Below are positions 1 to 43,546 of a DNA stretch of 43,546 bases, piece by piece. Each line of letters begins with the position of its first letter. Position 1 is the stretch's first letter. Below the pieces are notes generated by a model, which was given only the letters and a program-made list of their open reading frames with translations, made no database searches and had not been told where the DNA came from. The DNA is from Acidobacteriota bacterium (GTDB taxonomy: Bacteria; Acidobacteriota; Terriglobia; Terriglobales; Acidobacteriaceae). Where the stretch lies: contig QIAB01000038.1 of the NCBI GenBank assembly GCA_003225455.1, positions 38,201 through 81,746 on the forward strand, given 5' to 3'. The position numbers and the translations under genes are program-made.

Positions 1-283
1 CCAGGCCGCAGCGCAATTGAGCTTGATGGCGGACCACGGCCTTTGCTTGCACCGCGGAGCTGAGGTTGGGCAGACGGAATTCAATGCCGACTGGATCCCC
101 AAGGTGGAGTTCTCCTGCCAAAATCAGGGCCAGGCCGCCTTCACCAACATCGAGGGAACGGCCGGGAATGCTGTCAGGAACGCCGGAGCGCAGCACGGTG
201 ACGTCCACAGGAATGGCAAGCGGAAAGCGTGGATTGCGGCGAGCAATGAGCTCTTTGCCAGCCAACTGCGCAGCCGCGCTCAT
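1..283 (-). CDS. PilZ domain protein, 5' part only (runs off the left edge)
   Basis: About 94 residues are visible on the minus strand, starting at ATG 283-281 with an AAAGGA ribosome binding site about 10 nt upstream. Near residues 16-20 there is an RRNPR stretch that fits the RxxxR c-di-GMP-binding motif, followed by SLDVGEGGLAL, a variant of the D/NxSxxG motif, in the usual PilZ spacing. PilZ domains bind cyclic di-GMP and pass the signal to motility, polysaccharide or transcription machinery. The rest lies outside the window, so it could be a single-domain PilZ protein or the N-terminus of a larger one. No signal peptide is seen, so it is probably cytoplasmic. Confidence 0.75.
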   Translation of the reverse strand, partial: MSAAAQLAGKELIARRNPRFPLAIPVDVTVLRSGVPDSIPGRSLDVGEGGLALILAGELHLGDPVGIEFRLPNLSSAVQAKAVVRHQAQLRCGL

Positions 284-432
284 GCTTGATGGTTCCTTTG
301 CATAAAGACACCTCGATCCCGCCTTCGGCTGGAGGGGCTGGAAGGGAGAGCTATTTTTTGTTTTCGAGGGCTTGTGGAGGAGTATAGCACCCGGCCGTCA
401 AGCCAAAAGATTACGAAGGGCGCGGGTGAGGC

Positions 433-438
433 TATAAT
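433..438 (+). promoter_or_regulatory. Consensus -10 box (TATAAT) placed for a leaderless transcript
   Basis: A perfect TATAAT ends 8 nt before the ATG at 447, so a start point 6-8 nt downstream would fall on or next to the start codon. There is no convincing Shine-Dalgarno sequence between them. The -35 region is poor (TTACGA at 16-nt spacing). Confidence 0.4.
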
Positions 439-446
439 GAAGCAAA

Positions 447-1535
447 ATGAAGGTCCGCAGTTTCATCGTCTTAATCCTCGGCTTGGGACTCATTGTAAGT
501 TGTGGTCTGGCCCAGGACGATCTGCCTGCCGCACCCTCGGCGGTGCAGGAGCAAAAGAAGCCAAAGAGTTCCGTACCCGCCGGTCAAGCACAGCCTGACA
601 CTCCAAGCCCGCAACAGCAGTCAAAAGCCGAGCCCAAACCAGCGGATGTCAGCTCGACCTCCCCCAAGTCACCCGGGCCAACGGCGGAAGAGGATGCCAC
701 CACCATTCGCGTTCCGGTCAATGAAGTCAATGTGATTTTCACGGTCACCGATAAGCACGGCCGCTACGTCAAGGATTTGAAGAAGAACGATTTCAACGTG
801 GTTGATGACAGCAAGCCGGCGGCGGAGATACGCAGCTTCCACAATGAGACCGACTTGCCGCTGCAAGTGGGATTGCTGATCGATGCCAGCAACTCGGTAC
901 GTGACCGTTTCAAATTTGAGCAAGAATCGGCGATCGAGTTTCTCAATCAGACGGTGCGGCCTAGATACGACCGGGCGTTCGTGGTCGGTTTTGATGTGAC
1001 TCCCGAGGTCACGCAGGATTTCACCGACAATACAGAGGCCCTCTCGCGGGGCGTGCGTGCACTCAAAGCCGGCGGGGGAACGGCGATGTACGACGCTTTG
1101 TATTTTGCCTGCCGTGACAAGCTGCTCAAAGCGCAGCGCGGCGGGCCAACGCGGCGCGCCATCATTCTGCTGAGCGACGGCGACGACAATCAGAGTCACG
1201 TCACACGCGAAGAAGCAATCGAAATGGCGCAGCGGGCTGAGGTCATCGTTTATACCATCAGCACCAACGTGACCGGCGCGCGCGGGCGCGGAGACAAAGT
1301 CTTGGAACGAATCGCCGAGGCGACTGGCGGGCGTCCTTTCTTCCCCTTCCAGATCAATGATGTGGCGAACGCTTTCCTTGAAATTCAAGATGAACTGCGC
1401 AGCCAGTATGCCCTTTCCTACAAGCCTGCCGATTTCCACCTGGATGGGCGCTATCATACGATCGAAATCCTGGCGCAAAATCATAAGGGCTTGCGGGTCC
1501 GCAGCCGCCGCGGCTATTACGCGCCCGCGCAATAG
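447..1535 (+). CDS. VWFA-related domain lipoprotein
   Basis: A 362-residue exported protein. The N-terminus is a signal sequence ending in IVSC (Cys19), a plausible lipobox. A Pro/Gln/Ser-rich linker follows to about residue 85, then a beta-domain (VNVIFTVTDKHGRYV) and a von Willebrand factor A fold. The MIDAS metal site is intact: DASNS in GLLIDASNSV, a later GGTAMYDAL Thr loop and LLSDGDD. This architecture matches the acidobacterial VWFA-related family (TIGR03436-like), whose role is unknown; VWFA folds usually mediate metal-dependent protein contacts. Two other members lie at 37.3-39.7 kb. The stop codon is 1 nt before the next ATG, so the two genes are probably co-translated. Confidence 0.85.
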   Translation: MKVRSFIVLILGLGLIVSCGLAQDDLPAAPSAVQEQKKPKSSVPAGQAQPDTPSPQQQSKAEPKPADVSSTSPKSPGPTAEEDATTIRVPVNEVNVIFTVTDKHGRYVKDLKKNDFNVVDDSKPAAEIRSFHNETDLPLQVGLLIDASNSVRDRFKFEQESAIEFLNQTVRPRYDRAFVVGFDVTPEVTQDFTDNTEALSRGVRALKAGGGTAMYDALYFACRDKLLKAQRGGPTRRAIILLSDGDDNQSHVTREEAIEMAQRAEVIVYTISTNVTGARGRGDKVLERIAEATGGRPFFPFQINDVANAFLEIQDELRSQYALSYKPADFHLDGRYHTIEILAQNHKGLRVRSRRGYYAPAQ

Positions 1536-1536
1536 C

Positions 1537-1950
1537 ATGGCTGGTTATTCCGGTACGCCCCTCGCTAAAAAACTTGGTATCAAGCCAAACTACCGCGTCG
1601 CTTTCGCCGATATTCCGGCGGAAGTCGAGGCGGAGTTGCAGGACGCCCTTAGCGCCTGTGACCTGGCGAAAGATGGGCGTTTCGACTTCATCATGATTTT
1701 TACCAAGCAGCGGGCGGAGTTGAAGAGACAGTTTTCCCGTCTTGCAAAGCAACTTACGCCGGCGGGAATGTTGTGGATCAGTTGGCCTAAGAAAATTTCC
1801 GGAGTGGCGACCGATCTCGATGAGAATGAGGTGCGCAGGATTGGGCTGGATGCCGGACTCGTGGACATCAAGGTGTGCGCCGTCAACAACGTGTGGTCGG
1901 GCTTGAAATTCGTTATTCCAGTGAAAGACCGGGCCAAGAAGGGAAGATAA
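1537..1950 (+). CDS. DUF3052 family protein
   Basis: A 137-residue cytoplasmic protein beginning MAGYSGTPLAKKLGIKP, the hallmark N-terminus of DUF3052. I chose ATG 1537 because family members start here; the frame is open further upstream but that stretch overlaps the VWFA coding region. The fold resembles a small methyltransferase-like alpha/beta domain with the conserved block GMLWISWPKK near residues 75-85. The biochemical function is unknown. It follows the VWFA gene by 1 nt with no visible ribosome binding site, suggesting translational coupling, and converges with aroDE across only 29 bp. Confidence 0.8.
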   Translation: MAGYSGTPLAKKLGIKPNYRVAFADIPAEVEAELQDALSACDLAKDGRFDFIMIFTKQRAELKRQFSRLAKQLTPAGMLWISWPKKISGVATDLDENEVRRIGLDAGLVDIKVCAVNNVWSGLKFVIPVKDRAKKGR

Positions 1951-1979
1951 TCCGCGCCATGCGCTCGGTGGTTCGGTCG

Positions 1980-3548
1980 CTATTTCTTTTTCTGTTCCTT
2001 TGCTGCGTTTCTGGCAGTTCGTTCCTGGAGCGCCAGCGTAACCACGCGCAGCATGTCATCCCAAGGAGCGGGCTTGCCGGTCCAGATTTCAAACTGACGG
2101 GCAGCTTGATGGACGAACATCTCGATTCCGGGAATGACCTGCGCGCCCCGCGCTTTGGCGAACTTCATCAGGCGAGTTTCAACCGGGTCATAAATCATGT
2201 CGAATACATAGCGCGCCTGTATTTCATTCTCATGCAGTGGAGATTCGCGGGTGTTCCCCATGCCAACGGGAGTGGCGTTGATAATGACGTCAAAGGTGTG
2301 CTTTTTCAGGTCGGCGCGCTTGACCATGCGTGCCCGCGCCGAGCGCGCCAGTTTCTGCGCCGGGCCGGCGGTGCGATTCAAAATGTAAACTTCTGCTCCG
2401 CGCTCTTTCAGCCCGTACACTGCCGCCCGCGCCGCCCCACCCGCCCCTAAGACCAGAATCTTTGATTTATCCAGCGTAATGCGCTGCTCCAGCGGGCGCA
2501 CCACGCCCGCGCTATCGGTGTTGAATCCATAGAGCTTTCCATCTTGCGCCCGCACTACGGTGTTGCACGCGCCAATCTTGGTGGTGTGCGAGTCGGTGTT
2601 ATCGAGAAATCTTACAATTGCCTGTTTGTACGGCATAGTGATGGAGAGGCCATGAATCGGAATGTCGCGCACGCAAGCCAGCAGGTCTTTCAAAGTTTTG
2701 GCGTGCAGGGCGAGGAATACTCCGTTGACATTTTCGCGCCGCAACGCGGCGTTCATGATCACGGGAGAAAGCGAGTGGGAAACTGGATCTCCTGCAACAC
2801 CGTATACCCGCGTGGCGGCATCCACCTGCTCGATGCGATAAGTGCTGCGTAAATCCTGAGCCGTAACCTGGCCCGGGGCAGTCTTCTCATCCGGGCTGAT
2901 GGCACCGAATGTGAACACGCTGCCCGCGCGTACTCCGAGGACGCGGCTTATGATGCCCTGCTCCCCCATGCACAAGCCGATCAGAGAATGCCGGTCACTT
3001 TGCTTTTCCAGGAACTTCATCATGGTGACGTTGTCGTAGAGAGTGGTGGCGGTGCCTACGATTTTGTAGAAATCGGCCGGGAAAGCGGCCATCTTGGCGA
3101 GCGTTCGCTCGAGGTTCTTAGTAGCGCGAAAATCGTGAAAGGAGATAATTAATGCCGCTTTGGCTCGAAGGCGCTGCAATTGCCCGGGCTTGCATTTTGA
3201 GGCGCTTTGCAGTTCGAGATCGAGCAACTGACATCCTGCCGAGGCGGCCTTGCTCAGGATCTCCAATTGAGTGGCGAGCGACCCGCGAAACTTGCCGCCG
3301 CTGACTATGCGCCGGCAGGTGCCGATCGCCACTATCTGGGGATGGTATTCGGTAAAACGCTTGATCTTGGGAAGGGCTTGCGCGGGATGGGAGAGGTAAT
3401 CTAACCTGAACTCCAGAAAGGTGTTATCCCGCACGAGGGCTTCTGCTTTATCCACCAGGTCGGTGGCATCGGACCCGGTTACGGGCACACAAACCCGTGG
3501 TAACCGTGAAGGAATAAGACGAGAAATAAAGCTTGAGGCTCCGGTCAT
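1980..3548 (-). CDS. aroDE: Bifunctional 3-dehydroquinate dehydratase / shikimate dehydrogenase
   Basis: A 522-residue fusion catalysing steps three and four of the shikimate pathway: 3-dehydroquinate to 3-dehydroshikimate, then NADPH-dependent reduction to shikimate. Residues 17-240 are a type I dehydroquinase: EFRLD at 47-51, the general-acid region SFHDF with His138, and Lys162 in YKIVGTAT as Schiff-base lysine. From about residue 248 comes shikimate dehydrogenase: GVAGDPVSHSLSP, MPYK with catalytic Lys308, ACNT Asn329, NTDS Asp345 and the Rossmann loop GAGGAARA at 368-375. All key residues are present. The C-terminus is Lys-rich. An AAGG lies very close to the ATG, so the exact start is slightly uncertain. 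Confidence 0.93.
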   Translation of the reverse strand: MTGASSFISRLIPSRLPRVCVPVTGSDATDLVDKAEALVRDNTFLEFRLDYLSHPAQALPKIKRFTEYHPQIVAIGTCRRIVSGGKFRGSLATQLEILSKAASAGCQLLDLELQSASKCKPGQLQRLRAKAALIISFHDFRATKNLERTLAKMAAFPADFYKIVGTATTLYDNVTMMKFLEKQSDRHSLIGLCMGEQGIISRVLGVRAGSVFTFGAISPDEKTAPGQVTAQDLRSTYRIEQVDAATRVYGVAGDPVSHSLSPVIMNAALRRENVNGVFLALHAKTLKDLLACVRDIPIHGLSITMPYKQAIVRFLDNTDSHTTKIGACNTVVRAQDGKLYGFNTDSAGVVRPLEQRITLDKSKILVLGAGGAARAAVYGLKERGAEVYILNRTAGPAQKLARSARARMVKRADLKKHTFDVIINATPVGMGNTRESPLHENEIQARYVFDMIYDPVETRLMKFAKARGAQVIPGIEMFVHQAARQFEIWTGKPAPWDDMLRVVTLALQERTARNAAKEQKKK

Positions 3549-3569
3549 CGCCTTGAGTAGGTCGGCGCG

Positions 3570-3598
3570 ATATTACAGGCGTGTAATTGCAGATGCAA
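3570..3598 (-). promoter_or_regulatory. Candidate sigma70 promoter of aroDE
   Basis: Read on the minus strand: TTGCAT (3598-3593), a 17-nt spacer, then TAATAT (3575-3570). This would give a short leader of about 15 nt before the ATG at 3548. Both boxes are partial matches, so this is a candidate only. Confidence 0.35.
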
Positions 3599-3768
3599 CA
3601 ACGGATTACAATAATTGCGCCAGCCACAAACTTTTTAGCGTAGCCAGCAATAACACCAGCGTAACCTTGACCCGTCCTATCTCTGTTGTTACCTTCCGGG
3701 TGAAAGCCTTTATTTTCCAGCCTTAATAGGGAAAAGGCCTGCGCTTGCGGCCCGCTCCCGGAGGTAAC

Positions 3769-4734
3769 ATGAAGAAAATAGGACTGTTGCTCCTGCTGTG
3801 CCTGGCGGTTGCCGCAGCTGCCCAACAGGCGGACTCGACGCCGGCCGACCAATCTACTCCTGAGGGAACGGTATCGACTTCGGTGAGCTTTCCGGTAGAG
3901 CGAGTGCAAACCCCCACGACTTCCGATCTGTACTGCGCCGGCTTCGTAAACAAGCAGGTACTGCCCAACTCGAATTTCGTGCTTGGCGGTCTCCACAGCC
4001 CAAATACGACCAAGTTCGCCGACAACGATCTGATTTATTTGGCAGGACGCGGCTATCAGGCCGGCCAGCAATACACCATCGTCCGTGAGCTTCGAGACGC
4101 GAACCGCTACGAAATATTTGCCGGCCAGCACGCTATGCTCGCGGCTATGGGCCAGCCGTACGCTGAGCTGGCGCGAGTGCGAATCATCGATACGCGAAGC
4201 AAATCCGCGATTGCCCATGTCGAATTCAGTTGCGAGCCGGTGGACCCCGGTGACATTGCAATACCTTTCGCCGAGAAGCAGCCAGTCGTGTTCCATCCTC
4301 CTTTGCGTTTCGATCGCTTTGCTCCATCAAATGGAAAAACCAGCGGCCGCATTGTGCTGGGCAAGGATTTTGACTCGGAACTGGGAACAGGCAAGAAGGT
4401 CTACATTAACGTCGGCACAAACCAGGGAATTAAAGTGGGTGACTACTTCCGCGCGGTTCGCTCCTACACTGCGGATCTGAACGATCCAGTCGATACGCTT
4501 TCCTTCAAAGCATCAACGGTGGAAGACACCCAGAATCGTGAGCCGAACATCGAGCCACGCATGCTGACCAAGAGCGGGAAGGGGCCCACCATCCGCGTCG
4601 CCGATTACCCGCGCCGCGCGGTTGGCGAAATAGTAGTGATCGGCACAACGCCGACAACGGCCACTGGTATGATCGTGTTCGCGCTTGAAGATCTGCACCT
4701 CGGCGATGGTGTAGAGCTCGACCAGCAGCAATAA
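3769..4734 (+). CDS. Secreted protein of unknown function
   Basis: A 321-residue protein. The start is ATG 3769, preceded by GGAGGT at 3760-3765; an upstream in-frame GTG/ATG would lack a site and spoil the signal peptide. MKKIGLLLLLCLAVAAAAQQA is a clear Sec signal with cleavage near the Ala-rich stretch. Two Cys are visible in the mature part (DLYCAGF and EFSCEPV). The segment KVYINVGTNQGIKVGDYFRAVR, near residues 215-236, resembles the short beta-motif seen in flagellar/outer-membrane assembly proteins such as the FlgT C-terminus, but the similarity is too short to name it. It is monocistronic, with its own strong terminator. Probably periplasmic or outer-membrane associated. Confidence 0.75.
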   Translation: MKKIGLLLLLCLAVAAAAQQADSTPADQSTPEGTVSTSVSFPVERVQTPTTSDLYCAGFVNKQVLPNSNFVLGGLHSPNTTKFADNDLIYLAGRGYQAGQQYTIVRELRDANRYEIFAGQHAMLAAMGQPYAELARVRIIDTRSKSAIAHVEFSCEPVDPGDIAIPFAEKQPVVFHPPLRFDRFAPSNGKTSGRIVLGKDFDSELGTGKKVYINVGTNQGIKVGDYFRAVRSYTADLNDPVDTLSFKASTVEDTQNREPNIEPRMLTKSGKGPTIRVADYPRRAVGEIVVIGTTPTTATGMIVFALEDLHLGDGVELDQQQ

Positions 4735-4763
4735 GTTTTTCGCGACAGGAAGCACTCCGAACA

Positions 4764-4791
4764 GGGGAGGTGAAAGCCTCCCCATTTTTTT
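4764..4791 (+). terminator. Rho-independent terminator
   Basis: Stem GGGGAGG (4764-4770), loop TGAAAG, stem CCTCCCC (4777-4783), then A and a run of seven T. It ends the secreted-protein gene at 3769-4734 and faces the end of rlmH. Confidence 0.85.
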
Positions 4792-4845
4792 CGGTTGTGA
4801 GCAGAATTCGTCACGGCTTCGCGGTAACGACCGCGCCGCTGGCCT

Positions 4846-5283
4846 TCAGTGCCCGAGATGGTAAGGGTGACCCTTCAAAATCGTGAAGGCACGGTAAAGC
4901 TGTTCCAGCAGTACCAAGCGCGCTAACTCATGCGCCAGCGTCATCTTTCCTAATGACAAGACTAAGTTTGCCGTGCGGCGGGCTTGGTCGCTGAAACCGT
5001 CGGCCGGACCGACCGCAAACAGCAATGGCAGGGGATTGCGTGCCTGGTGCTCGTTGAACCATCCCGCGAGCTCTTCGGAAGAGAGCTGTTTTCCCTTGCC
5101 ATCCAGGACCACCAGCGTGTGCGGGCGAGCTCCACGCGCGCAGAACTTCAGCAGCGCGGTCTCATCTTTCAGAGCCACGCCCTCTACGTCGGCGTAGCGG
5201 CGCAAGCGTTTCAGGTATTCGTCAGTGAGGGTCTGAATGGCTGGTTCTTTGGTTTTACCGATCCAGGCTATCGTAAGTTTCAC
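4846..5283 (-). CDS. rlmH: 23S rRNA pseudouridine-1915 N3-methyltransferase (RlmH/YbeA)
   Basis: A 145-residue SPOUT-family methyltransferase that methylates pseudouridine 1915 of 23S rRNA in helix 69 using SAM. I chose GTG 5283, giving VKLTIAWIGKTKEP, the usual N-terminus; an in-frame GTG at 5316 would add 11 atypical residues. The trefoil-knot SAM site is visible: LLFAVGPADGFS and then LSLGKMTLAHELARLVLLEQLYRAFTILKGHPYHLGH, which is the near-invariant C-terminus of this family. Full length. It is last in the nadD-rsfS-rlmH series, a common bacterial arrangement. Confidence 0.92.
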   Translation of the reverse strand: MKLTIAWIGKTKEPAIQTLTDEYLKRLRRYADVEGVALKDETALLKFCARGARPHTLVVLDGKGKQLSSEELAGWFNEHQARNPLPLLFAVGPADGFSDQARRTANLVLSLGKMTLAHELARLVLLEQLYRAFTILKGHPYHLGH

Positions 5284-5395
5284 GCGGAGATTTAACCACA
5301 GACCGCGGAGGCACACAGAGAAACCGGCACGCGATTTTGGACGCCTTTAACCGCAGAGAACGCAAAAGGCTCGCGGAGAAGGCTGAGGATTACAG
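5284..5395. repeat. Degenerate TTAACC(A/G)CAGAG-type intergenic repeat
   Basis: The gap between rlmH and rsfS has two related units, one starting TTTAACCACAGACC near 5292 and one starting TTTAACCGCAGAGAACG near 5347. Each continues into a CGCGGAG/GCACACAGAGA-like sequence. Units of this kind recur in intergenic regions of Acidobacteriota and related phyla. I infer membership from resemblance; no function is known. Confidence 0.45.
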
Positions 5396-5398
5396 TGC

Positions 5399-5812
5399 CT
5401 AGGCCAGCTTTCTTCTTTTTGTGCGCGCCGTCGCGCGCCTTCTTCCGCGTGCGGTCAGCTCACGAGGTTCCAACCGCTTGGCCGACTTCCATAGCCGTTC
5501 GAGATCGTAGTATCGGCGCGCTTTCTCAGAGAACACGTGGACAACAAAATCTACGTAATCCAGCAAGACCCACTCCGCCTGCTTGTAGCCTTCGACGTGG
5601 GTTGGGCGGAGGCCGGCTTTGTGCAGCCGTTCCTCAACTTCGTCAGAAATAGCTTGAATCTGCCGCGGATTGGTGCCGCTGCACACGACGAAATAGTCAG
5701 TAAATGCGCCGGAGTCTTTTTCAAGTTCCAGCACAGTGATTTCTTCCGCCTTCTTTTCCTGGCAGGCGCTGATGGCTTCGGTGACTTGGCGCTGGAGGTC
5801 GGTTTTTTTCAT
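5399..5812 (-). CDS. rsfS: Ribosome silencing factor RsfS (Iojap family)
   Basis: A 137-residue protein that binds ribosomal protein uL14 and blocks joining of 30S and 50S subunits, lowering translation under starvation. The core matches the family: KKAEEITVLELEKDSGAFTDYFVVCSGTNPRQIQAISDEVEERL, then EGYKQAEWVLLDYVDFVVHVFSEKARRYYDLERLW. Family members are usually about 105-120 residues; this one has a basic tail after RLEPRELT made mostly of Arg, Lys, Ala and Thr. No good Shine-Dalgarno precedes the ATG. It lies between nadD and rlmH. Confidence 0.93.
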   Translation of the reverse strand: MKKTDLQRQVTEAISACQEKKAEEITVLELEKDSGAFTDYFVVCSGTNPRQIQAISDEVEERLHKAGLRPTHVEGYKQAEWVLLDYVDFVVHVFSEKARRYYDLERLWKSAKRLEPRELTARGRRRATARTKRRKLA

Positions 5813-5982
5813 TCAGTCGTTGGTCTTTTGTCGCTGCTTGTTAGTCAGGTGGTCGCTCGCGGAACATTCGTCGACAGTAGTGAATCGTCGGCCCAATCCC
5901 ATTGTAGCCGAGGAGCCAGCCTAAGCCGACTGTTGGAAAATCGCCGTGTTTGGCCAACGACCAAACGCTACCGAGCGGTGGC

Positions 5983-6687
5983 TTAATACAATCCCATTTT
6001 CTTGATGTATTCCTCGACTCGCGGATCTACAAATTTCTTTAGCGGCTTCTTGGCGGATGCAGCCTGGCGGATGGCAGTGGCTGAGATTGGCTGATGTACG
6101 TTGTCCAGGAGGTGCACTGTCGCGCCGCTCAGCACCAGATCTCCCTTGGCGGGCTGTTTGGAAAACGGTTTGGTCACCGCTGCTGCTGGACGCAGTTTTT
6201 CGGGTAGCGCGTTGGCGACATCGGCCAGCGAATAGCCCGGGCGGCTGGCAACGATGAACTCGCATTCCCGGAGCAGCGCCTCGGGTTCATGCCAGGTCGC
6301 GATCTCATCGAAGGCGTCGATGCCAATGAGAAAAAACAGCCGGTCAGCTTTTCTCAACGATTGCTTGATCCGTCGGACTGTATCGATGCTGTAATTGGCT
6401 GGCGCAGCGTGCTCACCCGACCGCGATTTGGCGGTTGTATTGATTCCGACGACGCCCGGCGCCTCCAATAAAGAAGGCACGAAACTCTTCTCGCCCATAG
6501 TAGCCAGCACCACCATGGCATAGCGGTGAACGAACGGGGCGACAGGTTCGCGCTGTTTGTGGGGAGGGATGTTGGCAGGCACGAAGTAGATCCGGCCTAG
6601 CTCGAATTTCTCTTTTGCGGCACTCGCCAGCGCGATATGGCCGATGTGGATGGGGTCAAACGTTCCGCCAAGAAGACCGATGTTCAT
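5983..6687 (-). CDS. nadD: Nicotinate-nucleotide adenylyltransferase
   Basis: A 234-residue enzyme joining nicotinate mononucleotide and ATP to give deamido-NAD in NAD biosynthesis. I placed the start at ATG 6687, so the protein begins MNIGLLGGTFDPIHIGH, the standard N-terminus with the nucleotidyltransferase GGTFDP and HIGH motifs; an upstream in-frame start at 6741 adds 18 atypical residues. Other family signatures are VPANIPPHK, FLIGIDAF, ATWHEPEALL and the C-terminal ISATAIR (ISSTxIR type). Slightly longer than average because of an insert around the SRSGEHAAPANYSIDT segment. A 170-bp gap separates it from rsfS. Confidence 0.93.
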   Translation of the reverse strand: MNIGLLGGTFDPIHIGHIALASAAKEKFELGRIYFVPANIPPHKQREPVAPFVHRYAMVVLATMGEKSFVPSLLEAPGVVGINTTAKSRSGEHAAPANYSIDTVRRIKQSLRKADRLFFLIGIDAFDEIATWHEPEALLRECEFIVASRPGYSLADVANALPEKLRPAAAVTKPFSKQPAKGDLVLSGATVHLLDNVHQPISATAIRQAASAKKPLKKFVDPRVEEYIKKMGLY

Positions 6688-6885
6688 GAGCACTCTTTGG
6701 GAAAGCTTCGGTAGTTTCTTGTTTTCCGCCTTGTAATGCAAGTTTTGAGGGCAATGATCGGAGTTTCATCAGGAATCCCGGTTGCCTCGGGTAACCAACT
6801 CCAAGGTGCAATGCCTGGAACGCCACAAAGCCATGCACTCTCGTAACACTCGCGGCTTTCCCGTTATGGGATACGCTGGCCTCGT

Positions 6886-9156
6886 ATGCGATTGAAACTC
6901 CCCCTTCTTCGCACACGCATTGCTCCCGCGCGCGCGCCCATCTTGCGGTACGGCGTCGCTCTCCTCAGTATTACCCTGGCGCTGATTCCAGCTTTGCTGC
7001 TATCGGATGTTGTCGAGAGCCGGCTGGTGGTGTTTGCGGTCGCAATCATGGTCAGCGCCTGGTACGGAGGTTGGAAGCCCGGGCTGGTTGCGACATCGTT
7101 CGCGCTAACCGTCAGCGCTTATTTTTCTCTCGCCGGCACCCACTCTGCGTCGGAATATCGCAAGGCGATCATACATCTGGCGCTGTTTGTGTTTGTGGCG
7201 CTGCTGATTTGTTCGTTCAATGCTGCCCTGCGCTCTGCCCAGGAAGGCCTGCGCCGCTCCGAAACCAATTTCCGCTCACTAGTAACGAACGCGCCTTATG
7301 GCATCTGCCGTTGCGATTCGCAAGGCGCACTGTTGAGCGTGAACCCGGCGCTGGTGAGCATTCTTGGATACGAGTCTGCCTCTGAACTTGCCGGCCGCAA
7401 CCTGGCGAATCTCTACGCCGATTCGCAGCATTGGTTCACGCTGGCGGATCGTCTCAAATCGCTGCGGAAGTTTGAAGGATTGATTGCCGAATTGCAGTGC
7501 AAGGATGGAAGCACGGTTACGGTTCGCCTCTCCGGCCGCGCCATACGCGGCGAGAAAGATGCCATCTTCTTCGATTTATTTGCAGAAGATGTCACGGAAC
7601 ACAGGAAACTCGAGCAGCAACTGCGGCAAGCCCAAAAGATGGAGGCGGTGGGCAGGCTTGCCGGTGGGATCGCTCACGACTTCAACAATCTGCTGATGGT
7701 GATTTCCGGATACTCCGAGTTTCTGCTGGAGCGCATTGGGCCTGACGCTACACTACGCGGGCCAGCCCGGGAGATCGCCAGTGCAGCCGAGCGGGCCACT
7801 TCGCTGACCCGCCAACTGCTGGCCTTCAGCCGTAAGCAGATGCTTGCTCCCAAGGTGCTCGACCTCAATAGCATCGTTACCGAAAACCTGAATATGCTGA
7901 ACCGGGTGATTGGCGAGGACATTGAGCTGGTGATGATCCCTGGCGCTGAACTTGGCGCCGTGAAGGCTGATCCCGGCCAGATCGAACAGGTCATCATGAA
8001 TTTGGCTGTGAACGCGCGTGATGCCATGCCCCAGGGCGGCAAGCTCACCATTGAGACCGCAAACGTCGTGCTCGACGAAAGCTACGCGCGGCTGCATGCC
8101 CCGCTCGAACCCGGTGAGTACGTGATGCTTGCCATCAGCGACACTGGCGCCGGCATGGACGCCGAGACACAAACTCACATTTTCGAGCCGTTCTTCACTA
8201 CCAAGGGAACCAAGGGCACCGGCCTCGGCCTCTCGACCGTCTATGGAATCATTAAGCAAAGTGAAGGCTCCATTTGGGTCTACAGCGAGCCGGGCAAGGG
8301 ATCGACATTCAAGATTTATTTGCCTCGCGTCAACGCGGCCGTAGCAGCGCTCGCGGCTCAACCTGTGGTTGCACCTGCGAAATCCGGGAAGGCTCACGAA
8401 ACTATTTTGGTTGTGGAGGACGAATCCAAGCTCCGCCGCTTGGCGCGTCTCGCACTGCAAGATGAGGGCTATAACGTGCTCGAAGCCTCGGACGGCGCCG
8501 CCGCTATTCGGGCCGCCAACAGTTACCCCGGCCCCATTCACCTGCTCTTGACCGACGTGGTCATGCCAGTAATGAACGGGCGCGAGCTGGCGCAACGTAT
8601 TTCCGCGCTTCGCCCCGAATCTCGAGTGCTGTACATGTCCGGGTACACGGAGAACGTCATCGGCCACAACGGCATGCTGGAAGAAGGTGTCAACCTGCTC
8701 CAGAAGCCTTTTACCCTCCCGGCTCTGAAGGCCAGAGTCCGCGAGGTGCTCGACGCACCACTCCCTCAGGAGGTCCAAATGGCTCGTTTTGCTCGCGAAT
8801 CTCAGTTGCCGCGGCGGGAGAAATTTACTTCTCCCTTCCGTGCCCAGCGTTTCAATCTTCATCTACCGCTGAAGTACCGCATCCTCGGCGAGGACGATTG
8901 GCGCGATGGAACTACGGAGAATATCAGCCGCTCCGGATTGTTATTCCAAGCCGAAGAAACGGTAGCTCCCAACGCACAGCTCGAGATCAATCTTGTCCTG
9001 CCGGCGGAGATCGCAGGATTGTCGGCAGCAGAAGTGGTGTGCCGCGGCGAGGTGGTGCGAACAGTGAAACCCGAATCTTCTACCGTGAACCCAGCGCTGG
9101 CAGCAAAGATACTGCAATATCATTTCCAGCACGGATCGCATGTGCCGGAAGCGTAA
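6886..9156 (+). CDS. Hybrid sensor histidine kinase with receiver and C-terminal PilZ domain
   Basis: A 756-residue inner-membrane signalling protein. Residues 20-113 hold about four membrane spans resembling DUF4118 (KdpD-type) sensors. PAS domain about 125-240. HisKA phosphoacceptor His264 in GGIAHDFNNLL; HATPase with N-box NLAVNARDA (372-380), DTGAG (419-423) and GTGLGLS (444-450). A receiver domain at 505-622 has ILVVEDE, phosphoacceptor Asp557 in LLTDVVMP and Lys607 in QKPF. Residues 654-747 form a PilZ-like domain with NISRSGLLF, but its RxxxR site is degenerate (RFNLH), so c-di-GMP binding is doubtful. All kinase and receiver residues are present, so phosphorelay should work. It sits opposite in strand inside the obgE/nadD cluster. 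Confidence 0.9.
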   Translation: MRLKLPLLRTRIAPARAPILRYGVALLSITLALIPALLLSDVVESRLVVFAVAIMVSAWYGGWKPGLVATSFALTVSAYFSLAGTHSASEYRKAIIHLALFVFVALLICSFNAALRSAQEGLRRSETNFRSLVTNAPYGICRCDSQGALLSVNPALVSILGYESASELAGRNLANLYADSQHWFTLADRLKSLRKFEGLIAELQCKDGSTVTVRLSGRAIRGEKDAIFFDLFAEDVTEHRKLEQQLRQAQKMEAVGRLAGGIAHDFNNLLMVISGYSEFLLERIGPDATLRGPAREIASAAERATSLTRQLLAFSRKQMLAPKVLDLNSIVTENLNMLNRVIGEDIELVMIPGAELGAVKADPGQIEQVIMNLAVNARDAMPQGGKLTIETANVVLDESYARLHAPLEPGEYVMLAISDTGAGMDAETQTHIFEPFFTTKGTKGTGLGLSTVYGIIKQSEGSIWVYSEPGKGSTFKIYLPRVNAAVAALAAQPVVAPAKSGKAHETILVVEDESKLRRLARLALQDEGYNVLEASDGAAAIRAANSYPGPIHLLLTDVVMPVMNGRELAQRISALRPESRVLYMSGYTENVIGHNGMLEEGVNLLQKPFTLPALKARVREVLDAPLPQEVQMARFARESQLPRREKFTSPFRAQRFNLHLPLKYRILGEDDWRDGTTENISRSGLLFQAEETVAPNAQLEINLVLPAEIAGLSAAEVVCRGEVVRTVKPESSTVNPALAAKILQYHFQHGSHVPEA

Positions 9157-9187
9157 AGCCTCGCTGCTAGTTCTCAGTTGCCAGTTT

Positions 9188-10243
9188 TCAGTTCCCGGTA
9201 ACGCCTTGTTCGGCTTCTTGCGCCGCTGGCTGGCGCCGGAGTTCTTTCACTCTCTCTGCCATCGCGTACTTCAACTCTTCGATGCCTTTGCCGGTTACCG
9301 CTGAGACGGGAAACAATTCGTATCCCTCCTTCTTGCAGTACCGCTTCAGCTTCGCCAGCTTGTCTTTGTTGGCCACGTCGATCTTTGAAGCGACCATGAT
9401 CATCGGCTTCTCGTCCAGCTTTGCTCCAAAGCTAGCCAGCTCGCCCATGATCACCTCGACGTCTTTCACCGGGTCGGGTCGTCCGCTGGCGTCTGAAACG
9501 TCGACCAAATGCACCAGCAGGCGCGTGCGCTCAATGTGACGAAGAAACTGAGTGCCCAGACCGGCGCCGCTATGGGCGCCCTCGATCAGGCCGGGGATAT
9601 CTGCCACAACGAAACTCTTCTCGTCAGGAGGCTGGCCGGCCATAACCACGCCGAGGTTCGGCTCCAAAGTGGTAAACGGATAATCAGCAATTTTGGGCCG
9701 CGCGGCTGAGATGCGTGAGATCAGAGTGGACTTGCCAACGTTGGGGTATCCGACCAGGCCCACGTCAGCGAGGAGTTTCAGTTCCAGGCGGTAAACGCGC
9801 TCCTCCCCCGGACGGCCGTCTTCGTGCTCACGAGGAGCCTGGTGGGTTGAAGTGGCAAACCGCGCGTTACCGCGCCCACCTCGGCCGCCGCGAGCGACTA
9901 CGATGCGCTCATCGGCATGAGAGAAGTCGTGAATTTTCTCGCCACTTTCATCGTCGTAGAGGATCGTTCCAACCGGAACTTTAAGTATGATGTCTTCGCC
10001 CTCACGGCCGGTCTTGTTCGCGCCTTCGCCGTGACGTCCGCGCTGCGCTTTGTATTCGGGATTGAAGCGGAAGTGGACTAGCGTGTTATGGCGTTCGCTG
10101 GATTCCATGTAGATGTCGCCGCCCTTGCCGCCATCGCCTCCGGATGGTCCGCCACGTGGAACGTATTTTTCCCGCCTAAAAGCCATGCAGCCATTGCCGC
10201 CGTCGCCAGCTTTAACGCGAATTTTGGCTTCGTCGATGAACAT
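9188..10243 (-). CDS. obgE: GTPase ObgE/CgtA
   Basis: A 351-residue GTPase acting in 50S ribosome assembly and stress control. The glycine-rich Obg fold covers residues 1-158 ([38 protein letters not shown]). The G domain follows: G1 GYPNVGKST, switch II/G3 [20 protein letters not shown]4-like ASKID and G5 VSAVTG. The extra C-terminal OCT domain found in some Firmicutes is absent, which is normal for this length. The start lacks a clear Shine-Dalgarno. It is third in the rplU-rpmA-obgE series but separated from rpmA by an apparent terminator. Confidence 0.95.
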
Positions 10244-10323
10244 AGTTTTTAGCGATCAGACTGTAAACTGTCAGGCAAATCCTCAAATGTGAAGGCTGAT
10301 AGCTGACAGCTGAAGGCCTAAAT

Positions 10324-10350
10324 AAAAAAGCCCCAACCCGAAGGCGAGGC
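10324..10350 (-). terminator. UUCG-capped terminator between rpmA and obgE
   Basis: Read on the minus strand: GCCTCGCC, a TTCG tetraloop, GGTTGGGGC (one bulged T and two G-T pairs), then a run of six T. It lies downstream of rpmA and upstream of obgE, so much of the ribosomal-protein transcript should end here. Confidence 0.7.
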
Positions 10351-10351
10351 T

Positions 10352-10396
10352 GTGTGGCGCGGACACTCTTGTCCGCGCGAACCGGGCAGTCTCTAC
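10352..10396 (-). repeat. Palindromic repeat starting at the rpmA stop codon
   Basis: On the minus strand the rpmA stop codon lies in a GTAG (10396-10393). It is followed by AGACTGCCCGGTTC and then a perfect 9-bp hairpin, GCGCGGACA (loop AGAG) TGTCCGCGC. The GTAG matches the REP elements near the transposase, but the loop (AGAG, not TCCT) differs, so it may be a separate repeat family. Confidence 0.5.
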
Positions 10397-10656
10397 TTCG
10401 CTTCCATCGGCTCGATCATCACGAACTTGCCCATGGAGCCTTTGTTCATGAATTTGATCCGGCCGGAGATTTTGGCGAAGAGCGTGTCGTCTTTGCCGCG
10501 GCCGACGTTGAGGCCCGGTTTCACCCGGGTGCCCCGCTGCCGCACGATGATAGTGCCGCCGGGAACGACTTGCCCCCCGAATGCCTTGAAGCCCAGCCGC
10601 TGTGAATTCGAGTCGCGTCCGTTGCGTGAACTGCCTAATCCCTTTTTATGTGCCAT
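10393..10656 (-). CDS. rpmA: 50S ribosomal protein L27
   Basis: An 87-residue bL27 protein; its N-terminal tail reaches the peptidyl-transferase centre. It begins [31 protein letters not shown], the standard N-terminus without the cleaved leader found in Firmicutes. Also typical are [15 protein letters not shown] and [15 protein letters not shown]. Full length. It follows rplU and precedes obgE as in most bacteria. Its stop codon forms part of a GTAG preceding a palindromic repeat. Confidence 0.97.
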
Positions 10657-10699
10657 GACCTATGTCTCAGTTTCTAATCTTAGAAGCCAGTAGCTTCGA

Positions 10700-10750
10700 G
10701 CGGCGAGGGCGAGGACGCCCTCGCGACAGTCGGCGAGACGCCGGCGCTAC
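10700..10750 (-). repeat. REP-like element: GTAG plus two hairpins, at the rplU stop codon
   Basis: On the minus strand: GTAG (10750-10747, containing the rplU TAG stop); an imperfect stem CGGCG, loop TCT, CGCCG; then a perfect 9-bp stem GCGAGGGCG, loop TCCT, CGCCCTCGC (10724-10703). The TCCT-loop 9-bp stem is the same design as the elements flanking the RAYT gene at 36.4-37.2 kb, with an unrelated stem sequence. Confidence 0.65.
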
Positions 10751-11238
10751 TTTTTCTTCTTCGATGTCGATTTTTTTGCTGCCGGTTTTTTCGGTGCTGC
10801 TTTCTTCTTCGCCGGAGCCTTCGCTGCTTTGGCCTCCGCTTTCGGGGCGATCTCCACGGGCTCTTCTGCGGCTTTCACTTGCTTGGGCTTCGCTTCTTTT
10901 TTCGTGGGCTCGGGAGCGGTGAACTTCTGGCCATCAAACGCGATCTCAGTAATGCGAACCGCAGTGAACGGCTGACGATGGCCGGCAATCTTTTTGTACT
11001 GCTTTTTGCGTTTGTAGTGGAACACGAGAATCTTGTCACCACGCCCCTGCTCAACCACCTCGCCGACAACTCGCGCCTCTGACTGCGGACGTCCAATTTG
11101 CCCTTCGCCGCCGGAAACCGCCAGCACATCGCTGAACTCGATCGTCTTGTCTGCGCCGTTTCCCTGGCTCTCGACACGAATCACATCGCCAGGCGCGACC
11201 CGGTACTGTTTTCCCCCGGTGCGGATGACCGCGTACAT
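10747..11238 (-). CDS. rplU: 50S ribosomal protein L21 with long basic C-terminal tail
   Basis: A 163-residue bL21 protein. Two ATGs occur close together; the second (11238) is preferred because the GGAGG then lies 7 nt away rather than 1, and it gives the canonical start MYAVIRTGGKQYRV. Residues 1-105 form the normal domain (ILVFHYKRKKQYKKIAGHRQPFT). After about residue 110 comes a tail of some 53 residues built of Lys, Ala, Pro and Glu, ending in a poly-Lys run; ordinary L21 is 100-105 residues. The tail is likely disordered and may contact rRNA. First gene of the rplU-rpmA-obgE series, with a good promoter upstream. Confidence 0.96.
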   Translation of the reverse strand: MYAVIRTGGKQYRVAPGDVIRVESQGNGADKTIEFSDVLAVSGGEGQIGRPQSEARVVGEVVEQGRGDKILVFHYKRKKQYKKIAGHRQPFTAVRITEIAFDGQKFTAPEPTKKEAKPKQVKAAEEPVEIAPKAEAKAAKAPAKKKAAPKKPAAKKSTSKKKK

Positions 11239-11383
11239 AGGCATGCCTCCGTGGTTACCGGCCGTGTTGTGCGATCCGGTAAACCTGCTGATTTCCTTAT
11301 GCTTGCTGTGTTCCGCGTCGGCGCTTTCAGCAACGATTGCGGACGGCCCCAGAACGGAGCCGCGAGTACAGGCAAACTGAATT

Positions 11384-11413
11384 ATTCTAACGTGCGCTCT
11401 GGAACAGCGTCAA
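11384..11413 (-). promoter_or_regulatory. Sigma70-type promoter of the rplU operon
   Basis: On the minus strand: TTGACG (11413-11408), an 18-nt spacer, then TAGAAT (11389-11384). Both boxes match five of six consensus bases. A start near 11377 gives a leader of about 140 nt before rplU, long enough for autoregulation, although I could not identify a defined L21-leader fold. Confidence 0.65.
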
Positions 11414-11492
11414 ACTGAAGCCGTAGTCGTTGGTGTGCTTTGCGTTTGCATAGTTCTGTGCGACAATCTGTCGCCGAATCGGAGGAAACTCA

Positions 11493-11972
11493 ATGCAGAA
11501 GCGCGTCTTCACCGTCTTAGTTTGCATAGTCGCCATGAGTCTCTCAGGATTTGCAGCCCAAAAGAAATCCACCCGGAAATCGGCAGCTGGCCCCGCTCCC
11601 GACAAAGCGTACATGCAGAAGATCTGGGATGGCTGGGGCACTCTCGATACCGCCAATACCGCACAATTCTATGCCCAGGGACCGCACGTATTTTTTGACA
11701 TCGCGCCGCTCAAGTACGACAGTTGGGACGAGTATCAGAGCGGAGTGAAGAAAGTGCTTGCGGGCTACAAGTCAGCCAAATTCACCGTCAATGACGATGC
11801 CCAAGTCCATTCTGCAGGAAACTCTTACTGGGCCACGTCCACCGTGAAGGAAGATGCGACTCTGAAAAATAGCAAACGGGAATTGGCTACCTGGCGCTGG
11901 ACGGTTGTTTTTGAGAATCAGGATGGCAAGTGGCTGATCGTACACGAGCATGTCTCTGCGCCCGCGCAGTAG
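11493..11972 (+). CDS. Secreted SnoaL-like/NTF2-fold protein
   Basis: A 159-residue exported protein. MQKRVFTVLVCIVAMSLSGFAAQ is a Sec signal, followed by a Lys/Ser-rich linker. The rest looks like the NTF2/SnoaL cone fold: an N-terminal helix (YMQKIWDGWGTLDTANTAQFY), a central GPHVFFDIAPLKYDSWDEYQSGVKKVL segment, and the final strand WRWTVVFENQDGKWLIVHEHVSAP, the usual SnoaL_3/DUF4440 ending. The fold serves many roles, so no reaction is assigned. A GGAGG lies 9-13 nt upstream of the ATG. Monocistronic, divergent from rplU. Confidence 0.8.
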   Translation: MQKRVFTVLVCIVAMSLSGFAAQKKSTRKSAAGPAPDKAYMQKIWDGWGTLDTANTAQFYAQGPHVFFDIAPLKYDSWDEYQSGVKKVLAGYKSAKFTVNDDAQVHSAGNSYWATSTVKEDATLKNSKRELATWRWTVVFENQDGKWLIVHEHVSAPAQ

Positions 11973-12050
11973 AAATTCGGGAGCCGGGTCTGCTGGGCGG
12001 GCCATATGCCCGCAAATCTCGACTCTTTGTCGCAAACTCCAGCATTCGAA

Positions 12051-12815
12051 TCAGTACGCCACCGCGAAGAAATACGCTGTCATACCGGCGCCTACTAATA
12101 TCACGAACCAGCGTACCCAGGCCTGCGGCAGCCGCAAGGCATAATGCGCGCCGAAGTATCCTCCGACGACCGCTCCCGCAATCATGATCACAGCCTGAGG
12201 CCAAGAGATGGCCCGCCGCAGAATGAACACGAGCACGGCAATGCCATTGATCGCGCTGCCGAGTACGCTTTTGAGCGCATTCATGGAGTGAATATCCGTC
12301 ATGCCGATTGCGGCCAGCATGGCCAGATTCACGATTCCAACGCCGCCGCCGAAGTATCCTCCATAGATCGCAACCAGCAATTCGAAAATTGAGGCGCTAA
12401 CGATTGCTCCGGCGCCAGCTTCGCGTCCCAAGGCAGATGGCCGCCCGCCGGAAAGTCGGTTGCCAAATAGAAACAGCACCGTCGCGCCGAGCATCAGCCA
12501 CGGCAGTATGCGCATGAAGGTGTGGGCGGGAGTCTTCAATAACAGAGCCGCACCCGCTACGCCGCCGAGCAAGCTGGTCGCAATGAGCGGAACCATCACA
12601 CGCCTGGGCACGTCCAGACGGTTGCGATAGGCGCCGCCACTGGCGGTCACGCCTGCCCAGAGGGCCAACGTATTCGTCGCGTTCGCCGGGATTGGCGGAA
12701 CGCCGGTGAAGAGCAGCGCGGGAAAGGAGATGAAGCTGCCGCCTCCGGCGACCGCGTTCAGCGCTCCGCCCAGAATACCGGCAAAAAATAAGAAGAGGCC
12801 TTGATGGAGAATCAA
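12051..12815 (-). CDS. TauE/SafE-family sulfite/anion exporter-like permease
   Basis: A 254-residue membrane protein with about seven or eight hydrophobic segments and the duplicated TauE/SafE hallmark: GALNAVAGGGSFISFPALLFTGVPPIPANATNTLALW in the first half and GGYFGGGVGIVNLAMLAAIG in the second. The family transports sulfite, organosulfonates and related anions; the substrate here cannot be told. The start is TTG 12815, which gives the expected first helix; no ATG or Shine-Dalgarno is visible upstream, so the exact start is uncertain. It is divergent from the gene at 12957. Confidence 0.88.
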   Translation of the reverse strand: MILHQGLFLFFAGILGGALNAVAGGGSFISFPALLFTGVPPIPANATNTLALWAGVTASGGAYRNRLDVPRRVMVPLIATSLLGGVAGAALLLKTPAHTFMRILPWLMLGATVLFLFGNRLSGGRPSALGREAGAGAIVSASIFELLVAIYGGYFGGGVGIVNLAMLAAIGMTDIHSMNALKSVLGSAINGIAVLVFILRRAISWPQAVIMIAGAVVGGYFGAHYALRLPQAWVRWFVILVGAGMTAYFFAVAY

Positions 12816-12956
12816 GAATAAAGGTGTATCACAGAACCTGCCCTCTTCGACTTAGCCGCCGGGATCACCTCAATGACGTGCATTACGGACCATACAAAGA
12901 GTCGGCTCCAGTGACCATCATCCCTCTGGCTCGTCTGATTATCAGAGGAGACCCTT

Positions 12957-13484
12957 ATGTTTCGAGCTCCGTTATGGGCTTTATGCGCGCTATGGTTCAG
13001 CACCTGGGTGGCGCTTGCTCAGCAAACGCCGAGGCCCTGTTCAGAACCCGAGCAAAAGCAGTTTGAGTTTTGGGTTGGAGAATGGGATCTCATCTGGCCT
13101 GGAGATAAAGCGGGCGAAACCGGCCATGGCACGAATATCATCAGGCGAGTTTTAGACGGCTGTATTGTTGAAGAGACCTTCTCCGGCGGCGATTCGATGC
13201 ATCTTCGTGGCCGCAGCGTTTCGGTGTTCGATGTTCGAGCGCGAAGGTGGAAGCAGACATGGGTAGACAACGAAGGTGGCTATCTGGATTTTGTCGGCGA
13301 GTTCAAAGATGGCCAAATGATCCTGGCCTGTGAAGCGAGGTCTCCGGATGGTTCTAAAGTTCTGCAGCGCATGGTCTGGAAAAACGTCAGCCCTAAAGAG
13401 CTCGACTGGAGCTGGGAAAGATCGTCTGACGGCGGCAAGACTTGGCAAGTGCTGTGGCCGATCCACTACAGGCGTAAGAGCTAA
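12957..13484 (+). CDS. Secreted DUF1579-like protein
   Basis: A 175-residue protein with an AGAGGAG site 5-11 nt before ATG. The signal peptide is MFRAPLWALCALWFSTWVALAQQ. The mature part starts FEFWVGEWDLIWPG, the typical opening of DUF1579-type lipocalin-like beta barrels, and continues with alternating beta segments (GTNIIRRVLDGCIVEETFSGG, GRSVSVFDVRARRWKQTWVDNEGGYLDFVGEF). Tryptophan content is high, as is usual in these barrels. No catalytic motif is apparent. The reaction or ligand is unknown. Confidence 0.75.
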   Translation: MFRAPLWALCALWFSTWVALAQQTPRPCSEPEQKQFEFWVGEWDLIWPGDKAGETGHGTNIIRRVLDGCIVEETFSGGDSMHLRGRSVSVFDVRARRWKQTWVDNEGGYLDFVGEFKDGQMILACEARSPDGSKVLQRMVWKNVSPKELDWSWERSSDGGKTWQVLWPIHYRRKS

Positions 13485-13519
13485 GTAAGCCAGAAGGAAG
13501 AACGTGATTTCGTGGCGAG

Positions 13520-13553
13520 GTGGAGGTGCGGCAGAAACAGCCGCACCTCCCAC
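13520..13553. terminator. Long perfect hairpin between convergent genes
   Basis: GGAGGTGCGGC, loop AGAAACA, GCCGCACCTCC: an 11-bp perfect stem extended by GTG/CAC past one bulged C. It lies between the ends of the genes at 12957-13484 (+) and 13567-14949 (-). There is no T-run on either side, so it may be a processing or rho-blocking structure, or a dispersed palindrome, rather than a classical terminator. Confidence 0.5.
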
Positions 13554-13566
13554 TCCGATTAGGACG

Positions 13567-14949
13567 CTACTGGCAGCTGGCGAAGCTCAGGGCGGCCGCT
13601 GTTGTGGGGTTTCCAGCAGTTACCGAGAGCGTCGCAATCGCATCCGTCAAGCTGGTCTGCATGCTCGACGGACTGCAATCCGGCTGTCCCGCTGACCCCG
13701 GGATGAACGCGCTCGCGCCTACGGTGTAGTCCACCTCCCCTGAAGCCGGAGCTGCGGGCGTCTGGTTTCCACCAGAGTTGAAGCCTCCGATGCTTGGGTT
13801 AGCCGCGGGAACCGCAAGCGTATAGCTCGCGCAGTCTGTGCTCGCGGGGCAACTCGCGCCGGCCGCAGTGGTCAGTGTAGCAGTCGCAGCCGACTGCTGG
13901 GCTAGAGGAACCGTGATGAACATGCTGTTGCCAATCGACTGCAGTGCGGATACTGAGAGGTCCGCGATAGTGCCTGTGCTTCCCGTACTCGTCGTGATCT
14001 GGCCACTGATCGAAGCCGGCAGCCCCGCAGGTGTGAGTGGAACCGTGCCCAGCGAGTCGCCTGCTTTCACGCCGGTAATCGCTGTGGCCGCATAGGTGTT
14101 TCCCGAACCATCGATCGCAACGGCGACCAGGTTATACGTGCCATCCGCAACCGGACAGAAAACGAAACTTCCGTTCGAGGCCGGGACGGCTTGCATCAGC
14201 ACGGCGCCATCTGCCTGCTCGAGCGCGACAATAGTATTGCCGCCAACAACCGGTAGCTGGGTTGAGCCATCGATAATTGTTCCGCTGATAGAACTTGATG
14301 CCGACTGCAGCGAGACTTCGCCCGCATGCAGCACCGGCTTCAGGCGATACTGTCCGTTGCCTTGCACTACCACGGAAGCACAGGCGTCGAAATCTATATT
14401 CAAATCTTTGGTCTGTCCCGAGCCGACGGTGAAGCTTCCGCCCGCAATTTGCCCGGATGGGATCTTGATTCCGGTCTGCGACTCCGACGAAAGCTGCAAC
14501 GGCTGAGGCGTATTGGAAGGATCGCTGGTCAGCATCAGGCAGTTAGCGACGTTGCCGCACTTATTGTTATTTACGCTGGCAGTGTTGGGCGCCAATATTA
14601 CGCGAATCTGCTCGTAGGTCCCGGGATCAATTTCGGCCGAGCCCAACATGGCGAGGAAGCACTGGTTCGCAACTCCGAGCAGATCTACTTGCACCGGATT
14701 GCCCTTCAAGCCCGGCGCAAGGTCGATCCATCCGGCATCGCTGGCCGAGGCGCTTGCACTCTTGTGAATCAGCACGTCGCTTACAGTCACGTAGACGTGC
14801 CGGTATGGGCCCTGTGGTGCCGCGCAGGTGGGCGGATCACTTATGCTGGTGTTAACCGTGCCAGGCTTGCTTCCGCCACTGCAACTTAGTAGAAAAATTG
14901 CCACGGCGATGATCGCGACCAGTAACCCGATACATGTGCGCAGACGCAT
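13567..14949 (-). CDS. DUF4382 lipoprotein with carboxypeptidase-regulatory-like domain
   Basis: A 460-residue exported lipoprotein. The start is ATG 14949, preceded by AGGAGGAG; an earlier in-frame start (15036) has no site and would bury the signal. The signal peptide ends LLSC (Cys23 lipobox). Residues about 30-200 match DUF4382: GPYRHVYVTVSDVLIHKSASA, then GTYEQIRVILAP and later LNIDFDACASVVVQGNGQYRLKPVLHAGEV. A following segment, SISGTIIDGSTQLPVVGGNTIVALEQ, is a carboxypeptidase-regulatory-like beta sandwich. The C-terminal third is Ser/Thr/Ala-rich low complexity. Likely anchored on the outer membrane facing the periplasm or surface. Confidence 0.85.
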   Translation of the reverse strand: MRLRTCIGLLVAIIAVAIFLLSCSGGSKPGTVNTSISDPPTCAAPQGPYRHVYVTVSDVLIHKSASASASDAGWIDLAPGLKGNPVQVDLLGVANQCFLAMLGSAEIDPGTYEQIRVILAPNTASVNNNKCGNVANCLMLTSDPSNTPQPLQLSSESQTGIKIPSGQIAGGSFTVGSGQTKDLNIDFDACASVVVQGNGQYRLKPVLHAGEVSLQSASSSISGTIIDGSTQLPVVGGNTIVALEQADGAVLMQAVPASNGSFVFCPVADGTYNLVAVAIDGSGNTYAATAITGVKAGDSLGTVPLTPAGLPASISGQITTSTGSTGTIADLSVSALQSIGNSMFITVPLAQQSAATATLTTAAGASCPASTDCASYTLAVPAANPSIGGFNSGGNQTPAAPASGEVDYTVGASAFIPGSAGQPDCSPSSMQTSLTDAIATLSVTAGNPTTAAALSFASCQ

Positions 14950-15172
14950 TACTCCTCCTGAAATTCGGATTAGACCCCTAATCTTGCATGATTGGAGTTG
15001 ATCGCACAGGTTACTTACGTTCACCAGAAGGGTCATTCCCGGCGCTTGGTTCTAATTGACAACATCAACAAACATTGAGGCTTAAGCGGAGAAGCGGAGT
15101 ATCAAGAGGGGTAAACTAGCCCTGAATGAGAAAACGAGAGAAAAGACACAACCAACCGCTGCAAGCAGAAAG

Positions 15173-15574
15173 CTATGAAGACGGTGAAGCCTCGATTTTC
15201 TGTACGTGAATGGTATTGCTTTGCTTCTCCAGGCTGCCGGTTACCTTTACGCTTCTGCCCTCGTAGCGTCTGGCCTCAGTCTGGTCGTCAAGCTTGTACT
15301 TGAGATCTCCAGCTCGAAGAAAATACCCACCATTCTCGTGAACCACGGTCCCCATAAACGGGCGGATTTTGCCACTGGAAGCCGGCGCACTTGATTCACC
15401 TTCACTCGGCTTCTGGCCTTCATCCGGAGGCCGCTTGGCGCCGGGAGTAGCCGGCGATGATGGCGCCTGGGCGGTGGGATCCTGCGGTTGCGCTGGAGCG
15501 GTCTGAGCAAAGGATGCTGACGTCAAAGCCATTGCGAACGCCACAATCGCGCACACACTGATACATGCTTTCAT
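15173..15574 (-). CDS. Secreted DUF5818-like protein
   Basis: A 133-residue protein with GGAGG about 9 nt before ATG. Signal peptide MKACISVCAIVAFAMALTSASFAQ, then a Pro/Ala/Gln/Ser-rich linker to about residue 70. The C-terminal domain, PFMGTVVHENGGYFLRAGDLKYKLDDQTEARRYEGRSVKVTGSLEKQSNTIHVQKIE, fits the small OB-like DUF5818 pattern seen in many acidobacterial secreted proteins. Function unknown. It lies 48 bp after the YtxH gene on the same strand, so the two may be co-transcribed. Confidence 0.72.
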   Translation of the reverse strand: MKACISVCAIVAFAMALTSASFAQTAPAQPQDPTAQAPSSPATPGAKRPPDEGQKPSEGESSAPASSGKIRPFMGTVVHENGGYFLRAGDLKYKLDDQTEARRYEGRSVKVTGSLEKQSNTIHVQKIEASPSS

Positions 15575-15622
15575 AAGTGAGGTCCTCCCTTGGCGACGAA
15601 GCGTACGCGCGAAGGGCGGGCG

Positions 15623-16000
15623 TTACGCGCCGTAGGTACCGCTGGCCGGTTCCGATTCCTTGGAGAAGCGCTCACGGACCCGGTCACCATAGTACTCGGC
15701 CTTGCCGGCGATGTTTCTACGAGTCTCCTCGCCGCTGGCCGGCGCAAAAAGCATGCCGACACCCACGCCGATACCAACGCCGATCAGCAGCGCCGCTGCA
15801 GTGCTGATCCCGCTATGATCTTCTCCGGTAAGCACATCGCTAGCCCGACTGACGCGATCGGAAGCGGTGTCATAGGTGTCGCGCGCCCGGGAGCGAACGG
15901 TATCAACTGTATCTGACAGACGATCCCGCATTGAATCAAGCAGATACAGCCCAGCGCCCAGCAGTACGTCAGTAAGAATCTTCTCTTTTCGCAGCTTCAT
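15623..16000 (-). CDS. YtxH domain protein
   Basis: A 125-residue protein with GGAG/AGGA sites upstream of ATG. An N-terminal amphipathic region with Arg/Asp repeats (SMRDRLSDTVDTVRSRARDTYDTASDRVSRASD) is followed by one membrane span, AAALLIGVGIGVGVGMLFAPASGEETRRNI, the classic YtxH signature (GxGxGxLFAPxSGxExR). A helical basic tail follows. YtxH proteins are small stress-related membrane proteins, often misannotated as gas vesicle proteins; the real role is unclear. It stands upstream of the DUF5818-like gene. Confidence 0.82.
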   Translation of the reverse strand: MKLRKEKILTDVLLGAGLYLLDSMRDRLSDTVDTVRSRARDTYDTASDRVSRASDVLTGEDHSGISTAAALLIGVGIGVGVGMLFAPASGEETRRNIAGKAEYYGDRVRERFSKESEPASGTYGA

Positions 16001-16179
16001 TCCTAAACTCCTTCATCAATATATTTGCAGCTTACGGAGATGCAGAAACACGATAAGGCGTTGGTGCGATTTCCACAAGAACCCGGAATAAGCCCGCAAG
16101 ATTTCTGAGATCCGGCAGCAGAGTAGTGGGTCGCACTTTACTAAACTGCGCCACAATGGCATCCAGGCTCGATTGAAAA

Positions 16180-16857
16180 TCAGCAGCACTGGTGGCAATG
16201 ATCTTCGCCCCGAATGCCGCGGTAACCTTCTCTTGCAATGAGGGGAGTCATGATTAGAGCCGCCGATGGGTCGGCCCACCACCAGCCCAGGGCTGCATTC
16301 AGCACCAAGCCGCTCAGAAGAATGGCCGATAAGTAGCTGCAGAATTCGGTTTGCTTGGCATCAGCGGTCATTGCCGCGCTTTCGAGGTCTTGACCGACCC
16401 GCCTCTTTGCCGCGGATAAGAGTGGCATTAGCATCAGGGTCACGACAGCGAGAATGATTCCGGCAATGCTGTGCTCCGGTGCTTTCCTTTTCAGCAGGCC
16501 GGTAATTGATTCAAAGGCGATGTATGCTGCCAGCGCGAGGAAAGAAACACCAACGATTTTGAGGCTCAGGTGTTCATTTCGCTCTCTTCGGGATAGGTCG
16601 TCGACGGACATTCGCCACAGTAGAGTCGCTCCCGAGATCACTTCTATGAAGCTATCCAACCCGAAACCCACAAGCGAAATGCTTCCGGCCACGGCTCCGG
16701 CGGCGACGGCGACCACTCCTTCAAGCGTATTCCACGCAATCGTGAAATATTCAAGCCGTTTCCCGCGCTGGGCCATCAATCGCCTGTCGAGCGCTGCTTC
16801 CGGCATGGACGAAGAATAGCACGTGAGCACCGGAGGCCAGGTTTCTGCCAGTACCAC
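16180..16857 (-). CDS. Cation-diffusion-facilitator-like membrane protein
   Basis: A 225-residue membrane protein resembling the short cation transporter family related to CDF exporters. Hydrophobic segments are AWNTLEGVVAVAAGAVAGSISLVGFGLDSFIEVISGATLLW, VGVSFLALAAYIAFESI, IAGIILAVVTLMLMPLLSA and ILLSGLVLNAALGWWWADPSAALIM. The GFGLDSF and WWADP motifs carry the Asp residues expected to bind metal. The short C-terminus is GEDHCHQCC, a Cys/His cluster like that of family members. ATG 16806 (MPEAALDRRL) is as plausible a start as GTG 16857; neither has a good Shine-Dalgarno. Substrate unknown; Zn or another divalent metal is likely. Confidence 0.75.
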   Translation of the reverse strand: MVLAETWPPVLTCYSSSMPEAALDRRLMAQRGKRLEYFTIAWNTLEGVVAVAAGAVAGSISLVGFGLDSFIEVISGATLLWRMSVDDLSRRERNEHLSLKIVGVSFLALAAYIAFESITGLLKRKAPEHSIAGIILAVVTLMLMPLLSAAKRRVGQDLESAAMTADAKQTEFCSYLSAILLSGLVLNAALGWWWADPSAALIMTPLIAREGYRGIRGEDHCHQCC

Positions 16858-16964
16858 GATCGGCGCGAGTATGAACAGCGTGACTGGTCACATGACCCTG
16901 ACTGTCCAGTCTCTTCTGACAAACCATTCGCGTGCTTTTCGCTTGGCGTGTAGAAGTTACGGAC

Positions 16965-16994
16965 AAAAAGGCCCGGCTCCATCTGGCGCCGGGC
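16965..16994 (-). terminator. Rho-independent terminator of the phosphoesterase gene
   Basis: On the minus strand: GCCCGGC, a 10-nt loop, GCCGGGC, C, then five T. It lies about 26 nt beyond the restored stop codon at 17020, which supports that position as the true gene end. Confidence 0.8.
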
Positions 16995-17019
16995 TGAGGG
17001 TCTGATGCTGCGGCCGAAT

Positions 17020-18553
17020 CTATGGCGCTGGCTCGCCCGTGGAAGAATCCAAGATCAGAATATCTGTCCGCGGTTTTGCCAAATTCAACATGTTGTTAAA
17101 GGTGCCAGCAAACTGATCGGACGACTTCGTTCCGATTCGTCCCAGGGCGAAGTCGTCTTCAATGAAGCGGAGGATTGAACTCTACTCTGGTCGGTGAGAG
17201 CGTTATCCACGAAGTTTGCCTTGGCGAATGGCGAGATCAGAAGCAATGGCAAGCGAGGTCCATAGCCGCAGCGGCCAGGGATTCCGCCGGTGTTGGTGGT
17301 ACCGCAGTGGCCCACGCCGCTAAGCGCATCTTGGCTGCTGACGGATTGACGCAAGATCGGGCTCATCTGATGGTCGTACCAGCCATCTGAGTCGTCATAG
17401 GCGATGATCACGGCGGTGCTGCTCCACTCCGGACGCTGTTGGAGAGCGTTCAGCGTGCTGACGATGAACTCCTGCTCATCCAGGGGCGAAGAATAGCCGG
17501 CGTGGCCATCCTGCGAACGCTTGGCTTTGAGGAAGCTGACGGCCGGCATGTTGCCAGCGCTTACAGCATTCATGAAGTCGGTCAAGTCGTATTGATGATT
17601 TGCCTGGTCGGTTTTTCCGATCATCGCTACTGAGGTCGGCGGCAAGTGATGCGGATTGGCGGTCGACTTGTAATACTGAAGGGCTCGTGATGTGCGCTGT
17701 AATCCTTCTGCAATGTGCCACCCAGGTTTGTGGTCGCGGCGGCGCAAACCGCGGGAGAGGTTGCCGTCGCCGGGGTTGTGGGAGTAAAGCCACCCTCAAA
17801 CCATCCCCAGGTCACGCCTTTGGCGTTCATGAGATCTCCAACGTTGGTACCTGTCATCGCAATCTGTTCGGGGCTGCCGCAATCGTCGTAGAAAGGATCT
17901 GGATCGCCGATGACCGTAGTCGCTACCACGTCGCCAGAGATATCTCCGGTGGTATGCGCTAAGTCCACCGTGCCCGTGTTTCCAGAAACCAAGTCGAGGA
18001 CGCCGGGCGTAGAAGGCCCAAATCCGGTGTTGTAGGAATTGTCGCTCATTGCGTAATGCTGGGCGTAGTTCCAGAGCGCTGTGACCGTATTGCCATCGTA
18101 GTAGCCCATCACCAGCTTGGCGCCAAAACCATAATCGGGACACCCGGGACCACCGACTCCGAGGAACTGGACGAATTTATCCATCAGGCCATTGTCGAAG
18201 GCCTGCTGCTCCGGCATGTAATCGTGATTCTGATCGCAGGTGTAATTCTGCGAGCGATCCAACCGGAACGGATTGCGTAAGTTGGTATTGTGCGTAAGCA
18301 GCCCGGGGTTCAGTCCGTTGACGCTCGGCGTATTTGCCAAGGCATGGAAGGCTGGCTCACTCGCTGGGTTGAGAGCTCTGGGATAGCTTCCGAAATAGTG
18401 ATCGAAAGATACGTTCTCCTGGAAGATGACCACTATGTGCTTGACGGGGGTGGTGGCGCTCTGCGCCTGCGCGGGCAGGAGCGAAGCGGCCAGCAGGGTC
18501 GAGAAAGCAATCAGCGCAGCCAACATTTTTTCGGCAATACTTCTGTTGAACAT
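17020..18553 (-). pseudogene. Phosphoesterase (phospholipase C/acid phosphatase family), two frameshifts
   Basis: Joining frames gives about 511 residues of the PF04185 phosphoesterase family, which hydrolyses phosphate esters such as phosphatidylcholine outside the cytoplasm. The start is ATG 18553 with GGAGG just upstream; MFNRSIAEKMLAALIAF leads into a signal peptide ending AQAQ. The active-site N-terminus is HIVVIFQENVSFDHYFGSYP; later AVIIAYDDSDGWYDHQMSP and PLLLISPFAK are family motifs. The frame breaks near 17680 (CAC GAG CCC TTC AGT, one C short of restoring QYYKSTANPHHLPP) and near 17180 (restoring ILRFIEDDFALG). Both fit 1-nt deletions. With them restored, the protein ends at 17020, just before a good terminator. 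It may be real decay or sequence error. Confidence 0.8.
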
Positions 18554-18796
18554 TGGTTTTCCTCCGCGGCTAGAAAAGAATTGTAGGACCGGGCCTCGCA
18601 CCGCAAGATCCGGCTTGATTGGGGCGGTTTTCGGTCTGCCTTTGCCCCGGTGGAAAAGTCGCTCAGGGCAGAGTAGGCGGGAAATATTTCTGAATTGTTT
18701 CAGTTTGGTTAATAGTCTATGAATTTGGGGCAGCAGAGCTATGGGAGAGCCCGGAGATGTGAGAAACGGACTACAGTGCCGGTGTGGTTCGTGCAG

Positions 18797-21136
18797 CTAT
18801 TGCCGTTCCATGTCTTCATCCAGGGTGAGCTTTCCGCTTTTTTCTACGGTGATCACACGATGGATGTCCTTGTATCCTGACATGGTAATGTCGATCACAT
18901 AGTTTCCTGGATTCAAATAAAACTGCAGCGGCGAGGGTTTATCGAGCACGCGGTTGTTCACGGCAACCTGCGCGCCCTTCGGCTGAGTCTTGACATTCAC
19001 GGTTCCCATGCCGGCCGTATCTCCACCGCCGAACAGCTTTTTGAATTTGCCACCGCCAATCTTGATTTCATCAGTTGTGCCCAGAGGCTTCAGCGCTGGA
19101 GCAAAACGAAATGACTGACCGGCTTGCAAGTTCGCAGTGGTGCTCTCTTCCAGATAACCTTGCTTCTTCAACAGAAGGGTGTGCACGCCGGGTTTATCAA
19201 CCGAAATCTGTACGGGCGTGAGGCGACCCGTGTTTTTGCCGTCGAGGAAAACTGCCGCTCCCGCAGGATCGCTGTTCAGCACTGCTGTCGCGCCTGCCAA
19301 GGCCAATTGCACGACCAGGAATGACTTGCTATTCGACGCAACTTCAATTGTGCGGGTTTCGAGTGAATAGCCCGGCTTGGTGATGCTCACCGAGTGCTGG
19401 CCTGGCGAGAGACCCGGGATGTTAAACGGTGTCACCCAACTGGGATCGGTGCGTCCGTCCACCCGCACGGCCGCGCCTTCCGGTGTGGAGTTGATGGTCA
19501 ACTGACCTGGAATCACGGCGGGCGCTGTGGGCATTGGCGCCTTCTGCTTCCGCTTACGGCTATCTCTTTGAGCGACCGAAACTGACGGCTCAGCTGAAAT
19601 TTCTTCTGGCGCCGCGGTTACCGCGGCAGGCCGACTTACCGGCACACTAGGAGAGGCTGCTGGTTGCGCCGGCTTCGGCTGAGCTTCCGGAACCGTTGCG
19701 CCAAAATGCGAAGAGCTGCTTTCGGAATTCTGCAAATAAATATGAAGCGCGATCCCGGCGATCACGAGCAGAATCACTCCAGCCGCAGTGGCGATTGAGT
19801 ATCCAAACAGTCTGGGCGGTGTTTTCTTTATTTCCGTGACTGCTTTCTTCGCAACCTGCCGCGGCTGCACCCTGGGTTTCTGCGGAGCGGCGCTTTTTGG
19901 CGTGGCTGCTCTCGATTGCTCAATTTGCTCAGGCTGTTCGGTCGCGGCGAGTGGTGGTGCAACAACCACCTCTTTCAGCGGTGGCAATTCCGAAACATCC
20001 GAGAAACTTGGCCTCTTTGCTGCCGGGCCTCGCGCATCGTCCATCATTGGGTCGACCGGCAAGGCTCGTCGCATATCCTCCTCTGTGGCTGGAAAGGCTG
20101 ACATGCTTGGGCCGGGTTCTCTTAATCCCTGCACGTAGCCGCTCGCGCGGAGGCTGGCGGTTTGTGCCGCTGCATCGTTTGGTGTTGCTCTGTTCTTCTC
20201 CTGAACCGGACCTGCACCCGGCCAGCCTGCAGCCGCCGCTGCGCTGCGCACCTTTGCCGTGGAAGTATCCTCTGCATTGTTCATCCTCGGCTGCGCGATC
20301 TTCTTCGTGGTCGCTTGGGGATGGGTTTCGTTGCAATTCTCCAAATCGTGAAGCAGTTCCTGCCCGCTCTGATAGCGCTGGTCGGGCGCTTTGGCAAGCG
20401 CTTTCATAATAAGTTTGGCGAGGGGAGAATTGACCTTGCGATTCAGCTGATCCGGCGGCGGCGGACTCACTTCCGTGATCTGCTTGCATAGCTCATCGCC
20501 ATTGTTTCCGGCGAATGGCTTCATCTCTGTAACCATCTCGTAGAGAATTGACCCCAGGCTGAACAAATTGGAGCGGCCATCGAGCGGCTCTCCACGAACC
20601 TGCTCAGGAGACATGTAGTACAAAATCTCCGGCACTCTTCCCGGATCCTGGCAGGCGAACGTGCTCATGGTTGAAACGCCGAAGTCCAGAGTCTTTACTG
20701 TACCGTCCCAACTCACCATGATCTTGGCCGGCTCCAGACTCCAATGGACGGCGCCGTGTACGCGGGCGTGGTCCAGACCCTGGCACGTTTGGCGGGCGAT
20801 ATCCTGCAAATCCCAAATCGAAAATCCTTCTCTTCGCACCAGCATCGTGCCCACGCTGTTGCCCTGCACATACTCCATCCAGGCGCACAGCTGGCCATCG
20901 ATTTCTGCTATGCCGTAGAGCTGAGCGATATTGGGGCTATTAAGAGGCCTTGCGTTTTCGGATTCTTGCAGAACGCGCTGTACCAAGGCGGCGGATTGCT
21001 CTCCGAAAGTTTGCATGCGCAAGGTCTTCAGCACGACCGTACGTCCACTGTCTGGATCATTGACCTTGTAAACGGATCCCAGCGCCGACTGGGTAATCTC
21101 GCTCAGTATCTCGAAACGCCCGATTTGGTTCGACAT
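18797..21136 (-). CDS. Membrane pseudokinase with PEGA domains
   Basis: A 779-residue protein; the start is ATG 21136 with AAGGAAG upstream. Residues 7-275 are a Ser/Thr kinase-like domain. The ATP-anchoring Lys37 (VVLK) and DFG (151-153) remain, but the catalytic loop reads HWSLEPAK at 131-138 instead of HRDLKPxN, losing the Asp, Lys and Asn. The glycine loop is poor (ITQSALGSV), APE is SPE, and the alpha-F Asp is Asn (SNLFSLG). A long Pro/Ala-rich linker follows, then one span (FGYSIATAAGVILLVIAGIALHIYL). The extracytoplasmic part carries about three PEGA domains (GQLTINSTPEGAAVRVDG, TAVLNSDPAGAAVFLDG, GTVNVKTQPKGAQVAVN). Likely a signalling scaffold rather than an active kinase. Confidence 0.85.
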   Translation of the reverse strand: MSNQIGRFEILSEITQSALGSVYKVNDPDSGRTVVLKTLRMQTFGEQSAALVQRVLQESENARPLNSPNIAQLYGIAEIDGQLCAWMEYVQGNSVGTMLVRREGFSIWDLQDIARQTCQGLDHARVHGAVHWSLEPAKIMVSWDGTVKTLDFGVSTMSTFACQDPGRVPEILYYMSPEQVRGEPLDGRSNLFSLGSILYEMVTEMKPFAGNNGDELCKQITEVSPPPPDQLNRKVNSPLAKLIMKALAKAPDQRYQSGQELLHDLENCNETHPQATTKKIAQPRMNNAEDTSTAKVRSAAAAAGWPGAGPVQEKNRATPNDAAAQTASLRASGYVQGLREPGPSMSAFPATEEDMRRALPVDPMMDDARGPAAKRPSFSDVSELPPLKEVVVAPPLAATEQPEQIEQSRAATPKSAAPQKPRVQPRQVAKKAVTEIKKTPPRLFGYSIATAAGVILLVIAGIALHIYLQNSESSSSHFGATVPEAQPKPAQPAASPSVPVSRPAAVTAAPEEISAEPSVSVAQRDSRKRKQKAPMPTAPAVIPGQLTINSTPEGAAVRVDGRTDPSWVTPFNIPGLSPGQHSVSITKPGYSLETRTIEVASNSKSFLVVQLALAGATAVLNSDPAGAAVFLDGKNTGRLTPVQISVDKPGVHTLLLKKQGYLEESTTANLQAGQSFRFAPALKPLGTTDEIKIGGGKFKKLFGGGDTAGMGTVNVKTQPKGAQVAVNNRVLDKPSPLQFYLNPGNYVIDITMSGYKDIHRVITVEKSGKLTLDEDMERQ

Positions 21137-21411
21137 TGCTTCCTTGCCCCGTTTACGGACGGGACCGCCTCCTCGCACGAAGACGAACGTTGTGCGCCTT
21201 GGAGAGGATGGATCAAGGATAGCCCGAACGACTCATCCCTCGTGAGTTACCGAAGTACCTGAGGGCTTCTAACAAAACAGACTCCATCACGCGACGACCG
21301 CAAAGGAGCGCGACATCGACAGGTCAACAAGCCGAAGGCGAAGCACGGGTTAGGTCTCGAGCGACAACTCAAGCTGTGATTACGGAGTACAAGTTCTCGC
21401 TGTGTCAACGC

Positions 21412-23246
21412 CTACGCCACACTTCGTCCCCGGACTCTTCGCCGGCTGCCCGACAGGACACTCCAAGGGGTCGAATCTCGTGGTGCATGCCCCACCGAGC
21501 CAGCGCAATAACCGGTTAATTCTCCGCATCGAGTGCTGCCACATTGATAAACGCAATGGCCAGTCAGGGTGCTAGAGACCGTGAACGTTCCCGCACTGGT
21601 CGCCCTGCCTCCCGGAGTGGTAATGGCGATCTTACCTGTCACTGCGCCACTGGGTACGATTGCGGTCACCTTGCTGTCGGAATTCACAGTGAAGCTAGCT
21701 TTCACGCCGCCAAAGGTCACTTTGGTTGTCTGCTTGAGACTGACGCCCGTGATGGTCACTGAAGTTCCTGCTGAGCCGGTCGTGGGCGAGAAACCCGTAA
21801 TCTGCGGAATGACGCGGAATAGCTTGTTGCTCTTCAACGTGCCGCTTGAAGTCGTCACCGTCACAAGACCAGTACCTGCGCCGCTGGGAACGGTAGCCGT
21901 CAAAAAAGTGCCCGATACCACCGTACGGCTTGCGGTAGTTCCGCTGAAGGACACGGTGGTTGTCGATGTGAAGCCTTGTCCCAAGAACTCAATCGTGGCT
22001 GCAACTTTGCCCGAGTAGGGGAGCAGGCTGACGAAGGGCGGCAGACTTTCGTTCAGGCTGAAGAATACGCCCTGACCCAAGCTGCCGCCGGCATTCGTGT
22101 CTCCATACAGTATGCCATTCGTATGCTGCACTAATGTGACCTGGGGATGACAGCCGTCCCGAATTGGGGGAATGTTTGAGAAGGCGTGGAGTGTTGAGAA
22201 CGTTCCGCCAGGAAGAGTGATGCGGAAAATCGTGCCACAGCCGAAACCTGGGATAGACAGCGAAGTTGTGCCGTAAAGGTTCCCATCGCTTGCCTGTACC
22301 AGACCGCCGATCGGCTGAGTGCCATCACCATTTCCCGCAAAGACATGGAGCACGCTGAGTTTGCCCGCGGGTGTGATTTTGAACACGACTCCTTGATTAG
22401 TAGAGACGCCATTGATGACGCCGCCACCAACTGTGGTCCCATAGAAGTTGCCGTCGCTTGCCTGAATCAAGGGAGCAATCGGATTTGTACCCGTCGCGGA
22501 ACCCGTCGCGCCAAGCGGCGCGAAATCGAACAGCGGCAGGAACTGTTTCAACGGTGTGACCCTAAAAACTGTGCCGGCATTGCTAGAGAGGAGAATTCTG
22601 CGGTTCCGTAGAAGTTGCCATCGGTTCCTTGTACTAGAGGAGCCTGAGGATAGGATCCGTCAGTAGAATCAATAAAATTGTGGAGGACCGTGAATCCGAG
22701 CGAGGGCGTGATCTTGTAGACAGTACCAAAACCTCCACTGCCCCCCTGCCTCGTGGTTCCGTAGAAGTTGCCGTCTATGCCTTGGATCGGGGGGGCCGAG
22801 GGAAATTCGCCGTCCGTACTCGTAAAGGTGTGCAAGGGAGTCAGAGTGCCGCCCGGTGTTACCTTGAAAATGGTCCCGTCTTGTCCTCCACTTCCAGAAG
22901 GGCCGTTCAATGGCGCGGTGCCATAGAAGTTGCCGTCAGTGCCTAAAGTAAGGCCGCTTCGGGAAAAGGCGCTTCCGGTCGAGCAATTGATGATTTTCAG
23001 CGCTCCGGTAGTAGGCGTGATCCTGAACACCTGCCCGCCGACGTTGGTGCATCCGGTGTTTTGTCCCTGGGGCGCCGTGCTGTATAAATTGCCGTCGCGG
23101 CCTTGGGCTATGACGCCGGGCCACGTCGGGTTCAATGGGTCTGTTCGGAGTCCGAAGTTGTAAAGGACTGAAAACTGCGCCTGTGCGACAGTTGTTACAG
23201 CGACGAGCAGCACTACGTGAATGAGAATCAAAATTCTGGACTTCAC
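21412..23246 (-). pseudogene. GloVer tandem-repeat/IPT surface protein with one frameshift
   Basis: Signal peptide MKSRILILIHVVLLVAVTTVAQA opens a chain of about nine GloVer repeats, each with a DGNFYGT(T/A)-type core and a VFKITP-type turn, forming a propeller-like secreted protein. Two IPT/TIG-like beta sandwiches (ITGFSPTTGSAGTSVTITG) follow. The frame breaks near 22585-22592, after YGTAEFSS; adding one base restores SNAGTVFRVTPLKQF and the downstream repeats. The total length, 1835 nt, is not a multiple of three, in agreement. The last 40 or so residues after GTFTVSS look unlike the family, so a further shift near 21575 is possible. No enzymatic role is expected. Confidence 0.75.
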
Positions 23247-23542
23247 AGTCTCCTCCCAAGTGAAGTTGCGTGCCGAGACGCGAACCGATGGATACGCTTG
23301 CTTTGGGGCCGAATAGCCTTGGAGAGCGAAGGAAGGTCGCTGAGCAACGCGAGATGTTGAGGAGCGGCTGGTCTCCCAACCCGGTGCACATTATGCTCCC
23401 GCAGTAGCCATACTTTCAAGCGGTATCTTGTTGTCTATCCAGACATGAGAAACCCCTCTCGGATGAGGGCCGAATCATGCGTTGGCGGCAGAGGAGGTTT
23501 TGTTACAGGCTCTAAGGAAAAGTGCCGCGAGATCGGATTAAC

Positions 23543-24115
23543 TTACAAATCGTCCCGAATCTCGGTTGTCGAGGTAAGCCAATTCTGCAGAAGCTGCGTT
23601 ACCTTTGCGCCTTCCGGCTTGCGACGCACGGCATCCAGCACGGTAAATTGTGCCGACATACCGCGTCCGCGAAAACCCACCCAGTACGGGACGTAAATCT
23701 CTCCTGGAATCAGGTCAGCGGAAATCCGCAGGTCGCGAACCCGAAAAAATCCGGTACTGAAAACGAGCCGCCGCACTTTTCCCAGCAAAAGCTCCCGTGA
23801 TCGCTGCTCATCGAAACTTGCCGTGATGCGATTGCGTGTCTCCAGGTAGATGATTTCGGACGGTCCAGGTAACTGCTCGAAGTGATACAGATCGAGCGAG
23901 CCACTAACCGCATCCAGGCCGAACACGCGTTGATCGAGTTTGCCACGGCTGGAAATTTCGACGTGAAAAAGCTGGAAGGGAATGTAGAAGTCTGCTACAG
24001 AACGGATGGGCCCGAAAACCAGCAGCGCCCGCATGGAATTGAATACGCCGCGAGAAAATTCTTCTACCGCCGCCTCCCGGCTGACATTCGGTCGCAGACT
24101 ACGGATGCGCGGCAT
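23543..24115 (-). CDS. Conserved-looking protein of unknown function, coupled to the symporter
   Basis: A 190-residue protein with no signal peptide or membrane span. I do not recognise a named family. Visible features are a run of Phe/Val-rich beta-like segments (MRALLVFGPIRSVADFYIPFQLFHVEI), LDLYHFEQ, an acidic/basic middle (ETRNRITASFDEQRSRELLLGKVRR) and the C-terminal IPGEIYVPYWVGFRGRG...VLDAVRRKPEGAKVTQLLQNWL. Its ATG follows the symporter stop directly (TAGATG), so it is translated with it, which suggests a shared role in uptake or its control. No catalytic motif can be assigned. Confidence 0.7.
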   Translation of the reverse strand: MPRIRSLRPNVSREAAVEEFSRGVFNSMRALLVFGPIRSVADFYIPFQLFHVEISSRGKLDQRVFGLDAVSGSLDLYHFEQLPGPSEIIYLETRNRITASFDEQRSRELLLGKVRRLVFSTGFFRVRDLRISADLIPGEIYVPYWVGFRGRGMSAQFTVLDAVRRKPEGAKVTQLLQNWLTSTTEIRDDL

Positions 24116-25819
24116 CTACCGGAAATGAATCCAGAGCCCAATCACCGTCGCCACCAATGCCAAGCTAAACACAATGTTGATTCGGTGCTCGAGCGCTGTT
24201 TCTGCGGGAGGCTTGTAGGTTGCCGATGGGGTCACGGGCGTGACGTCCATCTTTTCATCGACAGTCGCAAATGTAAGCCCAGCTAATTTCCTGCGCTCCG
24301 GCGCTGGCGTCATCAGGCTCACCCCAATCAGCACCGCGCAGCAGATTACAAACATTAGGATGGCATAGTGAAGAAAATTCATATCAACCAAACCGCGGAG
24401 GAACGCGTTGTCAAATGCGCGCCCGCCGGCAGCGCGGTCCATCAGTTCAAAGATGAAGCGAACTGCGCCCAACACGAAACCCGTCAGCAACGACGTGATC
24501 GCCCCTTGCGCATTCAGCCGAGACCACAGGATCCCCAGAATAAAACAGGCCGCAATCGGCGGGCTGATGTAGCCCTGAACACTCTGAAGGTAAATATAAA
24601 GTTGGCTGCTAATCAGATGAATAAACGGCACCCATGCCAACCCCAGAATGACCATGACTCCGGTCATCACCCGCCCAAAGGTTACTAACTGCCTTTCGGA
24701 GGCGTCCGGCTTGATCTTCTTATAGAAATCCAGCGTCACAAGAGTGGATGCCGAGTTGAATACCGAACTCATCGCTCCCATCAGCGCGGCCAGCAGTGCG
24801 GCAATCATCACGCCGACCAAGCCGGTAGGAAGCAGATTAATGATCATGGTGGGGTAGGCAATATCGCCGTTTAATACCTCGCCGTTTGGACCGAATTTGA
24901 ATAAGTCGCGATAGAGCGCGACGGCAATCAGCCCCGGCAGAACCAGCATGAAGACCGGCAGAATTTTCAGGAATCCAGCAAAAATAGTTGCCGCTTTGGC
25001 GTGGCCTTCGTCTTTCGCGGAGAGAACACGCTGCACGATCACCTGATCGGTGCACCAGTACCAAATCCCCAGGATGGGTGCGCCGAAAAAGATTCCAGTC
25101 CAGGGGAAATCGGGATTGTCAACCGGCTTGATCATGTGGAAGTAGCTGGCGGGAACGGCAGCGCGTAGCCCGGCAAAACCTCCGACGCGATGTAGGCCAA
25201 TCGCGGTCAGAATTACCGCGCCGGCGATCAGGATCAGCGTCTGCACCAGATCGGTATAGATGACCGCAGCCAGTCCGCCGGCGATGGTATAAATTCCCGT
25301 CGCGACGACTAGAATCACGGCGGCGGTAAGTGGACTCCATCCGACCACGCGCTCCAGAACAATCGCCGCTGCGTACAAGTGCACAGAAATCTTGGTGAAT
25401 ACATAAGCCAAAATCGAAATTGCCGCCAGATAAACTGCGCAGGAACGGCTAAAGCGCCGCTCCAGAAATTCCGGCATGGTGAAAACGTTCGAGCGCAAAT
25501 AAAAGGGAACGAATACCCACCCCAGGATCAGCAGAATCAAACAGGCCAGCCACTCGAAATGGCCAACGGCTAAGCCTGAAGTTGCCCCAGATCCCGCCAG
25601 CCCGATGAAATGCTCCGTTGAAATGTTGGAGACGAATAGCGACGCGCCGATGGCAAACCACCCCACATTGCGGCTGGCCAAAAAATAATCGGTCGAGGTG
25701 CGTTCCTTGCGCGCGAAGTAGAATCCGATGGCAAAGATCACCACGAAATAGACGGCAATGACAGCGATGTCAACCCCGGTCAGGGCCTTGTGCGTGAGAT
25801 GCACCGCAGTCTGGACCAT
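24116..25819 (-). CDS. Sodium:solute symporter (SSS family, SGLT-like)
   Basis: A 567-residue inner-membrane protein with about 13-14 hydrophobic spans. The start is ATG 25819, with GGGGGG about 4 nt upstream; an earlier in-frame start at 25897 would add a non-membrane segment. SSS hallmarks are TSTDYFLASRNVGWFAIGASLFVSNISTEHFIGLAGSGA in the first spans, the sodium-site region around GLVGVMIAALLAALMGAMSSVFNSASTLVTLDFYKK, and GYISPPIAACFILGILW. This subgroup includes SGLT-type sugar and solute carriers; the substrate cannot be read from sequence. A short Pro/Thr-rich cytoplasmic loop precedes the last span. It is coupled to the 190-residue gene downstream. Confidence 0.9.
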   Translation of the reverse strand: MVQTAVHLTHKALTGVDIAVIAVYFVVIFAIGFYFARKERTSTDYFLASRNVGWFAIGASLFVSNISTEHFIGLAGSGATSGLAVGHFEWLACLILLILGWVFVPFYLRSNVFTMPEFLERRFSRSCAVYLAAISILAYVFTKISVHLYAAAIVLERVVGWSPLTAAVILVVATGIYTIAGGLAAVIYTDLVQTLILIAGAVILTAIGLHRVGGFAGLRAAVPASYFHMIKPVDNPDFPWTGIFFGAPILGIWYWCTDQVIVQRVLSAKDEGHAKAATIFAGFLKILPVFMLVLPGLIAVALYRDLFKFGPNGEVLNGDIAYPTMIINLLPTGLVGVMIAALLAALMGAMSSVFNSASTLVTLDFYKKIKPDASERQLVTFGRVMTGVMVILGLAWVPFIHLISSQLYIYLQSVQGYISPPIAACFILGILWSRLNAQGAITSLLTGFVLGAVRFIFELMDRAAGGRAFDNAFLRGLVDMNFLHYAILMFVICCAVLIGVSLMTPAPERRKLAGLTFATVDEKMDVTPVTPSATYKPPAETALEHRINIVFSLALVATVIGLWIHFR

Positions 25820-26229
25820 AGCCCCCCTATCGACCGCCCAATGTGCGCTGCAAATTCGATTCGGCAGACTGTATCTTACTTGTCGCGTTTCACGCAATGC
25901 AGAACTGGGAACAAGATCTGGGAACTGGGATTAGGGGAATTGCGGAGCCGGCCGCCCTGATTTTCTGCGTAACCAATCGGCCCGTTGGGCGTTATTTCTA
26001 TAGAAGGTGGCAATTGTCGATTCGCATATGGTTTCCGATGGCGGTCCCTCAAGCATCTCGGCTAATCCGTTTTGTGCAATCGAAGACATGGCCCGACAAC
26101 GTCTAGGAATCTGTTGTCGAAAGATGACTCTATCGTCTATGCTGAATGGAACTTTAGGTGCCCCTTAGTCGTATTCTGCAAGGTAACTGACTCGAATACG
26201 ATCCGTCTAAATATCCCGGAGTTCTAAGA
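25820..26229. other. 410-bp intergenic region upstream of the ABC operon
   Basis: No gene is supported. It holds the start regions of the symporter (minus) and the ABC operon (plus). Near 25910-25935 there is a short AACTGGGAACAAGATCTGGGAACTGGG stretch of two GGGAAC-type units, resembling degenerate intergenic repeats near 9160 and 10260. Just before the first permease a GGAG lies at 26218-26221. I could not find a convincing promoter. Confidence 0.5.
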
Positions 26230-27378
26230 ATGACCCTGGCTCGCTTTGTCAGCAAAAACGCGTTTCGCAATAAGCGCCGCAGTGTTCTGACAGTGCTGAG
26301 CATCGCGTTTTCTTTGCTGCTGCTGACGCTGATGATGACGATCTGGCGGGCTTTCTATTTGGACGAGGGCAGCGCCGAGTCGGCGCAGCGGTTGGTAGTG
26401 CGCCATCGGGTATCGTTAACGTTCAGCCTTCCTGCCTATTACCGCGAAAAAATTCGTTCGCTGCCCGGCGTAGTCGCGGTGGTCCCCGTCTCCTGGTTTG
26501 GAGGGATCTATAAAGATCAAAAACCGGAGAACTTTTTTGCTCAATTCGGCACCGATCCCGAAGAATTTTTCAAGGTATTCCGGGACGTGGCGATACCAGC
26601 CGATCAGGTTACAGCGTGGCAGCGTGATCGCCAAGGCGTGATCGTGGACGACACACTCGCTAATAAATATGGTTGGAAGCTTGGGGACAGGATCATTCTA
26701 CAAGGAACAATTTACCCCGTCAATCCTGAGCTGAACATCCGAGGTATTTTTCACGCCGTTCCAGATGATAAATCGGTCTATTTCAATGCAAAGTATGTCG
26801 AAGAGGCAGTGCCGTGGTTCAAAGGGAAGGCCGGCACTTTCAGCATCCTCGCGGCTTCGCCGGCGGACGTAAGCAAGGTTTCCAGCGCCATAGATGATAT
26901 GTTCCGCAACTCGCCGCAACCGACCAAGGCAGAAAGCGAAAAGGCGTTTGGGCTGGAGTTCGTGGCTATGATGGGGAACGTCAAGGCATTCATTCTTAGC
27001 ATTTGTATGGCAGTGGTCTTCGCCATATTGCTGGTGTCGGCAAATACCATGGCCATGTCGATTCGCGAACGGACCCGCGAAGTCGCAGTGCTCAAGACTC
27101 TAGGCTTCACTCGTCAGACGGTTCTCGGTCTGTTTATTGGAGAGGCAATGGCACTGGCTCTGGCCGGCGGCCTGATTGGAACGGCTTTCGGATATCTGTT
27201 GGTTTACGCTCTCACCCACTCACCGCAGTTCTTCAGCTTCTTTAACATGAAGGTGACCCTCGGCATTTGGTTATCGGCGATGGTGGCTTCCGGATTTGTG
27301 GGATTTTTGAGCGCCTTCATTCCTTCCTATCATGCTTCACAGGTCAATATCGTGGATGGGTTGCGACATATCGGATAA
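26230..27378 (+). CDS. FtsX/MacB-type ABC transporter permease (copy 1)
   Basis: A 382-residue permease. One N-terminal span at about 19-41 (LTVLSIAFSLLLLTLMMTIWRAF), a large extracytoplasmic domain of about 210 residues, then three C-terminal spans with the FtsX signature SANTMAMSIRERTREVAVLKTLGFTRQTVLGLFIGEA. The family couples ATP use in the cytoplasm to mechanical work on envelope substrates, not usually to a channel. A GGAG site lies 8 nt before ATG. The next gene is a close paralogue starting 5 nt after the stop. It is the first gene of a five-gene exporter operon. Confidence 0.9.
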   Translation: MTLARFVSKNAFRNKRRSVLTVLSIAFSLLLLTLMMTIWRAFYLDEGSAESAQRLVVRHRVSLTFSLPAYYREKIRSLPGVVAVVPVSWFGGIYKDQKPENFFAQFGTDPEEFFKVFRDVAIPADQVTAWQRDRQGVIVDDTLANKYGWKLGDRIILQGTIYPVNPELNIRGIFHAVPDDKSVYFNAKYVEEAVPWFKGKAGTFSILAASPADVSKVSSAIDDMFRNSPQPTKAESEKAFGLEFVAMMGNVKAFILSICMAVVFAILLVSANTMAMSIRERTREVAVLKTLGFTRQTVLGLFIGEAMALALAGGLIGTAFGYLLVYALTHSPQFFSFFNMKVTLGIWLSAMVASGFVGFLSAFIPSYHASQVNIVDGLRHIG

Positions 27379-27383
27379 ATGGT

Positions 27384-28535
27384 ATGACCCTCAGCAGCTT
27401 TGTGGTAAAAAACGCGTTTCGTAATAAGCGCCGGAGTGCTCTCACCGTGCTGAGCATCGGTTTTTCCCTGCTCCTGCTCACGCTGATGATGACCATCTGG
27501 CGCACGTTCTACATCGATCAAGGAGCGCCGGATTCTGCCAAACGGCTGATGACGCGCCACCGGGTGTCGCTGACGTTCTTTCTCCCCAGCTATTACCGTG
27601 AGAAGATTCGCGCTCTTCCTGGTGTGGTCTACGTCGCGCCAATGACCTGGTTCGGCGGCCGCTACAAGGATGACAAACCGGAAAATTTCTTTGCGCAATT
27701 TGCCACTGACCCTGAGGAGTATCTCAAGGTCGCGGCTGACAAGAATGTGCCGGCCGACCAGGCTCAGGCGTGGATCCGCGATCGCGCTGGCGCTATGGTG
27801 GATGTGGAGTTAGCCAAGAAATACGGCTGGAAGATCGGTGACCACGTCACCCTGCAAGGAACCATTTTCCCGGTGAACCCCGAGCTGACGATTCGCGCCA
27901 TTTATACCATGACCCCGGCGAACAAGAGTTTCTATTTCCACGCTAAATACCTGGAAGAGGCAGTGTCCTGGTACAAAGGACAGACCGGCTTCTTCTTTAC
28001 GCGAGTTGCCTCGCCGGGCGACATCGCGCCGACATCGCATACGATCGACGACATGTTCCGCAACTCACCCCAGCCCACGAAAACCGAGAGCGAAAAAGCG
28101 TTTCAGCTTTCGTTCATTGCGATGCTTGGTAACGTCAAGGCTTTTATCTTGAGCATCTGCGCGGCGGTGGTGTTCGCGATTCTCCTGGTGGCTGCAAATA
28201 CTATGGCGATGTCCATCCGCGAGCGCACACGCGAGGTCGCCATGCTTAAGACACTCGGATTTACCCGCGCCAGCGTGCTCTCGTTGTTCGTGGGCGAAGG
28301 CGTCGCGCTTTCTGTAGCGGGTGGGCTGCTGGGGGTTGCGATCGCCGCCTTGCTTACCAGGGTTATCGCTCATTCGCCATATGCGACCGGTATTTTGTTT
28401 GGCTTCAGAGTGTCTCTGGCAACGATGGGAATTGCGGTTGTAATTGCAGCTTTCGTGGGATTTCTCAGCGCCTATTTCCCGGCTTATAACGCCTCACGGT
28501 TGAACATTGTGGAGGGACTGCGTCACATCGGCTGA
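27384..28535 (+). CDS. FtsX/MacB-type ABC transporter permease (copy 2, paralogue)
   Basis: A 383-residue permease that aligns over its whole length with the preceding gene: same start (FVxKNAFRNKRRS), same periplasmic segments (YYREKIR.LPGV, KPENFFAQF.TDPEE, MFRNSPQPTK.ESEKAF) and same signature (SIRERTREVA.LKTLGFTR). Differences are spread throughout. I chose ATG 27384, 5 nt after the upstream stop, because it matches the paralogue; the open frame extends further upstream but overlaps that gene. The pair probably arose by tandem duplication and may form a heterodimer. Confidence 0.9.
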   Translation: MTLSSFVVKNAFRNKRRSALTVLSIGFSLLLLTLMMTIWRTFYIDQGAPDSAKRLMTRHRVSLTFFLPSYYREKIRALPGVVYVAPMTWFGGRYKDDKPENFFAQFATDPEEYLKVAADKNVPADQAQAWIRDRAGAMVDVELAKKYGWKIGDHVTLQGTIFPVNPELTIRAIYTMTPANKSFYFHAKYLEEAVSWYKGQTGFFFTRVASPGDIAPTSHTIDDMFRNSPQPTKTESEKAFQLSFIAMLGNVKAFILSICAAVVFAILLVAANTMAMSIRERTREVAMLKTLGFTRASVLSLFVGEGVALSVAGGLLGVAIAALLTRVIAHSPYATGILFGFRVSLATMGIAVVIAAFVGFLSAYFPAYNASRLNIVEGLRHIG

Positions 28536-28552
28536 ACCGAAGGGATCGAAAT

Positions 28553-29716
28553 ATGGCCATACCGCTCAGCTACAACATCCGGAACTTGAGATTACGCAAG
28601 GGCCTGACGATCATGACAGCGCTGGGCATCGCGCTCACCGTGACCACCGCGATTTTCATCATGGCCCTGCTTGCTGGCCTGAAGCGTGCGTTTGTCACCA
28701 GTGGCGATTCCCAGAACGTGCTGGTTCTGCGCAAAGGGTCGGAGGCTGAACTCTCGGGTGGTTTTGATGCTGCCAACTTCCCGGTGTTGAAGAATCTGCC
28801 GGGTATTGCTAAGGATAGCCACGGTGAGCCGATGGCTTCAGGCGAATGGGTGGTAGTAATTGTGCTTCCACGCAAGGACGGCACCGGAGAAGTCAACGTC
28901 ACAGTCCGGGGCATGATGCCGGACGGTCTCGAACTGCGCCCCAAAGTAAAGTTGGTCGAGGGCCGCTGGTTCACGCCGGGGCAGCGCGAGGTAGTGGTCA
29001 GTGAATCCATCCACAAACGTTTTTCGAATGCGAATGTAGGAGATACTTTGGCCTTCGGCAAGGGGCCATGGCAAGTCGTAGGGGTCTTCGATGCTGGCGG
29101 TTCCGCTTACGACTCTGAGATCTGGGGCGATGTCAACCAGATGGCGACAGATTTCGACCGCCAGGGTGGCTTCTCCTCAGCGTACCTGCGGGCGGCAGAT
29201 CCGGTTTCCGCGCAATCGTTGAAGAATCGTGTGGGCGATGACCAGCGCTTGAAGCTCGAAGGCATGCTGGAGACGGAATATTACGCGAAGCAAACTTCGT
29301 CGGGCGCGCCGATCAGGATTATCGGTTGGATCGTGGCGGTCATTATGGCCATCGGTTCGAGCTTTGCCGCTATGAATACGATGTACGCCGCGGTCGCGTA
29401 CCGAGGACGCGAAATTGCCACTCTGCGGGTGATCGGATTTTCGAAACCAAGCATCCTGACGTCATTTGTCCTCGAATCGTTGCTGCTGTCGCTGCTGGGC
29501 GCGCTGGTCGGCATCGTATTGATGCTGCCCTTCAATGGCATGACCACCGGGACCTCCAACGCTGTGACGTTCAGCGAAATTGTTTTCAGCCTGCGGATGA
29601 CGATGCCGGTGGTTATTACCGCGGTCGCATTTGCCTTAATTATGGGATTGTTCGGCGGCATAGCGCCCGCGTGGCACGCGGCTCGCCGCGACATTATTGC
29701 GGCATTGCGGGATTAG
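28553..29716 (+). CDS. FtsX/MacB-type ABC transporter permease (third, divergent)
   Basis: A 387-residue permease with the same layout: N-terminal span about 19-41 (TIMTALGIALTVTTAIFIMALLAGL), a large external domain (DGFDAANFPVLKNLPGI-like region to about residue 255), and three C-terminal spans with VAYRGREIATLRVIGFSKPSILTSFVLESLLLSLLGALVG. It is much less similar to the first two permeases than they are to each other. An AAGGGA lies upstream of ATG, 17 bp after the previous stop. A REP hairpin lies immediately after its stop, before the adaptor gene. Confidence 0.88.
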   Translation: MAIPLSYNIRNLRLRKGLTIMTALGIALTVTTAIFIMALLAGLKRAFVTSGDSQNVLVLRKGSEAELSGGFDAANFPVLKNLPGIAKDSHGEPMASGEWVVVIVLPRKDGTGEVNVTVRGMMPDGLELRPKVKLVEGRWFTPGQREVVVSESIHKRFSNANVGDTLAFGKGPWQVVGVFDAGGSAYDSEIWGDVNQMATDFDRQGGFSSAYLRAADPVSAQSLKNRVGDDQRLKLEGMLETEYYAKQTSSGAPIRIIGWIVAVIMAIGSSFAAMNTMYAAVAYRGREIATLRVIGFSKPSILTSFVLESLLLSLLGALVGIVLMLPFNGMTTGTSNAVTFSEIVFSLRMTMPVVITAVAFALIMGLFGGIAPAWHAARRDIIAALRD

Positions 29717-29726
29717 CAAGCTACAC

Positions 29727-29760
29727 GTAGGGGCGGGTGTCCTCACCCGCCCGGCCGAGA
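29727..29760 (+). repeat. REP element: GTAG plus TCCT-loop hairpin inside the ABC operon
   Basis: GTAG (29727-29730), stem GGGCGGGTG, loop TCCT, stem CACCCGCCC (29744-29752): a perfect 9-bp stem, followed by GGCCGAG, a remnant of the second hairpin seen in the 36.44 kb copy. The stem differs from that copy by one compensated base pair (G-C versus A-T). It lies in the 61-bp gap between the third permease and the adaptor. Confidence 0.8.
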
Positions 29761-29777
29761 TTTAACGAACTGAACGT

Positions 29778-31142
29778 ATGCCACTCGATACGAAACATCA
29801 CGATCTGCAAAGCCTGCGCATTGACCGTTCGGCCAAGAGCAGCGAAGGCGAACCGGCGCCCTGGGCCAAGCGCTACATCATCATTGGCATCTCGGTTGTG
29901 GTGCTGTTGAGCATTTCTGCCCTGATGTACCGCCTGTTCGCGTCCGATGCTCCAGAAGTCGAGATCGCTCGCGCCGCCGCCGAGAACAGCGATATTGGCG
30001 GCATCGTTCTTTCGGCTAGCGGCTACGTCGTTGCCCATCACAAGATCAACGTGAACTCCAAGGTGACGGGGCGCGTGAAATGGATAGGCGTAGAAAAAGG
30101 GGACAAAGTTAAAGAAGGCCAGGTCGTGGTCCGCTTGGAAGATGACGAGTTCCGCGCGCAGTACCAGCAGGCACACGGAGCCGCCGAAAATGCGAGGGCG
30201 TATTACCAGGAACTGCTGCACGGCTCGCGTCCAGAAGAGATAGCGCAGGCCGAGCACAATCTGGCCGAAGCCCGCGCCACGGCGGCAAATGACAAAATCA
30301 TTCTGGATCGCACGCGCAATCTGACCAACCAGGGCGTGCTTTCGCAGCAGGCGCTCGACGATGCCACAGCTAGGTTTGAAGCGGACCAGCAGCGGGTGAA
30401 TTCACTCGAAAAAACCTTCCAGCTTTCGAAAATTGGGCCTCGAGCGGAGGAAATCGCCCGCGCCAAGGGCGCAATGATTCAGGCCGAAGGCCAGGAGGCA
30501 TACGCCAAGTCGTTATTGGATGCAACGCTGATCAAAGCGCCGGTGACAGGAACCATCCTTGAGCGCACGGCCGAAAAAGGCGAGTTGGTCACTTCGCAGT
30601 TCGCCAGCCAGGCGGAAGGCGGCCCGCAGGGCGAAGTCGTGGCGTTGGCCGACCTCAGTGACATTCAGGTCGAGCTCGACATCGCGCAAGATGATTTCGC
30701 CAAACTTGGTCCCAAGCAGAAAGGTGTGGTCACGCTTGACGCCTTTCCCGATCGCAAGTACGACGGCGTGATCGCCGAAATTTCGCCGCAGGCTAATCGC
30801 CAAAAGGCGACGGTGCAGGTGAAAGTACAGATTCTGAATCCTGACGAGTACCTGCGCCCAGAGATGAATTCCACGGTCAAGTTTCTGGCCGAAGAGGGAA
30901 AAAAGGGAGGCTCCCAGCCGTCCGGAGTCTTTGTGCCTACCACTGCGGTTCGGGATCATGATGGAAAGAAGATCGTCTTCATCGCATTTAACGGCAAAGC
31001 GCTCAGGCGGGAAGTCCGCGTTATCTCGCAGCGCAGCGGAGGCCTTCTGGTCCAGGGGTTAAACGGCGGCGAGGACGTCATCACCTCCGGCCCGCAAGAT
31101 TTGAAAGATGGAAACAAAATAAAAATTAAGGGACAGTCATGA
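29778..31142 (+). CDS. HlyD/MacA-type periplasmic adaptor (membrane fusion protein)
   Basis: A 454-residue adaptor. One N-terminal span at about 33-53 ([22 protein letters not shown]) leaves most of the chain in the periplasm. A split lipoyl/barrel-sandwich motif starts [44 protein letters not shown] and ends [21 protein letters not shown], with a coiled-coil hairpin between ([30 protein letters not shown]). Beta-barrel and membrane-proximal domains follow ([33 protein letters not shown]). It should link the permeases to an outer-membrane exit. It lies 61 bp after the third permease and overlaps the ATPase gene by 4 nt. Confidence 0.92.
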
Positions 31143-31849
31143 GCACTGCTATTGCTACTAACGTCGCTACGCAAACCAAAGTTGTTCAGGCACGCAACGT
31201 CAGCAAGGTTTTCAAGCGCGATGCCTTCGAGGTGAAGGCGCTCGAAGATGTTTCCATCGAAATCTCAGGCGGCGAGTTCCTCGCGCTCATGGGGCCATCC
31301 GGCTCCGGCAAGACAACTTTGTTAAACATGATTGCCGCCATCGACCGCCCGACATCGGGCGAATTGCTGGTTCTAAACGAAAATATTTTCCGCTTCAATG
31401 ATGCGCAGTCGGCGTGCTGGCGCAATGAGCACATCGGCTACGTTTTTCAGACGTTCAATCTGATTCCGGTGCTCACGGCGTTTGAGAATGTCGAGCTTCC
31501 TTTGCTGCTGACCAAGCTCAACGCGCAGCAGCGTCGGGATCACGTCATGACTGCGCTGAAGCTCGTGGGACTCGAAGACCGGGCGGATCATCTACCGAAG
31601 CAGCTCTCCGGCGGACAGGAGCAGCGGGTTGCCATTGCACGCGCTATCGTTAGCGACCCAACGTTGTTGCTCGCAGACGAGCCCACTGGCGATCTCGACA
31701 GCCACTCCGCAACCGAGATTTTGGAAATTTTGAAGCGCTTGAACGAGGACTTTCGCAAGACGATTGTGATGGTGACTCACGATCCGCACGCCGCCTCTTA
31801 CGCCCACGTGACGCGGCATCTGGAAAAGGGCATGCTGCTGCCGGCATGA
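31139..31849 (+). CDS. ABC transporter ATP-binding protein (MacB/LolD type)
   Basis: A 236-residue ATPase driving the exporter. Walker A GPSGSGKT (52-59), Q-loop region [18 protein letters not shown], signature LSGGQ (156-160), Walker [13 protein letters not shown] with Asp180/Glu181, and H-loop His214 in MVTHD. The ATG overlaps the adaptor stop (ATGA), so translation is coupled. With three separate permeases in the operon, one ATPase must serve more than one permease. The operon resembles DevBCA/MacAB-type exporters; the cargo is unknown. No outer-membrane TolC-like protein lies nearby. Confidence 0.95.
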
Positions 31850-31951
31850 CGGTGGTGCGGTGCCCTGCGCCTCTTACCTCCGGTCGATATCCAACATAAT
31901 TGGAGCGAACAAGTGCCCGGTAGATGGGTAGATCTCCATTTCTCCTCTCTG

Positions 31952-32695
31952 CTACATGGATTTGAAGACGAAGCTGAGTTCCTTGGTTTCGTTGGCGCCA
32001 ATCGTGATCGTCTGGGTGGTTGTGCCCAGTTTCTCGTGCCAGGCTTTGATCGTGTAGGTGCCGGGCGGTAGATTGGGCAGTTCAAAGCTGCCATTTTCCT
32101 TGGTCACCATGAAGTATGGATGCTTGAAAACAGCGATATAGCCTCGCATCCAGGGATGAATATTGCACTTCACCGGGATAGCCACCTCCTCCCGGGCAAA
32201 GGCTTCCTCAACCTTGGCGCCAGGAGGCTCAGCCTTGTTCCACTCTCGGTTGTTGGCCGGTGTGGGATGAATGTTGTGCGCAGTTGGGTCGTCATTAACC
32301 ACATCCAAGGGCTGGTTTGCACGAACTACCAGAACATGGGGGCTATATTGACAGCCCTTCTGTTCAATGACAACGGGCTGCTTGGGCGGGTCGAAGGTTC
32401 GATCACCCAGCCCATCTGCGACAAAGACAACCACATTTTGTAGTCCACCGTTGGGATCAGTCACGACCTCCCGAGAAAGAACCGGCGAAGGATGCTGCTT
32501 CGCGCAGCTCGGGTCAGCCGACATGCTGATGGCCTTAGGGGCAGGCACCGTCCCTGCGAATTTGACTACACCCTTGATTAAGGCTGCACCGGCGATCGTA
32601 GGCGACGCGGTGAGTCCTGCCCCTTTTACTAGCGAGCCGGAATCGCCAACCACTAAAGTTAGGACAATTATAAGAAGCCAGTTCTTAAGTTTCAT
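31952..32695 (-). CDS. Secreted cupredoxin-like protein with carboxypeptidase-regulatory-like C-terminus
   Basis: A 247-residue exported protein. The start is ATG 32695 with GAGGTG 5 nt upstream; an earlier in-frame start would bury the signal MKLKNWLLIIVLTLVVGDSGS. The middle has a cupredoxin pattern (PHVLVVRANQPLDVVNDDPTAHNIHP, then VKCNIHPWMRGYIAVFKHPYF). His in AHNIH plus Cys-His-Met in CNIHPWM form a possible type 1 copper site. The C-terminal GSFELPNLPPGTYTIKAWHEKLGTTTQTITIGANE is the usual carboxypeptidase-regulatory-like beta sandwich. This combination is seen in methylamine-utilisation-like proteins. Role in electron transfer is inferred, not shown. Confidence 0.78.
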   Translation of the reverse strand: MKLKNWLLIIVLTLVVGDSGSLVKGAGLTASPTIAGAALIKGVVKFAGTVPAPKAISMSADPSCAKQHPSPVLSREVVTDPNGGLQNVVVFVADGLGDRTFDPPKQPVVIEQKGCQYSPHVLVVRANQPLDVVNDDPTAHNIHPTPANNREWNKAEPPGAKVEEAFAREEVAIPVKCNIHPWMRGYIAVFKHPYFMVTKENGSFELPNLPPGTYTIKAWHEKLGTTTQTITIGANETKELSFVFKSM

Positions 32696-32747
32696 ATTGC
32701 ACCTCGGATGACATGATTTATTCAGTGAGCGAAGTCGCGCGCAAAAG

Positions 32748-33056
32748 CTACTCGACATGACCAATGCGGGCCGCGGGCGCCGTTCGGCTTGCCAGAGACT
32801 CGTTGTACCCTCGCTGATACCCTGCCGTGAAAGAGGCTCGGTCCTCGGCAGTTACCCACCGGGCGGTCGCAATGGTGGGTTGGAAGCCACGTTCGGAAGC
32901 AAGTCTTCCTAGGTACAACCCGTCCCGAAATGCGCCATCCGTGATTTGCTTCACGTTGTCCTGCGCACCTGTAACATTGGGAGAACGATTGCCCTGGAAC
33001 ACTGATGCAGCTGCCACGCCGACCACGATCGCTAATGCCAAGAAGAGTCCCTTCAT
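32748..33056 (-). CDS. Small secreted protein of unknown function
   Basis: A 102-residue protein with a GGGGG site about 5 nt before ATG. MKGLFLALAIVVGVAAASVFQG is an N-terminal signal or anchor. The rest is GAFRDGLYLGRLASERG and DRASFTAGYQRGYNES: two related GxxxGRxxxxRG/GYxxGY segments, as in small secreted proteins of this phylum where AFRDGxYxGR and FxxGYxxGY pairs recur. No named family is claimed. It lies upstream of the cupredoxin-like gene on the same strand (52-bp gap), so the two may be co-transcribed. Confidence 0.65.
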   Translation of the reverse strand: MKGLFLALAIVVGVAAASVFQGNRSPNVTGAQDNVKQITDGAFRDGLYLGRLASERGFQPTIATARWVTAEDRASFTAGYQRGYNESLASRTAPAARIGHVE

Positions 33057-33396
33057 TTTTCCCCCTGATTTTTTTTAAATTGATGTTGTCGATGAGACGA
33101 GCGTAGGGGAGATGGAATGTGACCGTGTCATTCACTGGTCACGTGACGGTCAAATGTTCGTCAAATTCACGGTGTCCCGTGATTGACGATTCAAGTCATT
33201 TCGCGTCTTGTTCTGGCGCTGAAGACTAGTGTGAGTGATTCGGATTCTGTGGCAAAGATTTCCACAAAACCACATCCGTGTCCTCAGCTTTGTGACCACG
33301 CGGCCTTCGATTGCTTTCAGTTTCGTGGTTCCTAATGTAACCAAGCCACCCCAGCCATTCCCACCGTCGTTTGCGCAATGGGCGTATGATCTAGGC
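33057..33396. other. 340-bp intergenic region with inverted repeats
   Basis: It separates the minus-strand secreted gene from the small plus-strand gene at 33397. It contains TGACCGT (33120-33126) and ACGGTCA (33146-33152) as the ends of an inverted repeat enclosing a 10-bp palindrome GTCACGTGAC (33138-33147). It also has a short hairpin CACGG, TGTC, CCGTG (33168-33181). These may be operator sites. No gene is supported. Confidence 0.4.
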
Positions 33397-33588
33397 ATGG
33401 ACAACAAGTACATTTCGGAGCGGGTGAGCAGCATCAGGCAGGAAATTAATGAATTGCGGAGCTTAAACGAGAAGTACTGGGCACGCAGCGAACACGCGAT
33501 AGTGGAAAAAGCAGCCTACCAGAATCGTGAGCTTCGTCTCACGCAGATCAAGCAGGAATTAGCCATCATGTTGAAGGGCTATGCATAG
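33397..33588 (+). CDS. Small helical protein of unknown function
   Basis: A 63-residue protein starting MDNKYISERVSSIRQEINELRSLNEKYW. The sequence is strongly helical and charged, with a likely coiled coil over residues 5-60 and no signal peptide. I chose ATG 33397 because the upstream open extension is not conserved-looking and reads through the probable promoter region; there is a weak GG pair upstream. No family is recognised. A strong inverted repeat lies about 60 bp past its stop. Confidence 0.5.
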   Translation: MDNKYISERVSSIRQEINELRSLNEKYWARSEHAIVEKAAYQNRELRLTQIKQELAIMLKGYA

Positions 33589-33644
33589 ACCGCTTCAAAG
33601 CGGCTCCTCACACGCGAAACCGATTTGCCCTGTTTCCCTGGAAG

Positions 33645-33672
33645 TAGAAAAGGCGGCCGAGTTGGCCGCCTT
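33645..33672 (-). terminator. Terminator hairpin shared by cspA and the small gene
   Basis: AAGGCGGCC (33650-33658), loop GAGTT, GGCCGCCTT (33664-33672): a perfect 9-bp stem. On the minus strand it is followed by TTCT, so it should end the cold-shock gene; on the plus strand it can also serve the small gene at 33397. Confidence 0.75.
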
Positions 33673-33691
33673 CTCCACGTATGCGCTGAAG

Positions 33692-33892
33692 TTACGCAGG
33701 CCGGACGTTCTCAGCCTGCCAGCCCTTCGGTCCCTTGGTGACATCGAACTGCACCGTCTGGCCCTCCTGCAGGCTACGGAAGCCGCCCGCCTGGATTGCT
33801 GAAAAATGCACGAATACGTCTTCGCCGCTCTGACGGCTGATAAAGCCGTAGCCTTTGGCGTCATTGAACCACTTTACTGTTCCTGTTTCCAT
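33692..33892 (-). CDS. Cold-shock protein (CspA family)
   Basis: A 66-residue nucleic-acid chaperone. [33 protein letters not shown] carries both RNA-binding motifs (KGYGFI and DVFVHF), and [17 protein letters not shown] is the usual C-terminus. Full length. The gene has about 170 bp of upstream non-coding sequence, room for the long leader often found on cold-shock genes, but I could not assign a defined structure. An AAAGG lies about 14 nt upstream of the ATG, further away than usual. Confidence 0.95.
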
Positions 33893-34062
33893 GTTTGTAC
33901 TGTTTTACCTTTCGAAATTTTCTACGTTTGAAGGAATTCGGAGGTACTGCTGTGCAGGGGACTAGCTGTTTAAGCAAGAGCTGCTCATGACCGATTCGGT
34001 CTAACGCATCTTTGATACTACGCCACAATCGCAATAAGAGCAAGCAGCGGTCGACGGTCGGA

Positions 34063-34530
34063 CTACTGCTTTGGAAATGACAGCGTGACGGCGGACTTGT
34101 ACTGGTTCTGGGCCTTTGTTTTCGGGGAAGCCTTGCTGCCGCAGATCGGAGTGGTGGATGCAGCCGCGTTTTGGCTCTGCGTGGATTCGCTTGGCGGTGT
34201 GCAGGCTGGCTCTCCCCCGTGCACTGACACGATGAGGGAGCTGCCGGTCGGAGTCCCTGCGCGGACGGTTCCGGAAGTAGCCTGAGCATTCAATTTTTCA
34301 CTTGGCTGCGATACTCGCGTTTACAGCTGCGCGGGCGCGAGTTGCTGCATGCGTCCGGCAAGCTGGCTGCTCCCCCGGTTTAATGTGCGGCCCAGCACCG
34401 ACCCAGCCTTCACTGTGGAGGCACTCGAGTGGGCATTGGCCAAGGTGGCTTCTGCGGCGGCCTGAGCGTTCGCAGAAAGAGAAAAGATTCCGATAAAAGC
34501 GGTGAGTCCGAGCAGTGTGCGCGGATTCAT
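34063..34530 (-). pseudogene. Small secreted protein gene interrupted by an in-frame TAA
   Basis: One reading frame runs from ATG 34530 to the stop at 34063 and is broken only by a TAA at 34323-34321. The first part is a signal peptide (MNPRTLLGLTAFIGIFSLSANAQA) and an Ala/Ser-rich segment to LAPAQL. Beyond the TAA come TRVSQPSEKLNAQA, then GSSLIVSVHGGEPAC and AQNQYKSAVTLSFPKQ, which has the beta-strand pattern of a secreted domain with two Cys (PAC, PIC) that could pair. A separate short gene starting at TTG 34293 is the alternative, but no ribosome binding site supports it. It could be a nonsense mutation or a sequence error. Confidence 0.5.
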
Positions 34531-34699
34531 CGGCCACCCCCTTCCGCGTCTCGGGAAGCGTAACCCTAAGCTGCCGGCGGGTCAATGGCAAACCGTACCG
34601 CCGGACGCGGGCTGGGGGCTGCCATCGGCCTAATTACAAGCAAAAAACGCGGACGTGATACAGAAAAATCGGCCGACGATGCTCATTGCCACCAAAAAG

Positions 34700-34729
34700 T
34701 TGCATTTTCCCTCAGGCCCGATGTAAGAT
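34700..34729 (+). promoter_or_regulatory. Candidate promoter of gvpF/L
   Basis: TTGCAT (34700-34705), an 18-nt spacer, then TAAGAT (34724-34729). Both are four-of-six matches. The predicted start near 34736 falls in the inverted repeat that follows. Confidence 0.35.
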
Positions 34730-34734
34730 GCACA

Positions 34735-34758
34735 TTGAACGCGACAGTAAGCGTTCAA
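34735..34758 (+). promoter_or_regulatory. Perfect 8-bp inverted repeat at the predicted start of gvpF/L
   Basis: TTGAACGC (34735-34742), an 8-nt spacer GACAGTAA, then GCGTTCAA (34751-34758). It overlaps the predicted transcription start, as an operator or as a 5' hairpin would. It has no T-run, so it is not a simple terminator. Confidence 0.45.
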
Positions 34759-34858
34759 TCACGTCGCAGTACCGCCCTTTCTTCCACAGGTTCATAGTAA
34801 CCAAAAGTATGTATGAGGTGACCAGTCCGCCTCGTTCCCGGTTCCGGAGGAGCCCCCT

Positions 34859-35605
34859 ATGGCGTGGTACGCATATTGTATTACTGAGCAACAGACCCTA
34901 AGCAACGGTACGCGTTCCCGACGTCCTTTCCTGCTGGAAGGGATTCAAGGGGTGAACGGCGGTGCCGTTTTTGGTTATCCCAGCGGTGAATTCAGCGTTG
35001 TTGTAAGCGAGTACGAACGCAATGGCTCGCCGCTTGGGGACAAGCACGTCTTGGAGCACGCGCGCGTGGTGAGCGTGTGCTTCCGCAACGGAACTGTGCT
35101 GCCCTTTCGTTTTGGAACAATCTTCGACTCCGATGAAGCTCTACGGCAGGCAGTCCGGGCGAATCGCCGGACCTTTGGCCAGTCGGTGGCGCGCTTGAAA
35201 GGCAAAGCGGAGATGCACCTGAAGCTGATGGTGCGGGATGGGTCATTACGCGCCGCCCTGGAAAATATCGTGCTGCCGGATACAGTGGGCGGGGAATATT
35301 TGGTCAAGCTGCGGGAGAAGGCTTCCCGTGATCGCGAGCGGCAGACAAAAGCGAGGGCGCTGTCTGTCCAGGTGCATAAAATGTTCAATCCGCTTGAGGA
35401 AGAGATCAGCTGCAAGCGGGTGGATGCCAGCGGCATGCTGATTGATATTGCCCATTTGATTGAGTCGAAATCCGTCGAGAAATACCAGAACCGCTACAGC
35501 AGTGCCGCCAAGCAATTGAAGAATTGCGAAATTTCCGTTAGCGGACCCTGGCCGCCCTATCATTTTTTGCCCGGGAAGTTGAGGACGGTGGCGGGGAATT
35601 CGTAG
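34859..35605 (+). CDS. GvpL/GvpF family gas-vesicle-type protein
   Basis: A 248-residue protein of the GvpF/GvpL family; GGAGGAG lies 6 nt before ATG 34859. It begins AWYAYCITEQQ and has the core GVNGGAVFGYPSGEFSVVVSEY, then LEHARVVSVCFRNGTVLPFRFGTIFDSDEALRQAV, the family signature (xxHxxVxxxxxxxxxVLPxRFGT). The C-terminal half is helical (REKASRDRERQTKARALSVQVHKMFNPLEEE) and ends in GPWPPYHF. Family members act as minor components or assembly factors of gas vesicles. No GvpA or other Gvp gene is in the window, so this is a solitary member and may do something else. Confidence 0.85.
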   Translation: MAWYAYCITEQQTLSNGTRSRRPFLLEGIQGVNGGAVFGYPSGEFSVVVSEYERNGSPLGDKHVLEHARVVSVCFRNGTVLPFRFGTIFDSDEALRQAVRANRRTFGQSVARLKGKAEMHLKLMVRDGSLRAALENIVLPDTVGGEYLVKLREKASRDRERQTKARALSVQVHKMFNPLEEEISCKRVDASGMLIDIAHLIESKSVEKYQNRYSSAAKQLKNCEISVSGPWPPYHFLPGKLRTVAGNS

Positions 35606-35649
35606 AGCCGTTAGGAAGGCGGGCTTCGCGCGTGAGACTCGGCCCTCGT

Positions 35650-35680
35650 TTACCCAGGCGAGGACGCCCGCCGTGTACAT
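35650..35680 (-). repeat. Degenerate REP-like hairpin after gvpF/L
   Basis: CAGGCG, AGGA, CGCCCG (35655-35670): a 6-bp stem with one G-T pair and, on the minus strand, the TCCT loop of the REP family. GTAC rather than GTAG lies on the 5' side in the minus reading (near 35678). It may be a decayed copy. Confidence 0.5.
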
Positions 35681-35714
35681 GGAAGAATTGTCGGCTAACG
35701 GACACCGACAGGTC

Positions 35715-36302
35715 TTATCCCCCCTGCTTCAACTCCACAAGCACCTGCCGCGCAATCTCTTTTAACGTCTCGAATACCCCCGCCCCCTGAAAGGCGATAG
35801 CTTCGAGCACCGGCTCATTTTTCCGACGAAGGTCCTGAGAGAGCTTATCAATCGGTAATACATTGGGTAAGTCGCGCTTATTGAGCTGCAGGACATAGGG
35901 AATCTTCTTGAAATCGTAGCCGTGCTCTTTGAGATTGGCCATCAGATTTTCGAGCGCTTCGACGTTGGCGTCCATGCGCTCTTCCTGCGAGTCAGCCACG
36001 AAGACAATGCCATCCACGCCGCGCAAAATCAGTTTGCGGCTGGCGTCATAGAAAACCTGGCCCGGAACCGTGTACAAGTGAATGCGGGTCTTAAAGCCGC
36101 GCACCGAGCCGAGGTCCAGAGGCAGGAAGTCGAAGAACAGGGTACGCTCGGTCTCGGTTGCGAGGGAGATCATCTTGCCCTTCTGCTGCTCGGCAGTTTT
36201 CTGATAGATGTACTGCAGATTCGTGGTCTTGCCGCCCAGCCCGGCGCCATAGTAGACGATCTTGCAATTGATCTCGCGGGCGGCAAAGTTGATAAAGCTC
36301 AA
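35715..36302 (-). CDS. mglA: MglA-type small Ras-like GTPase
   Basis: A 195-residue GTPase. In its relatives it sets cell polarity with MglB and directs gliding or type IV pili. I chose TTG 36302 because it gives [19 protein letters not shown], the canonical N-terminus, with AGGA 5 nt upstream; an in-frame GTG at 36317 is possible. P-loop GAGLGGKT (19-26), then [16 protein letters not shown]3 as [13 protein letters not shown] (an MglA-type TVPG in place of DxxG) and G4 LNKRD. All the expected motifs are present. MglB is not visible nearby, though many acidobacterial MglA copies lack an adjacent MglB. Confidence 0.9.
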
Positions 36303-36440
36303 GACGTTCCTCGACACGCGCGGCCAGCGTTCGGTTGCGAACGCTTCCGCATCAGAATTTTGGCTCGTTGCTGCTGGTTTTATATCACACGGTGCAGCGT
36401 TACCGGCAGGTTACTGTGGTTACTAGAAAGCGGCATTTTC

Positions 36441-36487
36441 GTAGGGGCAGGTGTCCTCACCTGCCCAGCCGAGCGCAGCTCGGCCAC
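36441..36487 (+). repeat. REP element 1: GTAG plus two hairpins at the 3' end of the RAYT gene
   Basis: GTAG (36441-36444), stem GGGCAGGTG, loop TCCT, stem CACCTGCCC (36458-36466), then a second stem GCCGAGC, loop GCA, GCTCGGC (36469-36485). The RAYT stop codon lies inside the first hairpin (36457-36459). The first stem is a compensated variant of the 29.73 kb copy. Confidence 0.85.
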
Positions 36488-36948
36488 ACCGGCGCTACCC
36501 ACAACCAGCAATATTCCTGTGGCGATTGCGCCAGCCCCTTCCTGACAGGATTATCCAGGATATAGGCGATTTTTTCGTCCAGCTTTTCGGATAGTCGCAA
36601 CACGCGATCGAATGATTCTTCTTGCCAGACTCGCCCGACCCTGCCCAGTTTACGGTTTATTAGATGTGCGGAGGTGCCTTTGATTGCCTTTGTGATCTGC
36701 GCAAGTGAGAATACCTCCAATTTTTGCAAGTCGATTTTGGGAACGAAGACCATGTGCACATGATCCGGCATGACTACCAGGGCGTTCAGGTCGATCGTCC
36801 ACTGGTGCGCGCGCATAGCCGTATCCATCACGATAGAACGAGCCCAGTTGGGCAATATCCATCGCTGATGCGTGCAGAAGGTTAAGAAATGCGGCTTGTC
36901 GTCGCGCTGAAGATGAGGCAGATTACGCCGGTAGAAAAATTTTGGCAC
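36457..36948 (-). CDS. REP-associated tyrosine transposase (IS200/Y1-like, RAYT)
   Basis: A 163-residue single-strand DNA transposase-like protein. The HUH motif is MPDHVHMV (His63 and His65), and VWQEESFDRVLR followed by KIAYILDNPVRKGL is the classical RAYT C-terminal block. The catalytic Tyr position is not obvious: the usual GYYD/SYYD site reads ESFD, and Tyr129 in KIAYI is the nearest candidate. RAYTs bind REP hairpins next to GTAG. The GTG start at 36948 abuts the direct repeat at 36949, and the stop lies in REP 1. No terminal inverted repeats of an ordinary IS are present. This is a solitary, apparently full-length gene. Confidence 0.88.
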   Translation of the reverse strand: MPKFFYRRNLPHLQRDDKPHFLTFCTHQRWILPNWARSIVMDTAMRAHQWTIDLNALVVMPDHVHMVFVPKIDLQKLEVFSLAQITKAIKGTSAHLINRKLGRVGRVWQEESFDRVLRLSEKLDEKIAYILDNPVRKGLAQSPQEYCWLWVAPVWPSCARLGR

Positions 36949-37057
36949 CGTATTGAATGAATTCTACCGCCGGGCTTTGCCCGGCCGCCCAGACGAGGAC
37001 GTCTGGGCCTACGTATATTGTGCCGAAATGGGAAAGGCTAGCGTTTCATCTGCTCAG
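36949..37057 (-). repeat. Direct repeat copy A with REP element 2
   Basis: A 109-bp unit almost identical to copy B (37165-37271). On the minus strand it contains GTAG (37012-37009), stem GCCCAGACG, loop TCCT, CGTCTGGGC (37008-36987), then a second stem GCCGGGC, loop AAA, GCCCGGC and GGTAG. It begins exactly at the RAYT start codon and ends with CTGCTCAG, which in copy B is the 3' end of the VWFA gene. Confidence 0.85.
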
Positions 37058-37163
37058 GGGGCTGACCCTCGATAAGAGCGAAGGCGTCGTCGAGGGCCAG
37101 CCGCGCCAGCCGCTGTTGGGGAGAGGCAACAAAGATCAAAACCAAGGCTGGGCCAGCCCCCCA
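37056..37163. repeat. 108-bp inverted-repeat-ended insert between the direct repeats
   Basis: It starts GGGGGCTGACC and ends GGCCAGCCCCC(C), nearly complementary (one mismatch). Inside, CTGACCCTCG pairs with CGAGGGCCAG around a loop of about 20 nt, and GGCTGGGCCAGCC near the end is self-complementary. It resembles a small foldback element of the MITE type. No protein is encoded. Confidence 0.5.
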
Positions 37164-37164
37164 T

Positions 37165-37271
37165 CGTATTGAATGAATTCTACCGCCGGGCTTCCCCGGC
37201 AGCCCAGACGAGGACGTCTGGGCCTACGTACATTGTGCCGAAATGGGAGGGCTAGCGTTTCATCTGCTCAG
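37165..37271 (-). repeat. Direct repeat copy B with REP element 3
   Basis: A 107-bp copy matching copy A with only a few differences and two 1-nt gaps. GTAG (37227-37224), stem GCCCAGACG, loop TCCT, CGTCTGGGC (37223-37202), then a slightly altered second stem. Its last 12 bp are coding: the VWFA stop codon is 37262-37260. Confidence 0.85.
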
Positions 37272-38540
37272 CCCGACCGGATAATAACCTTCCTTGGCAA
37301 CTACGGTCAGATCCGGTCTTGCCACTTTGACTTCGATCTCGCGGTGGGCACTGCTGGGGGTGGCGCGAGTTACGTATCCGAGTGTGTATTGATTGCGCGC
37401 GTCGCCGATCAATTGAGAGTACGTGCTCTCGATCGCCTGGCGCGAGAAGCCGTTGAAGATTTCGCCACCCGTAGCGTTGGCATATTTCGGAAGAATGTCG
37501 CTGTAGCCGAGTTTCGGAAGATGCAGTCTTTGCAGCCGGCCGTAGACGGGCACCGCGGAACCCTCCACCGCCACCCCGTACACCATGATGTTGTAGGAGA
37601 GCAGAACTTTGAGCGTGTCGCCATAGCTGGCGATGCTGCGCGATTCACGGCCGTCGCTGATAATGAAAACGACTTTTCGCCGAGTCCGATCGCGCCTGCT
37701 CAAATCCACCGCTGCTGCCAGAATGGCATCGTTCAGCACATGCGATTCCTTGGGTGGGGTAATGACTCGTGGCGTGCTGGGATCGATGGGAACGTTGTTT
37801 ACCGTAGGTCCTTGTGGCCCCAAAGGGCCGCCCGTCACAGGGGGGCCGTTGTTGCGGCCACTGACCGTCTTCAATTCATTCAAAGTTGCGGTCAGCTGTT
37901 TGCTCGCGGCGGAGAAATCTGACACTTTGGAGACGGCGCTGCTGTAGGTATATATCGAGACCTCATCAAACTGGCTGAACGCTCCTTCCAGCGCAGGAAA
38001 GGTTTGTTTTACCTTTTCCAAAGCGACGTCGGGCAGGCCGGTATCAAAGATGACTGCGGGATCGGTAGTGAAGAAATTGAGCTTTTGCTTTTTCCCGTCT
38101 TCAAAAACGGAAAAATCCCTAGGCAGAAGTCCGTTGACGAGGCGGCCCGAACCGTCCTTCACCATGACCGGGACCAGCACTTGATTGACGTTGGTTACGA
38201 TTTTGTATAGATCGTCGCTAGGCCCGCCCGGTTCCTGGGTTGCTCCGCCTTCAGGAACTGTGGTGATGTTCATCGGAGGACGGGGTGGTGGGGGTGTCTC
38301 AGAAGCGGGAGCTGGGGCATTTTCGGGAGGTGGATTTTCGCTAGGCGGCGCCTGGTTGGGCGGAGCAGGTTTGCTTTCAGGCGCAGCATTGGGGAACGGC
38401 TGAGGGGGATGGACCGCTGAGGGCGCGTCCGGAATCTCTTGTTTCTGCTCAGTTTGCTGCGCCGTTGCCGGAGGAACCAGGGAGAATGCGAGTATTGCCA
38501 GGCAGCCTACCCTCGTTTGCCTGTAGATCACTGGAAACAC
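37260..38540 (-). CDS. VWFA-related domain protein with atypical MIDAS
   Basis: A 426-residue exported protein. MFPVIYRQTRVGCLAILAFSLVPPATAQQ is a signal peptide, followed by a Pro-rich linker of about 80 residues. From VNQVLVPVMVKDGSGRLVNGLLPRDFSVFEDGKKQ onward it has the acidobacterial VWFA layout. The MIDAS strand reads VIFDTGLPDVALEKVKQTF rather than DxSxS, so metal binding is doubtful; the later HVLNDAILAAAVDLSRRD and VVFIISDGRES are conserved. A Pro/Gly/Asn-rich loop (GRNNGPPVTGGPLGPQGPT) interrupts the domain. It lies divergent from the next VWFA gene across 109 bp, and its 3' end is duplicated in repeat copy A. Confidence 0.82.
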   Translation of the reverse strand: MFPVIYRQTRVGCLAILAFSLVPPATAQQTEQKQEIPDAPSAVHPPQPFPNAAPESKPAPPNQAPPSENPPPENAPAPASETPPPPRPPMNITTVPEGGATQEPGGPSDDLYKIVTNVNQVLVPVMVKDGSGRLVNGLLPRDFSVFEDGKKQKLNFFTTDPAVIFDTGLPDVALEKVKQTFPALEGAFSQFDEVSIYTYSSAVSKVSDFSAASKQLTATLNELKTVSGRNNGPPVTGGPLGPQGPTVNNVPIDPSTPRVITPPKESHVLNDAILAAAVDLSRRDRTRRKVVFIISDGRESRSIASYGDTLKVLLSYNIMVYGVAVEGSAVPVYGRLQRLHLPKLGYSDILPKYANATGGEIFNGFSRQAIESTYSQLIGDARNQYTLGYVTRATPSSAHREIEVKVARPDLTVVAKEGYYPVGLSR

Positions 38541-38594
38541 AACCCATCTTCCTCCCGGTAACTTTCCCTATTTCGGATGCTGAGACTTTCAATT

Positions 38595-38623
38595 TTGTGC
38601 ATCTAATTCTTATGGAATAGACT
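38595..38623 (+). promoter_or_regulatory. Candidate promoter of the plus-strand VWFA gene
   Basis: TTGTGC (38595-38600), a 17-nt spacer, TAGACT (38618-38623). Both boxes are partial matches. The transcript would start near 38630, about 20 nt before the ATG at 38650. It lies in the 109-bp divergent gap. Confidence 0.3.
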
Positions 38624-38649
38624 AACAAAAACCGCAAGAGAATACCTTG

Positions 38650-39696
38650 ATGACAAAAAGCCGTATTCTTCCTGTCTTGAGCCGAACCCTGCTGGTATCC
38701 CTCCTGGTCTCGGGGTTCCTGTTCGCGCAAGATCTCCCCACGCTTTCCCGTCCGGATCAGGACCAAAACCAGCCGAGCGAGGAGCAGCCCACGACTTCGC
38801 TGAAAGTCAACGTGAACGTCGTTCAGCTCTTTTTCAACGTTAAGGACAAAAAGGGCGGACTTATTCCAAATCTCGCGAAGAATGACTTTCAGGTGCTCGA
38901 GGATGGCAAGCCGCAGGCCGTCAAATACTTCGCGGCTGAATCCAATTTGCCTTTGACACTGGGAATTCTCATTGACGCCAGCGGTAGCCAGCAGCGCGTG
39001 CTGGAGATGGAGAAAGAAGTTGGCGGCGACTTTCTTAGCCAGATTCTGCGCGAGAAGGATCTTGCTTTTGTCATCAGTTTCGATGTGAATGTCGATCTCC
39101 TGCAGGACTTCACGAATTCAGTGCGCTCTCTGAAAACGGCACTGAACAGCGCCAGGATTAATACCGGAGGCAGCGCAGGAACCATTCCGGGACTGGGTGG
39201 CGGGCCGGTCCCATCTTCCACGATTCCCCGTGGAACGCTGCTCTACGATAGCATTTACCTCGCCGCCCACGACGAACTGGCACAGCAGGTCGGCCGTAAA
39301 GCCATGATCATCCTTACTGACGGCGAAGACCAAGGCAGCCAGTTGAAGATTCAGGACGCGGTCGAAGCGGCGCAGAAATCTGACAGCATCGTATATGTGC
39401 TGCTATGCGCTGATCGCGGCTTTTACGGCTTCGGCGGGTACTCCGGCGAAGGTCAGATGAAAAAGCTGACGCAGGAAACCGGCGGCCGCGTGATCGAAGT
39501 GGGCAACAAGATGGACAAATTGAAGCAAGCCTTCGATCAAATCGCTCAGGAACTGCGCAGCCAATACAACGTGGGCTACACACCGACAAACGCGGCCTTG
39601 GACGGCACCTTCCGAAGAATCGAAATCCACGCCAACAACAGGGATTATAAGATTCAGGCCCGCACCGGGTATTACGCCACAGCGCGAAAGGACTGA
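38650..39696 (+). CDS. VWFA-related domain protein, intact MIDAS
   Basis: A 348-residue exported protein, ATG 38650 preferred over an in-frame TTG three bases earlier. Signal peptide MTKSRILPVLSRTLLVSLLVSGFLFAQ. Then VNVNVVQLFFNVKDKKGGLIPNLAKNDFQVLEDGKPQ, the usual leading beta-domain, and a VWFA fold with MIDAS DASGS in GILIDASGSQQRV, a GTLLYDSIYLAA Thr loop and MIILTDGEDQGSQ. A Gly/Pro-rich loop (GGSAGTIPGLGGGPVPSS) interrupts the domain. It aligns well with the copy at 447-1535. Function unknown; likely a metal-dependent surface or periplasmic contact protein. Confidence 0.85.
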   Translation: MTKSRILPVLSRTLLVSLLVSGFLFAQDLPTLSRPDQDQNQPSEEQPTTSLKVNVNVVQLFFNVKDKKGGLIPNLAKNDFQVLEDGKPQAVKYFAAESNLPLTLGILIDASGSQQRVLEMEKEVGGDFLSQILREKDLAFVISFDVNVDLLQDFTNSVRSLKTALNSARINTGGSAGTIPGLGGGPVPSSTIPRGTLLYDSIYLAAHDELAQQVGRKAMIILTDGEDQGSQLKIQDAVEAAQKSDSIVYVLLCADRGFYGFGGYSGEGQMKKLTQETGGRVIEVGNKMDKLKQAFDQIAQELRSQYNVGYTPTNAALDGTFRRIEIHANNRDYKIQARTGYYATARKD

Positions 39697-39786
39697 AGCC
39701 CCGCTGTTGCTCGAATCGACGCGCCTCTACCAAGTTCGGCTGTTTAGTGACGGAGCGCAAAGGAATAACCTCGGATCGCTGGAACA

Positions 39787-40833
39787 TTAGGCGACCTTCC
39801 TCGCTTCTCGCTCGGCCCATGCATCTTTGTACAGCGCCGTGTAAGCGGCCACCATCCGCTCCAGGGAGAAATTCTCCTGCACGTACTGCCGGAGATCACG
39901 AGGATTCATTGGGTTCGTTTGCAGATTGCTGACTGCCTTCGCGAGCTGCGAGACGGAGCGGCAGACGTACCCTGAGATTCCGTCCCGCACAATCTCCGGC
40001 ACAGAACCGCCGCGCAGCGCCAGCACGGGCGTGCCGCACGCCATGGCTTCGACCATCACCAAGCCGAATGGCTCGTTCCACCGGATGGGAAACAGCATCG
40101 CCATTGAGTTTCCCAGCAGCTCGTTCTTGGCATTGAGGTCGGCCAGGCCGATGTATTCGATAAAGCTGCTGTCCAGGTGTGGCCTTATCTTAGCTTCAAA
40201 ATAATCGCGGTACATGGGCTGAATATCGCCCGCGATCTTCAACGGGATGCCCGCGCGTTTCGCAACCTCGATGGCCAGATGCGCCCCTTTAATGGGAGCG
40301 ATTCGTCCGATGAAACTCAGGTAGGGCTGCTTGGCGTCATTCAGATGGTACTGAGAGAGATCGATGCCATGATAAATCGTGCGTAGGTGAGGCATGGTCT
40401 CCTGTCCACGCTGGAATTCACTGATGCAAACATAATGCGTTTCAGGATAGCGAGCGTAAAACTCGCTGAGTTTCGCGTCGTGAGCGCCATGCAGTGTGCA
40501 GACAGTGGGTGCATCAACAAAGCGCGAGCAGGCCAGACCCTGGGCGGACTGCAAGTGGACGAGATCGCAATTTCCAGCCGCGTCCTGGACAGCCCAGGCT
40601 GTGTGATGCAACTCCTTCAGCCAGGCGTGGTGGTCCTGCTTGATCGGCCACTGCGAGCGCTCGTAAATATGCCGGCGCTCGACCTTAACGCTCGATTCTC
40701 CGTTCGTGTAAACGACAACGTCGATCCCAGTTTTCTGAAGCCCTTCGGCTAACTGAGCGACAAAAAGCTCAGTCCCGCCGTAGTCGGCCGGGGGGACTGC
40801 GATGAACGGCGGGGCTATGAGGGCGATTTTCAA
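39787..40833 (-). CDS. Glycosyltransferase family 4 (GT-B) enzyme
   Basis: A 348-residue cytosolic GT-B fold enzyme transferring a sugar from a nucleotide-sugar donor. The N-terminus MKIALIAPPFIAVPPADYGGTELFVAQLAEGL carries the acceptor-binding Gly-rich loop. YHGIDLSQYH and SFIGRIAPIKGAHLAIEVAKRAGIPLKIAGD precede the donor site EPFGLVMVEAMACGTPVLALRGGSVPEIV, whose ExxxxxxxE spacing (Glu/Glu) is the family signature. The start codon is TTG 40833 without a clear Shine-Dalgarno; no better start exists. Acceptor and product are unknown. It is a solitary gene in this window, not in a polysaccharide cluster. Confidence 0.9.
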   Translation of the reverse strand: MKIALIAPPFIAVPPADYGGTELFVAQLAEGLQKTGIDVVVYTNGESSVKVERRHIYERSQWPIKQDHHAWLKELHHTAWAVQDAAGNCDLVHLQSAQGLACSRFVDAPTVCTLHGAHDAKLSEFYARYPETHYVCISEFQRGQETMPHLRTIYHGIDLSQYHLNDAKQPYLSFIGRIAPIKGAHLAIEVAKRAGIPLKIAGDIQPMYRDYFEAKIRPHLDSSFIEYIGLADLNAKNELLGNSMAMLFPIRWNEPFGLVMVEAMACGTPVLALRGGSVPEIVRDGISGYVCRSVSQLAKAVSNLQTNPMNPRDLRQYVQENFSLERMVAAYTALYKDAWAEREARKVA

Positions 40834-41015
40834 TGCGGCAAGTTACTCATCAGGCACACGGGCGTTTGATGCCGGGGCGTCCAGATCGTTTGCACTTCCA
40901 ATAATCAGGCTCCACAGGCTACGGCGAGATGGAGAAGTGTCAAAAAAGAACAAATGGTAAGCGGGAGAGATTGAGTTGCGGAGAGTTCTATCTGTCGGAA
41001 TCTACGTCGAGCACG

Positions 41016-42617
<1,602 letters not shown>

Positions 42618-42679
42618 GTAGCTGAATCAAGAACTGCGAAGGTTTTCGCGTACCTTCGTATCATTTGCGGCTAAAAGGG

Positions 42680-43012
42680 TCATTTCTTCGTACGAACTCT
42701 CCAAAAGGAACTCACCCCGAACCAGGCAAACATCGCCGTAAATGCCACCGCAGCCACGAGTCGTCCTGATGCGCCGTGTCCAGCCTGATATTTGGCATAT
42801 TCCCGGAAGAAGGCCAGAGCACCGATCCCCGATAACACTAGAAAAACAAACCCCGTAACCTCCAACCAGAGCTGGCCCAGAACGCGGACGAAGTGGGCGG
42901 CAGTAGTTCTCCCGGCATTCAGGAGCGCGCCCAGGGTGCGAGTGCGTCCGGCGTGCTGGGCGGCCACTCGGGCCAAAATGCTGAGTTTACGGGCTGTCGA
43001 GATGGTCGCCAT
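42680..43012 (-). CDS. Small membrane protein of unknown function
   Basis: A 110-residue protein if started at ATG 43012 (MATISTARKLSILARVAAQHAG); ATG 43075 (MFQDLY...) is also possible, and still longer starts overlap the next gene's start. Two hydrophobic spans are visible: LWLEVTGFVFLVLSGIGALAFF and GRLVAAVAFTAMFAWFGVSSFW, with a Lys/Arg-rich C-terminus (RVRTKK). The N-terminal part is Arg-rich and helical. I do not recognise a family. It is divergent from the gene at 43169. Confidence 0.5.
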   Translation of the reverse strand: MATISTARKLSILARVAAQHAGRTRTLGALLNAGRTTAAHFVRVLGQLWLEVTGFVFLVLSGIGALAFFREYAKYQAGHGASGRLVAAVAFTAMFAWFGVSSFWRVRTKK

Positions 43013-43168
43013 ATCCAGCGTCGATTTTACCAATGTTCGGAGGTACAATAACGCAACATAAAGGTCCTGAAACATGGGACCACGGATCGCATCTAAGTTA
43101 TCGTAGGCGACCAGGGGCTGTGCGCTTTCGGAACGGCCGGCGAAGATGCCGCCGCAAATGGGGGTTAT

Positions 43169-43456
43169 GTGGACCAGCAATTGAAGCAGCTGATGAAAGA
43201 ACTAGGCGAGGCAATCAACGAGTCGCTCGCCGACTCCGATCAGATCGCCGAAGTCGTGGCCAAAATTAAAGATGGAGGCTACGACATTTTTCTGGTGCTG
43301 GAAGCCACGATTGGCGTGAGCAAGCCGGGAGAAAAATCTCCCGATAAAACCTCTATGGTCACCACGCTCAGCAGCAATCCTGAGCTCAAAGTCAGTGACC
43401 AGGATATGAAGTTCCTGAAATCTCTGCGGATCAAGATCGAAGACGACGCAGCGTGA
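43169..43456 (+). CDS. Small protein of unknown function
   Basis: A 95-residue soluble protein starting at GTG 43169, with GGGG at 43161-43164 as site. MDQQLKQLMKELGEAINESLADSDQIAEVVAKIKDGGYDIFLVLEATIGVS is helical then beta-like; the C-terminus SDQDMKFLKSLRIKIEDD is typical of small acidobacterial DUF-type proteins. It has no signal peptide, membrane span or catalytic motif that I recognise. The 90 bp following it, up to the window edge, show no gene. Confidence 0.55.
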   Translation: MDQQLKQLMKELGEAINESLADSDQIAEVVAKIKDGGYDIFLVLEATIGVSKPGEKSPDKTSMVTTLSSNPELKVSDQDMKFLKSLRIKIEDDAA

Positions 43457-43546
43457 AGAATGCTGCCTGAAAGTCTCTCCCAAAATCGTTGGGGCGAAAA
43501 GTTACGCTGGTAATGAAATTCTTAAATACCCCGAATCCCAATCTCA

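Follow-up and report, generated by a model that had tools for sequence, protein, structure and literature searches.

A probable acidobacterial REPtron with two-hairpin REPs and a candidate sequence address

In a 43 546-nt stretch of DNA from an Acidobacteriaceae genome (the whole stretch is called the window here), we found a locus that, judged by its sequence, is very likely a REPtron, namely a domesticated Y1 HUH single-strand nuclease (RAYT) together with its cognate REPs. The REPtron is a known kind of system; new or refined are the two-hairpin form of the REPs, a rule by which part of the first hairpin would serve as a sequence address, and the reading of the cassette as an insertion next to an MglA-like gene. 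Acidobacteria are little described for GTAG REPs in the excerpts of the RAYT literature used in this study, and the papers given below by PMC number are likewise cited from excerpts.

The RAYT gene and its hairpins

The RAYT (TnpAREP) gene occupies positions 36457-36948 on the minus strand and encodes 163 aa, with a GTG start and a TGA stop. A Y1-type transposase had been proposed here by the first-pass annotation, and both the open reading frame and the family were confirmed: the protein passed the NCBIfam equivalog NF047646 (REP_Tyr_transpos) narrowly, by 1.6 bits (81.6 bits against a cut-off of 80), and the Pfam model Y1_Tnp with 28.9 against 23, while a Pfam scan of the 163 residues gave no other family at E ≤ 1. 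The HUH motif is D62-H-V-H65, followed by W108-Q109 and the catalytic Y129 in YILDNP. In a 42-row alignment, H63, H65 and P134 were invariant and Y129 and N133 were conserved in at least 90% of the rows; the latter two were invariant in a 10-row alignment. The closest solved structure by sequence profile was 4er8, E. coli TnpAREP bound to REP (E 1.5e-7), which was also the best Foldseek match (E 2.2e-8, TMq 0.68) of the AlphaFold model of the RAYT (pLDDT 82.4, pTM 0.77). W108, Q109, D114, R115 and R118 align with the W, Q, E, H and R of 4er8 that contact GTAG in E. coli TnpAREP (PMC6006769), so that the contact set reads W-Q-x4-[DE]-[HR]-x2-R.

Three REPs surround the gene. REP1 (type a, 36441-36484, plus strand) consists of GTAG at 36441-36444, a perfect 9-bp stem with a TCCT loop at 36445-36466, GGGCAGGTG(TCCT)CACCTGCCC, and a second stem of 7 bp with a GCA loop at 36468-36484, GCCGAGC(GCA)GCTCGGC; the last codons of the RAYT gene lie within it together with the TGA stop, whose overlap had been noted at first pass. 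REP2 (type b, 36969-37012, minus strand) has GTAG at 37012-37009, a first stem of 9 bp, GCCCAGACG(TCCT)CGTCTGGGC, and a second of 7 bp with an AAA loop, GCCGGGC(AAA)GCCCGGC. REP3 (type b, 37185-37227, minus strand) has GTAG at 37227-37224, the same first hairpin as REP2 and a second hairpin, GCCGGGGAAGCCCGGC, with a stem of 6-7 bp and a 4-nt loop. GTAG, the perfect 9-bp stem and the TCCT loop were thus found in all three REPs as annotated, whereas the 3-nt loop ascribed to a second stem of 6-7 bp holds for REP1 and REP2 and not for REP3. As single-stranded DNA, each of the three folds into two hairpins, with z-scores of -6.3, -6.9 and -6.6 for REP1, REP2 and REP3, respectively (200 shuffles each). 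The other-sequence copy GGGCGGGTG/CACCCGCCC is also real, but it lies outside the interval in which it had been reported: REP4 (29727-29752, plus strand) carries GTAG and GGGCGGGTG(TCCT)CACCCGCCC without a second hairpin. In gene context, which was taken for the window copies only, REP4 sits between the open reading frames 28553-29716 and 29778-31142, and REP1 overlaps the RAYT end.

REP2 and REP3 belong to a direct duplication of 36946-37057 and 37162-37271, with 105 identities, 5 mismatches and 2 gap positions over a unit of about 110 bp. The locus therefore holds two REP kinds rather than three; all three reported REPs are present, but REP2 and REP3 stem from one duplication and are not independent. 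Since the unit with REP3 also holds the last codons of the neighboring VWFA-type gene and the unit with REP2 has the RAYT start codon at its edge, we infer that REP2's unit is probably the derived copy. What abuts the start codon is this unit and not, as had been described, REP2 itself, which ends 20 nt away. Types a and b are in opposite orientation, with b upstream and a downstream of the RAYT gene, and they differ at basal and apical pairs. The 104-bp spacer between the units (37058-37161) contains a long imperfect palindrome (RNA fold z-score of -1.9) and holds the only terminator-like site of the scanned region.

REPs beside other RAYTs and across genomes

We then screened the best 80 of 216 RAYT relatives, whose record titles name Acidobacteria, Planctomycetota, Deltaproteobacteria, Chloroflexi, WOR-3 and others. 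A GTRG tag followed by a perfect stem of at least 8 bp occurred within 500 bp of the RAYT gene in 71 of them, and the density of GTRG hairpins was 5.61 per kb within 150 bp of the gene against 0.17 per kb beyond 500 bp and 0.166 per kb beyond 1 kb, the latter about a 34-fold step. GTRG gave 194 near matches, compared with 1-33 for ten other tags, three of which were degenerate like GTRG. Together with the equivalog pass, these hairpins uphold the acidobacterial REP/RAYT system that had been proposed. An alignment of 25 REPs showed 59 both-side changes with 99.1% of the cells paired; because these REPs had been chosen for pairing, we used instead a pairing test in which GTRG and five apical pairs were required and the base was left unselected, where the basal four pairs were formed in 41 of 47 cases, and for the basal three the count was 123 of 132. 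A search of Rfam gave no match at the gathering cut-offs. At two planctomycete loci (L113 and L123), the perfect REPs near the RAYT were all CCCAGCCG on the plus strand and all CACCCCCG on the minus strand, in unlike-ended arrays of 3 + 3 and 5 + 6 around one RAYT.

A covariance model of 26 nt matched at least 111 sites in the genome that holds the window at E ≤ 0.01, and relaxing the threshold to E ≤ 1 raised the number to 138. Both figures come from 150 scored candidates out of 4691, so the first is a lower bound. The REPs are thus present in high copy number. Most of those in the stretches analyzed belong to other subfamilies than the window's, some of them beside other RAYTs. In about 288 kb of this genome, mostly chosen around model matches, there were 149 REP-like hairpins of several subfamilies, which remained from 167 after those lacking a pyrimidine-rich loop or a GC-rich stem had been removed. 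The TCCT-loop subfamily is small, with 3, 2 and 2 exact copies among the kinds listed, two of these copies being one duplication. Neighboring REPs within 200 bp in the 288 kb were head-to-head in 20 cases, tail-to-tail in 2 and tandem in 22; in five of the head-to-head cases one partner is of the GGGCGGGTG type and the other of the GCCCGGACG type, and no head-to-head pair consists of two GGGCGGGTG-type or two GCCCGGACG-type REPs. When GTAG-N6-10-GTCCTC was simply counted over the genome, there was no excess (58 sites against 77 for a reversed-pattern control), which makes counts that ignore pairing uninformative. A stem with at most one mismatch was present in 19 of 30 sites fetched from the 58. 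With a tighter pattern, 4 sites were found and none with its own control.

Three further features of this genome were observed. In the 10 nt upstream of GTRG, a purine stood at -2 in 142 and a pyrimidine at -1 in 141 of the 149 hairpins, with G at -6 in 75, so the REP element seems to start upstream of GTRG, perhaps where cleavage takes place. At L232 (G000:C79:51700-52072), three model matches of equal score, 174 bp apart, form a tandem array that carries GTGG GGGCGGACG(TCT) REPs. At L189 (G000:C193:5602-6060), a fragment of a RAYT with 64% identity to that of the window lies at a contig end, next to a head-to-head pair of GGACAGCCG REPs; this is probably another REPtron, truncated where the assembly breaks off.

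The presence of any RAYT was discarded as a predictor of REPs. The curated RAYT model matched 100 of 120 relatives, 77 of them over the cut-off, and we therefore scored presence on a closer RAYT, defined by E ≤ 1e-15, a threshold set after seeing the list, with the split made from the listed rows and unlisted genomes counted as zero. REP matches per genome were taken from at most 64 scored candidates with stricter filters, and G056, with a 37-aa RAYT fragment and 23 matches, was placed among the genomes without a close RAYT. Among 72 genomes of the same family, the model matched 20 of 21 with a close RAYT (median 21) and 19 of 51 without (median 0), with p 3.8e-6 by Fisher's test and 4e-7 by a rank test; at a threshold of 10 matches the counts were 13 of 21 and 13 of 51 (p 0.006), all of these p values ignoring kinship. 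In the suggested comparison of copies per genome, REP matches are thus commoner with a close RAYT; 19 genomes without one still match. Marked exceptions were G011 (48 matches) and G048 (46): the window's RAYT found nothing in G011 at E ≤ 1e-10 and only a weak match in G048 (6.8e-11), and the one readable RAYT-like gene in the fetched stretches of each was not flanked by the model's REPs. Hairpins as frequent in genomes lacking any RAYT had been named at first pass as grounds for rejecting the system; orphan REP populations exist, but populations of this kind are less common in genomes without a close RAYT than in genomes with one, and the orphans likely reflect persistence after enzyme loss. 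In G011 (L245-L251) and G048 (L253-L257) the REPs number in the dozens, and visual inspection showed a second hairpin in some of them.

Persisting orphans would also fit the reading that the hairpins are mainly RNA elements or terminators on which the RAYT, a companion for historical reasons, has ceased to act, as would the overlap of REP1 with the RAYT end in a same-strand gene row. We regard this as improbable, given that the only terminator-like match of a simple scan is no REP, with shuffles also giving one, and that a terminator would require neither the scarcity of tail-to-tail pairs nor the GTRG tag outside the stem nor apex sequences linked to the RAYT.

Fixed and variable letters of the first hairpin

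To locate the constrained letters, REPs were compared within and between loci at 57 loci that carry them on both strands, with equal weight per locus. The sets for this comparison and for the tree traits were limited to stems of 8 or 9 bp with loop and GC filters, which kept 210 of 231 REPs and 72 of 76 loci. Differences within versus between loci were 0.00 versus 0.18, 0.01 versus 0.34, 0.07 versus 0.18 and 0.36 versus 0.46 for loop bases 1 to 4, respectively. For the stem, counted from the apex, they were 0.01 versus 0.24 at the closing pair, 0.04 versus 0.13 at the second and 0.15 versus 0.65 at the third; 0.11 versus 0.09, 0.07 versus 0.55 and 0.01 versus 0.01 at the fourth to sixth; and 0.32 versus 0.65, 0.33 versus 0.55 and 0.28 versus 0.32 at the seventh to ninth. 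The third letter of GTRG gave 0.16 versus 0.50. The ratios of within to between were accordingly 0.00, 0.03 and 0.06 for loop bases 1 and 2 and the closing pair, compared with 0.49-0.88 for the basal pairs. The sixth pair from the apex, which is the fourth from the base in 9-bp stems, was C-G in 153 of 154 distinct REPs, and in the own genome the fourth pair of 9-bp REPs had C in 109 of 110. When three-pair ends were compared, 18 loci differed at basal but not apical pairs and 2 showed the reverse (p 0.0004), with differences at both ends in 9 and at neither in 28. The window is among the eleven loci with differing apical pairs: its own two REP types depart from the general pattern at the second and third of these.

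From these patterns, pairing alone seems to be enough only for the basal stem, while a sequence address seems to reside in the apex and loop. The first-pass annotation had suggested a recognition rule of structure rather than sequence, which is supported for the basal stem and not for loop bases 1 and 2 and the closing pair. Shared letters may come from copying, so the address is a prediction of recognition and not proof of it; the likeness of REPs at one locus may reflect copying rather than recognition. The pattern agrees with the assays of PMC8266576, in which loop bases were critical in two group 3 REPtrons, some basal pairs were tolerant and a mismatch was damaging, and in which the fourth stem position mattered in Marinomonas while the second and third did not.

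Should the RAYT instead recognize GTAG and any well-paired 9-bp hairpin, the both-side changes of the 25 REPs selected for pairing, the variation of basal pairs within a locus and the basal and apical differences between the window's two types would all be expected. A rule of pure structure is nevertheless quite unlikely, since loop bases 1 and 2 and the closing pair hardly vary at any one RAYT but change from one RAYT to another, and the near-invariant sixth pair, the 18 loci against 2 and the critical loop bases of group 3 all count against it.

Several REP traits also followed the RAYT tree, which was built by a quick method from 75 rows with REPs (14 of 81 inner branches were starred in an 84-row version). 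The apical five bases required 23 changes against a shuffled mean of 42.0 (minimum 37), stem length 10 against 21.6 (minimum 15), the second hairpin 9 against 16.3 (minimum 12) and the closing base 10 against 15.3 (minimum 11). GTAG versus GTGG, a weak trait, was not distinct from the shuffles, with 20 changes against 23.9 (minimum 18), and among the results listed no association of RAYT residues with stem length, closing base or second hairpin survived independent pairs. One locus with three stops in its RAYT gene (L132) was left out of the tree-label tests and kept in the address and second-hairpin counts.

The second mini-hairpin and a probably inserted cassette

With sets read from the RAYT tree and only the loop filter applied, a second perfect stem of at least 6 bp directly behind the first was present in 14 of 14 REPs of the window and its four neighboring tree rows L076, L077, L078 and L132, or 11 of 11 without the 3 REPs of L132, a broken gene of unsure tree place. 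It was found in 18 of 27 REPs of the 11-row GGACAGCCG clade, with 0 of 5 at L079 and L085, in 7 of 29 of a 13-row neighbor clade and in 5 of 150 elsewhere, while control offsets gave about 2%. GNA triloops occur in 25 of the 32 second hairpins of the first two sets (8 of 14 and 17 of 18), and within the window REP1 alone has one. GNA loops closed by G-C pairs make extraordinarily stable DNA mini-hairpins, GCGAAGC melting at 78 C (PMC4686876). A two-hairpin REP is not described in the excerpts of PMC3733652, PMC6006769, PMC8266576, PMC2817692 and PMC3686654, where the closest parallel is the Pseudomonas repeat of PMC3733652 that links a degenerate GTAG unit to a further stem-loop, and the REPs of the window's nearest RAYTs, with their added mini-hairpin, appear to be a new REP variant.

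A mechanism can be proposed in which an exposed REP strand, e.g. on the lagging strand, would fold into GTRG and a hairpin, and the enzyme would hold GTRG as a guide. The apical pairs and loop would be read as the address and the basal pairs would need pairing only, and a predicted cut near the conserved YRY just 5' of GTRG would lead to REPs being copied or moved. The second hairpin, probably very stable, would keep the strand folded or give the enzyme or a second monomer extra hold.

The cassette itself, a probable insertion at approximately 36426-37272 (∼840 bp), is flanked by two minus-strand genes, at 35715-36317 and 37260-38540, whose sequences suggest an MglA-like small GTPase and a VWFA-type secreted protein, respectively. 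Of 61 genomes searched at E ≤ 1e-60, 37 carry the MglA-type gene. The loci of 29 relatives were retrieved; 22 of them have the VWFA-type gene at the same locus, and none (0/29, E ≤ 1e-3) has a RAYT. The VWFA-MglA gap is ∼943 bp in the window; in the 18 relatives where it was measured it is 84-318 bp in 17 and 909 bp in one, and none of these 18 gaps contains a GTRG hairpin of the kind tested. Homology upstream of the MglA-type gene resumes at 36423-36425 in six relatives, 15-17 nt from the CTAC of REP1, and in a seventh the alignment reaches 9 nt from it. Conversely, no MglA-type or VWFA-type gene was found within flanks of up to 3 kb of the 80 RAYT loci. As the relatives' loci lack a RAYT and the RAYT loci lack both genes, the cassette is most likely an insertion that arrived in the window's lineage. 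Within the GGACAGCCG clade, several RAYTs have flanking genes in common from one genome to another (among the 30 pairs listed out of 46) and thus look vertically inherited. The stretch 36258-36425 upstream of the MglA-type gene resembles a regulated promoter; it is conserved in L265, L267, L268, L270, L271 and L272 and contains AGTAAC repeats ahead of a GTGATATAAAACCAGCAG-like box.

The cassette may have moved as a unit, as this lineage-specific insertion suggests, or may have been built up stepwise; according to PMC6006769, REPtrons do not appear to move as units. We put forward, as a tentative and rather doubtful extension of the REPtron reading, that in the window and its nearest relatives the sequence-addressed hairpin and the mini-hairpin, often with a GNA triloop, would form one recognized and mobilized single-strand unit, a new two-hairpin REP with unlike ends a and b, and that the cassette would still be movable as a whole. 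A transposon of the IS200/IS605 type whose left and right ends were the REPs would likewise be bounded by hairpins, have two differing ends and share the fold class. However, the other RAYT matches in the own genome are at most 64% identical, so that there is no second near-identical copy; the IS200/IS605 model NF033573 scored 25 bits against a cut-off of 55; the end hairpins are inverted and not on one strand; and the shared flanking genes of the GGACAGCCG clade point to vertical inheritance. We consider such a transposon very unlikely and rejected membership in this family. That GC-rich hairpins lie beside a transposase gene merely by chance, for which the unpaired pattern count without excess could be cited, is already refuted by the hairpin density around the RAYT relatives (71 of 80 loci and a 34-fold step) and sits badly with fold z-scores of about -6.5, leaving this reading a negligible probability.

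How a RAYT chooses its own REPs among several families has been tested in few laboratory systems, as far as the consulted RAYT literature describes, and one genome here holds several RAYTs beside different REPs. The roughly 80 related loci amount to a natural selection experiment. It predicts that loop and apex carry the address while the base needs only to be paired, and that one clade has an additional mini-hairpin; both predictions are testable with short oligonucleotides and one protein.

Among known systems, RAYT homologs had early on been found in gammaproteobacteria only (PMC2817692), a statement superseded by PMC6006769. In the latter, the nearest entry of the motif table is RAYT subclass 2.7, which shares DHVH, WQ, YIL.NP and GTRG REPs; of its strict motifs [ND]HVH, WQ and YI[LR][NQ]NP, the window's RAYT fits the first two and falls outside the third with YILDNP, and the excerpts mention no second hairpin for it. 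The double inverted repeats of P. putida and P. fluorescens TIRtrons (PMC3733652) similarly combine a GTAG unit with a further stem-loop in hundreds of copies, but by the repeat descriptions there the GTAG unit is degenerate, whereas here it is intact. The TIRYTs of Acidobacteria described in the same paper are Y1 transposases of the same phylum with long terminal inverted repeats in place of GTAG REPs; TIRYT (subclass 2.1) was rejected for the window's RAYT, which has 163 aa with Y1_Tnp only, GTAG REPs at its flanks and no C-terminal HTH or DnaA-like domain. The E. coli REPtron (group 2, subclass 2.2) has in common the Y1 HUH nuclease, the GTAG contacts, the 4er8 fold, inverted REP pairs and REP heterodimers, Y/Z in E. 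coli and a/b here; it differs in the bulged stem and in a loop without a base-specific role (PMC8266576), whereas the REPs here have mostly perfect stems and a constrained loop and those of the window's nearest RAYTs a second hairpin. The group 3 REPtrons of Stenotrophomonas (TnpASm) and Marinomonas (TnpAMb) in PMC8266576 belong to another phylum, have other loop letters and are described in the excerpts with no mention of a second hairpin. They share with the present system perfect stems, critical loop bases, tolerant basal pairs and the requirement for pairing, and the role of the fourth position in Marinomonas has a likely counterpart in the fourth pair of the present 9-bp REPs, which is nearly invariant.
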